Source of the DNA: Tyzzerella sp.
GTDB lineage: Bacteria > Bacillota > Clostridia > Lachnospirales > Lachnospiraceae
NCBI GenBank assembly: GCA_017465565.1
Contig: JAFTWA010000049.1
Span: forward strand, 1-37,771
DNA: 37,771 nucleotides
Direction of reading: 5' to 3'
This document shows positions 1 to 37,771 of the stretch, one piece after another. The position numbers and the translations under genes are program-made. The first letter of the stretch is position 1. Every line of letters begins with the position of its first letter. The notes under the pieces were generated by a model, which was given only the letters and a program-made list of their open reading frames with translations, was not told the DNA's origin and ran no database searches.

Positions 1-922
1 AAAAAAGGTGTTTTTCATCCGTATAACAATGAAAATATTGTATAAAGAAAATATTATAGAAGCTTTGTAAGGTTATTTCCCAAAATCATTATGATTTCTA
101 ACTCCTACCGTTTGCAGAACACCCGCTTCTGTGATTTTCTTTCTAATAAAACTTTACTGCAAAAAAAGATAGCCATCATAACCTTTTATAATGACTACCT
201 TTTTATATATTTTTCTTATTCATTTGTTTTTATTTCATCATTCGGAGGATTTCGTGATATAAACCTGTCGCCTATTCTTTTTTAAAGTTATATCAAATAT
301 CATCTTTTATTTGTTTCTTCGATGTTTCTTTACACATCCTTAAATTATAACTTTAATCTTTTATGTGGTATTTATATCAATATGTCTGCAAATATATCAT
401 CTTTTCTCTTTCATCCAGCTCTATTTATACTCTCCAAATCTTTTCCTTTTTTCATATCTGTCTGGATTTATAATCTATGGTAAAGGCTATCGTCACAGGT
501 CTTTACATTTGCCATACCACTAACATATTGAATTGTACAATTGAAGTTGTCCATGGGATTCTAGCCTCTCTTTCTTAATTATTCTTAATGGAAATTCTTC
601 TTCCTCCAGGTTTCTTACTTTGAAACTTCCTATTTCCGTTTCGGATGATTCTTTAATTCTTATATACTTCCTTTCTCGTCAGAAATATATTAATTATAAA
701 TCTGTCTTACTTGAAAATATAAAAATTTATGATTCAGAAACTTTTTCTTTTGGAAAATTCCTCTTTCCTTAAGTGGTTTGTTTTTTTGTAAGTTCATAAT
801 ACCATTGCGGCACTCATTTGTCAATACTATTTTAAATAAAATTTAAAATTATTTTTCATTTATCTTTTTATTATCGAATTATCTGAATATTTGATATTTT
901 TTTATACTTTCATGAAAGTTCA
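1..922. other. AT-rich gene-free region
   Basis: No convincing gene is seen on either strand. The plus strand is pyrimidine-rich and the only open frame there (91-285) has no ribosome binding site and a composition like the surrounding non-coding DNA. The minus strand is purine-rich, as a decayed or short transcribed region would be, and it is headed by a good promoter near 806-834. A 28-codon frame on the minus strand (ATG near 554) has AGAGAGG about ten bases upstream, but nothing else supports it. Confidence 0.6.
806..834 (-). promoter_or_regulatory. Strong sigma-A promoter with no recognised gene
   Basis: Read on the minus strand there is TTGACA, a 17-base spacer and TATTAT. It points away from the hydratase gene towards position 1. 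No gene with a ribosome binding site follows in the next 700 bases, so the transcript may be an RNA or the promoter may be a relic. Confidence 0.5.
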
Positions 923-925
923 AAA

Positions 926-964
926 AAGGGATGTACAATAGCATCAATTTCTATTGTACACCCC
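926..964 (-). terminator. Rho-independent terminator of the hydratase operon
   Basis: An inverted repeat with arms TGTACAATAG / CTATTGTACA plus a flanking GGG/CCC pair is followed on the minus strand by six T. It sits directly behind the hydratase stop codon. Confidence 0.85.
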
Positions 965-970
965 GATTCT

Positions 971-3265
971 TTAACCTCTATAGTAGTTAATCAAGCATCC
1001 TTTTAAGATGATTTCTCTTTCATTGTCTGTGAGGTCGCCAAGCTTAAGCTCGATTGCCTTCAAGCCTTCTCCGACAACAAACGCTTTCACAACATCCTGT
1101 TTTTCTTCCACTGCTTTACGCACATCTGGCACGAAGATATAATCTCCGTTCTTGAAACTCAATGCATCGTGATTTTCCTCTGTGATAAATGGAAGCATTC
1201 CCCAGTTGATTAAGTTCGAGCGGTAACGTTTTGTTGCATATTCATTTGCAATATTTGCCCAGCCGCCAAGAACCTTCTGGCAGGAAGCCGCCTGCTCACG
1301 AGCAGAGCCATCACCTGGTTTTACAGCGAAAATCGTGCTTCCCACACCGATATTGCCTTCTCCAACATTTGGATAAGCCCCGCGGATAGCCGCCATGACT
1401 GGTTTCAATTCATCCAATGCTTCCAGTGGACATGTGTGTGCCTCGATTGCCTTCTGAGCCTTCTGCACTTCCTTCGCACGTCCAACGTATGCAGGATCTT
1501 TACGGGATAATGCAAACTCTGCGAGTCCCAGTGGATTTGAACGGTAAGAAGAAGTTTCCCCCGATGGAATCAATTCGTCTGTTGTTGTAACAGGGTCATG
1601 GATTTCCGAAACAACTTTTAATACCAGGTTTTCTGGGAGTGCTGACATTGCTGGCCAGTCCTTGATGTTTGGTCCAAATTGGATTTCCACATCTGGGTCT
1701 GCCACGCCCTTGCTGTCAAATACACGGTTTGCATAAATGCTGCTGTCAAAATGATATTTTGGTGCTTTGTATTCAATATCCATCACGTCAGCTGCAGATG
1801 TTAAGTAACCTTTGTTTGCTGCAGTTGCTGCGATAGAGCGTGCATCCATGAGTGCAACAGAAGAAATCTGTCCGCTCTGAAGCTTAGAACCTTCACGGTT
1901 CGGGAAGTTTCTTGTAGAGTGGCGAATACTAAACGCATTATTTGCAGGAGTATCGCCTGCTCCGAAGCATGGTCCACAGAATGCAGTTTTTACAATTGTA
2001 CCTGCTGCCATAAGGTCAGCAACTGCACCATTGCGCACAAGTTCCATGTAAACTGGTGTACTTGCCGGATATACGCTGAATGTAAACGCGTCTGCACCAA
2101 TATTCTTGCCGCGGATGATATCTGCTGCCGCGCAAATATTTTCAAATCCACCGCCGGCACAGCCTGCGATAATTCCCTGCTCTACATAAAGCTTTCCGTT
2201 GCGGATCTTATCCTGAAGCGAGTATTCTACTGCGCCGTCAAGACTTACAAGCGCTCTCTGCTCTACATCGTGTAACACGTCTTTTAAGTTCGCGTTTACA
2301 TCATCGATTGTGTACACATTGCTTGGATGGAATGGCATCGCAATCATAGGTTTGATTTTGCTCAAATCTACATATACAACGCCGTCATAGTAAGCAACTG
2401 CACCTGGTGCAAGTTCCTTATAATCCTCACTTCTTCCGTGAATGTCATAGAATTCTTTGATAGTATCATCCGTTTTCCAGATAGAAGAAAGACAGGTTGT
2501 CTCTGTTGTCATAACATCGATTCCGATACGGAAATCGGCACTTAATTTCTCAACACCTGGTCCAACGAATTCCATTACTTTATTGTTTACATAGCCATTT
2601 GCAAATGTTGCGCCGATAATGGCAAGTGCCACGTCCTGTGGACCTACGCCAAGGCCTGGCTCGCCGTCCAGGTAAATCGCAACTACACCTGGCATCTTAA
2701 TGTCGTATGTTTTATTTAATAACTGTTTTACAAGCTCTGGTCCGCCTTCACCCATCGCCATAGTACCAAGGGCACCGTAACGAGTGTGGCTGTCAGAACC
2801 GAGAATCATCTTGCCGCCGCCAGCCAGCATTTCTCTTGCAAACTGGTGAATAACAGCCTGATGAGGTGGCACGTATACGCCGCCGTATTTCTTCGCACAG
2901 GTAAGACCAAACATGTGGTCATCCTCGTTAATTGTTCCGCCAACTGCACATAAGCTGTTGTGGCAGTTTGTCAGAACGTATGGAATTGGAAATTTTTCAA
3001 GTCCAGAAGCTCTCGCTGTCTGAATAATTCCAACAAATGTAATATCGTGTGATGTCAATTTATCAAATTTAATCTTCAGACGGTTCATGTCCGAAGCTGT
3101 ATTGTGTGCTTCTAAAATACCATAAGCGATCGTTTCCTTCGCCGCTTCCTCCTTCGAAACCTCTGCTCCTGTCTTCGCAGCGATAATCGCTTTCGCTTCA
3201 TTTGTATCTTCAATTAATTCAGTGCCATTTAATAAATAGGCACCGCCATTATATAACTTTATCAT
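971..3265 (-). CDS. Aconitase-family hydratase (YbhJ-like)
   Basis: A 764-residue cytoplasmic iron-sulfur hydro-lyase of the aconitase superfamily. The three cluster-binding cysteines are visible at C369, C430 and C433 with the spacing known from aconitases; the GSDSHT motif is at 156-161 and the substrate-binding motif [11 protein letters not shown] at about 450-460. Length and N-terminus resemble the E. coli YbhJ group of putative hydratases rather than the ~900-residue AcnA or the ~650-residue anaerobic aconitases, so a substrate other than citrate is possible. No citrate synthase or isocitrate dehydrogenase gene is nearby. The gene lies 15 bases behind a CdaR/PucR-type regulator, which usually control organic-acid or sugar-acid genes. 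The start has AAGGAGGG seven bases upstream. Family certain, substrate open. Confidence 0.85.
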
Positions 3266-3280
3266 GTCAAGTCCCTCCTT

Positions 3281-4366
3281 CTAGTCTTCTAACTGTATAA
3301 ATCTCATATGGCTGGATACCATCATCGCAATCTTAAATGTAAGTGCATCGTCAAATTTTCTTACATCCAGCCCTGTAATCTTCAGGATTTTCTCCAGACG
3401 ATAGCCCAGAGTGTTACGATGAACATATAGCTTACGCGCAGTCTCTGAAATATTCAAACTATTTTCAAAAAATACATTTACAGTCGTTAATATCTCATCA
3501 TCAAACTGCTCGATTGCCTTGCCATGGAACACTTCCTCCAAAAACATTTCACAAAGTGAATATGGCAGCTGATGAATCAGACGTCCGATTCCCAGCTCAT
3601 TATATGCCAGCACATTCTTCTCTGCGTAGAAAATTCTTCCCACGTCCAATGCCATACAGGCCTCTTTGTAAGATCTTGAAACCTCTCTCAGTTCATTTAC
3701 AATCGTTCCATATGCCACGCGCACATCTACCATCGCTTCCATGTTAAGAGTATCCGCAATCGTCTTGGCCATGTGATTGATTTCTTTATAATCTTCTGTT
3801 GTCTGCAAATTCTTAATCAGAATGATATGAACCTCGTCCACGGCTGTAACATAATCCTTTGTTCCCGTAGCGTAGAGGCCCTTCATTGTCTCAAGGACAA
3901 GGTTATCCCCCTCTTTTTTCGGTTCAATTACAAAAACAACACGTTTCGCTTCCGCTTCAATATTTAACTTCTTCGCCTGATTATAAACATCTACCATAAG
4001 AAGGTTGTCCAATAACAGGTTTTGGAAAAATTGATTGCGGTCCACACGCTTCTTATATGCCGGAATCAGACTCTCGAGCTGGCAGGCACAAAGTCTTCCC
4101 ACAACCTCTATATATTCCACTGCCCCATAAATTGCCAGAACATACATTGGTTCATCCCCATCTTTAATGAGAAAATACGCTCCCGTTTCTGTAATCCACT
4201 CTTCTTTTTCTTCCTGCACAAATGCGCTTACCTGCTGCTGCGCTTCGGCTGACACTTCCTCTGTCGATGCAAGACATTTCCCCTGTATATTCCACACAGA
4301 ACAATCTGCCTGCACAATTCTTTGAATATCTGTAATAGTCTTATGTAAAATTTGATTTGCTAACAA
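3281..4366 (-). CDS. CdaR/PucR-type transcriptional regulator
   Basis: A regulator with an N-terminal part resembling the sugar-diacid recognition domain, a middle GGDEF-like region and a C-terminal PucR-type helix-turn-helix (ISETARKLYVHRNTLGYRLE near the end). I place the start at a TTG at 4366 because AAGGAAG lies seven bases upstream; the longer frame from a TTG at 4420 has no ribosome binding site. That gives 361 residues. It is the first partner of the hydratase gene, 15 bases ahead of it, and probably controls it in response to a small organic acid. The ligand cannot be read from the sequence. Confidence 0.8.
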   Translation of the reverse strand: MLANQILHKTITDIQRIVQADCSVWNIQGKCLASTEEVSAEAQQQVSAFVQEEKEEWITETGAYFLIKDGDEPMYVLAIYGAVEYIEVVGRLCACQLESLIPAYKKRVDRNQFFQNLLLDNLLMVDVYNQAKKLNIEAEAKRVVFVIEPKKEGDNLVLETMKGLYATGTKDYVTAVDEVHIILIKNLQTTEDYKEINHMAKTIADTLNMEAMVDVRVAYGTIVNELREVSRSYKEACMALDVGRIFYAEKNVLAYNELGIGRLIHQLPYSLCEMFLEEVFHGKAIEQFDDEILTTVNVFFENSLNISETARKLYVHRNTLGYRLEKILKITGLDVRKFDDALTFKIAMMVSSHMRFIQLED

Positions 4367-4435
4367 CTGGATACTTCCTTTCCGTTTATCATAGGTTTTT
4401 AATACTTTTGATTTTATCAAATGTATTTGTTTTTA

Positions 4436-5107
4436 TCAAGCCATAAACTCTTCTAGAATCGCACGAATACGAAGTTCTTGCTCGTTTCGCCTCTTTTGCT
4501 CCGGCGTTTCCGCCTCTGCTTCCACTATTGGCTCAGCCTGGGCCTCCTCTGGCTCCTCCAGCGGTTCCTCCCTGGAAGCCGCCTGATTTGCCTTCGCATA
4601 GCGGTGCACGCAGACATTTTCCAGATATTCTACGGCATAATTCTTCGTCGCCTCAAGACGCACATTTTCTTCCGCCAGAAAATGTAACAGCGCCAGGAAC
4701 AGTGACCATATGCATGTCCACTGCAAATATTGCAGCAAGAGTACACTTATCCCTTCCAACTGGAAGCTTGTGAAAATACCTACCACGCCAAGCAGCACAA
4801 TAAGCCATATTGCTTTCTTTGGAAAACTCCTCCAAAAGCTGAGACGCACCCCTAATACCTTGTATTCATAAATATATTTCTCCACAAACGCTTCTACATT
4901 CTGTACCTTATCACTCACCATGCTTGCATGCTCAAACTTTGCTTTAATGAGACGCATGAGCCTCTGGTTGCTTTTATGTATTTCACTGGCTGCTTTCACC
5001 ATTCTTCTTACTGTAATATAGGAAATCAGCTTCGCAATAACAGCAATTCCGAATACGATTCCCATGACATAAAAAATAATTTCTTGTCTTACAACTGTCT
5101 CTAACAT
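4436..5107 (-). CDS. Membrane protein of unknown function
   Basis: About 223 residues. An N-terminal transmembrane segment (roughly residues 9-31) is followed by a basic amphipathic stretch, then two or three hydrophobic segments around residues 100-155, and a charged C-terminal tail very rich in Glu and Ala. No enzyme motif is seen. I use the ATG at 5107, preceded by GGAGG eleven bases upstream; the TTG at 5143 overlaps this site and has none. The gene lies between mtnN and the CdaR-type regulator, 69 bases ahead of the regulator start. Not recognised as a named family. Confidence 0.65.
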   Translation of the reverse strand: MLETVVRQEIIFYVMGIVFGIAVIAKLISYITVRRMVKAASEIHKSNQRLMRLIKAKFEHASMVSDKVQNVEAFVEKYIYEYKVLGVRLSFWRSFPKKAIWLIVLLGVVGIFTSFQLEGISVLLLQYLQWTCIWSLFLALLHFLAEENVRLEATKNYAVEYLENVCVHRYAKANQAASREEPLEEPEEAQAEPIVEAEAETPEQKRRNEQELRIRAILEEFMA

Positions 5108-5144
5108 AATAAAAGAGTCCTCCTTCTTTTTGATTACTGCCAAT

Positions 5145-5150
5145 TATACA
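5145..5150 (-). promoter_or_regulatory. Possible -10 element upstream of the membrane protein/hydratase genes
   Basis: Minus strand TATAAT lies 38 bases ahead of the ATG at 5107, but no good -35 is found 17 bases upstream. A GGCGCAAGCGCC palindrome lies further upstream, near 5193-5204. Weak. Confidence 0.3.
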
Positions 5151-5248
5151 GTAAAAAAGGGGCGGGGACTCTTAAAATCGTTTTACAAATTTCTACATCG
5201 GCGCTTGCGCCTGCTCGCAGATTTTGTCGCTTCTATTATGAAATTCCA

Positions 5249-5944
5249 TTAAATTCGCGGCAGTAAATTTTGGACAAGCCTTACAGAATGCTCGATTGCT
5301 TTCTTTTCAAATGTTGGATAGTCCATAGTCGCACTGTTGTCGGCTTTGTCCGAAATTGCTCGGATAATGACGCACGAAACTTTGTTGAGGTATGCCGCAT
5401 GTGCAATCGCCGCCCCCTCCATTTCCGTACATTTTGCCTGGAAAAGGTTTACAAGTCGATCTTTCACTTCTGAAGAAGATACGAACTGGTCCCCACTGAC
5501 AATGCGTCCTGTAAATGTCTTGATATCCGGATTCGCTTCTGCATTTGCAGCCAGCGCTTTTTCCACTAAACTCGCATCTGCCGGGAATGAGAATGTGTCC
5601 ATTCTTGGAACCTGTCCAATTGGGTCGCCAAAGATGGAAGCATCCATGTCATGCTCAACCAAATCCGTCGAAATCACCATGTCGCCGATATCGATCGCCG
5701 CATCGAGTGAACCCGCGATTCCTGTGTTAATCAAAACCTCTACATTGAATTTGTCCACCAAAACCTGGGCGCAGATGCCAGCATTTACTTTACCAATACC
5801 ACTTCTTACAATCACAACATCCTTCCCACAAAGCTTGCCCTTGCAGAAATCCATAGACGCATAAGTAACCGTCTCTTCGATCTCCATAGCCTGTTTCAAA
5901 ACAGCTACTTCCTCTTCCATTGCACCGATAATTCCTATAATCAT
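5249..5944 (-). CDS. mtnN: 5'-methylthioadenosine/S-adenosylhomocysteine nucleosidase
   Basis: Hydrolyses methylthioadenosine and S-adenosylhomocysteine to adenine and the thioribose or ribosylhomocysteine, in methionine salvage and activated-methyl recycling. The N-terminus MIIGIIGAMEEEV places the catalytic acid at E12; the CTEMEGAAIAHA motif binds the ribose and the ISDKAD motif holds the catalytic Asp. Length from the ATG at 5944 is 231 residues, as usual for the family. That start is preferred over 5992 because AGAGAGG precedes it by seven bases. It has its own promoter. Confidence 0.95.
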   Translation of the reverse strand: MIIGIIGAMEEEVAVLKQAMEIEETVTYASMDFCKGKLCGKDVVIVRSGIGKVNAGICAQVLVDKFNVEVLINTGIAGSLDAAIDIGDMVISTDLVEHDMDASIFGDPIGQVPRMDTFSFPADASLVEKALAANAEANPDIKTFTGRIVSGDQFVSSSEVKDRLVNLFQAKCTEMEGAAIAHAAYLNKVSCVIIRAISDKADNSATMDYPTFEKKAIEHSVRLVQNLLPRI

Positions 5945-5982
5945 ATGATAACCTCTCTTTTCTGGATTATTTTCTGATAAAT

Positions 5983-6011
5983 ATTTTAACATCCCTTTTA
6001 TTTCTTGTAAA
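5983..6011 (-). promoter_or_regulatory. mtnN promoter
   Basis: Minus strand TTTACA, 17-base spacer, TAAAAT, about 40 bases ahead of the mtnN start codon. Confidence 0.55.
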
Positions 6012-6049
6012 CTGCAACAAATAAGGACTAGTTTTTTCTGGAAACCTTT

Positions 6050-6057
6050 GCTATAAT
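6050..6057 (+). promoter_or_regulatory. Extended -10 promoter of the TSCPD gene
   Basis: TGCTATAAT is a full extended -10 element (TGnTATAAT), with only a weak -35 (TAGTTT) at 17 bases. The start codon follows about 40 bases later behind AGGAGG. Confidence 0.6.
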
Positions 6058-6097
6058 ATTTTAGGATACATTTTAGTTTTATTTAGGAGGAATCATC

Positions 6098-6340
6098 ATG
6101 GAATACAAGACAAGTGGTACATGTGCTCGTATGATTAACTTTGACATCGTTGACGATAAAGTTGTTAATGTACAATTCACAGGCGGATGCTCAGGAAATA
6201 CACAAGGTGTTGCACGTTTAGTAGACGGAATGAACGTTGAAGAAGCAATCTCTCGTATCGAAGGAATTCGTTGCGGAGCTCGTCCAACATCATGCCCAGA
6301 CCAATTAGCAAAAGCATTAAAAGCAGCAATTGGTAAATAA
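6098..6340 (+). CDS. TSCPD domain protein (TIGR03905 type)
   Basis: An 80-residue protein with the TSCPD motif near its C-terminus (ARPTSCPDQLAKAL) and four cysteines at positions 9, 31, 59 and 66. The same motif occurs at the end of some class II ribonucleotide reductases; the free-standing small form is common in Clostridia and has no proven function, though metal or nucleotide binding is plausible. AGGAGG lies seven bases before the ATG, and codon choice (many GCA, GGA, CGT, TAA) suggests high expression. It is monocistronic, with its own promoter and a strong terminator. Confidence 0.85.
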   Translation: MEYKTSGTCARMINFDIVDDKVVNVQFTGGCSGNTQGVARLVDGMNVEEAISRIEGIRCGARPTSCPDQLAKALKAAIGK

Positions 6341-6357
6341 TTTTGAGAATAATAGGA

Positions 6358-6394
6358 GGGGGAAATCGGTTAATACCGATTTCCCCTTCATTCT
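6358..6394 (+). terminator. Terminator of the TSCPD gene
   Basis: Perfect 12-bp stem GGGGAAATCGGT / ACCGATTTCCCC with a TAAT loop, followed by TTCATTCT. It can also act against transcripts arriving from fic on the other strand. Confidence 0.8.
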
Positions 6395-6425
6395 AGGCTA
6401 TCTATTTCCCGACAGCCCCTTCTCT
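6395..6425. repeat. Imperfect repeat with CTAGG...TTTCCCGACAGC core, copy 1
   Basis: A stretch beginning CTAGG and containing ATTTCCCGACAGC then CCCTT. A second copy lies at 7498-7531, on the other side of the fic gene. Each copy carries a GGCT/AGCC or GGAGC/GCTCC hairpin and each lies next to a terminator. Confidence 0.45.
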
Positions 6426-6454
6426 TTCTATAAATCAAGTCAAAAGCAGGTCAG

Positions 6455-7348
6455 TTAATCCTGTAACATATCCAAATACATATCCAACCTTGCATTGATG
6501 TATCCTGCAAACAGATTTTCCATAGCCGAAAGGTTACGTTTTACATGATACTCATCGAATGCATTGTAGTAGGTAATTCTATCTGCAAATTTAATATCGA
6601 TAGGCGGGTAGCCTGCTTTCATCAATTCAAGGTTCACAAGCAGTCTTCCTGTTCTGCCGTTGCCGTCAATAAAAGGATGAATACTTTCAAACTCAATATG
6701 GAAACGAGCCAATTTTGTTACGATATGCTCTGTGCTTACAGTAAAATCATGTAATAGCTGTTCTATCTTAGGCTTGATAAGATACGGCTGCACAGGCTCA
6801 TGCTGTGCGCCCATAATACGTACCGGAACTCTGCGGTAGACACCACGGTCTCCCTTCTTGTCAACAAGGACAAGATAATGAATCTGCTTGATGATGCTTT
6901 CGCTAATCGGAACATTGTTTTTTACAAGTTCACTTACAAAATCAAAAGCCTCTTTGTGACCGACTGCTTCCATGTGGTCCTTTAGCGGTTTCTGGTCAAT
7001 CGTAAGACCTCGGAGTACCAAGTCTGTTTCTCGTAGGGTAAGTGTATTTCCTTCGATGGCATTGGAGTTGTATGTGTATTCTACGATAAACTCCTCAGTG
7101 AGCCTTGCCACTTCGCCCGCTGTCAAAGGTCTTCTACTGTCCAACTCTACCTTCTTCCGGTCAATTTGTAGCAAGAGGCTTTCCTTTGATTTATAACGAC
7201 CATCGGCTGGTTTCCTTGCACCTACAGGAATTTTCCAAAATCTTCCCTCCTGGTACGCACCGGGAATTTTCCCTTCAGAGCAAAGAACTCGGATTCTTCT
7301 ATCAGAAATACCCCATTTTTCAGAAGCCTGTTTTACTGTCATGAACAT
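6455..7348 (-). CDS. Fic family AMPylase with N-terminal DNA-binding-like domain
   Basis: A 297-residue Fic protein. The Fic core motif HPFIDGNGRTGR is intact at 224-235, so it should transfer AMP (or another nucleotide part) to hydroxyl groups of target proteins. The inhibitory motif SNAIEG is at 95-100, ahead of the Fic core, as in class II Fic proteins that hold themselves inactive. Residues 3-45 look like a small winged-helix or MerR-type domain (VKQASEKWGISDRRIRVLC). The start has GGAGGG seven bases upstream. Three copies of TATCGGAATAAT lie 38-92 bases upstream and suggest autoregulation through the N-terminal domain. No antitoxin gene is adjacent. Targets unknown. Confidence 0.9.
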   Translation of the reverse strand: MFMTVKQASEKWGISDRRIRVLCSEGKIPGAYQEGRFWKIPVGARKPADGRYKSKESLLLQIDRKKVELDSRRPLTAGEVARLTEEFIVEYTYNSNAIEGNTLTLRETDLVLRGLTIDQKPLKDHMEAVGHKEAFDFVSELVKNNVPISESIIKQIHYLVLVDKKGDRGVYRRVPVRIMGAQHEPVQPYLIKPKIEQLLHDFTVSTEHIVTKLARFHIEFESIHPFIDGNGRTGRLLVNLELMKAGYPPIDIKFADRITYYNAFDEYHVKRNLSAMENLFAGYINARLDMYLDMLQD

Positions 7349-7385
7349 AGTCTATCCCTCCAATCTAACATATAGCATACCACCT

Positions 7386-7440
7386 TATCGGAACAATATC
7401 AATAATATCGGAATAACACTTGGTGAAATATCGGAATAAT
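7386..7440. repeat. Three direct repeats of TATCGGAATAAT upstream of fic
   Basis: TATCGGAACAAT (7386-7397), TATCGGAATAAC (7406-7417) and TATCGGAATAAT (7429-7440), same orientation, 20 and 23 bases apart, so about two helical turns. They lie in the fic promoter region and are the likely operator. Confidence 0.7.
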
Positions 7441-7454
7441 AACCTCCGCCTTTT

Positions 7455-7496
7455 CTTCAAAAAAAGACACCTGCATAGCTGCATGGTGTCTTTTGC
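7455..7496 (-). terminator. Terminator upstream of fic
   Basis: Minus strand stem AAAAGACACC / GGTGTCTTTT with an inner TGC/GCA pair, followed by seven T. It would stop transcripts coming from the promoter near 7630 before they reach fic, unless read through. Confidence 0.75.
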
Positions 7497-7497
7497 T

Positions 7498-7531
7498 AGG
7501 GAGCATATCATTTTCCCGACAGCTCCTTTTT
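7498..7531. repeat. Imperfect repeat with CTAGG...TTTCCCGACAGC core, copy 2
   Basis: CTAGGGAGC...ATTTTCCCGACAGCTCCTTTTT. On the plus strand it forms a GGAGC/GCTCC stem followed by T residues. It resembles the copy at 6395-6425 on the other side of fic. Confidence 0.45.
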
Positions 7532-7551
7532 AACTGCATATGGAAGCTACA

Positions 7552-7587
7552 ATTCAAAAAGGAGAACCAGACGCATCCGATTCTCCT
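7552..7587 (-). ncRNA. Short leader with terminator-like hairpin and a 9-codon reading frame
   Basis: On the minus strand AGGAGAA and TTCTCCT pair around a 14-base loop and are followed by TTTTT. The same bases hold an ATG seven bases after AGGAG, opening a nine-codon frame (MRLVLLFEL then TAG). A promoter lies about 45 bases upstream. The layout resembles a leader-peptide attenuator, but whether fic is its target is inferred only from order and strand. Confidence 0.4.
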
Positions 7588-7625
7588 AAGTACGCTCCGT
7601 AGAAACGCACCGCTATTCACATTTA

Positions 7626-7654
7626 TAGTATACAAAAAAGTGTGCAAATATGCA
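7626..7654 (-). promoter_or_regulatory. Sigma-A promoter of the fic-upstream leader RNA
   Basis: Minus strand TTGCAT, 17-base spacer, TATACT. It drives the short leader that ends at the hairpins near 7552 and 7455. Confidence 0.6.
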
Positions 7655-7743
7655 AGAACTTTACCGTGACACATAATTTTTTAATTGTTGTACCTTTAAA
7701 TTGTTATCTGTATAGATAATTCGATGAATAATCCTTTCTTTAC

Positions 7744-7888
7744 CCAAGGGAAACTGTTGTGACCACTGCAACATCTGGGATTATACTCTCCCGAGTTTTA
7801 AGGGCCTCAATGTAAACGTTCTTTTATTTTTTTTATTTTTTATTTTCGTTTACTTCGATGAAGCAGTGGGCACAACACTTTCCCTTGG
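7744..7888 (-). ncRNA. Structured repeat element, copy A
   Basis: Two 26-base arms (7744-7769 and 7863-7888) pair with only two mismatches around a 93-base interior. The interior holds a second 7-bp helix (GTAAACG 7812-7818 with CGTTTAC 7847-7853) closing an AT-rich loop, and a conserved CTCTCCCGAGTTTTAAGGG block. On the minus strand a copy of the ECF-type promoter ends about 20 bases before it, so it may be transcribed as a free-standing RNA. Copy B differs from it by four compensatory pair changes. Orientation is inferred from the promoter. It is not a terminator of the usual kind, as no T-run follows. Confidence 0.55.
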
Positions 7889-7907
7889 TCAGATGTACCC
7901 TTTTACT

Positions 7908-7982
7908 ATATAGACACGCGAACTTGCAAAAACTGACGCGATTTTGCAAATTTTTTTAAATTTTTTTAATTTTTTTTGTTTT
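7908..7982 (-). promoter_or_regulatory. ECF-type promoter copy 2, upstream of element A
   Basis: Minus strand A-tracts, then GCGTCAGTT, 15 bases, GTCTATATAG. It closely matches the promoter at 8660-8735, about 750 bases away. The two putative promoter boxes are conserved and the spacer between them differs, which is what selection on a promoter would leave. No coding sequence follows this copy; element A does. Confidence 0.6.
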
Positions 7983-8011
7983 TAACCCATTTAATGAATA
8001 ATTTTTTGTTA

Positions 8012-8159
8012 TCCAGGGGAAAGTATTGTGACCACTATAACATCCGGATTTATCCTCTCCCGAGTTTTAAGGGTCTCAATGTAGGCGTTCTTTTATTTTT
8101 TAATTTTTATTAACGTCTAACAGTTCGATGAGATAGTGGTCACAATACTTTCCCCTGGA
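8012..8159 (-). ncRNA. Structured repeat element, copy B
   Basis: Perfect 27-bp inverted repeat (8012-8038 with 8133-8159) around a 94-base interior that shares the CTCTCCCGAGTTTTAAGGG and CTCAATGTA blocks and an inner helix (near 8081-8089 with 8112-8121) with copy A. It lies 14 bases behind the stop codon of the DUF6147-like gene on the minus strand, so it probably forms the 3' end of that transcript. It could protect or terminate the mRNA, or be a separately processed RNA. Confidence 0.6.
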
Positions 8160-8172
8160 GAGATGTCTGAAC

Positions 8173-8640
8173 CTACATCCAAAGAGAGCTTGTACATGAA
8201 CTACTCATATCTGTAGACGCATAATGTACACTACGTACGCGGTAGTAATATCCACTACTAACCCAAAGGGATTTACTAACTCCTGCCGTCAATGCATTTG
8301 TGTTTGTTGCTGAATAAGAAGTTACTCGCACCCAGCTACCACTTACTAAACGTTCCACGACTGCATTCACAGATACTTTACATCGATAAGCTGCATTGGT
8401 GATACCACCAACTCCAATCTTTCCACCACCTGCATCATTGATAATTGAATAACCACTTGCCAGATACACACCTCTAGTCTGTGATTCTGCATAGCCAATC
8501 AATGCATCCTCTGTCAAGAGTTCTGAAAATTCAATATCTTCATCTACAATATCTTCTGCCTGAACATCCATATGATAACCGAAGATACCTGTTACACACA
8601 TCATTGTTGCCAATATAAAAATGGTCAGTTTTTTCTTCAA
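8173..8640 (-). CDS. Small secreted protein, DUF6147-like
   Basis: A 155-residue exported protein. Residues 1-29 form a signal peptide (KKK, hydrophobic core, cleavage after VQA). A short acidic linker follows, then a compact Gly/Ser/Tyr-rich domain (about residues 56-155) with repeated beta-strand-like stretches such as TRGVYLASGYSIIND, and two cysteines that could form a disulfide. I recognise it as like the DUF6147 proteins of Lachnospiraceae, function unknown. The start is the TTG at 8640, seven bases behind GGAGGG; the ATG at 8658 overlaps the ribosome binding site. It has an ECF-type promoter and lies behind an anti-sigma gene, so it is a likely target of the ECF sigma factor encoded at 10773-11330. 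Confidence 0.7.
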   Translation of the reverse strand: MKKKLTIFILATMMCVTGIFGYHMDVQAEDIVDEDIEFSELLTEDALIGYAESQTRGVYLASGYSIINDAGGGKIGVGGITNAAYRCKVSVNAVVERLVSGSWVRVTSYSATNTNALTAGVSKSLWVSSGYYYRVRSVHYASTDMSSSCTSSLWM

Positions 8641-8659
8641 TTGAGATCCCTCCTTCATG

Positions 8660-8735
8660 TCCCTTTACTATATAGACACATGAACTGACAAAAACTGACG
8701 CATTTTTCAAATTTTTTTAATTTTTTTTAAATTTT
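8660..8735 (-). promoter_or_regulatory. ECF-type promoter copy 1, upstream of the secreted protein gene
   Basis: Minus strand A-tracts (possible UP element), GCGTCAGTT, 15 bases, GTCTATATAG, then a short leader to AAGGAGGG. It starts right at the anti-sigma stop codon. No good sigma-A -35 fits the TATATA here. Confidence 0.6.
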
Positions 8736-9546
8736 ATGGAAAATATAAATTTTCTAGTATCTCATTTACATTTTCCTTACTTAAATTAAATATCTGCAAG
8801 AAATAATAAACATTCTGATATTCAAATTCCGCTATCCAACGGCTATCTCCATTGTCATCAACATAATATTGCTTAATATGAATTATTGCCGAGCTTACGT
8901 CCTTTGTATATTCTTCTATTAATGTATCTTCTATATCGCCACCAATTGAACTGACTCTGTAATTTGGTCGCATTATATACGCAATCACTCCTACATTTTC
9001 TTGCTCATAGAGAATTTGCGCACTTTGAGTATCTTTATATATTACAATATCCTGAAACTCCATTCCTACTGGCATATAATACGGTCTCACTGGCGCAAAT
9101 TGGAATTCATCCTCTATCTGCTGATAAGCCTCTTCCTCGTTTACACCTTCTGATTCTTTCACTCTCTTATCCTCAGAATCTATATTGGTTTGTTCTCTTC
9201 CACCCAGCATCCACTTGACTTTCTCTACAACCTGCTCTGGTCCACCCATACTGGTCACCCCGAACATCATCGCCAATACCAGCGCAGCCGCAAGTACAAT
9301 CCATTTAGTCCATTTCCGTTTGCGCTTATATACTTTACCAAGACGGATGAGTTCTTTATCTTCTTCGGACAAGTTCTCATACGCCTTCTGCGCCTCGTAC
9401 TCCCGAATCTGCGCAAAAAGTTTGTCACGTATTTCATCCGGCGCCTTGAGATTTCGTATCTCCGGGTCCCGGTTTACTTCTTCCAAAATTCTGTCCGCTT
9501 CCTTCTCTGATTCCATTTGAATGAAGCGATTCATTTTATCATCCAT
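8734..9546 (-). CDS. Membrane-anchored anti-sigma factor, DUF4367-like C-terminus
   Basis: A 270-residue protein with an N-terminal charged cytoplasmic part (residues 1-80, including DPEIRNLKAPDEIRDKLFAQI), one transmembrane segment at about 83-101 after a KRKRK stretch, and an outside domain of about 160 residues with YYMPVGMEFQDI and YFLQIF segments as in DUF4367 proteins. This plan is that of Firmicute anti-sigma factors that hold an ECF sigma factor at the membrane. No zinc-binding HxxxCxxC is present. GAGGAG lies six bases before the ATG. Its sigma partner is probably at 10773-11330, with murG lying in between on the other strand. The secreted-protein gene follows directly. Confidence 0.75.
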   Translation of the reverse strand: MDDKMNRFIQMESEKEADRILEEVNRDPEIRNLKAPDEIRDKLFAQIREYEAQKAYENLSEEDKELIRLGKVYKRKRKWTKWIVLAAALVLAMMFGVTSMGGPEQVVEKVKWMLGGREQTNIDSEDKRVKESEGVNEEEAYQQIEDEFQFAPVRPYYMPVGMEFQDIVIYKDTQSAQILYEQENVGVIAYIMRPNYRVSSIGGDIEDTLIEEYTKDVSSAIIHIKQYYVDDNGDSRWIAEFEYQNVYYFLQIFNLSKENVNEILENLYFP

Positions 9547-9579
9547 GTAAATCTCCTCGTATTATCAATTTCGTTCCCC

Positions 9580-9608
9580 TTGACCTTTCTTGGAATACTG
9601 TTTAATAT
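9580..9608 (+). promoter_or_regulatory. murG promoter
   Basis: TTGACC, 17 bases, TAATAT (a TATAAT overlaps three bases further). It precedes the murG start by about 35 bases. Confidence 0.6.
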
Positions 9609-9642
9609 AATATTAATGAATCCCAATCATTGGAGGAACGCT

Positions 9643-10707
9643 ATGAAACGTATTATCTTAACTGGCGGAGGTACCGCCGGTCATGTTACACCTAATATTG
9701 CTCTTTTACCAACGCTGAAAGAACTGGGATATGATATCCACTACATCGGTTCTTATAACGGCATTGAAAAAGAACTGATTGAACAACTTGGAATCCCTTA
9801 TCATGGGATTTCTTCTGGAAAGCTTCGTCGTTATTTCAGCTTACAGAATTTCACGGACCCATTCCGTGTTCTGAAAGGATTTGGCGAAGCAAAAAAATTA
9901 ATTAAATCCTTAAAGCCTGATGTTATTTTTTCAAAAGGCGGGTTTGTATCCGTTCCTGTTGTCATGGCTGGCAAGCAATGCCACGTGCCAACGATTATCC
10001 ACGAATCGGATATGACTCCTGGTTTGGCAAACAAATTGTCAATCCCATCTGCCAGCAAGGTTTGCTGCAACTTCCCTGAGACACTAAACCATCTTCCAAA
10101 GGAGAAGGCAGTTCTCACAGGCTCTCCAATCCGTCAGGAATTATTATCTGGCGACCGCGACGCAGCCCTTAAGTTCTGCGGACTCACACCTGACAAACCA
10201 GTGATTATGGTTGTCGGCGGAAGCCTTGGCGCTGTTGCAGTTAATAATGCCGTCCGCGCAATTCTTCCAGAATTACTGAAAGAATTCCATGTCATTCATC
10301 TTTGCGGTAAAGGTAAGACGGACGAATCCTTGAAGGATTTGAAGGGTTATGTTCAATTTGAATATATCAAACAGGAATTAAAGGATTTATTTGCTCTTAC
10401 AGACATTGTAATCTCAAGAGCTGGTGCCAACGCAATCTGCGAACTTCTGGCACTTCATAAGCCAAATTTACTGATTCCACTCTCTGCAAATGCAAGCCGT
10501 GGAGACCAGATTTTAAACGCACGTTCTTTTGAACGTCAAGGCTTTAGCGTTGTTTTAGAAGAAGAAGAATTAACTAACGAAGTCCTTTTAAATGCAATCC
10601 GCAAACTCTATAAAGAAAAGGATGCTTACATAGATGCCATGAAGAACTCTTCACAACAAGATTCGATTCAAACGATTATCGGCTTGATTCAGGAAGCATC
10701 AAAGTAA
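9643..10707 (+). CDS. murG: MurG, UDP-GlcNAc:lipid I N-acetylglucosaminyltransferase
   Basis: Adds N-acetylglucosamine to lipid I to make lipid II at the inner face of the cell membrane. Length 354 residues from the ATG at 9643, which has GGAGG six bases upstream; the open frame reaches back to 9517 but has no start signal there. The N-terminal GGGTAGHVTPN motif, the HESDMTPGLAN segment, the GGSLGA loop and the C-terminal IPLSANASRGDQ acceptor/donor motif are all present. It stands alone, outside a dcw cluster, between the two halves of a sigma/anti-sigma pair. Another murG elsewhere in the genome is possible. Confidence 0.93.
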   Translation: MKRIILTGGGTAGHVTPNIALLPTLKELGYDIHYIGSYNGIEKELIEQLGIPYHGISSGKLRRYFSLQNFTDPFRVLKGFGEAKKLIKSLKPDVIFSKGGFVSVPVVMAGKQCHVPTIIHESDMTPGLANKLSIPSASKVCCNFPETLNHLPKEKAVLTGSPIRQELLSGDRDAALKFCGLTPDKPVIMVVGGSLGAVAVNNAVRAILPELLKEFHVIHLCGKGKTDESLKDLKGYVQFEYIKQELKDLFALTDIVISRAGANAICELLALHKPNLLIPLSANASRGDQILNARSFERQGFSVVLEEEELTNEVLLNAIRKLYKEKDAYIDAMKNSSQQDSIQTIIGLIQEASK

Positions 10708-10737
10708 GTTTTCGGAACATTTTCCATTCAAAACTAC

Positions 10738-10766
10738 AAAAAGGTGTCGATTCGGCACCTTTTTCT
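10738..10766. terminator. Bidirectional terminator between murG and the sigma factor gene
   Basis: Stem AAAAAGGTG / CACCTTTTT with an inner CG pairing, T-run on both strands. It serves murG (plus) and the ECF sigma gene (minus). Confidence 0.85.
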
Positions 10767-10772
10767 TCTTAA

Positions 10773-11330
10773 TTAGGACCGACGCACAAGCTCATCAAAT
10801 TCTTCTCCGAAATTTTTATGTATCCATTTTCTGGCCCTATATAATCTGCTATAAAGCACATCTTTTGAGACACCCAATTCCTCTGCTACCAACTCTTGTG
10901 GCTTTTCCAGACAACATACTAAGTTTATGGCTTCATACCAAAGCTCATTCTCTTCACGCAAACGCTCAAGAATGCTCTTCTTTAATTCATCTTGCCTCTT
11001 TCTTTGTTCATCCATTATGTAGGCATCTTCCACACTAATGGTTGACGCAGAGTCTTCTTCCAATGCACACATCTCCGCCTCTATCTGCTCGTACTTTGTG
11101 TCACGAGTGAGATTAAATGCAAGATTTCTTGCCGTCCTCATCAGATAACCACGAGCAGACTTAATATTAGCTTTGTCCATATGTGTGTAGAACTGGAAGA
11201 ATGCCTTCTGTGTGATCTCATGTGCTAAATCTTCGTTCTTTGTATACTTGTAACTGATTCTATAAACATCATCTTTATAAGCCAGATAGATACTGTCGAA
11301 TTTTCCTTCTTTACTTGTCTTATATTCCAC
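10773..11330 (-). CDS. ECF-type RNA polymerase sigma factor
   Basis: A 185-residue sigma-70 family factor with the two ECF regions only: region 2 around residues 12-75 (NEDLAHEITQKAFFQFY) and region 4 near 140-175 (LVAEELGVSKDVLYSRLYRARKWI). The start is GTG at 11330 with AGGAG nine bases upstream. It follows a HIT-family gene by 24 bases and may be cotranscribed with it. Its stop faces the murG terminator, so the anti-sigma gene at 9546 cannot be in the same transcript. The duplicated GCGTCAGTT/GTCTATATAG promoters downstream are its likely targets (inference). Confidence 0.85.
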   Translation of the reverse strand: MEYKTSKEGKFDSIYLAYKDDVYRISYKYTKNEDLAHEITQKAFFQFYTHMDKANIKSARGYLMRTARNLAFNLTRDTKYEQIEAEMCALEEDSASTISVEDAYIMDEQRKRQDELKKSILERLREENELWYEAINLVCCLEKPQELVAEELGVSKDVLYSRLYRARKWIHKNFGEEFDELVRRS

Positions 11331-11354
11331 AATACATATCTCCTGCTTTTTCTA

Positions 11355-11765
11355 CTATTCAGCCATCCCCGAAAGAACCATTTCTTTTACATCATCTGAA
11401 AGAGAACCTGGTTCCCACCCGATATTTACATTATCGTTTTCATAGCGTGGAATCAGATGCATATGAAAATGGAAAACAGTCTGTCCCGCTGCTGTTCCAT
11501 TATTCTGCAATACATTGTATCCATCACAGCCAACGATATCCTTCAATTTGGTAATCATTTTCTTGGCAAGTACCAGCACCTTCGCCGCCAGCTCATCATC
11601 CAATTCATACAGGTTTGCATAGTGTTCTTTTGGAAGAATCAATGCATGTCCTTTAGAAGCTGGCGAAACATCCATGATTACTCGGAAGTCTTTGTCCTCA
11701 TATAATGTTGCTGATGGAATCTCTCCTGCTGCAATTTTGCAAAAAATACATTTGTCGTCTCTCAT
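11355..11765 (-). CDS. HIT family nucleotide hydrolase (Hint-like)
   Basis: A 136-residue histidine-triad protein. The N-terminus has CIFCKIAAGEIPS, with a CxxC that binds zinc in many members, and the catalytic triad HFHMHLIPR lies near residues 98-106. Members hydrolyse AMP-lysine or other nucleoside phosphoramidates. AGAGGG lies eight bases before the ATG. It is divergent from the histidine kinase gene and 24 bases ahead of the ECF sigma gene. Confidence 0.92.
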   Translation of the reverse strand: MRDDKCIFCKIAAGEIPSATLYEDKDFRVIMDVSPASKGHALILPKEHYANLYELDDELAAKVLVLAKKMITKLKDIVGCDGYNVLQNNGTAAGQTVFHFHMHLIPRYENDNVNIGWEPGSLSDDVKEMVLSGMAE

Positions 11766-11808
11766 TTTTTAGACCCTCTTTCTTAATATTTATGATATAT
11801 TGCCGACC

Positions 11809-11816
11809 TTGTCGAA
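11809..11816 (+). promoter_or_regulatory. Possible Spo0A box upstream of the histidine kinase
   Basis: Exact TTGTCGAA, 62 bases ahead of the kinase start, in the divergent HIT/kinase intergenic region. An 8-base match is expected about once by chance in a window of this size. Confidence 0.35.
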
Positions 11817-11877
11817 CAATTATATTTGATTCTGGTATCCCTTGATGTTACACTTTGTAGTGAAAGGTGGAATACAT

Positions 11878-12576
11878 ATGACATTTAATAAAGATTTTGA
11901 ATTCTTGCTCAGTAAATTTGCACATGAGCTTCGCAATCCTCTTACTAGTGTGTATAGTTCAATTCAGTTAATCGAATTACAGCATCCAGAAGTAAAGGAT
12001 TTTAAATACTGGTCAAGCTTAACCTGTGACCTTGAATATATGAACAGCTTAATCTCCGAGCTTTCCAGCTTCTCAAAGTCAGAACGGCTATCACTTACAA
12101 AATTCTCTTTGAGAGCAATGCTGGAACAGATTTCGCTTTCTTTTGCTGCTTCCATTGCAGAATCGGAAGTAGAATACACTTCAAGGCTTGACTCTGCTCT
12201 TCCTATTATTATAGGAGACGAAATTAAAATGAAAGAAGTATTCTTAAATCTTCTTCGCAATGCCTACGAGGCATCCCTTCCGGATAAGAAGATTTATATG
12301 GAAGCATTTGCAAATGAGACGGAAGTAATTGTCCGCATTCAGGATACTGGCTGTGGCATCTCAAAGGAACACCTTCCTACTATCTTCGAGCCGTTTGTGA
12401 CTCATAAAAAGGAAGGAACCGGCCTTGGTCTCGCAATTTGCGACCATGTTGTGAAAGCACACCATGGCAAGATTGCCGTGGAATCTGCTCCCGGAGTTGG
12501 AACTGTATTTACAGTGTCCTTTCCTCTTGCCAACGCCGCACTCCTAGCTTCTTACGGGGCGCAATCAGAAAAGTAA
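11878..12576 (+). CDS. Orphan soluble histidine kinase
   Basis: A 232-residue kinase core without any sensor domain or membrane segment: the phospho-accepting His is at residue 16 (FAHELRNPLTS), followed by a helical dimerisation part and the HATPase domain with N box NLLRNAYEAS, G1 DTGCGIS, F box FEPFV and G2 GTGLGLAI. The H-box resembles that of sporulation kinases (KinA-E). The ATG at 11878 is chosen because AAAGGTGG precedes it by seven bases; the upstream in-frame ATGs have none. No response regulator is nearby. The last 68 bases overlap the rhomboid gene on the other strand. Confidence 0.85.
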   Translation: MTFNKDFEFLLSKFAHELRNPLTSVYSSIQLIELQHPEVKDFKYWSSLTCDLEYMNSLISELSSFSKSERLSLTKFSLRAMLEQISLSFAASIAESEVEYTSRLDSALPIIIGDEIKMKEVFLNLLRNAYEASLPDKKIYMEAFANETEVIVRIQDTGCGISKEHLPTIFEPFVTHKKEGTGLGLAICDHVVKAHHGKIAVESAPGVGTVFTVSFPLANAALLASYGAQSEK

Positions 12577-13129
12577 CGATTACACCGCTAAGCAAACCGC
12601 CAATGTGGGCGAAGTTATCTACACCTTCGCCTACAAATCCTAAATATAAGCTGATTCCAATCATAAAAAGCATGCCCTGTCTGGTTACATTTCCGATTCG
12701 TCCGCGGTTTAGTATCGCAAGACAAAGCAGCGCCCCAGTAAGACCGAAGATTGCTCCGGATGCACCAGCAGAAATCGCATAATCCTGTGTCTTTAATTCA
12801 AATACCAGTGATAAGAGATTGCCTCCAAGACCACTTACAAAATAAATAATAAGAAATCTTACTTTTCCCACAACAGGCTCAACGTTTGTACCAACCACAC
12901 CGAGTGTGATCATGTTGTTCATTAAATGCTGTATGTCAAAATGCAGAAAAATCGAAGCAAAGAGGCGATAATACTCTTTATATTCTATTACATTTGGCAC
13001 ATACACGGCTCCGTGCTCCAGAAGATAATATCCGTCTTCCGTCATCCCGCCGAAAGACAGAATTAAGAAGTACACAACATTCAGAGCAATTAAGATAATC
13101 GTGCAAGTCGCCCTTTTCCGATAAGTCAT
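12509..13129 (-). CDS. Rhomboid family intramembrane serine protease
   Basis: A 206-residue membrane protease with about six transmembrane segments. Catalytic Ser is S124 in GASGAIFG, catalytic His is H175 in NFAHIGG, and the HLMNNM motif (68-73) supplies the oxyanion asparagine. It cleaves membrane proteins within or near their transmembrane helix; the substrate is unknown. AAAGGAA lies six bases before the ATG at 13129 (ATG at 13135 is too close to it). The promoter overlaps the end of the DUF6382 gene. The 3' end overlaps the histidine kinase gene. Confidence 0.92.
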   Translation of the reverse strand: MTYRKRATCTIILIALNVVYFLILSFGGMTEDGYYLLEHGAVYVPNVIEYKEYYRLFASIFLHFDIQHLMNNMITLGVVGTNVEPVVGKVRFLIIYFVSGLGGNLLSLVFELKTQDYAISAGASGAIFGLTGALLCLAILNRGRIGNVTRQGMLFMIGISLYLGFVGEGVDNFAHIGGLLSGVIVTFLIAPRKKLGVRRWQEERTL

Positions 13130-13177
13130 TTTCATTTCCTTTCATTTTCATATGTTAGTATGAACGAATATAAAGAT

Positions 13178-13206
13178 ATTATAGTGAATTTTCCTTTTAT
13201 TGACAA
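13178..13206 (-). promoter_or_regulatory. Rhomboid gene promoter
   Basis: Minus strand TTGTCA, 17 bases, TATAAT. The -35 lies within the last codons of the DUF6382 gene, showing that rhomboid is not dependent on the pilus operon. Confidence 0.65.
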
Positions 13207-13865
13207 GTTTTCTTTCTGCGTTCCAAAAATCTGCGCACAGGTTCCCACATTTCTATTTTTTCTGCAATTAAAACCTCCTCCAAATCTGGATTTTCCATCT
13301 TTTCCACATAATCGATAGGAGCCTCCTCTGTTTCTTCTCTTTCAAACTCCTCCAAAATCTGCTCAAGGCTATAGTGCTCCTCCATCGTTGACTTATGAAG
13401 CATATAAGCAAGGCGTACACCTTCCTCGTCCTTGTAGTCTACTTCCCGCACAAAATACTCTGTCAGCTTATGAAAATTTGCTTTCAGCTCCTCCTTACAG
13501 GGCGGATAATAACAAAAGAAATAGTTTCCTTTTTCGCAGAAAATGTATTCCGGCTCTAATAGAATGCAATTTTCAGAAAGCATGTATTTCTGCAATTCTT
13601 TCACCGCTTCGAGTATGGCTCCCGTAAGCTTTCTAATATCCTCACATTCTAGCTTGGATATCTCATGTACTGCTTTCAGCGAAGTTTTTCCGCTAATCTC
13701 ATAATGATAATGACTCTTTCCATCCACATAGCGGACTCTCGTCTTCAGAATTCCGAGTATGTCATTTTCCCGAAGCATCGCCAGCTGATAATCCTCCGCT
13801 TCCCCGCTTTCTCCCTCCAAAATAAGATATGCCTCTTTTAAATTATTTTTATAGTATGTTTTCAT
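13197..13865 (-). CDS. DUF6382-like protein, last gene of the Tad operon
   Basis: A 222-residue cytoplasmic protein with no signal or membrane segment. It resembles the DUF6382 domain found in Lachnospiraceae Tad loci (N-terminal YKNNLKEAYLILEGE; central YIFCEKGNYFFCYYPP). Family members as I remember them are longer, with a C-terminal FHA domain; here only a short acidic tail follows, so the FHA part seems to be missing. The ATG at 13865 has TAGGAG seven bases upstream and comes two bases after the TadE stop, so the gene is coupled to the pilus operon. Role in pilus regulation or assembly is inferred from position. Confidence 0.65.
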   Translation of the reverse strand: MKTYYKNNLKEAYLILEGESGEAEDYQLAMLRENDILGILKTRVRYVDGKSHYHYEISGKTSLKAVHEISKLECEDIRKLTGAILEAVKELQKYMLSENCILLEPEYIFCEKGNYFFCYYPPCKEELKANFHKLTEYFVREVDYKDEEGVRLAYMLHKSTMEEHYSLEQILEEFEREETEEAPIDYVEKMENPDLEEVLIAEKIEMWEPVRRFLERRKKTCQ

Positions 13866-13867
13866 TT

Positions 13868-14272
13868 TCAATCTCCTAACTCTTCTTGTATTTTCTCAAT
13901 TTTTCGGATATTCCGAATGTAATTCTCTGGCTCTGTCCGCCTCATAACCCGCTTAACAGAAATGGTCATGGATTTCTTTTTCGCCACGCACGCAATCTTT
14001 ACTTGCGTGTCCGCAAGCGTTACTTGCCCCTCCACCTTTGAAAAAAGCAGCATTCTCCCTTTTGTCCGTTCCTGAAAATAGGTTTCTAATTCTGTCTCAG
14101 TCCATTCTTCCCTGCCGCTTCCCACTGCCACGGTCTCGTACGCTGCCGCGGCGATAACATTTCTATCATGGTAGTAGAAAAGGCTATTTAAAATCACAAT
14201 AAAAACCAACAGGATGAGGGGCACAATGACTGCCGCCTCTATCGTAAAACTTCCTTTGTAAGCCCTTCTCAT
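13868..14272 (-). CDS. TadE-like minor pilin
   Basis: A 134-residue pseudopilin. The N-terminus RRAYKG is followed by SFTIEAAVIVPLILL, giving the type IV-like cleavage pattern G/SxxxE with Glu at +5 and a hydrophobic stretch to about residue 35. The rest is a short outside domain. The ATG at 14272 overlaps the TGA stop of the prepilin peptidase gene (ATGA), a sign of translational coupling. It is a substrate for that peptidase by expectation. Confidence 0.8.
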   Translation of the reverse strand: MRRAYKGSFTIEAAVIVPLILLVFIVILNSLFYYHDRNVIAAAAYETVAVGSGREEWTETELETYFQERTKGRMLLFSKVEGQVTLADTQVKIACVAKKKSMTISVKRVMRRTEPENYIRNIRKIEKIQEELGD

Positions 14273-14691
14273 AAAAGCATCACTCCCAAGTACGCTATAA
14301 AAAGAAAAGGTACAAATGGAATAGTTCTGCTTTTCTTCCAATGATATTTCCACAGATAAAATAAAGAAAAGAGACTGGCGCCGAGAGACGCGAGAAATAA
14401 CACCCAGAGAAGCTTTACTCCTCCCAGATAGATTCCAAGCAACGTAATCACCCAGCTGTCGCCATATCCGATTGCCTCTTTGGTCAGCTTACTGATTCCA
14501 AAAAACAGGATACCCACAACTCCGCCTGCTGCAATCAACCCAATATTTCCCTTGCTACAGGCTATCGTTAATAATACAGTGGAAATACTGAATAGTATCA
14601 TGGTAAACGTGGGGATTTCTTTGCTTTTCCAGTCGCTGTATCCACAAATTCCCAGATAACCCAGCATAATTCCATTTGCTAATATACACAT
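14269..14691 (-). CDS. Prepilin peptidase (A24 family, TadV-like)
   Basis: A 140-residue integral membrane aspartyl protease that cleaves the leader of Flp-type pilins. The two catalytic aspartates are visible in YSDWKSKEIP and GYGDSW. It is the short form without the methylase domain, as usual for TadV. The ATG at 14691 is nine bases behind AGGAGG; the TTG at 14700 abuts that site. The start overlaps the preceding TadE gene by 13 bases. Confidence 0.88.
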   Translation of the reverse strand: MCILANGIMLGYLGICGYSDWKSKEIPTFTMILFSISTVLLTIACSKGNIGLIAAGGVVGILFFGISKLTKEAIGYGDSWVITLLGIYLGGVKLLWVLFLASLGASLFSLFYLWKYHWKKSRTIPFVPFLFIAYLGVMLL

Positions 14692-15539
14692 TTTGAACAA
14701 CCTCCTAATCCATTTACATCCTTCAGCGGCACCACATACACATCACGCTTCACGCCCTGACAGTCCAGGGAAGTGTGATACCGGTTTCCATAATCGGTTA
14801 TGTATAGCACCTCACCTGGCGCTGTTTCTTCACAATGCCCGCAGGGATAATAAATCCCGCCCGAAGTATTTCGCAAATCCTCTATCTCGTCTGCCCTTAC
14901 GCCCCGAACCGATATTTCCAGATAACTGCAGTACAAATCCTTGTGATAGACAAGACCATACTCGGTTACATAGACAAGTTCTTCCTCCGGCAAGCCACTG
15001 CTGCCAGAAGCGTACCCCGTCCAGCCCTTTACCCGAAGACGCTCTTCATAGGTGCGGATGGGAAGCCGGAACATTAACACGGGAATCTCGATGCGATACC
15101 GCACATTCAGATCCATCACAGCAGTGCCAAGCTGGGACTCCGAATGACTGCAATCCAGTCCATCCGCACCATTTACAATGATGCTTTGATTTAAGTTCTC
15201 TGCTCCCAGAATCTCTACCAGCCGGCTTTCCAGACTGTTTGATAGGACAACCGGATTCAGGTAGGCATCCTTTGCCACTTCTTTTCCCACACTTTGCAAA
15301 GCACTTCGAACCGATGTCTGCACCGCCATAACCTCAAAGAGATAGACCATACAAAGCATTGCAAAGAAGAAAATGGGAATCACAATCGCCGCTTCCAGGG
15401 TAATGCTTCCCTTCGAGGTGAATGCAGATGCCCTTTCTTTTATGAATGGAATAGAATGATTAGAATTTTTAGCCAAAAAGAGTCCTTCTCCTTTCCTGTT
15501 TCTTGTCGTAATATTTGTGGGGATATTTCGAAAGGACAT
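14679..15539 (-). CDS. TadE-like pseudopilin with duplicated Tyr-His/Cys C-terminal motif
   Basis: A 286-residue protein. The pilin-like leader KGSITLEAAIVIPIFFF has G/S cleavage and Glu at +5, followed by a TadE-type region to about 175. The C-terminal 100 residues are unusual: two tandem copies of a motif Y-x-T-x-YG-x2-YH-x4-C ... C-x2-C, with Y198, H199, C204, C233 and C236 in the first and Y254, H255, C260, C281 and C284 in the second. Each copy could bind a metal ion or form disulfides outside the cell. AAGGAGG lies nine bases before the ATG at 15539. It lies between the DUF5702 gene and the prepilin peptidase. Confidence 0.75.
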   Translation of the reverse strand: MSFRNIPTNITTRNRKGEGLFLAKNSNHSIPFIKERASAFTSKGSITLEAAIVIPIFFFAMLCMVYLFEVMAVQTSVRSALQSVGKEVAKDAYLNPVVLSNSLESRLVEILGAENLNQSIIVNGADGLDCSHSESQLGTAVMDLNVRYRIEIPVLMFRLPIRTYEERLRVKGWTGYASGSSGLPEEELVYVTEYGLVYHKDLYCSYLEISVRGVRADEIEDLRNTSGGIYYPCGHCEETAPGEVLYITDYGNRYHTSLDCQGVKRDVYVVPLKDVNGLGGCSKCVY

Positions 15540-15559
15540 CTGCATTCACCTCCTTGTAT

Positions 15560-16906
15560 TTATTGATATCTAAAATCAGTCTGGAAACGGTCCCAGACTC
15601 CTTCCCTTAATTGATAGTCGCTTTTGATTTCTACCCTCGTCATACACTCATCTGTCCGAATGGACAGATTGCTCTCGATTAAATCGAGGCTCCTCATACA
15701 GAGGGCTTCTCTGTCTTCCAATAGGAGAAGCCCCTTTAAATAATCTTGATAATGCAGACCCGTCTCATGGGTTTTCGCATCATTCACTTCCTCGCTGGTA
15801 CCAAGCTTTGCAAGATTTGAAAGCTGCAGCTGCCATGTTTCCGACGTCTTCCAAAGAGGCACCTTATCCTGCTTCATGAGCACTTTAAGGTCAACGATAC
15901 TCTCGCCGTATGCCCACGCAAGCAGGATTGCCTGCTTTACTACTTCGGTAATTCCTGGTATTTGAATGAGACTGCAAAGCGTAATTGCCATCACTTCCGC
16001 CTCTGCTTTTCTCATTTCATCTGTCTGTAGGTAACCATAATTTAGTGCCATTCTTATTTTCAAAATTTTCTGCAAAGTATCTTCCAGATTCTCACTGTCA
16101 ACCCGATTGCCACAGAGAATGTATTCCAACTCATATGACAAGGCATTTAGGTTTCTCTCCTCTGACGCATCTGAAAAATGCTCGAAAAGATACGCCACAA
16201 AAAATGCTTTTTCTGCAATTCCACCTTCTCCTTCCGCGTCTTCAAATCGACCTGTGCCACTTTGCAGCGTTCGATTCGATGGAAGATTGGAAATGGTAAG
16301 ACTCCTGTGTGATAAATTTTCCGGATTTGGAACCAGAATGGATAATAGACTTGAATTTTTTAGATTTTGTATATTGTTTAGCGGATTATTTTCTTCCGGA
16401 AGCGTGGCTTCCCCTTGTGACAGCAAATCAGATAAATTACTTGCAGTCTGTTCCTCTAATATTTCTATCGAAGAATCTGTCTCAAAATCAGAACTGCCTC
16501 CTCCTCCAATGGCACCGTCCATTCCAAGCCAATTCTTCATATACCGGACTGCCTGCTGATAGTATGGAAGCCCTTGATTGTCTGTCAGCAGCTCCGACTT
16601 GGTAACGGACTGCTGCATATCCGTCATCCCGTAGTACTGAAGCCGGTTTTTGATGGTGCTCTCATCACACCCAGACCGGACAAACAAATCATAATGCTCC
16701 AGCATCCCCTGATGATATTCTGCAAAAACGCTCTCCAGCGCCATGTTCATCTTCGCCCGCTGGCTGCTTTTTTTCACTTGCATGGATGCGCTTGCAAACG
16801 AGGCCGCCACAACTGAAAGCATGAGTATAAAAATCAGGCTTAAAAACGCCGTGATTTCTCCTTTAAATCGCCAGTCCCTCTTTTGTAATCTTGTCAAAAA
16901 TATCAC
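15560..16906 (-). CDS. DUF5702-like TadG-type pilus protein
   Basis: About 448 residues. An N-terminal KGEITAFLSLIFILMLSVVAA segment anchors it in the membrane like a TadG/pseudopilin leader, though the Glu at +5 is missing. The long outside part is helical and contains a Gly/Ser-rich loop near residues 133-139. It matches the DUF5702 proteins found in clostridial Tad loci. The start is uncertain: the GTG at 16906 overlaps the Flp1 pilin gene by 44 bases and has only a weak GGTAG upstream, while no clear alternative with a good binding site leaves the leader intact. Confidence 0.7.
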   Translation of the reverse strand: MIFLTRLQKRDWRFKGEITAFLSLIFILMLSVVAASFASASMQVKKSSQRAKMNMALESVFAEYHQGMLEHYDLFVRSGCDESTIKNRLQYYGMTDMQQSVTKSELLTDNQGLPYYQQAVRYMKNWLGMDGAIGGGGSSDFETDSSIEILEEQTASNLSDLLSQGEATLPEENNPLNNIQNLKNSSLLSILVPNPENLSHRSLTISNLPSNRTLQSGTGRFEDAEGEGGIAEKAFFVAYLFEHFSDASEERNLNALSYELEYILCGNRVDSENLEDTLQKILKIRMALNYGYLQTDEMRKAEAEVMAITLCSLIQIPGITEVVKQAILLAWAYGESIVDLKVLMKQDKVPLWKTSETWQLQLSNLAKLGTSEEVNDAKTHETGLHYQDYLKGLLLLEDREALCMRSLDLIESNLSIRTDECMTRVEIKSDYQLREGVWDRFQTDFRYQ

Positions 16907-17045
16907 CTACCAGACTGGTTAACTGCGATTTAAAAATCGCCACTAACATAATTAACACAACGATAATCAGGATGATCTCAACCATCACAGACGCTTTCGT
17001 GCGTTTTCTCTTTACTCTTGTCCAAAAAGCCCAAAAATGATTCAT
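16863..17045 (-). CDS. flp: Flp1-type major pilin
   Basis: A 60-residue pilin of the Flp1 type: basic leader, then ASVMVEIILIIVVLIMLVAIF and a short C-terminal tail (SLVGDIFDKITKEGLAI). Prepilin cleavage should fall before S19, with Glu at +5, but the residue at -1 is Ala rather than the usual Gly. It is the probable main subunit of the pilus. AAGGAAGGAG lies eight bases before the ATG. Confidence 0.82.
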   Translation of the reverse strand: MNHFWAFWTRVKRKRTKASVMVEIILIIVVLIMLVAIFKSQLTSLVGDIFDKITKEGLAI

Positions 17046-17084
17046 ATAAATTTCTCCTTCCTTTGTATATACTTGTTAAAATAA

Positions 17085-18350
17085 TTACAACTGCATCGTC
17101 AGAAATGCTGGAACCATCACCATGATTAGCACCACTGCCAGCATTCCCATCATTGGCATCAGAAGCTTCGTTCCTGCCTCCTCGCCCAGCCTTTTCGCCT
17201 GGCTCTTGCGGTTCTCAAAGGATTGAATCGCCTCCATCCGGAGAATGTCCGAAATGCCACGGCTTCCTTTCCGCAGATTCTGAGATAGCATTGCGCCAAA
17301 TTTTAGGTAAATTGTCATCTCGCACCGCTTTCCAAACCGCTCATAGGCTTCACCCTCTGGGATTCCTCCCTGTATCTCATGAAGCGTGGTGCTCATTTCT
17401 TCATAAACGGTCTGGGCTCCCATCTGTTCTTTCTGCTGCTCATAATTCTGCACGATTTTCTCCCACGCATGCTTTACTGTCATTCCTGTATCAAGGAGCA
17501 TGGTAAATTTGCTAATCATGCCGGGATACCCACGGAGCAAATCATCTTTTCGGAGCTGCGCTGCTTTCTTCCCCTTCTCTTTTTCCCGGTACACGATGAA
17601 TACCGCCAGTACAATTCCCATGAGAAGCACATAATACCCTTCGCTGCCATTTTTCCGACTCCACGTTAGCGCCACTCCAGACACCTCATCTGGCAGGGTA
17701 AAGCTCGCTTCCTTCCTGGTGCCAGCCTCCCTCTCCTTTAAGGCAAGCTCAATCTCATAAAGCAGCTTTTCTGTACCCTCCCTGGTAACCGGATAAACCA
17801 TGGCATGTCTCACATAAATTACTTTTTCCTCCAGATAGGAAATCGTGCCGCGGATTTCGATGAGTGTCCCCGACTCTGTCACATGCTCCTCCCGAATGCT
17901 TCCCGCGATGTCCATCACCTCATAAGAATCCAGTTCCCACTGAATCTGTACTGGATAATCCCCAAGACTGGTTACCAGATTCAAATCGGTCTCCACCCGG
18001 TTAAAGCTTTCGTTTTCTGCCAGAATTACGGTGTCTAATTCTTCCATTACCTTCTGGAAAAGCTCCTCTATTTCCTCACCTGTGTACTCCTGCTCCGAAA
18101 CTTCCAGTTCGAAGGACTCCGATTCCTCTTCATCCCCGATTACTACCTCATATTCTTCCTGCTTACTGCCATCTCCATAAGTGTTTCTCGTAACCTTGAT
18201 TTCTTCCCCAGCAGAGATTCTCTCCATGACAAACAGACCAAGCGCTAAGGTGTTACAAAGAAACAGAACCAGAAAAATGCTTTTAGGCAGCTTTTTTTGC
18301 AACAGCCAGAGAGCCAACAATATAATATATATTCCAATACAAATAATCAT
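17085..18350 (-). CDS. tadC: TadC-like pilus platform protein with a large outside insertion
   Basis: A 421-residue membrane protein of the type II secretion F family. The C-terminal part (about 255-421) holds the T2SF domain (YPGMISKFTMLLDTGMTV, FEAMLSQNLRKGS-like segment) and a final transmembrane helix. The N-terminus has two hydrophobic helices (1-19 and 24-41), then an acidic region of about 190 residues (45-232) before a further helix at 235-253. That insertion is not part of the usual ~300-residue TadC. The start lies one base after the TadB stop (TGAGATG). Confidence 0.8.
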   Translation of the reverse strand: MIICIGIYIILLALWLLQKKLPKSIFLVLFLCNTLALGLFVMERISAGEEIKVTRNTYGDGSKQEEYEVVIGDEEESESFELEVSEQEYTGEEIEELFQKVMEELDTVILAENESFNRVETDLNLVTSLGDYPVQIQWELDSYEVMDIAGSIREEHVTESGTLIEIRGTISYLEEKVIYVRHAMVYPVTREGTEKLLYEIELALKEREAGTRKEASFTLPDEVSGVALTWSRKNGSEGYYVLLMGIVLAVFIVYREKEKGKKAAQLRKDDLLRGYPGMISKFTMLLDTGMTVKHAWEKIVQNYEQQKEQMGAQTVYEEMSTTLHEIQGGIPEGEAYERFGKRCEMTIYLKFGAMLSQNLRKGSRGISDILRMEAIQSFENRKSQAKRLGEEAGTKLLMPMMGMLAVVLIMVMVPAFLTMQL

Positions 18351-18351
18351 C

Positions 18352-19107
18352 TCACACCTCGATTTCTACGATTCGTCTGCCACCTTCGTATGCGATAAGA
18401 TAAATAAAGAGGCAAACAGTCATCACGATAATTCCAAAAATATTTCCATACAGCACGTCCAGAAACTCGGGAAAGCTAATTTTCAGATACAAAATCATTG
18501 CAAATGGAATGGCGGTCATGATTCGGAATTCCAGTTTTTTTGCTGACATGATGGTGACGATTTCCCTTTCCACTTCAATCTTTTCACTCATCTGACGCAC
18601 GGCATTTCGGATAATTTCCAGCGTGTCTCCACCACTCCGCTTTGCCATGGCAAATACCGTCACAAAGGTCTGCACATCCTCATCGCCAGTGCGGGCCGCA
18701 AATTCCTGTAAAACATTTTCTGCTGTCATATTCATCTGAAGCTGACGAATCATAAAAGCAAGCTCCCTCAGAATCAGCTCTTCTTTTTTGTAAATATTTT
18801 TCAAATCCTTAACTGCTTCCCGCATTGCATTTTCCACAGAATATCCCACACTCAGTGCTGCGGAAAGGGACTGTATCGCCTCTTTAAACTGCGTACGGAA
18901 TGACTGCCTCTTTTTCTTGATCATTTCTTTTTGCCAGGATTTTAAATACCAGATTAGGTATGGTGATAATAGAATTGCACCTAGAACTGTGCCATAAAAC
19001 AGATAGGAAACCGTGCCAATTAACAGAATTCCCTGCAAGACAGCCTTTAGATATTCCCTTTTATGAATATCCTGCTGCCAATAATTTCTCTCTCTTTTGT
19101 ACTTCAT
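18352..19107 (-). CDS. tadB: TadB-like pilus platform protein
   Basis: A 251-residue inner membrane protein of the T2SF family. Two N-terminal transmembrane helices (about 21-57), the T2SF cytoplasmic domain (FKEAIQSLSAALSVGYSVENA ... KRSGGDTLEIIRNAV) and a helical C-terminus ending in two membrane segments. It forms the platform with TadC. The start overlaps the end of tadA by 47 bases. Confidence 0.85.
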   Translation of the reverse strand: MKYKRERNYWQQDIHKREYLKAVLQGILLIGTVSYLFYGTVLGAILLSPYLIWYLKSWQKEMIKKKRQSFRTQFKEAIQSLSAALSVGYSVENAMREAVKDLKNIYKKEELILRELAFMIRQLQMNMTAENVLQEFAARTGDEDVQTFVTVFAMAKRSGGDTLEIIRNAVRQMSEKIEVEREIVTIMSAKKLEFRIMTAIPFAMILYLKISFPEFLDVLYGNIFGIIVMTVCLFIYLIAYEGGRRIVEIEV

Positions 19108-20263
19108 GAATTTTTACCCATTCTCCTTGAATCCTCCCACCAATGACTTCACGCTCCTGAAACTCATACAGTGTCTGTAGCTTAATTTCCCCCTCCTCAT
19201 ACCCTAGCACCTCCACAATCTGCAGCACCTTTCTGCTTTTATCACGGAGCCTTCCCAGATGAACAATCAAATCGATGCCAGATGCAATCTGCCGCTGTAT
19301 GGCCGGAAGCGGTATCTCCATTCCCGTCAAAACCATCGTTTCCAAGCGGCTTAACATATCCTGCGGACTGTTGGAATGCCCGCTGCTCGCACCGCAGTGC
19401 CCTGTATTCAGACTCTGGAGCATGTCAATTGCCTCGCTCCCTCTGACCTCACCTACAATAATGCGCGAGGGTCTCATTCGAAGTGCCGTTTTCAGTAAAT
19501 CTCGAATCGAAATCTCCCCCGTTCCTTCCACATTTGCATTTCGCGACTCCAGGCGGACCAGATTCGGTGCGCCCTCTATTTGCAGCTCCGCGCTGTCTTC
19601 AATTGTAATGATTCTTTCATCCTTTGGAATATAATTTGATAAGGCATTTAGAAATGTGGTTTTACCAGACCCCGTACCGCCGCTTACAAAAATATTGTAT
19701 TTTGCGACCGTCAGTTTTTCTAGAAGTTCTGCAATTTCTGGGCTGATAGACCCTCTCCGGATTAATTCTGCCATTGTCATTGTCACTTTTGGGAATTTTC
19801 GAATTGTGACAATCGGACCATTGAGGGCAATCGGATATAGAACAATATTTACTCTGGAGCCGTCCTCCAGTCTCGCATCCACAATCGGAGATGCTTCGTT
19901 TACGATTCGGTTTGCATTCGCCACAATCTGCTGTATGATATCCTCTAGTTTATTTCTGTTTACAAATCGTCTCTGAAGCTCAATAAGCTTTCCCTCTTTT
20001 TCGATAAAAATGTTCTGCGTTCCATTAATCATAATCTCTGTAATCTCATCATCCTCCAGAAGCTCCTGCAACACGTCCAGCTTTCGAAAAGCGTTAAATA
20101 GTTCTCTTCCAAGCACCGTCTTCTGCCGAAGCGGAAGATAGGTTTCCTTTCCTTTCTCTTTGATAAGCCGATGAATGAGCTCTGTGATTTCTTCATCAGC
20201 GATTTCCTTTGACAAGTCTAGTTCTTCTAAAATTTTCTCTTGAAGCTCTTCCAAATATAGCAT
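19061..20263 (-). CDS. tadA: TadA/CpaF pilus assembly ATPase
   Basis: A 400-residue VirB11-like ATPase that drives pilin polymerisation at the cytoplasmic face. Walker A GGTGSGKT is at 195-202, Walker B RIIVGEVRG at 267-275 and the His box TGHCGASSGHSNSP at about 287-300. The His-box stretch reads HCGAS where many CpaF proteins have HDGS. AAGGAGG lies eight bases before the ATG, and the start directly follows the TadZ stop. Confidence 0.93.
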   Translation of the reverse strand: MLYLEELQEKILEELDLSKEIADEEITELIHRLIKEKGKETYLPLRQKTVLGRELFNAFRKLDVLQELLEDDEITEIMINGTQNIFIEKEGKLIELQRRFVNRNKLEDIIQQIVANANRIVNEASPIVDARLEDGSRVNIVLYPIALNGPIVTIRKFPKVTMTMAELIRRGSISPEIAELLEKLTVAKYNIFVSGGTGSGKTTFLNALSNYIPKDERIITIEDSAELQIEGAPNLVRLESRNANVEGTGEISIRDLLKTALRMRPSRIIVGEVRGSEAIDMLQSLNTGHCGASSGHSNSPQDMLSRLETMVLTGMEIPLPAIQRQIASGIDLIVHLGRLRDKSRKVLQIVEVLGYEEGEIKLQTLYEFQEREVIGGRIQGEWVKIHEVQKREKLLAAGYS

Positions 20264-21220
20264 CTACTCTTCCTCCTTCATTCGTATTTTCACATATTCC
20301 TCCGCATCCTCCGGCATCACGAAACGATGCGTAATGCGTGGTATTTTCTCAAGCTCCAGCCTTTCCAGACAGCGCTCATACCGGAATAGCTTCTGGCTGG
20401 AAATTGCATCTTCCTTGACGGGCATATAAATCCTGTCGCACATTTGCAAAATCGGAAAAAGTCCCTGTACACCTTCGCCAAGGTCGAGCAAAATCGTGTC
20501 ATACAGACTTAAAGCCATGAGCTGCTCCAAAAATGCTTTCCATTCCTCAAAGGTTACCTCTTTCAAATCAACCGATAGGAAAATCGGCGGCACATAGTCC
20601 AGTTCCCCGAGCTTTTGCACCGCTGACTGAAGCCGGATTCCAAAATGGCCTTCACTTTGCCTTATGTAATAGAGCAGGTCTCCCAGATTCAATTGACTCT
20701 CATCTGAAATTTCCTCTTCAAATCCAGCATACTCTTCCAGATTCAGATACAGTATCCGCTCCTTCTTTGCCCGTTCCTTTCCAAGTGCAATTGCAAAGCT
20801 TGTTTTTCCGATTCCGTGAATCGGTGAATAAATTGCCTCCAAGCAAGTGCGGTTTTTCCGGATATGCCGGAGCACATCCTCGTTTGTCTTCTCCACATAC
20901 GCCTCAAACACCTGATGAATGATCTGGTCCGCACATTGGTACTTGTAAATCGCCTGCTCATTTTCGCCGAGCTCCATAACACCGCCGCGCATTAACACGA
21001 AAATTTGCTCCGCCCCGGTCTGGCTTCGCTCCTCCAGCGTATATCCTTCATCTACAATCAGAATATGTATTTTCTTTTCTTGCAAAAATAGCGTCACCTT
21101 CTCCAGGCATGTGAAGGTATATACTTTTACATTCAGCTCTCTCCGCCCTAATATATTCTCAGCAAGACTATCCGCGTAGCAAAATTCACTGTCACATATT
21201 ACAAGATTTTTTTCACTCAA
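20264..21220 (-). CDS. tadZ: TadZ/CpaE-like pilus localisation protein
   Basis: A 318-residue protein with an N-terminal receiver-like domain (residues 1-105, lacking clear phosphorylation residues) and a C-terminal MinD/ParA-type ATPase domain. The deviant P-loop SPIHGIGKTSFAIALG lies near 132-147. TadZ proteins place the pilus machine in the cell. The start is TTG at 21220, seven bases behind AAGGAGG. It is the first gene of the Tad operon. Confidence 0.85.
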   Translation of the reverse strand: MSEKNLVICDSEFCYADSLAENILGRRELNVKVYTFTCLEKVTLFLQEKKIHILIVDEGYTLEERSQTGAEQIFVLMRGGVMELGENEQAIYKYQCADQIIHQVFEAYVEKTNEDVLRHIRKNRTCLEAIYSPIHGIGKTSFAIALGKERAKKERILYLNLEEYAGFEEEISDESQLNLGDLLYYIRQSEGHFGIRLQSAVQKLGELDYVPPIFLSVDLKEVTFEEWKAFLEQLMALSLYDTILLDLGEGVQGLFPILQMCDRIYMPVKEDAISSQKLFRYERCLERLELEKIPRITHRFVMPEDAEEYVKIRMKEEE

Positions 21221-21322
21221 ATAATTCCTCCTTGTCCTTTTATTTCATTTCTCTTTGGATTTTTTTCGCCTGAATCGGCTTTTGAAATTCAGAAATTTAA
21301 GAATAACTAACTTGTACGTTGT

Positions 21323-21351
21323 ATTATAATCATCTAATTTTCAATTGTCTA
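21323..21351 (-). promoter_or_regulatory. Tad operon promoter
   Basis: Minus strand TAGACA, 17 bases, TATAAT. It leaves a leader of about 95 bases before tadZ and is the only good promoter ahead of the operon. Confidence 0.65.
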
Positions 21352-21387
21352 GTGACTTTTTGCAATTTATTTATCTTTGTGCAATTT

Positions 21388-21594
21388 CTATAAAATTGGA
21401 ATTGCCACGATTCCATAAAGCATGGCGACTCCCGGCAGTCCCAAAAAACCTGAAGTCAGGAAAGAAACCGCATTCCATCCCACCTGCAACGCGATTTCTT
21501 TATATTCAAAATACTGGTTTGCGAAGAAAATCAGACCCATGCCCAAAATCCCGCGAATGATAAAATTTACCAAAAAATTATTTTTTTCTTTCAT
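21388..21594 (-). CDS. bofA: BofA-family protein (pro-sigma-K processing regulator)
   Basis: A 68-residue membrane protein ending in the hallmark NAVSFLTSGFLGLPGVAMLYGI segment of BofA. In B. subtilis BofA inhibits the SpoIVFB protease that activates sigma-K in the mother cell. Two hydrophobic stretches are visible (about 8-26 and 43-65). AAGGA lies six bases before the ATG. It is divergent from yaaL; in B. subtilis the two genes are adjacent on one strand. Confidence 0.85.
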   Translation of the reverse strand: MKEKNNFLVNFIIRGILGMGLIFFANQYFEYKEIALQVGWNAVSFLTSGFLGLPGVAMLYGIVAIPIL

Positions 21595-21704
21595 ACAAAT
21601 TCCTTTTTTAACATTCTATGGCTCCATTATTTAAAAAATGTAAATAAAAAAGAAATTCTGGCTATACTATATAAAAAGAGGAAAATGAGTCGTGGAGGTA
21701 TCGG

Positions 21705-21911
21705 ATGAGTTTATTTCAAAAATCACTCCCTAAAGATAGTCTGGATGAAGAACTTCGAGAAGAAATCGAGCAGGTGAAAAAACAGATGGATTGTGCGTAC
21801 CATAATTTCCAGTATGCCATGGATCCTGATTTAATCGATTGCTATATTTACGAAAGTAATGCTGCCTGGAAAAAATACCGGTTTTTATTAAAGCAGGCAA
21901 AAATGCTTTAA
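21705..21911 (+). CDS. yaaL: DUF2508 / YaaL-like protein
   Basis: A 68-residue cytoplasmic helical protein with the DUF2508 pattern (LREEIEQVKKQMDCAYHNFQYAMDPDLIDCYIYE). It has no known activity. GGAGG lies six bases before the ATG. Its pairing with bofA, as in B. subtilis, supports both calls. Confidence 0.82.
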   Translation: MSLFQKSLPKDSLDEELREEIEQVKKQMDCAYHNFQYAMDPDLIDCYIYESNAAWKKYRFLLKQAKML

Positions 21912-21914
21912 CAC

Positions 21915-21946
21915 TTTAGTGGTGTAAATTTGGGGACACCACTAAA
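21915..21946. repeat. Hairpin next to the 21-bp palindrome
   Basis: Perfect stem TTTAGTGGTGT / ACACCACTAAA around a 10-base loop that contains TTGGGG. It can serve as yaaL terminator only weakly, as no T-run follows. Confidence 0.5.
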
Positions 21947-21949
21947 CGC

Positions 21950-21992
21950 AATTGGGGACGTAGTAAAATTTAATTTTACTACGTCCCCAATT
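21950..21992. repeat. Perfect 21-bp palindrome with ATTGGGGACGTAG arms
   Basis: Left arm 21950-21970 and right arm 21972-21992 are exact reverse complements around a single T. It resembles the short palindromic repeats that accompany IS200-like REP transposases in Firmicutes. It lies three bases behind the dCMP deaminase stop codon and could shield or end that mRNA. Confidence 0.75.
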
Positions 21993-21994
21993 GA

Positions 21995-22480
21995 TTAAAT
22001 CGTAAAATGAATTTCTCTGCCTGTTCTCTGATATTGTGTATATTTTACGCCTGCCGCTTCCAGCATTCTCTTTGACGCAATAATGGATGGTGTGTCACAA
22101 TACTTGTCACAATCATAGATTACTTCCTTGATACCACACTGAATAATTGCCTTTGCACATTCATTACATGGGAATAATGATACATACAATTTGGCACCAG
22201 CAAGACTTCCGCCGCTATAGTTCAAAATCGCATTCAGCTCACTGTGTGCTGTATATAAATACTTTGTTTCTAATGGATTCCCTTCTCTCTCCCATGGGAA
22301 ATCATCATCAGAGCATCCCTTAGGAAGTCCGTTGTAGCCCATAGAAAGAATCTTGTTATCCTGGCTCACAATACAGCAGCCAACCTGTGTGTTAGGGTCC
22401 TTTGAACGCATACCTGAAAGCACCGCAACTCCCATAAAGTACTCGTCCCAAGAAATGTAATCCGTTCTTTTTCCAGACAT
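21995..22480 (-). CDS. dCMP deaminase family protein
   Basis: A 161-residue zinc-dependent deaminase that makes dUMP for thymidylate synthesis. The zinc site is visible as HSELNAI (His and catalytic Glu) and PCNEC (two Cys). The length and the CDKYCDT segment fit the dCMP deaminase/ComEB group. GGAGG lies eight bases before the ATG. It is the last gene of the run sua5-rpiB-dCMP deaminase. Confidence 0.9.
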   Translation of the reverse strand: MSGKRTDYISWDEYFMGVAVLSGMRSKDPNTQVGCCIVSQDNKILSMGYNGLPKGCSDDDFPWEREGNPLETKYLYTAHSELNAILNYSGGSLAGAKLYVSLFPCNECAKAIIQCGIKEVIYDCDKYCDTPSIIASKRMLEAAGVKYTQYQRTGREIHFTI

Positions 22481-22500
22481 AAATTTATCCTCCGTACTTC

Positions 22501-22923
22501 CTATTCAATCATGTCAATACGACGTACATGACGCTCGTCGCCCGAGAATGGTGTGTTTAAAAATGTATCTACAATCTTCACAGCCAATTCAGGTCCAATC
22601 ACACGTCCGCCTAATGCTACAATATTCGTATCATTGTGTAATCTTGTTGCTTCTGCTGAGAAGCAGTCAGAACATAATGCGCAGCGGATTCCTTTCATTT
22701 TGTTTGCTGCAATCGAAATACCGATTCCTGTTCCACAAATTAAGATTCCTTTTTCACATTCGCCGTCCAAAATAGCTTGTCCAACTTTTCTTGCGTAGAT
22801 TGGGTAATCTACTGCTTCGCCGTCGCATCCGAAATCCTTATATTCTACTCCGGCTTTTTCTAAATACTTCATAATCTCTAATTTTAATCCGTATCCTCCG
22901 TGGTCACATCCAATTGCTATCAT
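22501..22923 (-). CDS. rpiB: Ribose-5-phosphate isomerase B
   Basis: A 140-residue RpiB/LacAB family isomerase that interconverts ribose-5-phosphate and ribulose-5-phosphate in the pentose phosphate pathway. It starts MIAIGCDHGG; the active site part ICGTGIGISIAANK carries a Thr/Gly loop and CSDCFSAEATRLHNDTN supplies the ring-opening His. GAGGAGGG lies nine bases before the ATG. Its place next to sua5 and an arginine-phosphatase-like domain mirrors ywlC-ywlE-ywlF of B. subtilis. Confidence 0.92.
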   Translation of the reverse strand: MIAIGCDHGGYGLKLEIMKYLEKAGVEYKDFGCDGEAVDYPIYARKVGQAILDGECEKGILICGTGIGISIAANKMKGIRCALCSDCFSAEATRLHNDTNIVALGGRVIGPELAVKIVDTFLNTPFSGDERHVRRIDMIE

Positions 22924-22928
22924 GCGTT

Positions 22929-24443
22929 TTAGCCCTCCTCATTTAATTTATCCGCAAGTTTCTTTATTAATTCTCTCATCAACTCGAAATTCTCTCCGTA
23001 TACAACCAGAGGTTGTCCATGTGATGAGGGAACAAATCTTTCATCATCGATATATTCATTTAAAGTATACACATTTTTCACGTTTTCATAATCGGAAATA
23101 ATTTTCCATTTCCGCTTTTCGTCAAATGTGAGTACCAATGTATCGTCATCCAAATCGGCTTCTTCCAGCTGTGTCGCAACATGCTTTTCTAACGTCATCT
23201 GCTGGCTTCTCATAATCGCTTCCGCCTTTTGATTTGCCGGTTCTGGGAAAAGCACAACCATTCCCCGCGATTCAATCGCATATTCCTTGTTAAGGGATTC
23301 GTTTCTGAGCAGCTCTGCTGCCATCGGCCCTCTGCAATTATCACTATTGCTCACAAAGAGTATTCTTCTGTACTTCTGCAGCTTTGTAATATCACCTGCC
23401 TGTATCGTGTGATGCCCAGCCGCTTTATCCAGACGATTCATAATTGCATAACCGATGCCCTCTGTGTCGAATGCTTCGCTGTAAATATAACTGACCTCTT
23501 CTTCATCGAATTCACGAAGCACTTTATATAAATTCTTTGCAATAGTATTCTCATTACTTCTTGCACCAATACTCTTTATAATTCCAGTCGTATATGAGTC
23601 AATCGTTTCATTTGTTGCGATAATTCCAACCTTGTATCCAAGCCTTGTCTGTTCATATGCAATCTGTTTGATGGCTTTTACAGCTTCCCCGGTCTCACCT
23701 TCCACAATCATCAGCTGTGCCTTCGGTGCATAATGGCGATACTTCATGCCTGGAGCCTTTGGCGCCTCTTTCGCATCATCCACCAAAAGCGTCTGGTCTA
23801 CCGCCACTTCTCCAATGACTTCCTCCAGCATTTCCTTCGTAACCGCACCAGGCCTCAGAATCATCGGCGGGTCAACTGTCATATCAAGAATCGTGGATTC
23901 CACACCAATCTCTACGCTTCCGCCATCGATAATCATATCAATTTTTCCGTCCAAATCCTCCGCCACATGTTCTGCACTTGTGGGACTTGGGCGCCCTGAT
24001 GTATTCGCACTTGGTGCCGAGATAAATCCACCGCCTGCACGTATCAAAGCCAATGCAATTTCATGAACGGGCATACGAATGGCAACCGTAGAAAGTCCTC
24101 CTGTGGTTCCGAGTGGCACGTTCTCATTTTTGTTAAAAATAAGTGTAAGTGGACCTGGCCAGAACTTCTCCATTATCTTTTGTGCCTTTTCAGGAACATG
24201 TGTAACTATAAGGTCCAACACTCCGACATCAGCAATATGAACGATAAGTGGATTATCGCTTGGACGTCCTTTTGCAGCATAAGTCTTTTTTGCAGCTTCC
24301 TCATCTAATGCGTTGGCTCCTAATCCGTACACGGTCTCCGTAGGAAATGCTACAAGTCCTCCCTGCTGCAGTATGTCGCCTGCCTGCTCGATAATCTGTT
24401 CATCTATTTGATTTTTGTCTATTTTTTCTATTATCGTTTTCAT
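22929..24443 (-). CDS. Threonylcarbamoyl-AMP synthase (Sua5) fused to a low-molecular-weight phosphatase-like domain
   Basis: About 504 residues. The N-terminal YrdC part (roughly 10-205) makes threonylcarbamoyl-AMP for the t6A modification of tRNA: PTETVYGLGANA, KGRPSDNPL and SAPSANTSGRPSPT motifs are intact. The Sua5 domain follows to about 350 (APGMKYRHYAP). The last 145 residues resemble a low-molecular-weight protein tyrosine/arginine phosphatase (YwlE), but its C-x5-R loop reads VSNSDNCRGPMA, so the catalytic Cys is Ser (S368 counted from 24452; Arg374 kept). The phosphatase half is probably inactive or has another role. The ATG at 24443 is preferred; no good ribosome binding site is seen. 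Confidence 0.85.
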   Translation of the reverse strand: MKTIIEKIDKNQIDEQIIEQAGDILQQGGLVAFPTETVYGLGANALDEEAAKKTYAAKGRPSDNPLIVHIADVGVLDLIVTHVPEKAQKIMEKFWPGPLTLIFNKNENVPLGTTGGLSTVAIRMPVHEIALALIRAGGGFISAPSANTSGRPSPTSAEHVAEDLDGKIDMIIDGGSVEIGVESTILDMTVDPPMILRPGAVTKEMLEEVIGEVAVDQTLLVDDAKEAPKAPGMKYRHYAPKAQLMIVEGETGEAVKAIKQIAYEQTRLGYKVGIIATNETIDSYTTGIIKSIGARSNENTIAKNLYKVLREFDEEEVSYIYSEAFDTEGIGYAIMNRLDKAAGHHTIQAGDITKLQKYRRILFVSNSDNCRGPMAAELLRNESLNKEYAIESRGMVVLFPEPANQKAEAIMRSQQMTLEKHVATQLEEADLDDDTLVLTFDEKRKWKIISDYENVKNVYTLNEYIDDERFVPSSHGQPLVVYGENFELMRELIKKLADKLNEEG

Positions 24444-24450
24444 AACTTTC

Positions 24451-24479
24451 ATTATAGCATTATTTATACTATTTATCTA
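24451..24479 (-). promoter_or_regulatory. Extended -10 promoter abutting the sua5 start
   Basis: Minus strand TAGATA, 17 bases, then TATAAT preceded by TG at the extended -10 position. The -10 ends eight bases before the ATG at 24443, so a transcript from here would be leaderless or nearly so. Confidence 0.5.
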
Positions 24480-25143
24480 GCCATTTTATAATCCCTGAGC
24501 AAATTGCTGAAGCAATTTTATCCTGATATTCCTCTGTAACTAATTTTTCCGCTTCTTCATAGTTACTTAGAAAGCCACATTCCACAATCACGGCCGGAAC
24601 CTCTGTCTTTCTCAATATGTAATAGCTGTCATTTGCCTTTATCTCTCTGGCATTACTCGTATCCATTGCTTTGAATTCTTCCTGCAAAATTTGTGCTGCT
24701 TTTTCAGAAATTTCTGAGCCAGTGTAATAGAATACCTGTGCGCCCTTCACATCCGCATCCTGAAAGCTGTTCTGATGGATGCAGACTACGATACTCGGAT
24801 TGGTGTCATTAATCATCTTCACCCTTTCCTGTAAATCCTGCCTATTATCATTTGGCACCTCGTCATCCTCCCTTGTCATGACAATCTTAATGCCTTCTGC
24901 TTCCAGGAGAGGCTTCAATTTCTGGGCAATCTGCAGGTTAATGTCCTTTTCAAGGGCATCATTCACCCCAACCTTTCCCGGGTCCTCCCCGCCATGGCCA
25001 GGGTCAATCACAATCACCACCTCTTCATTTGTATCCTTCTGCACATCTGCAACACTGGCAGACAGCTCACTCAGCTTCCAGCTCGCCACAATTGCTCCTA
25101 TCAGCAGAAACAACACCATAAATAGTTCAATTTTTCTTTTCAT
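24469..25143 (-). CDS. cwlD: N-acetylmuramoyl-L-alanine amidase, CwlD-like
   Basis: A 224-residue amidase_3 enzyme held by an N-terminal signal anchor (residues 6-24). The zinc ligands are in IDPGHGGEDPG, the Glu in the LEKDINL segment and the His in CIHQNSF; the catalytic Glu is in IVECGFLSN. CwlD removes peptide side chains when muramic lactam is formed in spore cortex. GGAG lies seven bases before the ATG. The next gene starts 25 bases after its stop. The general amidase call is sure; the sporulation role is inferred from domain plan and neighbours. Confidence 0.8.
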   Translation of the reverse strand: MKRKIELFMVLFLLIGAIVASWKLSELSASVADVQKDTNEEVVIVIDPGHGGEDPGKVGVNDALEKDINLQIAQKLKPLLEAEGIKIVMTREDDEVPNDNRQDLQERVKMINDTNPSIVVCIHQNSFQDADVKGAQVFYYTGSEISEKAAQILQEEFKAMDTSNAREIKANDSYYILRKTEVPAVIVECGFLSNYEEAEKLVTEEYQDKIASAICSGIIKWLDK

Positions 25144-25182
25144 GAATAAACTCCAAGAGTTTTTGATACAAATATATGCAAA

Positions 25183-25208
25183 AGAAGGACTGAAAATTCA
25201 GTCCTTCT
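25183..25208 (-). terminator. Weak terminator behind the GH18 gene
   Basis: Perfect 12-bp stem AGAAGGACTGAA / TTCAGTCCTTCT with a short T-run on the minus strand. It may lower expression of cwlD relative to the GH18 gene. Confidence 0.6.
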
Positions 25209-25215
25209 CACCAGG

Positions 25216-27027
25216 TTAATTTACATATTTCATAATCAAGTCCCAGACACTGCTGCTTTCGTATCCAAGTCTCCATGCGGCTGTTCCTGCCAGCTTATAC
25301 TCTTTCATCAATTGAAGCTTCGCTTCCAGTGCGGTCTCATCCTCGAGCCAAATCTTGTATGTCGCGCCTTCGACTTCCCACTGCGCATAATTTTGATTCG
25401 TATCTGCGTCCAATACAATCTCTGCTCCAGCATTTTCAACAGCAGACTTCGAGGTCTTCATTCTGTAAAGCTCACTTGTAACCTTAACAGCATACTCTGC
25501 TGCCTCCGTTCCCTCTTCTGCTGCCAGCTCTTCCTCTGACTTTGGAGTCTCCGTCCAAAGTCTTGTGTAGAATGGAACTGCATTAATCAGTTTCTCATTT
25601 GGAACTGATTCCAAAGCCTTTTTGATTCCATTTTCCACAAACTCAAGCGAAGCAACAGGACCGCTCACCGGCGAGCCTTGCTCGTGTTCATCATAATTCT
25701 TTATAATGACATAATCCACCACAATTCCTTGCTCTTCCAGATTATAATGCGCATTATCCTCTGAAGGAACAGGGTTGCTCACTGACAGAATAATTCCATT
25801 TTGTCTGCACATTACAGATAATTCACGAAGAAATTGAAGATAATGTTCTCCGCATTCCTTCGAAATATTTTCGAAATCCACGTTGATACCGTCAATATTG
25901 TTTCTGAGGACTTCTGCTATCAACTGACTTACCAGATTTTCACGGTTTGAAGTATGGCTTAAAAGCTCATAGGACGCCTCGGCAGAATTAATTCCGCCTT
26001 CGCAGTCACTTACACGCGCCCACACTTCTATGTTCGACCGTTCTGCGTAATTGACATACTGGGAGCTTACCAGAGATGTCAAATCTCCATCTGTATCAGC
26101 AACCGTAAACCAGGTCGGTGATATCGTAGTTAACCCTTTGGTATCGGCAATGGTTTGTAATACAGTATTATTTACTGATTTGTCCTCTACCACATGCCAG
26201 CCCATATTGATTGTGTAGTTTTTTGAAATGTTCGGATATTTCTGCGTTTTAAACGCTCTGTCTACAATCTCCACAGCCTCATCCTTCAGATGGCTGCTAT
26301 TGATATAGCCAATAAATCCATCTTTTGTACGGACTTTCGCCCATTCTTTTTCTTTTTCAATGATTGTAACCTTGTCTTTTCTAGAGAGACTCGTCAAAAT
26401 TGAGCTCTTGATATTTCCTTCACTTCGAAGCTTCGTACTTTTTCTTACAGTAGCAACCGTCTTCTCTCCCCACTCGCTTACAATCACAATACGTTCAGGG
26501 TCTTCATATGTTTGGAACTCCATGTTTGTATATTCCTGCACAAAATCAAGCGCAATATACGCTGCATTTCCTTCCATCTTCAAAATCACATAGTCTTTTT
26601 CTTTCGATTCCTTCTGGAATGTGTACTCCTGACTTCCTACCTCTGCTTTAATTGTTCCATCTGCCAATGTGTATAATAAAATGTTTTCGTTTATATCCAC
26701 ATAAAACCGTCCATTCAGATAATCGCGGACAACTGAGTATTCCAGATACGTTTTGCCATCAAAAATCTTTCCTGCCGCCTGCACAATTTCATTATCAATT
26801 ACAACAGCCACTTGACTCTCTTGTGTAATTCCATAATACTTTTCAAGATTTGCTTCTTCTTTCGACGGACTGTACTTCTTAATAAGAACCGCGCCTATTA
26901 TAACTGCTATAATTAACATAATGAAAAAGCCAATTCGCATTTTCAGTATTTTCTTTCTACGCTTAAGCATCTGGGCCCGCATTCGGTTTCTGCTTTTCTG
27001 TGTTCTTGGTCTGATTCTTTCTCCCAT
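25216..27027 (-). CDS. Membrane-anchored GH18 cell-wall hydrolase with SH3 domain
   Basis: A 603-residue protein: a strongly basic N-terminus (residues 1-31), one transmembrane segment (32-50), two copper-amine-oxidase-like beta domains (about 75-190), a bacterial SH3 domain (190-250, ending in WAKVRTKDGFIGYINSSHL) and a C-terminal glycoside hydrolase 18 barrel. The catalytic motif DGINVDFE is at 379-386 with Glu386 as proton donor. Such proteins act on peptidoglycan or spore cortex glycan (SleL/YaaH-like). The ATG at 27027 has AGGAGG six bases upstream; the longer frame to 27078 has no signal. It is the first gene of the run into cwlD and sua5. Confidence 0.85.
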   Translation of the reverse strand: MGERIRPRTQKSRNRMRAQMLKRRKKILKMRIGFFIMLIIAVIIGAVLIKKYSPSKEEANLEKYYGITQESQVAVVIDNEIVQAAGKIFDGKTYLEYSVVRDYLNGRFYVDINENILLYTLADGTIKAEVGSQEYTFQKESKEKDYVILKMEGNAAYIALDFVQEYTNMEFQTYEDPERIVIVSEWGEKTVATVRKSTKLRSEGNIKSSILTSLSRKDKVTIIEKEKEWAKVRTKDGFIGYINSSHLKDEAVEIVDRAFKTQKYPNISKNYTINMGWHVVEDKSVNNTVLQTIADTKGLTTISPTWFTVADTDGDLTSLVSSQYVNYAERSNIEVWARVSDCEGGINSAEASYELLSHTSNRENLVSQLIAEVLRNNIDGINVDFENISKECGEHYLQFLRELSVMCRQNGIILSVSNPVPSEDNAHYNLEEQGIVVDYVIIKNYDEHEQGSPVSGPVASLEFVENGIKKALESVPNEKLINAVPFYTRLWTETPKSEEELAAEEGTEAAEYAVKVTSELYRMKTSKSAVENAGAEIVLDADTNQNYAQWEVEGATYKIWLEDETALEAKLQLMKEYKLAGTAAWRLGYESSSVWDLIMKYVN

Positions 27028-27039
27028 GACACACCTCCT

Positions 27040-27091
27040 ACTCCCATCTATTATATCAACATTTGCTCTTTGAGTCATTAACTTTCGACAA
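27040..27091 (-). promoter_or_regulatory. GH18 gene promoter with upstream Spo0A-like box
   Basis: Minus strand ATGACT, 17 bases, TATAAT, just ahead of the ribosome binding site, with an exact TTGTCGAA (27084-27091) a few bases upstream of the -35. This is a usual place for activation by Spo0A, but the box could be chance. Confidence 0.45.
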
Positions 27092-27130
27092 TTTTCACAA
27101 TTCTAATGCTAGAGGGGTATCTGACATCAT

Positions 27131-27343
27131 TTAGTTCTCTTTTATATTGTGAAAACCGAGTTCCGTTACATGGCCAGCCTCGTCCCACACATAATCTCTC
27201 ATGTATGCGGACTCTTCTTTTACCATGTACGCCGCAACAATCTGCATCGGGCTTGCCGGATAGTCATCGAGCGTTATGCTAACACCTGAATGTTCATATT
27301 CTTCCAATTCTGCAAATAAATTTTTAATTTTTTCATCGTTCAT
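27131..27343 (-). CDS. Small acidic protein of unknown function
   Basis: A 70-residue acidic cytoplasmic protein (MNDEKIKNLFAELEEYE start; centre ITLDDYPASPMQIVAAYMV). No signal, membrane segment or known motif is seen. The ATG at 27343 lies seven bases after GGAGGAG, which is strong support for a real gene; the upstream in-frame ATG at 27385 has none. It is followed by the GH18 gene on the same strand but with its own spacing. I do not recognise the family. Confidence 0.65.
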   Translation of the reverse strand: MNDEKIKNLFAELEEYEHSGVSITLDDYPASPMQIVAAYMVKEESAYMRDYVWDEAGHVTELGFHNIKEN

Positions 27344-27848
27344 AGTTAGTCTCCTCCATGTGGCATTGGTAACTACGGCTTCCATAACTCTATTCCATGA
27401 GGCTCTTGTGATATATTATGAATTATGTCTGCTAGGCAAGAAGATAGGTTAAAATTTGTTTGGAAATTTTGATTCGAATAAATCTTTTCGAAATGATAAT
27501 TGATATACAACTGAAATGTTTTTTGATGATAATAATAAAAGAACATGAAATGCTTACATTGAGAATTGGAAAATTTTTTTAATGATAATACGTCCCTCCT
27601 TACATATAAAACATAGTTACCTGACATACTATCTTCTTGTACTAAGATTATAATCTTGCGAATTTCATAATTTCAAGTACTATTTTGTTTATTTCTTTTC
27701 CACAGTGTTAGTCCTTGTATTTTCTAACATAAGAAGAATTTTCCACATAGTATCAACATAATATCCACAAGTTATCCACATAGTTATCCACATTTTCCAC
27801 ATAATTGTGTATATAAATCCATGCACAAGAAAGTTTACAGAAATTTTC
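27344..27848. other. AT-rich gene-free region with DnaA boxes and a short palindrome
   Basis: No gene is supported; the open frames here are low in complexity and lack ribosome binding sites. The stretch holds a perfect AAGATTATAATCTT palindrome (27644-27657) and the DnaA box cluster at 27739-27801, followed by the mecA promoter. Confidence 0.6.
27739..27801 (+). repeat. DnaA box cluster 1
   Basis: Two exact TTATCCACA boxes (27772-27780 and 27784-27792) and three near-matches, TTTTCCACA (27739), ATATCCACA (27761) and TTTTCCACA (27793), all in one orientation and 9-22 bases apart. AT-rich DNA follows. No dnaA gene is present, so this is a DnaA-binding cluster rather than a proven origin. Confidence 0.7.
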
Positions 27849-27877
27849 TTTACATATTTTTTGTTTTTGTTTATACT
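27849..27877 (+). promoter_or_regulatory. mecA promoter
   Basis: TTTACA, 17 bases, TATACT, about 40 bases before the mecA start. The DnaA box cluster lies some 50 bases upstream. Confidence 0.65.
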
Positions 27878-27917
27878 AATACAAACAAAAAATATATTTA
27901 GATAGGAAGTGATGATT

Positions 27918-28646
27918 ATGAAGATTGAGAAACTGAATGACAATCAGATACGCTGTACTTTAACACGTGCCGACTTGGCTGACCGACAGATTAAGCTCAG
28001 TGAACTTGTTTGTGGCGGCGAGAAAGCAAAATCACTTTTCCATGATATGATGCAAAGAGCCTCTGCTGAATTTGGTTTTGAGGTTGAAGATATGCCGCTT
28101 ATGATTGAGGCAATTCCTGCAGCTGCAGATTCTATCGTACTCATCATTACAAAAGTAGATGATCCAGAAGAACTTGATTCTAAATTTTCAAGATTTGGCG
28201 CAGCTGCACATGATTTTGAAAGTAAGAAACATGCCATGCTAGATAAATTAGAAGGCGCAGAAGAAATTCTTGATTTAATTAATAAGATGAAGGGTGTGGT
28301 ATCTGACGCGGCCAAACCGGCACACAAAGACCCAGAGAAAGATAAGAAGGTTCCCCGCATCCGGTTATTTTCATTTGCCAGCATCGACTGCGTGATTCAC
28401 GCCAGCCACCTTCTAAAGAATATTTATAACGGCGCAAATACTTTATATAAGGATGCTCCAAATAGCATGTATGTGCTGGCACTGTCCCAGTCAGAGCATA
28501 CGATTGCAGAGTTTAATAAGATTTGCAATATGCTTTCTGAATATGGCTCTGCAGAAAAGGTATCTAGTGCCGTGCTTGCATACCTGGAAGAGCATTGTGA
28601 GATCATCGTATCGGAAAGTGCAGTTCAGCAACTAAGTTGTATTTAG
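27918..28646 (+). CDS. mecA: MecA-type adaptor of the ClpC protease
   Basis: A 242-residue adaptor. The N-terminal target-binding part begins MKIEKLNDNQIRCTLT, followed by a Glu/Lys-rich linker (about 105-135) and the C-terminal ClpC-binding domain (RIRLFSFASIDCVIHASHLL ... YVLALSQSEH). MecA delivers proteins such as ComK to ClpCP in Bacillus. The ATG at 27918 is eight bases behind AGGAAG; the GTG/ATG just before are in frame but too close. Monocistronic, with a terminator behind it. Confidence 0.88.
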   Translation: MKIEKLNDNQIRCTLTRADLADRQIKLSELVCGGEKAKSLFHDMMQRASAEFGFEVEDMPLMIEAIPAAADSIVLIITKVDDPEELDSKFSRFGAAAHDFESKKHAMLDKLEGAEEILDLINKMKGVVSDAAKPAHKDPEKDKKVPRIRLFSFASIDCVIHASHLLKNIYNGANTLYKDAPNSMYVLALSQSEHTIAEFNKICNMLSEYGSAEKVSSAVLAYLEEHCEIIVSESAVQQLSCI

Positions 28647-28657
28647 TAAAACAATAA

Positions 28658-28699
28658 AAAAAGTGTTGGAATCTAATCCAGGTTCCAACACTTTTTTCG
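28658..28699. terminator. Bidirectional terminator between mecA and the DUF1858 gene
   Basis: Stem AAAAAAAGTGTTGGAA / TTCCAACACTTTTTT with T-runs on both strands. Confidence 0.9.
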
Positions 28700-28722
28700 T
28701 ATTCAGAATTTCATAAATCTTT

Positions 28723-28917
28723 TTATGCGTTTACAAATGCATTGATTTTTTCAACTAATAAATCTGCATCAATTCCATGTACCATTGCAGCTTCTTCTAA
28801 TGTTTCAGCCTGTGCAGATGGACATCCAAGGCAGTGCATTCCAACTTCCATTAAGATTGGTGCTACGTTAGGGAATGCCATGATAAGTTGACCAATTGTC
28901 ATGTCTTTTGTTATCAT
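28723..28917 (-). CDS. DUF1858 domain protein
   Basis: A 64-residue protein with the DUF1858 pattern: an N-terminal helix ([21 protein letters not shown]), a CLGC pair that may bind metal or form a disulfide, and a helix with the [13 protein letters not shown] signature. Related small proteins are found beside hybrid-cluster proteins and redox enzymes in anaerobes. AAGGAGGAG lies before the ATG. No partner gene is evident here. Confidence 0.85.
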
Positions 28918-28988
28918 TTTGACTCCTCCTTCTGTTTTTCGTTCCTTTATTATAATACCATTTTTCTAAATAAGCAATCCTTTATCTG

Positions 28989-30041
28989 CTATTGTGTATT
29001 TAGATGTTCCTGGTATGTTTTTGTAAAAAGATGGCTTCCATCATTTTTGTCTGTATCTGTATGATAGTAGAAATAATCATGGTCCTCAGGATTTAACGCC
29101 GCCTCCAAAGATGACAGTGCAGGGTTTGCAATTGGTCCCGGTGGCAGGCCGGCATTTTGATACGTATTATAAGGTGAATCATAAAGCGTGTGCTCATATG
29201 TCACGTCTGTAATATCATAAAGCCCTTCCGTTATTGGATAGAGGAATGTTGGGTCAATTTGTAATTTCATTCCGTCTTCCAGACGATTCTTGATTACACC
29301 CGCAATCGTATTTTTCTCGGCATCAACACCTGTTTCACGCTCAATAATAGATGCTTCAATTACCACTTCATATGTGGTTTTGCCAAGTGCAATAGCTTTC
29401 GCTTCCATATCTTTCGTGTATATATTGCCAAATTGCTCTAACATAGTAACAACAATATCTTCTGCTGTCATATCATCTGCAATCGCATAAGTCTCCGGAT
29501 ATAAAAATCCCTGCAGTCTGTATCTTACCTCTGCATCCGCAGGAATGGATTCTAAGAACCAATAGTCGTATTCCTGTTCTACCGCCTGAAGAAACTCACT
29601 CTCAAGACAAATTCCTTCTTCCTCCAGCTTCACAGCTATCTGCTCGATGGTATATCCTTCTGGCACAGTGAACCGGGTCTCTTCCTTCATTGCGCCGCCA
29701 CTAACCAGCGAATTAATAATGGATTCCAGACCTGCTTCCTTATAAATCGTAAATGTACCATAGCGAAGCTTGCTGGTTGCTCCCATATTTCTCGCCTTCA
29801 AATAAAATACACTCTTATAACGAATGAGACCTTCTTCCTTAAGCTTTGCAGCAATATCCCAGGTTCCTTCGCCCTGCTTAATTTCAATCGTTACGGTTTC
29901 CCCTTTAAGAGCACCTTTACTATTGTATTCTGAAATCATTGTTGCAGCAAAGTATGCTGCCACTAAAATTAGCACACATACAATTCCTAATAAAATCCAT
30001 AGAACGGGGCTCGTCCTTTTCCGTCTTCTTCTTTTACTCAT
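28989..30041 (-). CDS. mltG: Endolytic murein transglycosylase MltG
   Basis: A 350-residue membrane-anchored lytic transglycosylase that cuts newly made glycan strands near the membrane. A basic N-terminus (SKRRRRKR) precedes one transmembrane helix at about 12-35. A LysM-like part follows, then the YceG core with catalytic Glu in ASIIERE (about residue 234), the GVIKNRLE segment and the LPPGPIANP motif. The ATG at 30041 has GGAG nine bases upstream; the longer frame to 30068 overlaps it. Confidence 0.92.
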   Translation of the reverse strand: MSKRRRRKRTSPVLWILLGIVCVLILVAAYFAATMISEYNSKGALKGETVTIEIKQGEGTWDIAAKLKEEGLIRYKSVFYLKARNMGATSKLRYGTFTIYKEAGLESIINSLVSGGAMKEETRFTVPEGYTIEQIAVKLEEEGICLESEFLQAVEQEYDYWFLESIPADAEVRYRLQGFLYPETYAIADDMTAEDIVVTMLEQFGNIYTKDMEAKAIALGKTTYEVVIEASIIERETGVDAEKNTIAGVIKNRLEDGMKLQIDPTFLYPITEGLYDITDVTYEHTLYDSPYNTYQNAGLPPGPIANPALSSLEAALNPEDHDYFYYHTDTDKNDGSHLFTKTYQEHLNTQ

Positions 30042-30195
30042 ATTCATGCTCTCCTTCTTCTTTCGCACATGTTTATATGTCTACTATACAATAGTTCCAC
30101 AGATTTTAAAAGAACAACTTTAAATTGTCAGAATTGTTTTTCAATATTTTTTAATATTTAGATTTCTCAAAAGTCAATAATTTTATCCAAATTTC

Positions 30196-30203
30196 TTCGA
30201 CAA
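30196..30203 (-). promoter_or_regulatory. Possible Spo0A box upstream of mltG
   Basis: Exact TTGTCGAA on the minus strand, 155 bases ahead of the mltG start. Could be chance. Confidence 0.3.
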
Positions 30204-30256
30204 AATATGATTTTTATTATTTATCTACAAAACGTTTGTTCTTTTTTTCAAAAAAA

Positions 30257-30353
30257 TAATCCACACTTTTCACACCTTTTTATGTGGATAATGTGGATAA
30301 CTTTGTGTAAAACTCGGTTTTATCACGTTTTTTTGCATTTAAAATGTGGATAA
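30257..30353 (-). repeat. DnaA box cluster 2
   Basis: On the minus strand three exact TTATCCACA boxes (30345-30353, 30292-30300, 30283-30291, the last two touching end to end), a near-match TTTTACACA close to 30305, and an opposite TGTGGATTA at 30257-30265. Two of the sites share the longer context AAAACCGAGTT. They face the boxes of cluster 1 across about 2.5 kb. Confidence 0.7.
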
Positions 30354-30429
30354 CTCGGTTTTTTGGCTTTAGACCTTTTCTACTTTTTTCTACAAAAAAA
30401 TATATTTTTGTGCGATTTGAACAATTGGT

Positions 30430-31413
30430 TTAAAACATTCTTCTGATTGTAATAATTCTATCATAGTTGACACTATCTATCGTGATACCATCTTCTTCAT
30501 TTGCAGCATGTACAATCATTCCATCGCCTGCATAAAGTGCTACGTGTCCAGAATAACATACAATATCTCCTGGCTGCATATCACTGTAGCTTACAGAAGT
30601 TCCTACACTTCTCATGCTATAAGATGTGCGTGGTAAATAAATTCCATAGTGAGCATATACGGATTTAACATAACCAGAACAGTCCGTTCCTCTTGTTAAG
30701 CTTGAACCGCCATATACATATGGATTTCCGATAAACTGCTTTGCGTAGCTGATAAGATCTTTTCCTTGTTGCAACTTAGCAGCTTTCTCTGCAGCGATTC
30801 TTGCTTCTTCCGCTGCGATTCTTGCTGCCTCTTCCGCTGCAAGTCTTGCTTCTTCTGCCTCTCTTGTCTCGCCTACTGAAAAGCTTTCAAAAATTTGTTC
30901 CTCAGATAATGTATAAACATCTTGTTCTGGGAATGCTGCTTCTAATGCTGCTTTTGCTGTTGCAACTGCATCCTTTCCTATAATAAGGTTTTCAGCTTTT
31001 ACGTAACCAACTACATCTCCTGACTGAATTGCCATAAAGCCATTTTCTTCACCTGTAATTTCAACTACAGACATGTTGAATACTTTACCTGTCCAGTCAC
31101 TGTTTTCATCTGCTGTTACATTTACTAATAAATACTCTCCCGACACGTTTGCGAAAGCTTTGCTCTCAAACATTTTTTCAAACTGCATTTCTTCCGCGCT
31201 TTTTATCTTAATGACTTCTGTAGCGTTAGTCTCTTTTTTGACCTCGGCAAGTGCATTCGTTAAAGCATTCGCATCAATTTCACTATTCACTTCTTGCTTA
31301 AAAGCAGTTGTGAGCGACTTCACTTCGGCAGCCACTACTTGCTCTACTGGAATTAATATAACACTTGCAAGTGCCGCTATAATGATTCCTTTTTTTACGA
31401 AATTTGCCTTCAT
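30430..31413 (-). CDS. Secreted NlpC/P60 cell-wall endopeptidase
   Basis: A 327-residue exported enzyme. Signal peptide 1-29 (cleavage around VVA-A), a beta-rich SH3-like part near 90-145, an Ala/Glu-rich helical linker (185-215, tandem AEEARxAAE units) and the NlpC/P60 domain with catalytic C245 (TDCSGY), H290 (SGHVALY) and H302. It cuts peptide bonds in peptidoglycan stems, outside the cell. GGAGG is five bases before the ATG. It has a consensus promoter and tandem WalR-like boxes in the leader, which fits a cell-wall hydrolase under WalRK control. Confidence 0.9.
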   Translation of the reverse strand: MKANFVKKGIIIAALASVILIPVEQVVAAEVKSLTTAFKQEVNSEIDANALTNALAEVKKETNATEVIKIKSAEEMQFEKMFESKAFANVSGEYLLVNVTADENSDWTGKVFNMSVVEITGEENGFMAIQSGDVVGYVKAENLIIGKDAVATAKAALEAAFPEQDVYTLSEEQIFESFSVGETREAEEARLAAEEAARIAAEEARIAAEKAAKLQQGKDLISYAKQFIGNPYVYGGSSLTRGTDCSGYVKSVYAHYGIYLPRTSYSMRSVGTSVSYSDMQPGDIVCYSGHVALYAGDGMIVHAANEEDGITIDSVNYDRIITIRRMF

Positions 31414-31423
31414 AAGGACCTCC

Positions 31424-31469
31424 GTTACAAAATTTTTATAATTGTTACATAATTGTTACATATGTTACG
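31424..31469 (-). promoter_or_regulatory. WalR-like box and GTTACA repeats in the NlpC/P60 leader
   Basis: On the minus strand TGTAAC-AATTA-TGTAAC (31444-31460) matches the WalR consensus TGTWAH-N5-TGTWAH. A third CGTAAC lies at 31464-31469 and a fourth TGTAAC at 31424-31429. All lie downstream of the -10, in the transcribed leader, which suggests repression or a second promoter. Confidence 0.55.
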
Positions 31470-31475
31470 GTTGCA

Positions 31476-31504
31476 ATTATAACAAGTTGCAAATTATATG
31501 TCAA
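31476..31504 (-). promoter_or_regulatory. Consensus sigma-A promoter of the NlpC/P60 gene
   Basis: Minus strand TTGACA, exactly 17 bases, TATAAT: a full consensus match. TTGCAA occurs twice around the -10. Confidence 0.85.
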
Positions 31505-31534
31505 CATTTTTTAACATTTTTTAATAATTGTATC

Positions 31535-31562
31535 TTGACAAGTACAAAATATCATGTATAAT
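31535..31562 (+). promoter_or_regulatory. perR promoter
   Basis: TTGACA, 16 bases, TATAAT, 49 bases ahead of the perR start and divergent from the NlpC/P60 promoter. Confidence 0.75.
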
Positions 31563-31567
31563 ATAAT

Positions 31568-31586
31568 TATAGTAATCATTATTATT
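31568..31586. promoter_or_regulatory. Predicted PerR operator at the perR start site
   Basis: TAGTAA-TCA-TTATTA (31570-31584) sits at the expected +1 and matches 11 of 14 fixed positions of the Bacillus Per box TTATAAT-N-ATTATAA. The same motif occurs at 32049-32065 ahead of the rubrerythrin operon. Confidence 0.6.
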
Positions 31587-31610
31587 ATTAACTTTGAGAG
31601 GAGGATTCAT

Positions 31611-32000
31611 TTGAGTACATTAAAATATAGTAGACAAAGGGAATCCATCAAAGAATATCTTAATAGTTCTTGTGAACACCCAACTGCAGATATGGTTTAT
31701 ATGAGTGTAAGACAAGAGTTTCCTAATATCAGTTTAGGAACTGTATACCGGAATCTGAATCTGTTAGCGGATTTAGGAGAGGCAATTAAGATTACTACTC
31801 CAAACGGAGGAGATCGGTTTGATGGACGCACCGCTCCCCACTATCACTTCTGCTGCACAAAATGTGGGAATGTAATTGATTTAGATTTGAAAGAGCTTAC
31901 CCATGTGAATGAAGCAGCAAATGAGCATTTTGATGGAATTATTGAAAGTCATTCCATGATGTTTTATGGCACTTGTAGTGATTGTATAAATAATCAATAA
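31611..32000 (+). CDS. perR: PerR-like Fur family peroxide repressor
   Basis: A 129-residue Fur family regulator starting at TTG 31611, six bases behind GAGGAGG; the longer frame to 31554 is a hydrophobic run of the leader and unlikely. The winged helix is in HPTADMVYMSVRQEFPNISLGTVYRNLNLL. The regulatory metal site keeps the Asp and His of PerR (DRFDG ... PHYHFCC) and the later Asp (VIDLD). The structural zinc site has CTKC and CSDC. It lies directly ahead of the rubrerythrin/rubredoxin operon and shares an operator motif with it. Confidence 0.85.
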   Translation: MSTLKYSRQRESIKEYLNSSCEHPTADMVYMSVRQEFPNISLGTVYRNLNLLADLGEAIKITTPNGGDRFDGRTAPHYHFCCTKCGNVIDLDLKELTHVNEAANEHFDGIIESHSMMFYGTCSDCINNQ

Positions 32001-32015
32001 ATTTAAAGAAAGTAA

Positions 32016-32044
32016 TTGACAATCTCATATAAGTATGCTAAATT
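32016..32044 (+). promoter_or_regulatory. Rubrerythrin operon promoter
   Basis: TTGACA, 17 bases, TAAATT. The palindromic operator starts a few bases downstream. Confidence 0.65.
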
Positions 32045-32048
32045 AATA

Positions 32049-32065
32049 TTAGTAACTATTACTAA
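32049..32065. promoter_or_regulatory. Predicted PerR operator of the rubrerythrin operon
   Basis: Perfect palindrome TTAGTAACTATTACTAA (7-bp arms, CTA centre) across the predicted transcription start. Matches the TAGTAA-N3-TTAYTA motif at the perR promoter. Confidence 0.65.
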
Positions 32066-32115
32066 TTTCAAAAGATAAAAAACAAAATAAATTTTATAAA
32101 AGGAGAGGAAATAAT

Positions 32116-32658
32116 ATGAAGAAATTTGTTTGTTCAGTATGTGGTTATGTTCATGAAGGAGATTCTGCACCAGAAAGATGCCCTCAATGTAGAGTGCCAG
32201 CAGAAAAATTCAAAGAACAAAAAGGTGAAAGAGAATGGGCAGCAGAACACGTAGTTGGTGTTGCTCAGGGCGTTAGAGAAGACATTATCATGGACCTTAG
32301 AGCAAACTTTGAAGGCGAATGCTCAGAAGTTGGTATGTATTTAGCAATGGCTAGAGTAGCTCACAGAGAAGGATACCCAGAAATCGGTTTATACTGGGAA
32401 AAAGCAGCTTGGGAAGAAGCTGAACACGCAGCAAAATTTGCTGAATTATTAGGTGAAGTTGTTACAGACAGCACAAAGAAGAATCTTGAACTCCGTGTAG
32501 ACGCTGAAAACGGTGCTACAGCAGGTAAATTTGACCTTGCAAAACGTGCAAAAGAACTTGGACTCGATGCAATTCATGATACAGTTCATGAAATGGCTAG
32601 AGATGAAGCAAGACACGGAAAAGCATTCGAAGGTCTTCTTAAGAGATACTTCGCATAA
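32116..32658 (+). CDS. Reverse rubrerythrin (NADH-linked peroxidase)
   Basis: A 180-residue protein with the rubredoxin iron centre at the N-terminus (CSVCGY ... CPQC, residues 6-25) and the diiron ferritin-like four-helix part behind it, with [19 protein letters not shown] and DEARHGKAF carrying the Glu and His ligands. This order is reversed from classical rubrerythrin; such proteins remove hydrogen peroxide in clostridia. AGGAGAGG precedes the ATG. First gene of the operon, codon use suggests high expression. Confidence 0.92.
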
Positions 32659-32684
32659 TTATATATAGAAAGGAAGTAAAGACT

Positions 32685-32837
32685 ATGAAATATATTTGCC
32701 CTTGCGGTTATGAATACGACCCAGTAGTTGGAGATCCAGATAACGGTATCGCTCCAGGTACAGCCTGGGAAGATGTTCCAGAAGATTTCCTTTGTCCAAT
32801 CTGTGGATTAGGAAAAGAAGTTTTCGAAGAAGCATAA
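32685..32837 (+). CDS. Rubredoxin with C-x-C first iron ligand pair
   Basis: A 50-residue rubredoxin, electron carrier for the rubrerythrins. Its body is standard ([22 protein letters not shown], then CPICGLGKE), but the first ligand pair reads ICPCGY, one residue shorter than the usual CxxCGY. The bases (tgc cct tgc ggt) show this directly. AGGAAG lies before the ATG. It sits 26 bases behind the reverse rubrerythrin and is in the same transcript. Confidence 0.92.
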
Positions 32838-32848
32838 TATGATTTATT

Positions 32849-32890
32849 AAACTTCTACAAATTGGTAAAGGCTGATTTGTAGAAGTTTTA
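32849..32890 (+). terminator. Hairpin between rubredoxin and rubrerythrin genes
   Basis: A 14-bp perfect stem AAACTTCTACAAAT / ATTTGTAGAAGTTT with a 12-base loop, then a short T-run. It is an intrinsic terminator or an attenuator that lets part of the transcripts into the next gene; no clear separate promoter follows. Confidence 0.65.
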
Positions 32891-32921
32891 CAAAAGATAG
32901 TATTTTAAGGAGGATTTTACT

Positions 32922-33458
32922 ATGTCTAAATACGCAGGAACAAAAACAGAAAAGAATTTAATGGAAGCATTTGCAGGTGAGTCTCAAGCTCGTAACAAAT
33001 ATACATATTACGCATCAGCAGCTAGAAAAGCTGGTTTTGTACAAATGGCTAATATTTTTGAAGAAACAGCTAACCAAGAAAAAGAACATGCTAAAATGTG
33101 GTTCAAAGAGTTCCACGGAATTGGCAGTGTAGAAGCAAACTTAGTTGACGCTGCAGCTGGCGAAAACGAAGAATGGACAGAAATGTACGCTCGTATGGCT
33201 AGAGAAGCCAGAGAAGAAGGATTCGAAGAATTAGCAGTTAAATTTGAATTTGTTGCTAAGGTTGAGGCAGCTCACGAAAGACGTTACCTCAAATTATTAG
33301 AAAGCTACAGAAACGGAACAACATTCAAAGGCGATGCTCCTCTTGGATGGAAATGTAACAACTGTGGTTACATCCATGAAGGACCAGATGCTCCAGAAGT
33401 TTGTCCAGCATGTGCACATCCACAAGCTCACTTTGAAAGAAAAGTTGAAAATTACTAA
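32922..33458 (+). CDS. rbr: Rubrerythrin
   Basis: A 178-residue classical rubrerythrin: the N-terminal diiron helix bundle (AFAGESQARNKY, ETANQEKEHAK, EFVAKVEAAHERRY) then the C-terminal rubredoxin centre (CNNCGY ... CPAC, residues 145-163). It is a peroxidase in anaerobes. AAGGAGG lies seven bases before the ATG. It belongs with the reverse rubrerythrin and rubredoxin. Confidence 0.95.
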   Translation: MSKYAGTKTEKNLMEAFAGESQARNKYTYYASAARKAGFVQMANIFEETANQEKEHAKMWFKEFHGIGSVEANLVDAAAGENEEWTEMYARMAREAREEGFEELAVKFEFVAKVEAAHERRYLKLLESYRNGTTFKGDAPLGWKCNNCGYIHEGPDAPEVCPACAHPQAHFERKVENY

Positions 33459-33470
33459 GATGAATATGTT

Positions 33471-33504
33471 AAAAGATGCTGGTTTTTAGCCAGCATCTTT
33501 TTTT
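33471..33504. terminator. Bidirectional terminator between rubrerythrin and the kinase gene
   Basis: Stem AAAAGATGCTGG / CCAGCATCTTTT, T-runs on both strands. Confidence 0.9.
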
Positions 33505-33505
33505 A

Positions 33506-34339
33506 CTATTCATTTAATGCAGAAATTAATTTACAGATTACTGGTTCAAATTTTGCTCCATACCAGTGATTTTCTTCTGCTGCTGTTGCCTTAACGCATT
33601 CTGCTGTATAATCAGCTGCAATCTTAGCCGCATCATAAGCACTCTTTCCTCTTACGAATGCGCCCACAAATGCTGAAGCGTAGATATCGCCTGTTCCATG
33701 GCAGCTATTTGGCAAAAGAAGTTGTTCGTAATATGAGTACTGTCCATTTTCATAAACAACCACACCTGTTGTGCCTGGTTTATAAGATACACCTGTGAAA
33801 ACAATATTTTTACATCCCAACGCGGTTAATTTCTCGAGTATTTCATCAATATATGCTCTATCGTACTCTGTCTTGTATTCCATACCTGTGAGGAAACAAG
33901 CTTCTGTAAGGTTTGGCAAAATATAATCTGCTTTTCCACAAAGTCCTTTCATTGCTTCTACAAACTCTGCATCGAAACCGACATATAATTTTCCGTTGTC
34001 TGCCATGGCTGGGTCCACAACTTTCACGCAAGTATCAGAAGCAGTAGCGTTGAAAATATCTACCACATAATCAATTTGTTTTGTACTTCCCAAATACCCA
34101 GTATAAATAGCGTCAAATTTAATACCTTCTTTTACCCAATGGTCTTTAATTTTTGGCATATCTTCTGTCAAATCACGGAAGGTAAAGCCTGTAAATCCTC
34201 CAGTATGTGTAGAAAGCACTGCTGATGGAAGCACACAGGTTTCAATACCGCAAGCTGAAATAATAGGAAGTGCTACTGTGAGCGAACACTGACCCACACA
34301 GGAAATATCCTGAATTGTTAATATTTTTTTATATGACAT
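33506..34339 (-). CDS. Pyridoxal/pyridoxamine kinase
   Basis: A 277-residue ribokinase-family kinase that phosphorylates pyridoxal or pyridoxamine in B6 salvage. It starts with KKILTIQDISCVGQCSL; the catalytic GTGD lies in NSCHGTGDIYASAF, with the VDPAMADNGKLY substrate/ATP part in the middle. GAGGAG lies eight bases before the ATG. It follows a MocR-type regulator by 85 bases, a pairing that suggests control by the B6 supply. Confidence 0.9.
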   Translation of the reverse strand: MSYKKILTIQDISCVGQCSLTVALPIISACGIETCVLPSAVLSTHTGGFTGFTFRDLTEDMPKIKDHWVKEGIKFDAIYTGYLGSTKQIDYVVDIFNATASDTCVKVVDPAMADNGKLYVGFDAEFVEAMKGLCGKADYILPNLTEACFLTGMEYKTEYDRAYIDEILEKLTALGCKNIVFTGVSYKPGTTGVVVYENGQYSYYEQLLLPNSCHGTGDIYASAFVGAFVRGKSAYDAAKIAADYTAECVKATAAEENHWYGAKFEPVICKLISALNE

Positions 34340-34424
34340 AAAATCATCTCCTCATCTTCTTATCTCTGATAAGGTCTATCATACTCGTTTTTGGTATTAG
34401 TTAAATATCCAATTTTATATTTTT

Positions 34425-35534
34425 TTATATGACCAGATTCTTATTTGCCCTTCTTCTAGCACGGCGGACACGGTTAATGTGGCGTTCAAAATCGCCACTA
34501 TTAATCAACTCAGTCAAAACATATTGTTCAAATACTGGGACTGTGCATGAATAAAATCCAAGTTTATCTCTAAAGTTTTCCACCATTTGCTCTGGAAGCA
34601 CCATATACCCAATTCTCATGGATGGCGCAATTGTCTGAGAAAATGTATTTAAATAGACTACTTTTCCACTCTTATCAAGCGAAAATACTGTATCTTCATT
34701 CTTCTTAGACACCGTCATCTCCGAATCGTAATTGTCTTCTATAATATAACCGTCTCTTTTTTCAGCCCACCGCAAATACTCATGTCTTTTTGAGACACTT
34801 GCCGTAATACCACTTGGAAAACTGTTAAATGGTGTAATATGAAGCACGGTTGCATCTGTTCTCTCAAGTTCTCTGGTTCTGATACCATTTTTCCCCAATT
34901 CCAGCATATCACATTCAACACTGTTTGCCTCATAAACCCTTCTGATTTTATCATAAGAGGGATTTTCTAACGCAAATTTCCGCCGATTACCGAGAAGCTG
35001 CACGATAAGGCTGTAGAGATACTCTGCTCCTGAACCAATTACAATCTGCTCTGGTCGCACCGACATCCCGTTACTTCGCGCCAAATAATTAGCAATTGCC
35101 GTTCTTAATTCTGCACACCCACGATTCGGTGACTTTACTAAAATCTCCTCCCGATAATCTGCCAACACTTTACGCATTGTTTTCGAAAGTACCGAGAAAG
35201 GAAATTCGCATTTTACTCCATGAGCCGGTTTTGTATGGTATCTCTCTTGATGAGGCGACTCTGCCAAGGATAAGAAATCGCTCTCCTTGTAAATAACAAA
35301 GTAACCACTGCGTTGTCTCGATTCAATATAGCCTTCTTCACAAAGAATAGAATATGTGTGTTCAACGGTAATAACACTCACTCCTGTTTCCTCTGCAAAT
35401 AAACGTTTAGATGGAAGCTTCGCACCGTAAGGCAACACACCCTTCACAATATCGGCTCTTAGTTGTTCATATAACTGTAAATATGCAAACTTACTACTTT
35501 GTTCTTCGATATGGTATTTCATCTGGTTATACAT
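34425..35534 (-). CDS. MocR/PdxR-type regulator with degenerate aminotransferase domain
   Basis: A 369-residue fusion of a GntR-type winged helix (about 18-80, LPSKRLFAEETGVSVITVEHTY) and an aminotransferase fold I domain. The Asp and Tyr that hold PLP (EDNYDSE) remain, but the place of the Schiff-base lysine in the usual SK-T-x-AP motif is Gln (TFSQTIAPS, Q300). The protein stops about 100 residues earlier than full-length MocR proteins, so the C-terminal subdomain is absent. It may sense PLP or substrate without forming a covalent link. The start is either 35534 or the ATG at 35522, as AGGAG lies two or fourteen bases before them. Likely regulator of the adjacent B6 kinase. Confidence 0.82.
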   Translation of the reverse strand: MYNQMKYHIEEQSSKFAYLQLYEQLRADIVKGVLPYGAKLPSKRLFAEETGVSVITVEHTYSILCEEGYIESRQRSGYFVIYKESDFLSLAESPHQERYHTKPAHGVKCEFPFSVLSKTMRKVLADYREEILVKSPNRGCAELRTAIANYLARSNGMSVRPEQIVIGSGAEYLYSLIVQLLGNRRKFALENPSYDKIRRVYEANSVECDMLELGKNGIRTRELERTDATVLHITPFNSFPSGITASVSKRHEYLRWAEKRDGYIIEDNYDSEMTVSKKNEDTVFSLDKSGKVVYLNTFSQTIAPSMRIGYMVLPEQMVENFRDKLGFYSCTVPVFEQYVLTELINSGDFERHINRVRRARRRANKNLVI

Positions 35535-35611
35535 CTCCTCGCATTATCAACTGTTTTTATATTGTCAAAACCATTTTATTCTTTCTTAAGAAAATTGTAA
35601 ATAAAAAACAC

Positions 35612-35640
35612 TTGCATTTTTTGTATATTTGAAGTAGTAT
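35612..35640 (+). promoter_or_regulatory. TrhA gene promoter
   Basis: TTGCAT, 17 bases, TAGTAT. A perfect palindrome GTAGTTTTTAAAACTAC (35656-35672) lies a few bases past the expected start and may be an operator or leader hairpin. Confidence 0.55.
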
Positions 35641-35707
35641 ATGCATATATTAAATGTAGTTTTTAAAACTACTTGTCATGTTTTTGATATTTTAGGGAGG
35701 TAAATAT

Positions 35708-36361
35708 ATGAATAAAAGACATTTGAAGGATCCATGGAGTGCCATTACTCATTTTATCGGTATGCTGATGGCAATTTTCGCTGGAATTCCTCTATTAATA
35801 AAAGCAGCACAGGAACCAAGCAAGATATATATCGTATCCTTGTCAATTTATTTAGTCAGCATGATTTTATTATATGCAGCTAGTACCATTTATCATTCCT
35901 TGGATATTTCTGAGAAAGTAAATCAGAATTTAAAAAAATTTGATCATATGATGATTTCCGTGCTGATTGCAGGAACATATACTCCAGTTTGTCTGATTAC
36001 GTTAAAAGGAACACTTGGAATTGTACTTCTTGCTATCGTATGGAGTTTTGCAATTATCGGTATTATTATCAAAGCCTTCTGGGTAAATTGCCCGAAATGG
36101 TTTTCTTCCGTGTTATATATCGGAATGGGCTGGACCTGCGTGATAGCATTTACTAGATTATTGGACGCACTTTCACCAGCAGCATTTGGATGGCTTCTGG
36201 CTGGCGGAATCATTTATACAGTGGGCGGTGTGATTTATGCATTGAAGCTGCCTATCTTTAATAATAAGCATAAGAGCTTTGGTTCACATGAGATATTCCA
36301 CTTGTTTGTGATGGGTGGAAGCATTTGTCACTTTATTGTGATGTATGTATTCATATTATAA
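35708..36361 (+). CDS. trhA: TrhA / hemolysin III family membrane protein
   Basis: A 217-residue seven-helix membrane protein of the PAQR family (YqfA/hemolysin III). Conserved residues are visible in STIYHSL, FDHMMIS and SHEIFHLFVMGGSICHF, the likely zinc-binding His and Asp set. Members are proposed metal-dependent hydrolases or regulators of membrane fluidity; the haemolysin name is historic. GGGAGG lies before the ATG. Confidence 0.88.
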   Translation: MNKRHLKDPWSAITHFIGMLMAIFAGIPLLIKAAQEPSKIYIVSLSIYLVSMILLYAASTIYHSLDISEKVNQNLKKFDHMMISVLIAGTYTPVCLITLKGTLGIVLLAIVWSFAIIGIIIKAFWVNCPKWFSSVLYIGMGWTCVIAFTRLLDALSPAAFGWLLAGGIIYTVGGVIYALKLPIFNNKHKSFGSHEIFHLFVMGGSICHFIVMYVFIL

Positions 36362-36369
36362 TATAGAAG

Positions 36370-36405
36370 AAACTCATCCCCTAGCACATTGTCTAGGGGA
36401 TTCTT
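36370..36405 (+). terminator. Terminator behind trhA
   Basis: Stem ATCCCCTAG / CTAGGGGAT around an eight-base loop, with outer GAAGAA/TTCTTC pairing and a T-rich tail; works on both strands. Confidence 0.85.
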
Positions 36406-36412
36406 CTGTTTA

Positions 36413-37084
36413 TTATGAATTAATATAGGCATCGGTAAATCCTGCTGCTTTAACTTTCTTCAACATTGCTTCTGCATTTTTCTTTTCTTTATATGCTCCA
36501 ATTTGTACGCGATACCATTTATCTATTGGTGCTGTTATACTTGTAACAGATTCTTTGTATGTAATACCCAGATACTCTAAAATTGCTTTTGCATAAGCTA
36601 TACCGAACGCTTTTTGTTCTGCTACTGTGTCGCCAATTTGTTTGTCTGTTGCATGATCTAAAAAGAATGATTCAACTAATACTGCCGTCATAGCAGTTTC
36701 TCGAGTAAACATCAAATTGTTTGTCTTTAGTCCACGACTATTCTGACCAAGTTGTTTTGCATATTTTTCACAGAGACTAGCTAGTTTCCTGCCGTCTGCA
36801 TCTCCAGAGTAATAAAATGCTTCAAAACCATCTCCTCTGCCAGCGTTTGCATGAAATGATACTGCAATATCTGCACCAGATGCATTTGCTTCTTTTACTT
36901 CCTGTGCTACAGGGTCATTTTCATCTGTTGTACGTGAACATACAACTGTAATTCCATGTCTTACCAACTCACTTTGACATGCTAACATTGTTTGTAAATT
37001 GATATCCTTTTCTTTTAGACCGTTTGCTACTGCTCCGGGATCACTTCCACCGTGACCTGCTGATAAAAATACTTTCTTTGACAT
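36413..37084 (-). CDS. Phage-type N-acetylmuramoyl-L-alanine amidase with SPOR-like domain
   Basis: A 223-residue lysis enzyme. The amidase_3 domain starts at once (VFLSAGHGGSDPGA, then LKEKDINL, SFHANAG and VESFFLDH with zinc ligands and catalytic Glu), without a signal peptide, as in phage endolysins that leave through a holin. A C-terminal SPOR-like repeat (about 185-223, WYRVQIGAYKEKKNAEAMLKKVKAAGF) binds glycan. It follows the two small membrane-protein genes, giving a lysis module. Confidence 0.88.
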   Translation of the reverse strand: MSKKVFLSAGHGGSDPGAVANGLKEKDINLQTMLACQSELVRHGITVVCSRTTDENDPVAQEVKEANASGADIAVSFHANAGRGDGFEAFYYSGDADGRKLASLCEKYAKQLGQNSRGLKTNNLMFTRETAMTAVLVESFFLDHATDKQIGDTVAEQKAFGIAYAKAILEYLGITYKESVTSITAPIDKWYRVQIGAYKEKKNAEAMLKKVKAAGFTDAYINS

Positions 37085-37110
37085 AATGACTACCCCACTT
37101 TCTTAAAATA

Positions 37111-37131
37111 AAAAAAGAGCAAATTGCTCGC
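37111..37131 (-). terminator. Terminator between the coiled-coil gene and the amidase
   Basis: Minus strand GAGCAATTTGCTC followed by seven T. It lies inside the presumed lysis module, so it is a control point or a boundary. Confidence 0.55.
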
Positions 37132-37133
37132 TC

Positions 37134-37394
37134 TCAGTTGTTATGATATAAATCCATTTTAGTTTCGAGTTTTCCCACTCGAGTATCAAGTTTATCGATT
37201 GCTTCACTGTGCTTATCAAGTCGCTTGTTCTGTGTTGCATTGTCAGATGATAAATTATCAATCTTGTCATTTAATTTCTGAATTACTACTCGTAGGTCAT
37301 TAATTGGCTGAGTAAACTTCATAATAACTGCAATAAATGAGCCAAGAGTGATCACTACACTGACTGCAACTCCGATATATTGCATTTCTTCCAT
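37134..37394 (-). CDS. Phage membrane protein with coiled coil (XhlA-like plan)
   Basis: An 86-residue protein: one N-terminal transmembrane helix (YIGVAVSVVITLGSFIAVI), then a long heptad-repeat coiled coil (QKLNDKIDNLSSDNATQNKRL...). This plan is that of XhlA-like or spanin-like lysis accessories. The ATG at 37394 has GGTGGTGA before it. It stands next to the holin-like gene. Confidence 0.7.
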   Translation of the reverse strand: MEEMQYIGVAVSVVITLGSFIAVIMKFTQPINDLRVVIQKLNDKIDNLSSDNATQNKRLDKHSEAIDKLDTRVGKLETKMDLYHNN

Positions 37395-37406
37395 CAAAAT
37401 CACCAC

Positions 37407-37592
37407 CTAACTACCTGTTTTGGTAAACTGTACGCCGAAGTAAAAACCTACAATCATCGTATAAATTGACATAAACTTATCGCCATCAATCATACCTTCA
37501 ATTACTAGCACAATAAATGCAACTGTCAAAGTCAGTGTCATAATACTCTTAACATCGATTAGTTTAATCAGTCTTTCAATTAATTTGTTCAT
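37407..37592 (-). CDS. Holin-like small phage membrane protein
   Basis: A 61-residue protein with two hydrophobic helices (about 17-33 and 40-56) and the VKSIMTLTLTV / FYFGVQFTKTG pattern of small membrane proteins in clostridial prophages. GGAAAGAG lies before the ATG. Probable holin by size, topology and position before the coiled-coil protein and amidase genes. Confidence 0.65.
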   Translation of the reverse strand: MNKLIERLIKLIDVKSIMTLTLTVAFIVLVIEGMIDGDKFMSIYTMIVGFYFGVQFTKTGS

Positions 37593-37632
37593 CTTATCTC
37601 TTCCTTTCCTTGTATATAAGAGAAAATCTTAA

Positions 37633-37771
37633 TTAAATAGCAAATTAATAGATTATATAATCGAGAAGGGCACTTCTGGAATATGGAATTACCAAAAATG
37701 GAATAGCGGTTATGTGGAACTTGAAGGTGTACATATCGAAACATTAACTAATTACTCTTTATTTGATTATT
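37633..37771 (+). pseudogene. Headless fragment of a phage tail or minor structural protein
   Basis: An open frame on the plus strand from just after a TAA (37630-37632) to the window end. It reads IEKGTSGIWNYQKWNSG and resembles the C-terminal part of phage tail or minor structural proteins (as in VEQGTSGIWTYRKWNSG). No start codon or ribosome binding site is present, and it points away from the lysis genes, which normally follow tail genes on the same strand. Confidence 0.6.

What the first reader, a model, noticed from the sequence alone, without database searches (positions are those of the whole stretch)
7744..8159. Duplicated ~145-nt element closed by a 26-bp stem with compensatory base changes
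Seen: copies A (7744-7888) and B (8012-8159) have the same plan, 26-base arms round a 93-94-base interior with conserved blocks (CTCTCCCGAGTTTTAAGGG, CTCAATGTA) and an inner helix. Comparing the arms position by position, four pairs differ between copies and in all four both partners changed so that pairing is kept; only two mismatches exist, both in copy A. Such paired change is the mark of selected RNA (or single-strand DNA) structure. Copy B sits 14 bases behind a secreted-protein gene; copy A follows its own ECF-type promoter with no gene between. Inference: a structured RNA linked to an ECF regulon, possibly undescribed.
Basis: partly seen in the sequence, partly recalled or inferred. Interest (0 to 1): 0.78.

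Follow-up and report, generated by a model that had tools for sequence, protein, structure and literature searches.

The report
New structured RNA behind secreted-protein gene
A long hairpin-shaped RNA, absent from the RNA-family library, sits just behind the gene of a small secreted protein in many gut bacteria of one family, has kept its fold while its letters changed, and in this genome exists in two copies, one apparently made on its own.

Summary
In detail: both copies exist, and all four arm pairs that differ on both sides stay paired (random placement P = 2e-5).

The element belongs to a conserved RNA family that reaches no Rfam 15 threshold. A closing stem of mostly 24-36 bp surrounds a 57-120 nt interior with an inner helix, a conserved ACAUUGAGAAACC-like strand and a second hairpin. 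It follows a DUF6147 secreted-protein gene in 9 of 13 genus loci and 17 of 28 family loci examined; a terminator follows in 16 of 32. The locus ECF sigma factor / murG / DUF4367 / DUF6147 / hairpin is syntenic across the family.

A model built without window sequence recovers both copies. In the stem G-U far outnumber A-C pairs (61 to 12, 38 elements), so RNA of the mRNA strand is selected. Among 299 family genomes 9 are hit, each beside DUF6147: not a MITE.

An ECF-like promoter pattern occurs at two places in the draft genome, before DUF6147 and before copy A. Best reading: a 3'UTR-borne regulatory RNA of an ECF circuit, with a duplicate freed from its gene. Transcription and function are untested.

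The parts
8012..8159 (-). copy B of the structured RNA, 148 nt, 3'UTR of the DUF6147 gene
   Evidence: found by model R2, which holds no window sequence, at E = 5.5e-10
7744..7888 (-). copy A of the structured RNA, 145 nt, no gene between it and its promoter-like site
   Evidence: found by R2 at E = 5.4e-6
8669..8701 (-). ECF-type promoter-like site GCGTCAG-N15-GTGTCTATATA before DUF6147
   Evidence: the relaxed pattern has two places in the draft genome (four nested rows), reversed control 0; TATATA-type sites before the gene in 8 of 9 hairpin-bearing genus loci, and in 2 of 4 without hairpin, one of them 105 nt upstream
7907..7939 (-). second copy of the promoter-like site, directly before copy A
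8173..8658 (-). small secreted protein, DUF6147 (the true start is probably the TTG at 8640, behind a good ribosome-binding site)
   Evidence: Pfam PF19644 21.8 bits, just below its cut-off of 24; 12 of 13 rows of alignment A6, this protein included, match PF19644 at E <= 0.001; start site; 'secreted' from the N-terminal sequence, by eye
8734..9546 (-). DUF4367 membrane protein, probable anti-sigma factor
   Evidence: PF14285 above cut-off; NCBIfam anti-sigma hit far below its cut-off; role inferred
10773..11330 (-). ECF sigma factor
   Evidence: Sigma70_r2 above cut-off, TIGR02937 above cut-off
9517..10707 (+). murG-like glycosyltransferase gene, syntenic marker between ECF and DUF4367
   Evidence: Glyco_transf_28 domains; synteny; the name murG is recalled from the domain pair
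7560..7587 (-). intrinsic-terminator-like hairpin downstream of copy A
   Evidence: 1 found; shuffled mean 1.4, so weak on its own
5249..5992 (-). phosphorylase-superfamily gene (PNP_UDP_1), syntenic marker beyond the element

Best explanation
The element is a member of a new family of structured RNA. It is normally the 3'UTR of a gene for a small secreted protein (DUF6147), behind a promoter that looks like one of the neighbouring ECF sigma factor, and is often followed by an intrinsic terminator. It folds into a long closing helix (P1, mostly 24-36 bp) with a core inside: an inner helix (P2) whose loop carries ACUAUUAAC in many relatives outside the genus, an unpaired ACAUUGAGAAACC-like strand, a second hairpin (P4), and in many AAAGUCGUC back to P1. 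Most likely mechanism: sigma activation makes the mRNA, the long P1 duplex is cut by RNase III or shields the RNA, and the core acts as a regulatory or protein-binding RNA in the ECF response. In this genome the promoter and hairpin have been duplicated without the gene, which would give a lone transcript (about 345 nt to the terminator-like hairpin, about 160 nt if trimmed to the element). Shown: fold, covariation, RNA-level selection on the mRNA strand, place behind DUF6147, synteny, two matching promoter-like sites. Inferred: transcription, control by this sigma factor, processing, and a role beyond the mRNA.
For: Covariation on 7 family sequences: 30 of 41 pairs changed on both sides (shuffled mean 15.0), score 0.589 against 0.11-0.18 when slid. 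A second set of 9: 23 of 30 pairs against 11.4, score 0.530 against 0.07-0.12. Model R2, built without window sequence, finds both copies. G-U 61 against A-C 12 in P1 of 38 elements. Hairpin behind DUF6147 in 9 of 13 genus loci and 17 of 28 family loci and in 5 of 6 further named loci. Control: of 585 stretches of 420 nt, 15 reach a score of 18 and 14 of those are the element. R2 in 299 family genomes: 9 with hits, each beside DUF6147. Synteny. Terminator within 130 nt in 16 of 32 by a strict rule. Hairpin DNA more alike than DUF6147 coding DNA in 11 of 14 chosen pairs, for example 97.1% against 78.3%, with the core identical in that pair. Promoter-like pattern at two places in the genome.
Against: No transcript data, and neither window copy has a terminator within 130 nt by the strict rule. 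The promoter-like site rests on pattern alone. Most hairpins were first picked by an inverted-repeat search that scored G-U above A-C, so the percentage of paired cells, and to a small degree the G-U excess, are helped by the picking; the two window copies themselves hold no G-U in P1. DUF6147 genes at the same murG locus can lack the hairpin (L037, L040, L043, L046, L049), so it is dispensable; none of 20 weaker DUF6147 loci has it. In one genome that lost DUF6147 the RNA remains but its outer stem is fraying (L138), which fits a link to the gene rather than an independent role. The 12-nt complement of the core is found, in 8 genomes, only within the element in five, at one other place in one, and not at all in two, so no long trans target was found.
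Confidence: 0.6

Rival explanations
1. The hairpin acts only in cis: it protects or times the decay of the DUF6147 mRNA (3' stabiliser or RNase III site), and copy A is a by-product of a duplication.
For: Lies in the 3'UTR of one gene family; long perfect stems are good exonuclease blocks (recalled); terminators follow in 16 of 32. Where the gene is lost the outer stem frays. Lone copies were seen only here, and as the relic L138.
Against: A plain stabiliser needs no conserved unpaired core; ACAUUGAGAAACC-like and ACUAUUAAC-like strands recur across genera. The hairpin DNA is more alike than the protein gene in 11 of 14 pairs. Copy A keeps four compensated pairs and the core.
Confidence: 0.28
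2. A MITE or other mobile palindrome that inserted twice.
For: Terminal inverted repeats, two copies, AT-rich interior.
Against: No other copy in the draft genome, none in the phage or plasmid collections, one syntenic place in relatives, similarity runs past the ends, arms differ between species.
Confidence: 0.02
3. The arms stay matched through template switching at a DNA palindrome (mutational correction), without selection on RNA.
For: Arms are nearly perfect and evolve in concert.
Against: DNA correction should give no strand bias, yet G-U outnumber A-C 61 to 12 on the mRNA strand; the unpaired core is conserved.
Confidence: 0.04
4. 5'UTR-3'UTR pairing: the core strand AUUGAGACCC binds the ribosome-binding site GGGAUCUCAAU of its own DUF6147 mRNA.
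For: A ten-pair match with one bulge exists in the window and a similar one in L024 (read by eye from the letters).
Against: Over 25 of 26 loci own pairs are no stronger than swapped pairs (mean -15.8 against -16.0 kcal/mol, permutation p = 0.61; L022 was left out because its start was misplaced).
Confidence: 0.05

Closest known systems
sRNAs derived from mRNA 3' ends (review PMC9438474; search listing with start of abstract only)
   Same: Lies between a stop codon and, in many relatives, a terminator; one place per genome; often more conserved than its gene.
   Different: Closed by a long helix with a multi-helix core, in Lachnospiraceae; no processing or target shown.
icaR-type 3'UTR with RNase III cleavage in Staphylococcus (recalled, not looked up)
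   Same: A 3'UTR with double-stranded character and a possible regulatory role.
   Different: Own-RBS pairing is not a general feature here.
ECF-sigma-dependent sRNAs, such as those of the sigma-E envelope response in enterobacteria (recalled)
   Same: RNA apparently under an ECF-type promoter, beside a membrane protein that may be the anti-sigma factor.
   Different: No sequence or fold relation known to me; usually joined to a secreted-protein gene.
Candidate structured RNAs mined from human microbiomes (PMC8040213, passages read)
   Same: Intergenic RNAs found by covariation in gut bacteria; this element could be among the 16,482 putative models.
   Different: Supplementary tables could not be read; the passages seen discuss 5'UTR candidates and name no DUF6147.

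Membership tests
any Rfam 15 family | score above the gathering threshold of a family | tested here: not met
   0 matches in the window and in 20 relatives' loci; in 5 loci up to E = 5, six sub-threshold rows, of which two plant-type microRNA precursor models fall on the hairpin of L048 (29.2 bits against a threshold of 200, E = 0.022; 22.5 against 85), read as likeness of any long hairpin
MITE | several dispersed copies in a genome | tested here: not met
   two adjacent copies only; one locus per genome in the relatives that were hit
MITE | target-site duplication at the ends | tested here: not met
   flanks of A and B resemble each other beyond the ends but are not direct repeats round either element (by eye)
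intrinsic terminator | GC-rich stem with short loop followed by a U tract | tested here: not met
   57-120 nt interior, no U tract directly after P1 of the window copies; a separate terminator follows in 16 of 32 by a strict rule
structured noncoding RNA | covariation of base pairs beyond column make-up, on one strand | tested here: met
   both-sides changes, slid and shuffled controls; G-U against A-C
riboswitch | lies in the 5' leader of the gene it controls | tested here: not met
   lies behind its gene, with a terminator after it in 16 of 32
3'UTR-derived sRNA | transcribed with the gene, between stop codon and terminator | tested here: inconclusive
   position fits; no transcript data
3'UTR-derived sRNA | release by RNase and pairing with trans targets | not testable with these tools
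   the 12-nt complement of the core gave no shared target in 8 genomes; shorter seeds not tested
ECF-controlled RNA | ECF promoter at the transcription start | tested here: inconclusive
   promoter-like pattern at two places only in the draft genome, near an ECF gene; specificity not measured

The most novel reading that the evidence does not exclude
A new class of RNA, with a long variable-sequence closing helix round a conserved three-helix core, is the main output of a tiny ECF sigma regulon in Lachnospiraceae. It acts in its own right, as the lone, separately promoted copy in this genome suggests, and DUF6147 is its secreted partner.
Probability: 0.35. Interest if true: 0.85.

Novelty: new variant of a known kind. 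Interest (0 to 1): 0.72.

Why it matters
No Rfam 15 family covers this element at its threshold, and a conserved, covarying RNA with a fixed protein and sigma-factor partner gives a rare handle on its function. Neither partner family name (DUF6147, DUF4367) occurs in the held library of papers. If the RNA works on its own, Lachnospiraceae would have an ECF circuit whose product is largely RNA, and the natural lone copy in this genome is a ready-made test of it. It also shows that a palindrome with four paired changes, read from raw sequence, can lead to a family-wide RNA.

Tried and rejected
MITE or transposon hairpin: rejected by copy number, synteny and flanks. Known RNA families: none at threshold (sub-threshold rows dismissed). 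Plain terminator: interior too long, separate terminator often follows. DNA-level palindrome correction: not favoured, because of the G-U excess. Own 5'UTR pairing: no preference for the own partner. A shared long trans target of the core: none in 8 genomes. Viral carriage: a gapped motif had 0 hits; the 17-nt core had 1 hit, without closing stem or DUF6147; the only DUF6147-like viral hit covers 40 residues; no phage record matches the protein. Some hits lack a DUF6147 gene. L138 (R3 E = 4e-23) has a 69-residue ORF that looks like the start of DUF4367 (by eye) and no detectable DUF6147 between murG and a gene that looks like the TSCPD gene of the window. L144, L145, L149 and L150 (E from 1e-5 to 4e-3) are weak and were not counted as members. 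Dropped before counts: L032 (broken DUF6147 fragment), L035 and L036 (repeats of L029 and L027), L094-L101 (same contigs as genus loci); of the 27 rows that came without a locus, 20 were fetched and seven weaker ones were not.

Full report
OBSERVATION. Two inverted-repeat elements lie at 7744-7888 (A) and 8012-8159 (B). Position by position, 20 of 26 arm pairs are identical in both copies, four differ on both sides and stay Watson-Crick, and two are mismatched only in A. Random placement of the same ten differences gives four or more compensated pairs with P = 2e-5. Both copies fold far better than shuffles, on either strand. Differences are unevenly spread: 3 of 36 columns in the block that holds TACATTGAG and CCCTTAAAACTCGGGAGAG, 10 of 52 in the arms, 12 of 33 in the A-rich stretch.

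SURROUNDINGS. On the minus strand the order is ECF sigma factor (10773-11330), then a murG-like gene on the other strand (9517-10707), DUF4367 membrane protein (8734-9546), DUF6147 secreted protein (8173-8658), copy B, copy A. The promoter-like site GCGTCAG-N15-GTGTCTATATA stands before DUF6147 and, duplicated, before copy A. A relaxed form of it occurs at these two places only in the 3.2-Mb, 88.6%-complete draft genome, with no match to the reversed control. The exact 14-mer GTGTCTATATAGTA occurs only there too; ten other places have two mismatches, fewer than the 44 of the reversed control. A terminator-like hairpin lies at 7587-7560, downstream of A, though one such hit is what shuffles give.

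RELATIVES. By DNA similarity nothing beyond two 26-29 nt hits in the A-rich part is found in 98 genomes, the own one included. By way of the gene it is found: DUF6147 occurs in 10 of 10 genus genomes and 56 of 299 family genomes, the own one counted in both. A scan of 420 nt behind the gene finds a long hairpin (score 18 or more, plus L039 at 14) in 9 of 13 genus loci and 17 of 28 family loci. In 26 further loci it is found in 5 of 6 named ones (L102-L106, not L107), and with the core motif in none of 20 weaker ones, three of which have other hairpins scoring 13 or more (core judged by eye). As a control, of 585 stretches of 420 nt from 20 neighbourhoods and the window, 15 reach 18, of which 14 are this element. 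The arms differ between species, though letters like ACCACTGC recur in them; interiors share ACTATTAAC and TTACATTGAGAAACC, or ACCGAGAAAACACC in a second type, while some members (L023, L038, L044, L050) show little of either. In the genus the four loci without the hairpin are L021, L029, L030 and L031. Eight of nine hairpin loci, but also L030 and, farther upstream, L031, have a TATATA-type promoter-like site; in the family loci that pattern was seen in three of 28, as may be expected if each ECF factor has its own. The family name Lachnospiraceae comes from record titles of related loci.

STRUCTURE. An alignment of seven family members (A4) with a named structure of 41 pairs shows 30 pairs with changes on both sides (shuffled 15.0 +/- 2.3; slid 6-13) and a covariation score of 0.589 (slid 0.11-0.18). 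For the second type (nine rows, P1 only) the figures are 23 of 30, 0.530 and 0.07-0.12; one measure, further pair types, is not above shuffles there (64 of 500 as high). The support lies mostly in P1; P2 and P4 are short and thinly supported. Model R2 from the seven rows, none from the window, finds B at 5.5e-10 and A at 5.4e-6 among 30 matches over 41 sources, the antisense strand of some palindromes included. In P1 of 38 elements, with helices redrawn by a scoring that treats all non-Watson-Crick pairs alike, there are 1002 Watson-Crick, 61 G-U, 12 A-C and 31 other pairs. The strand bias says that RNA of the mRNA strand is selected. Two limits: most elements were first picked by a scan that favoured G-U over A-C, and they share ancestry, so the P of 2.4e-9 is too small. 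The window copies hold neither G-U nor A-C.

DISTRIBUTION. R2 in 299 family genomes hits 9, each beside DUF6147. R3 in 397 family genomes hits 12 and R2 in 392 order genomes hits 5. These large searches use strict filters that miss members, the window's own copies among them. Over the three searches 24 genomes are hit: 19 beside DUF6147, one where the gene is gone (G400, locus L138), and four weak ones without DUF6147. R1 in 10 genus genomes hits 6, each beside DUF6147, and finds a lone copy in none but the own one; it misses the known hairpins of G001, G002 and G005. Of 20 neighbourhoods, 19 of them chosen for their hairpin, 17 hold murG, DUF4367 and DUF6147 together, 17 hold the ECF gene and 15 the phosphorylase gene. 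On a tree of 72 DUF6147 proteins the hairpin needs 9 changes against 24.2 for shuffled labels; well-supported branches force at least 5, and the deep branches are weak. This fits an old trait with losses.

CONSERVATION. In 14 chosen pairs of relatives, which are not independent, the hairpin DNA is more alike than the DUF6147 coding DNA in 11, one of them by 0.001, and less alike in 3. In G132 and G430 it is 97.1% against 78.3%, the core being identical.

L138. In G400, between murG and a TSCPD-like gene, a 69-residue ORF resembling the start of DUF4367 (by eye) and no DUF6147 is found, yet the RNA interior is nearly that of G047 of the same genus (compared by eye), while the outer stem has lost pairs. 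This can be read as a relic or as an RNA kept for itself.

MECHANISM. Shown: a covarying RNA structure in the 3'UTR of a gene near an ECF sigma factor. Inferred: sigma-driven transcription, RNase III access to P1, a core that binds a protein or RNA. Own-RBS pairing fails a swap test. The 12-nt complement of the core is found only in the element itself in 5 of 8 genomes, at one other place in G342, and not at all in two. The lone copy A is the best hint of a role of its own, since it has kept pairing and core while diverging by about a fifth from B (81% identity); it is one case.

LITERATURE. No paper in the held library contains DUF6147 or DUF4367. Searches on structured RNA discovery, UTR-derived sRNAs and Blautia transcriptomes were read as listings with starts of abstracts only; passages of PMC8040213 were read, its tables were not. 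So 'undescribed' means: not at threshold in Rfam 15 and not met in these searches.

Noticed in passing
L144:1501-1655 and L145:1501-1695 (minus strand): In two other genera a long hairpin with GAAACTACAAAC or GAAACTATCAAC inside sits between a DUF5702 gene and the next gene, whose protein has a TadE-like stretch (by eye, recalled); it overlaps that gene's predicted start. It may be a distant cousin or a chance likeness (R3 E = 8e-4 and 3e-3; R2 finds L144 at 25 bits and not L145).
   Followed up: partly
L138 (G400): Genome where DUF4367 and DUF6147 have decayed or gone but the RNA interior remains nearly unchanged.
   Followed up: partly
L102, L103, L104, L106: A second, shorter DUF6147-like ORF, without an evident signal peptide, follows the first, and the hairpin comes after the second.
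   Followed up: no
L026:1254-1414: In one genus member the hairpin lies 80 nt behind the gene and the gene lacks the TATATA-type promoter-like site; the core is altered.
   Followed up: no
window 6455-7348: Fic-domain protein with an N-terminal HTH_17 domain beside the element.
   Followed up: no
G000:C47:911-1381 (L029): A second DUF6147 gene with a C-terminal GN extension and its own DUF4367 gene, without hairpin or promoter-like site.
   Followed up: partly
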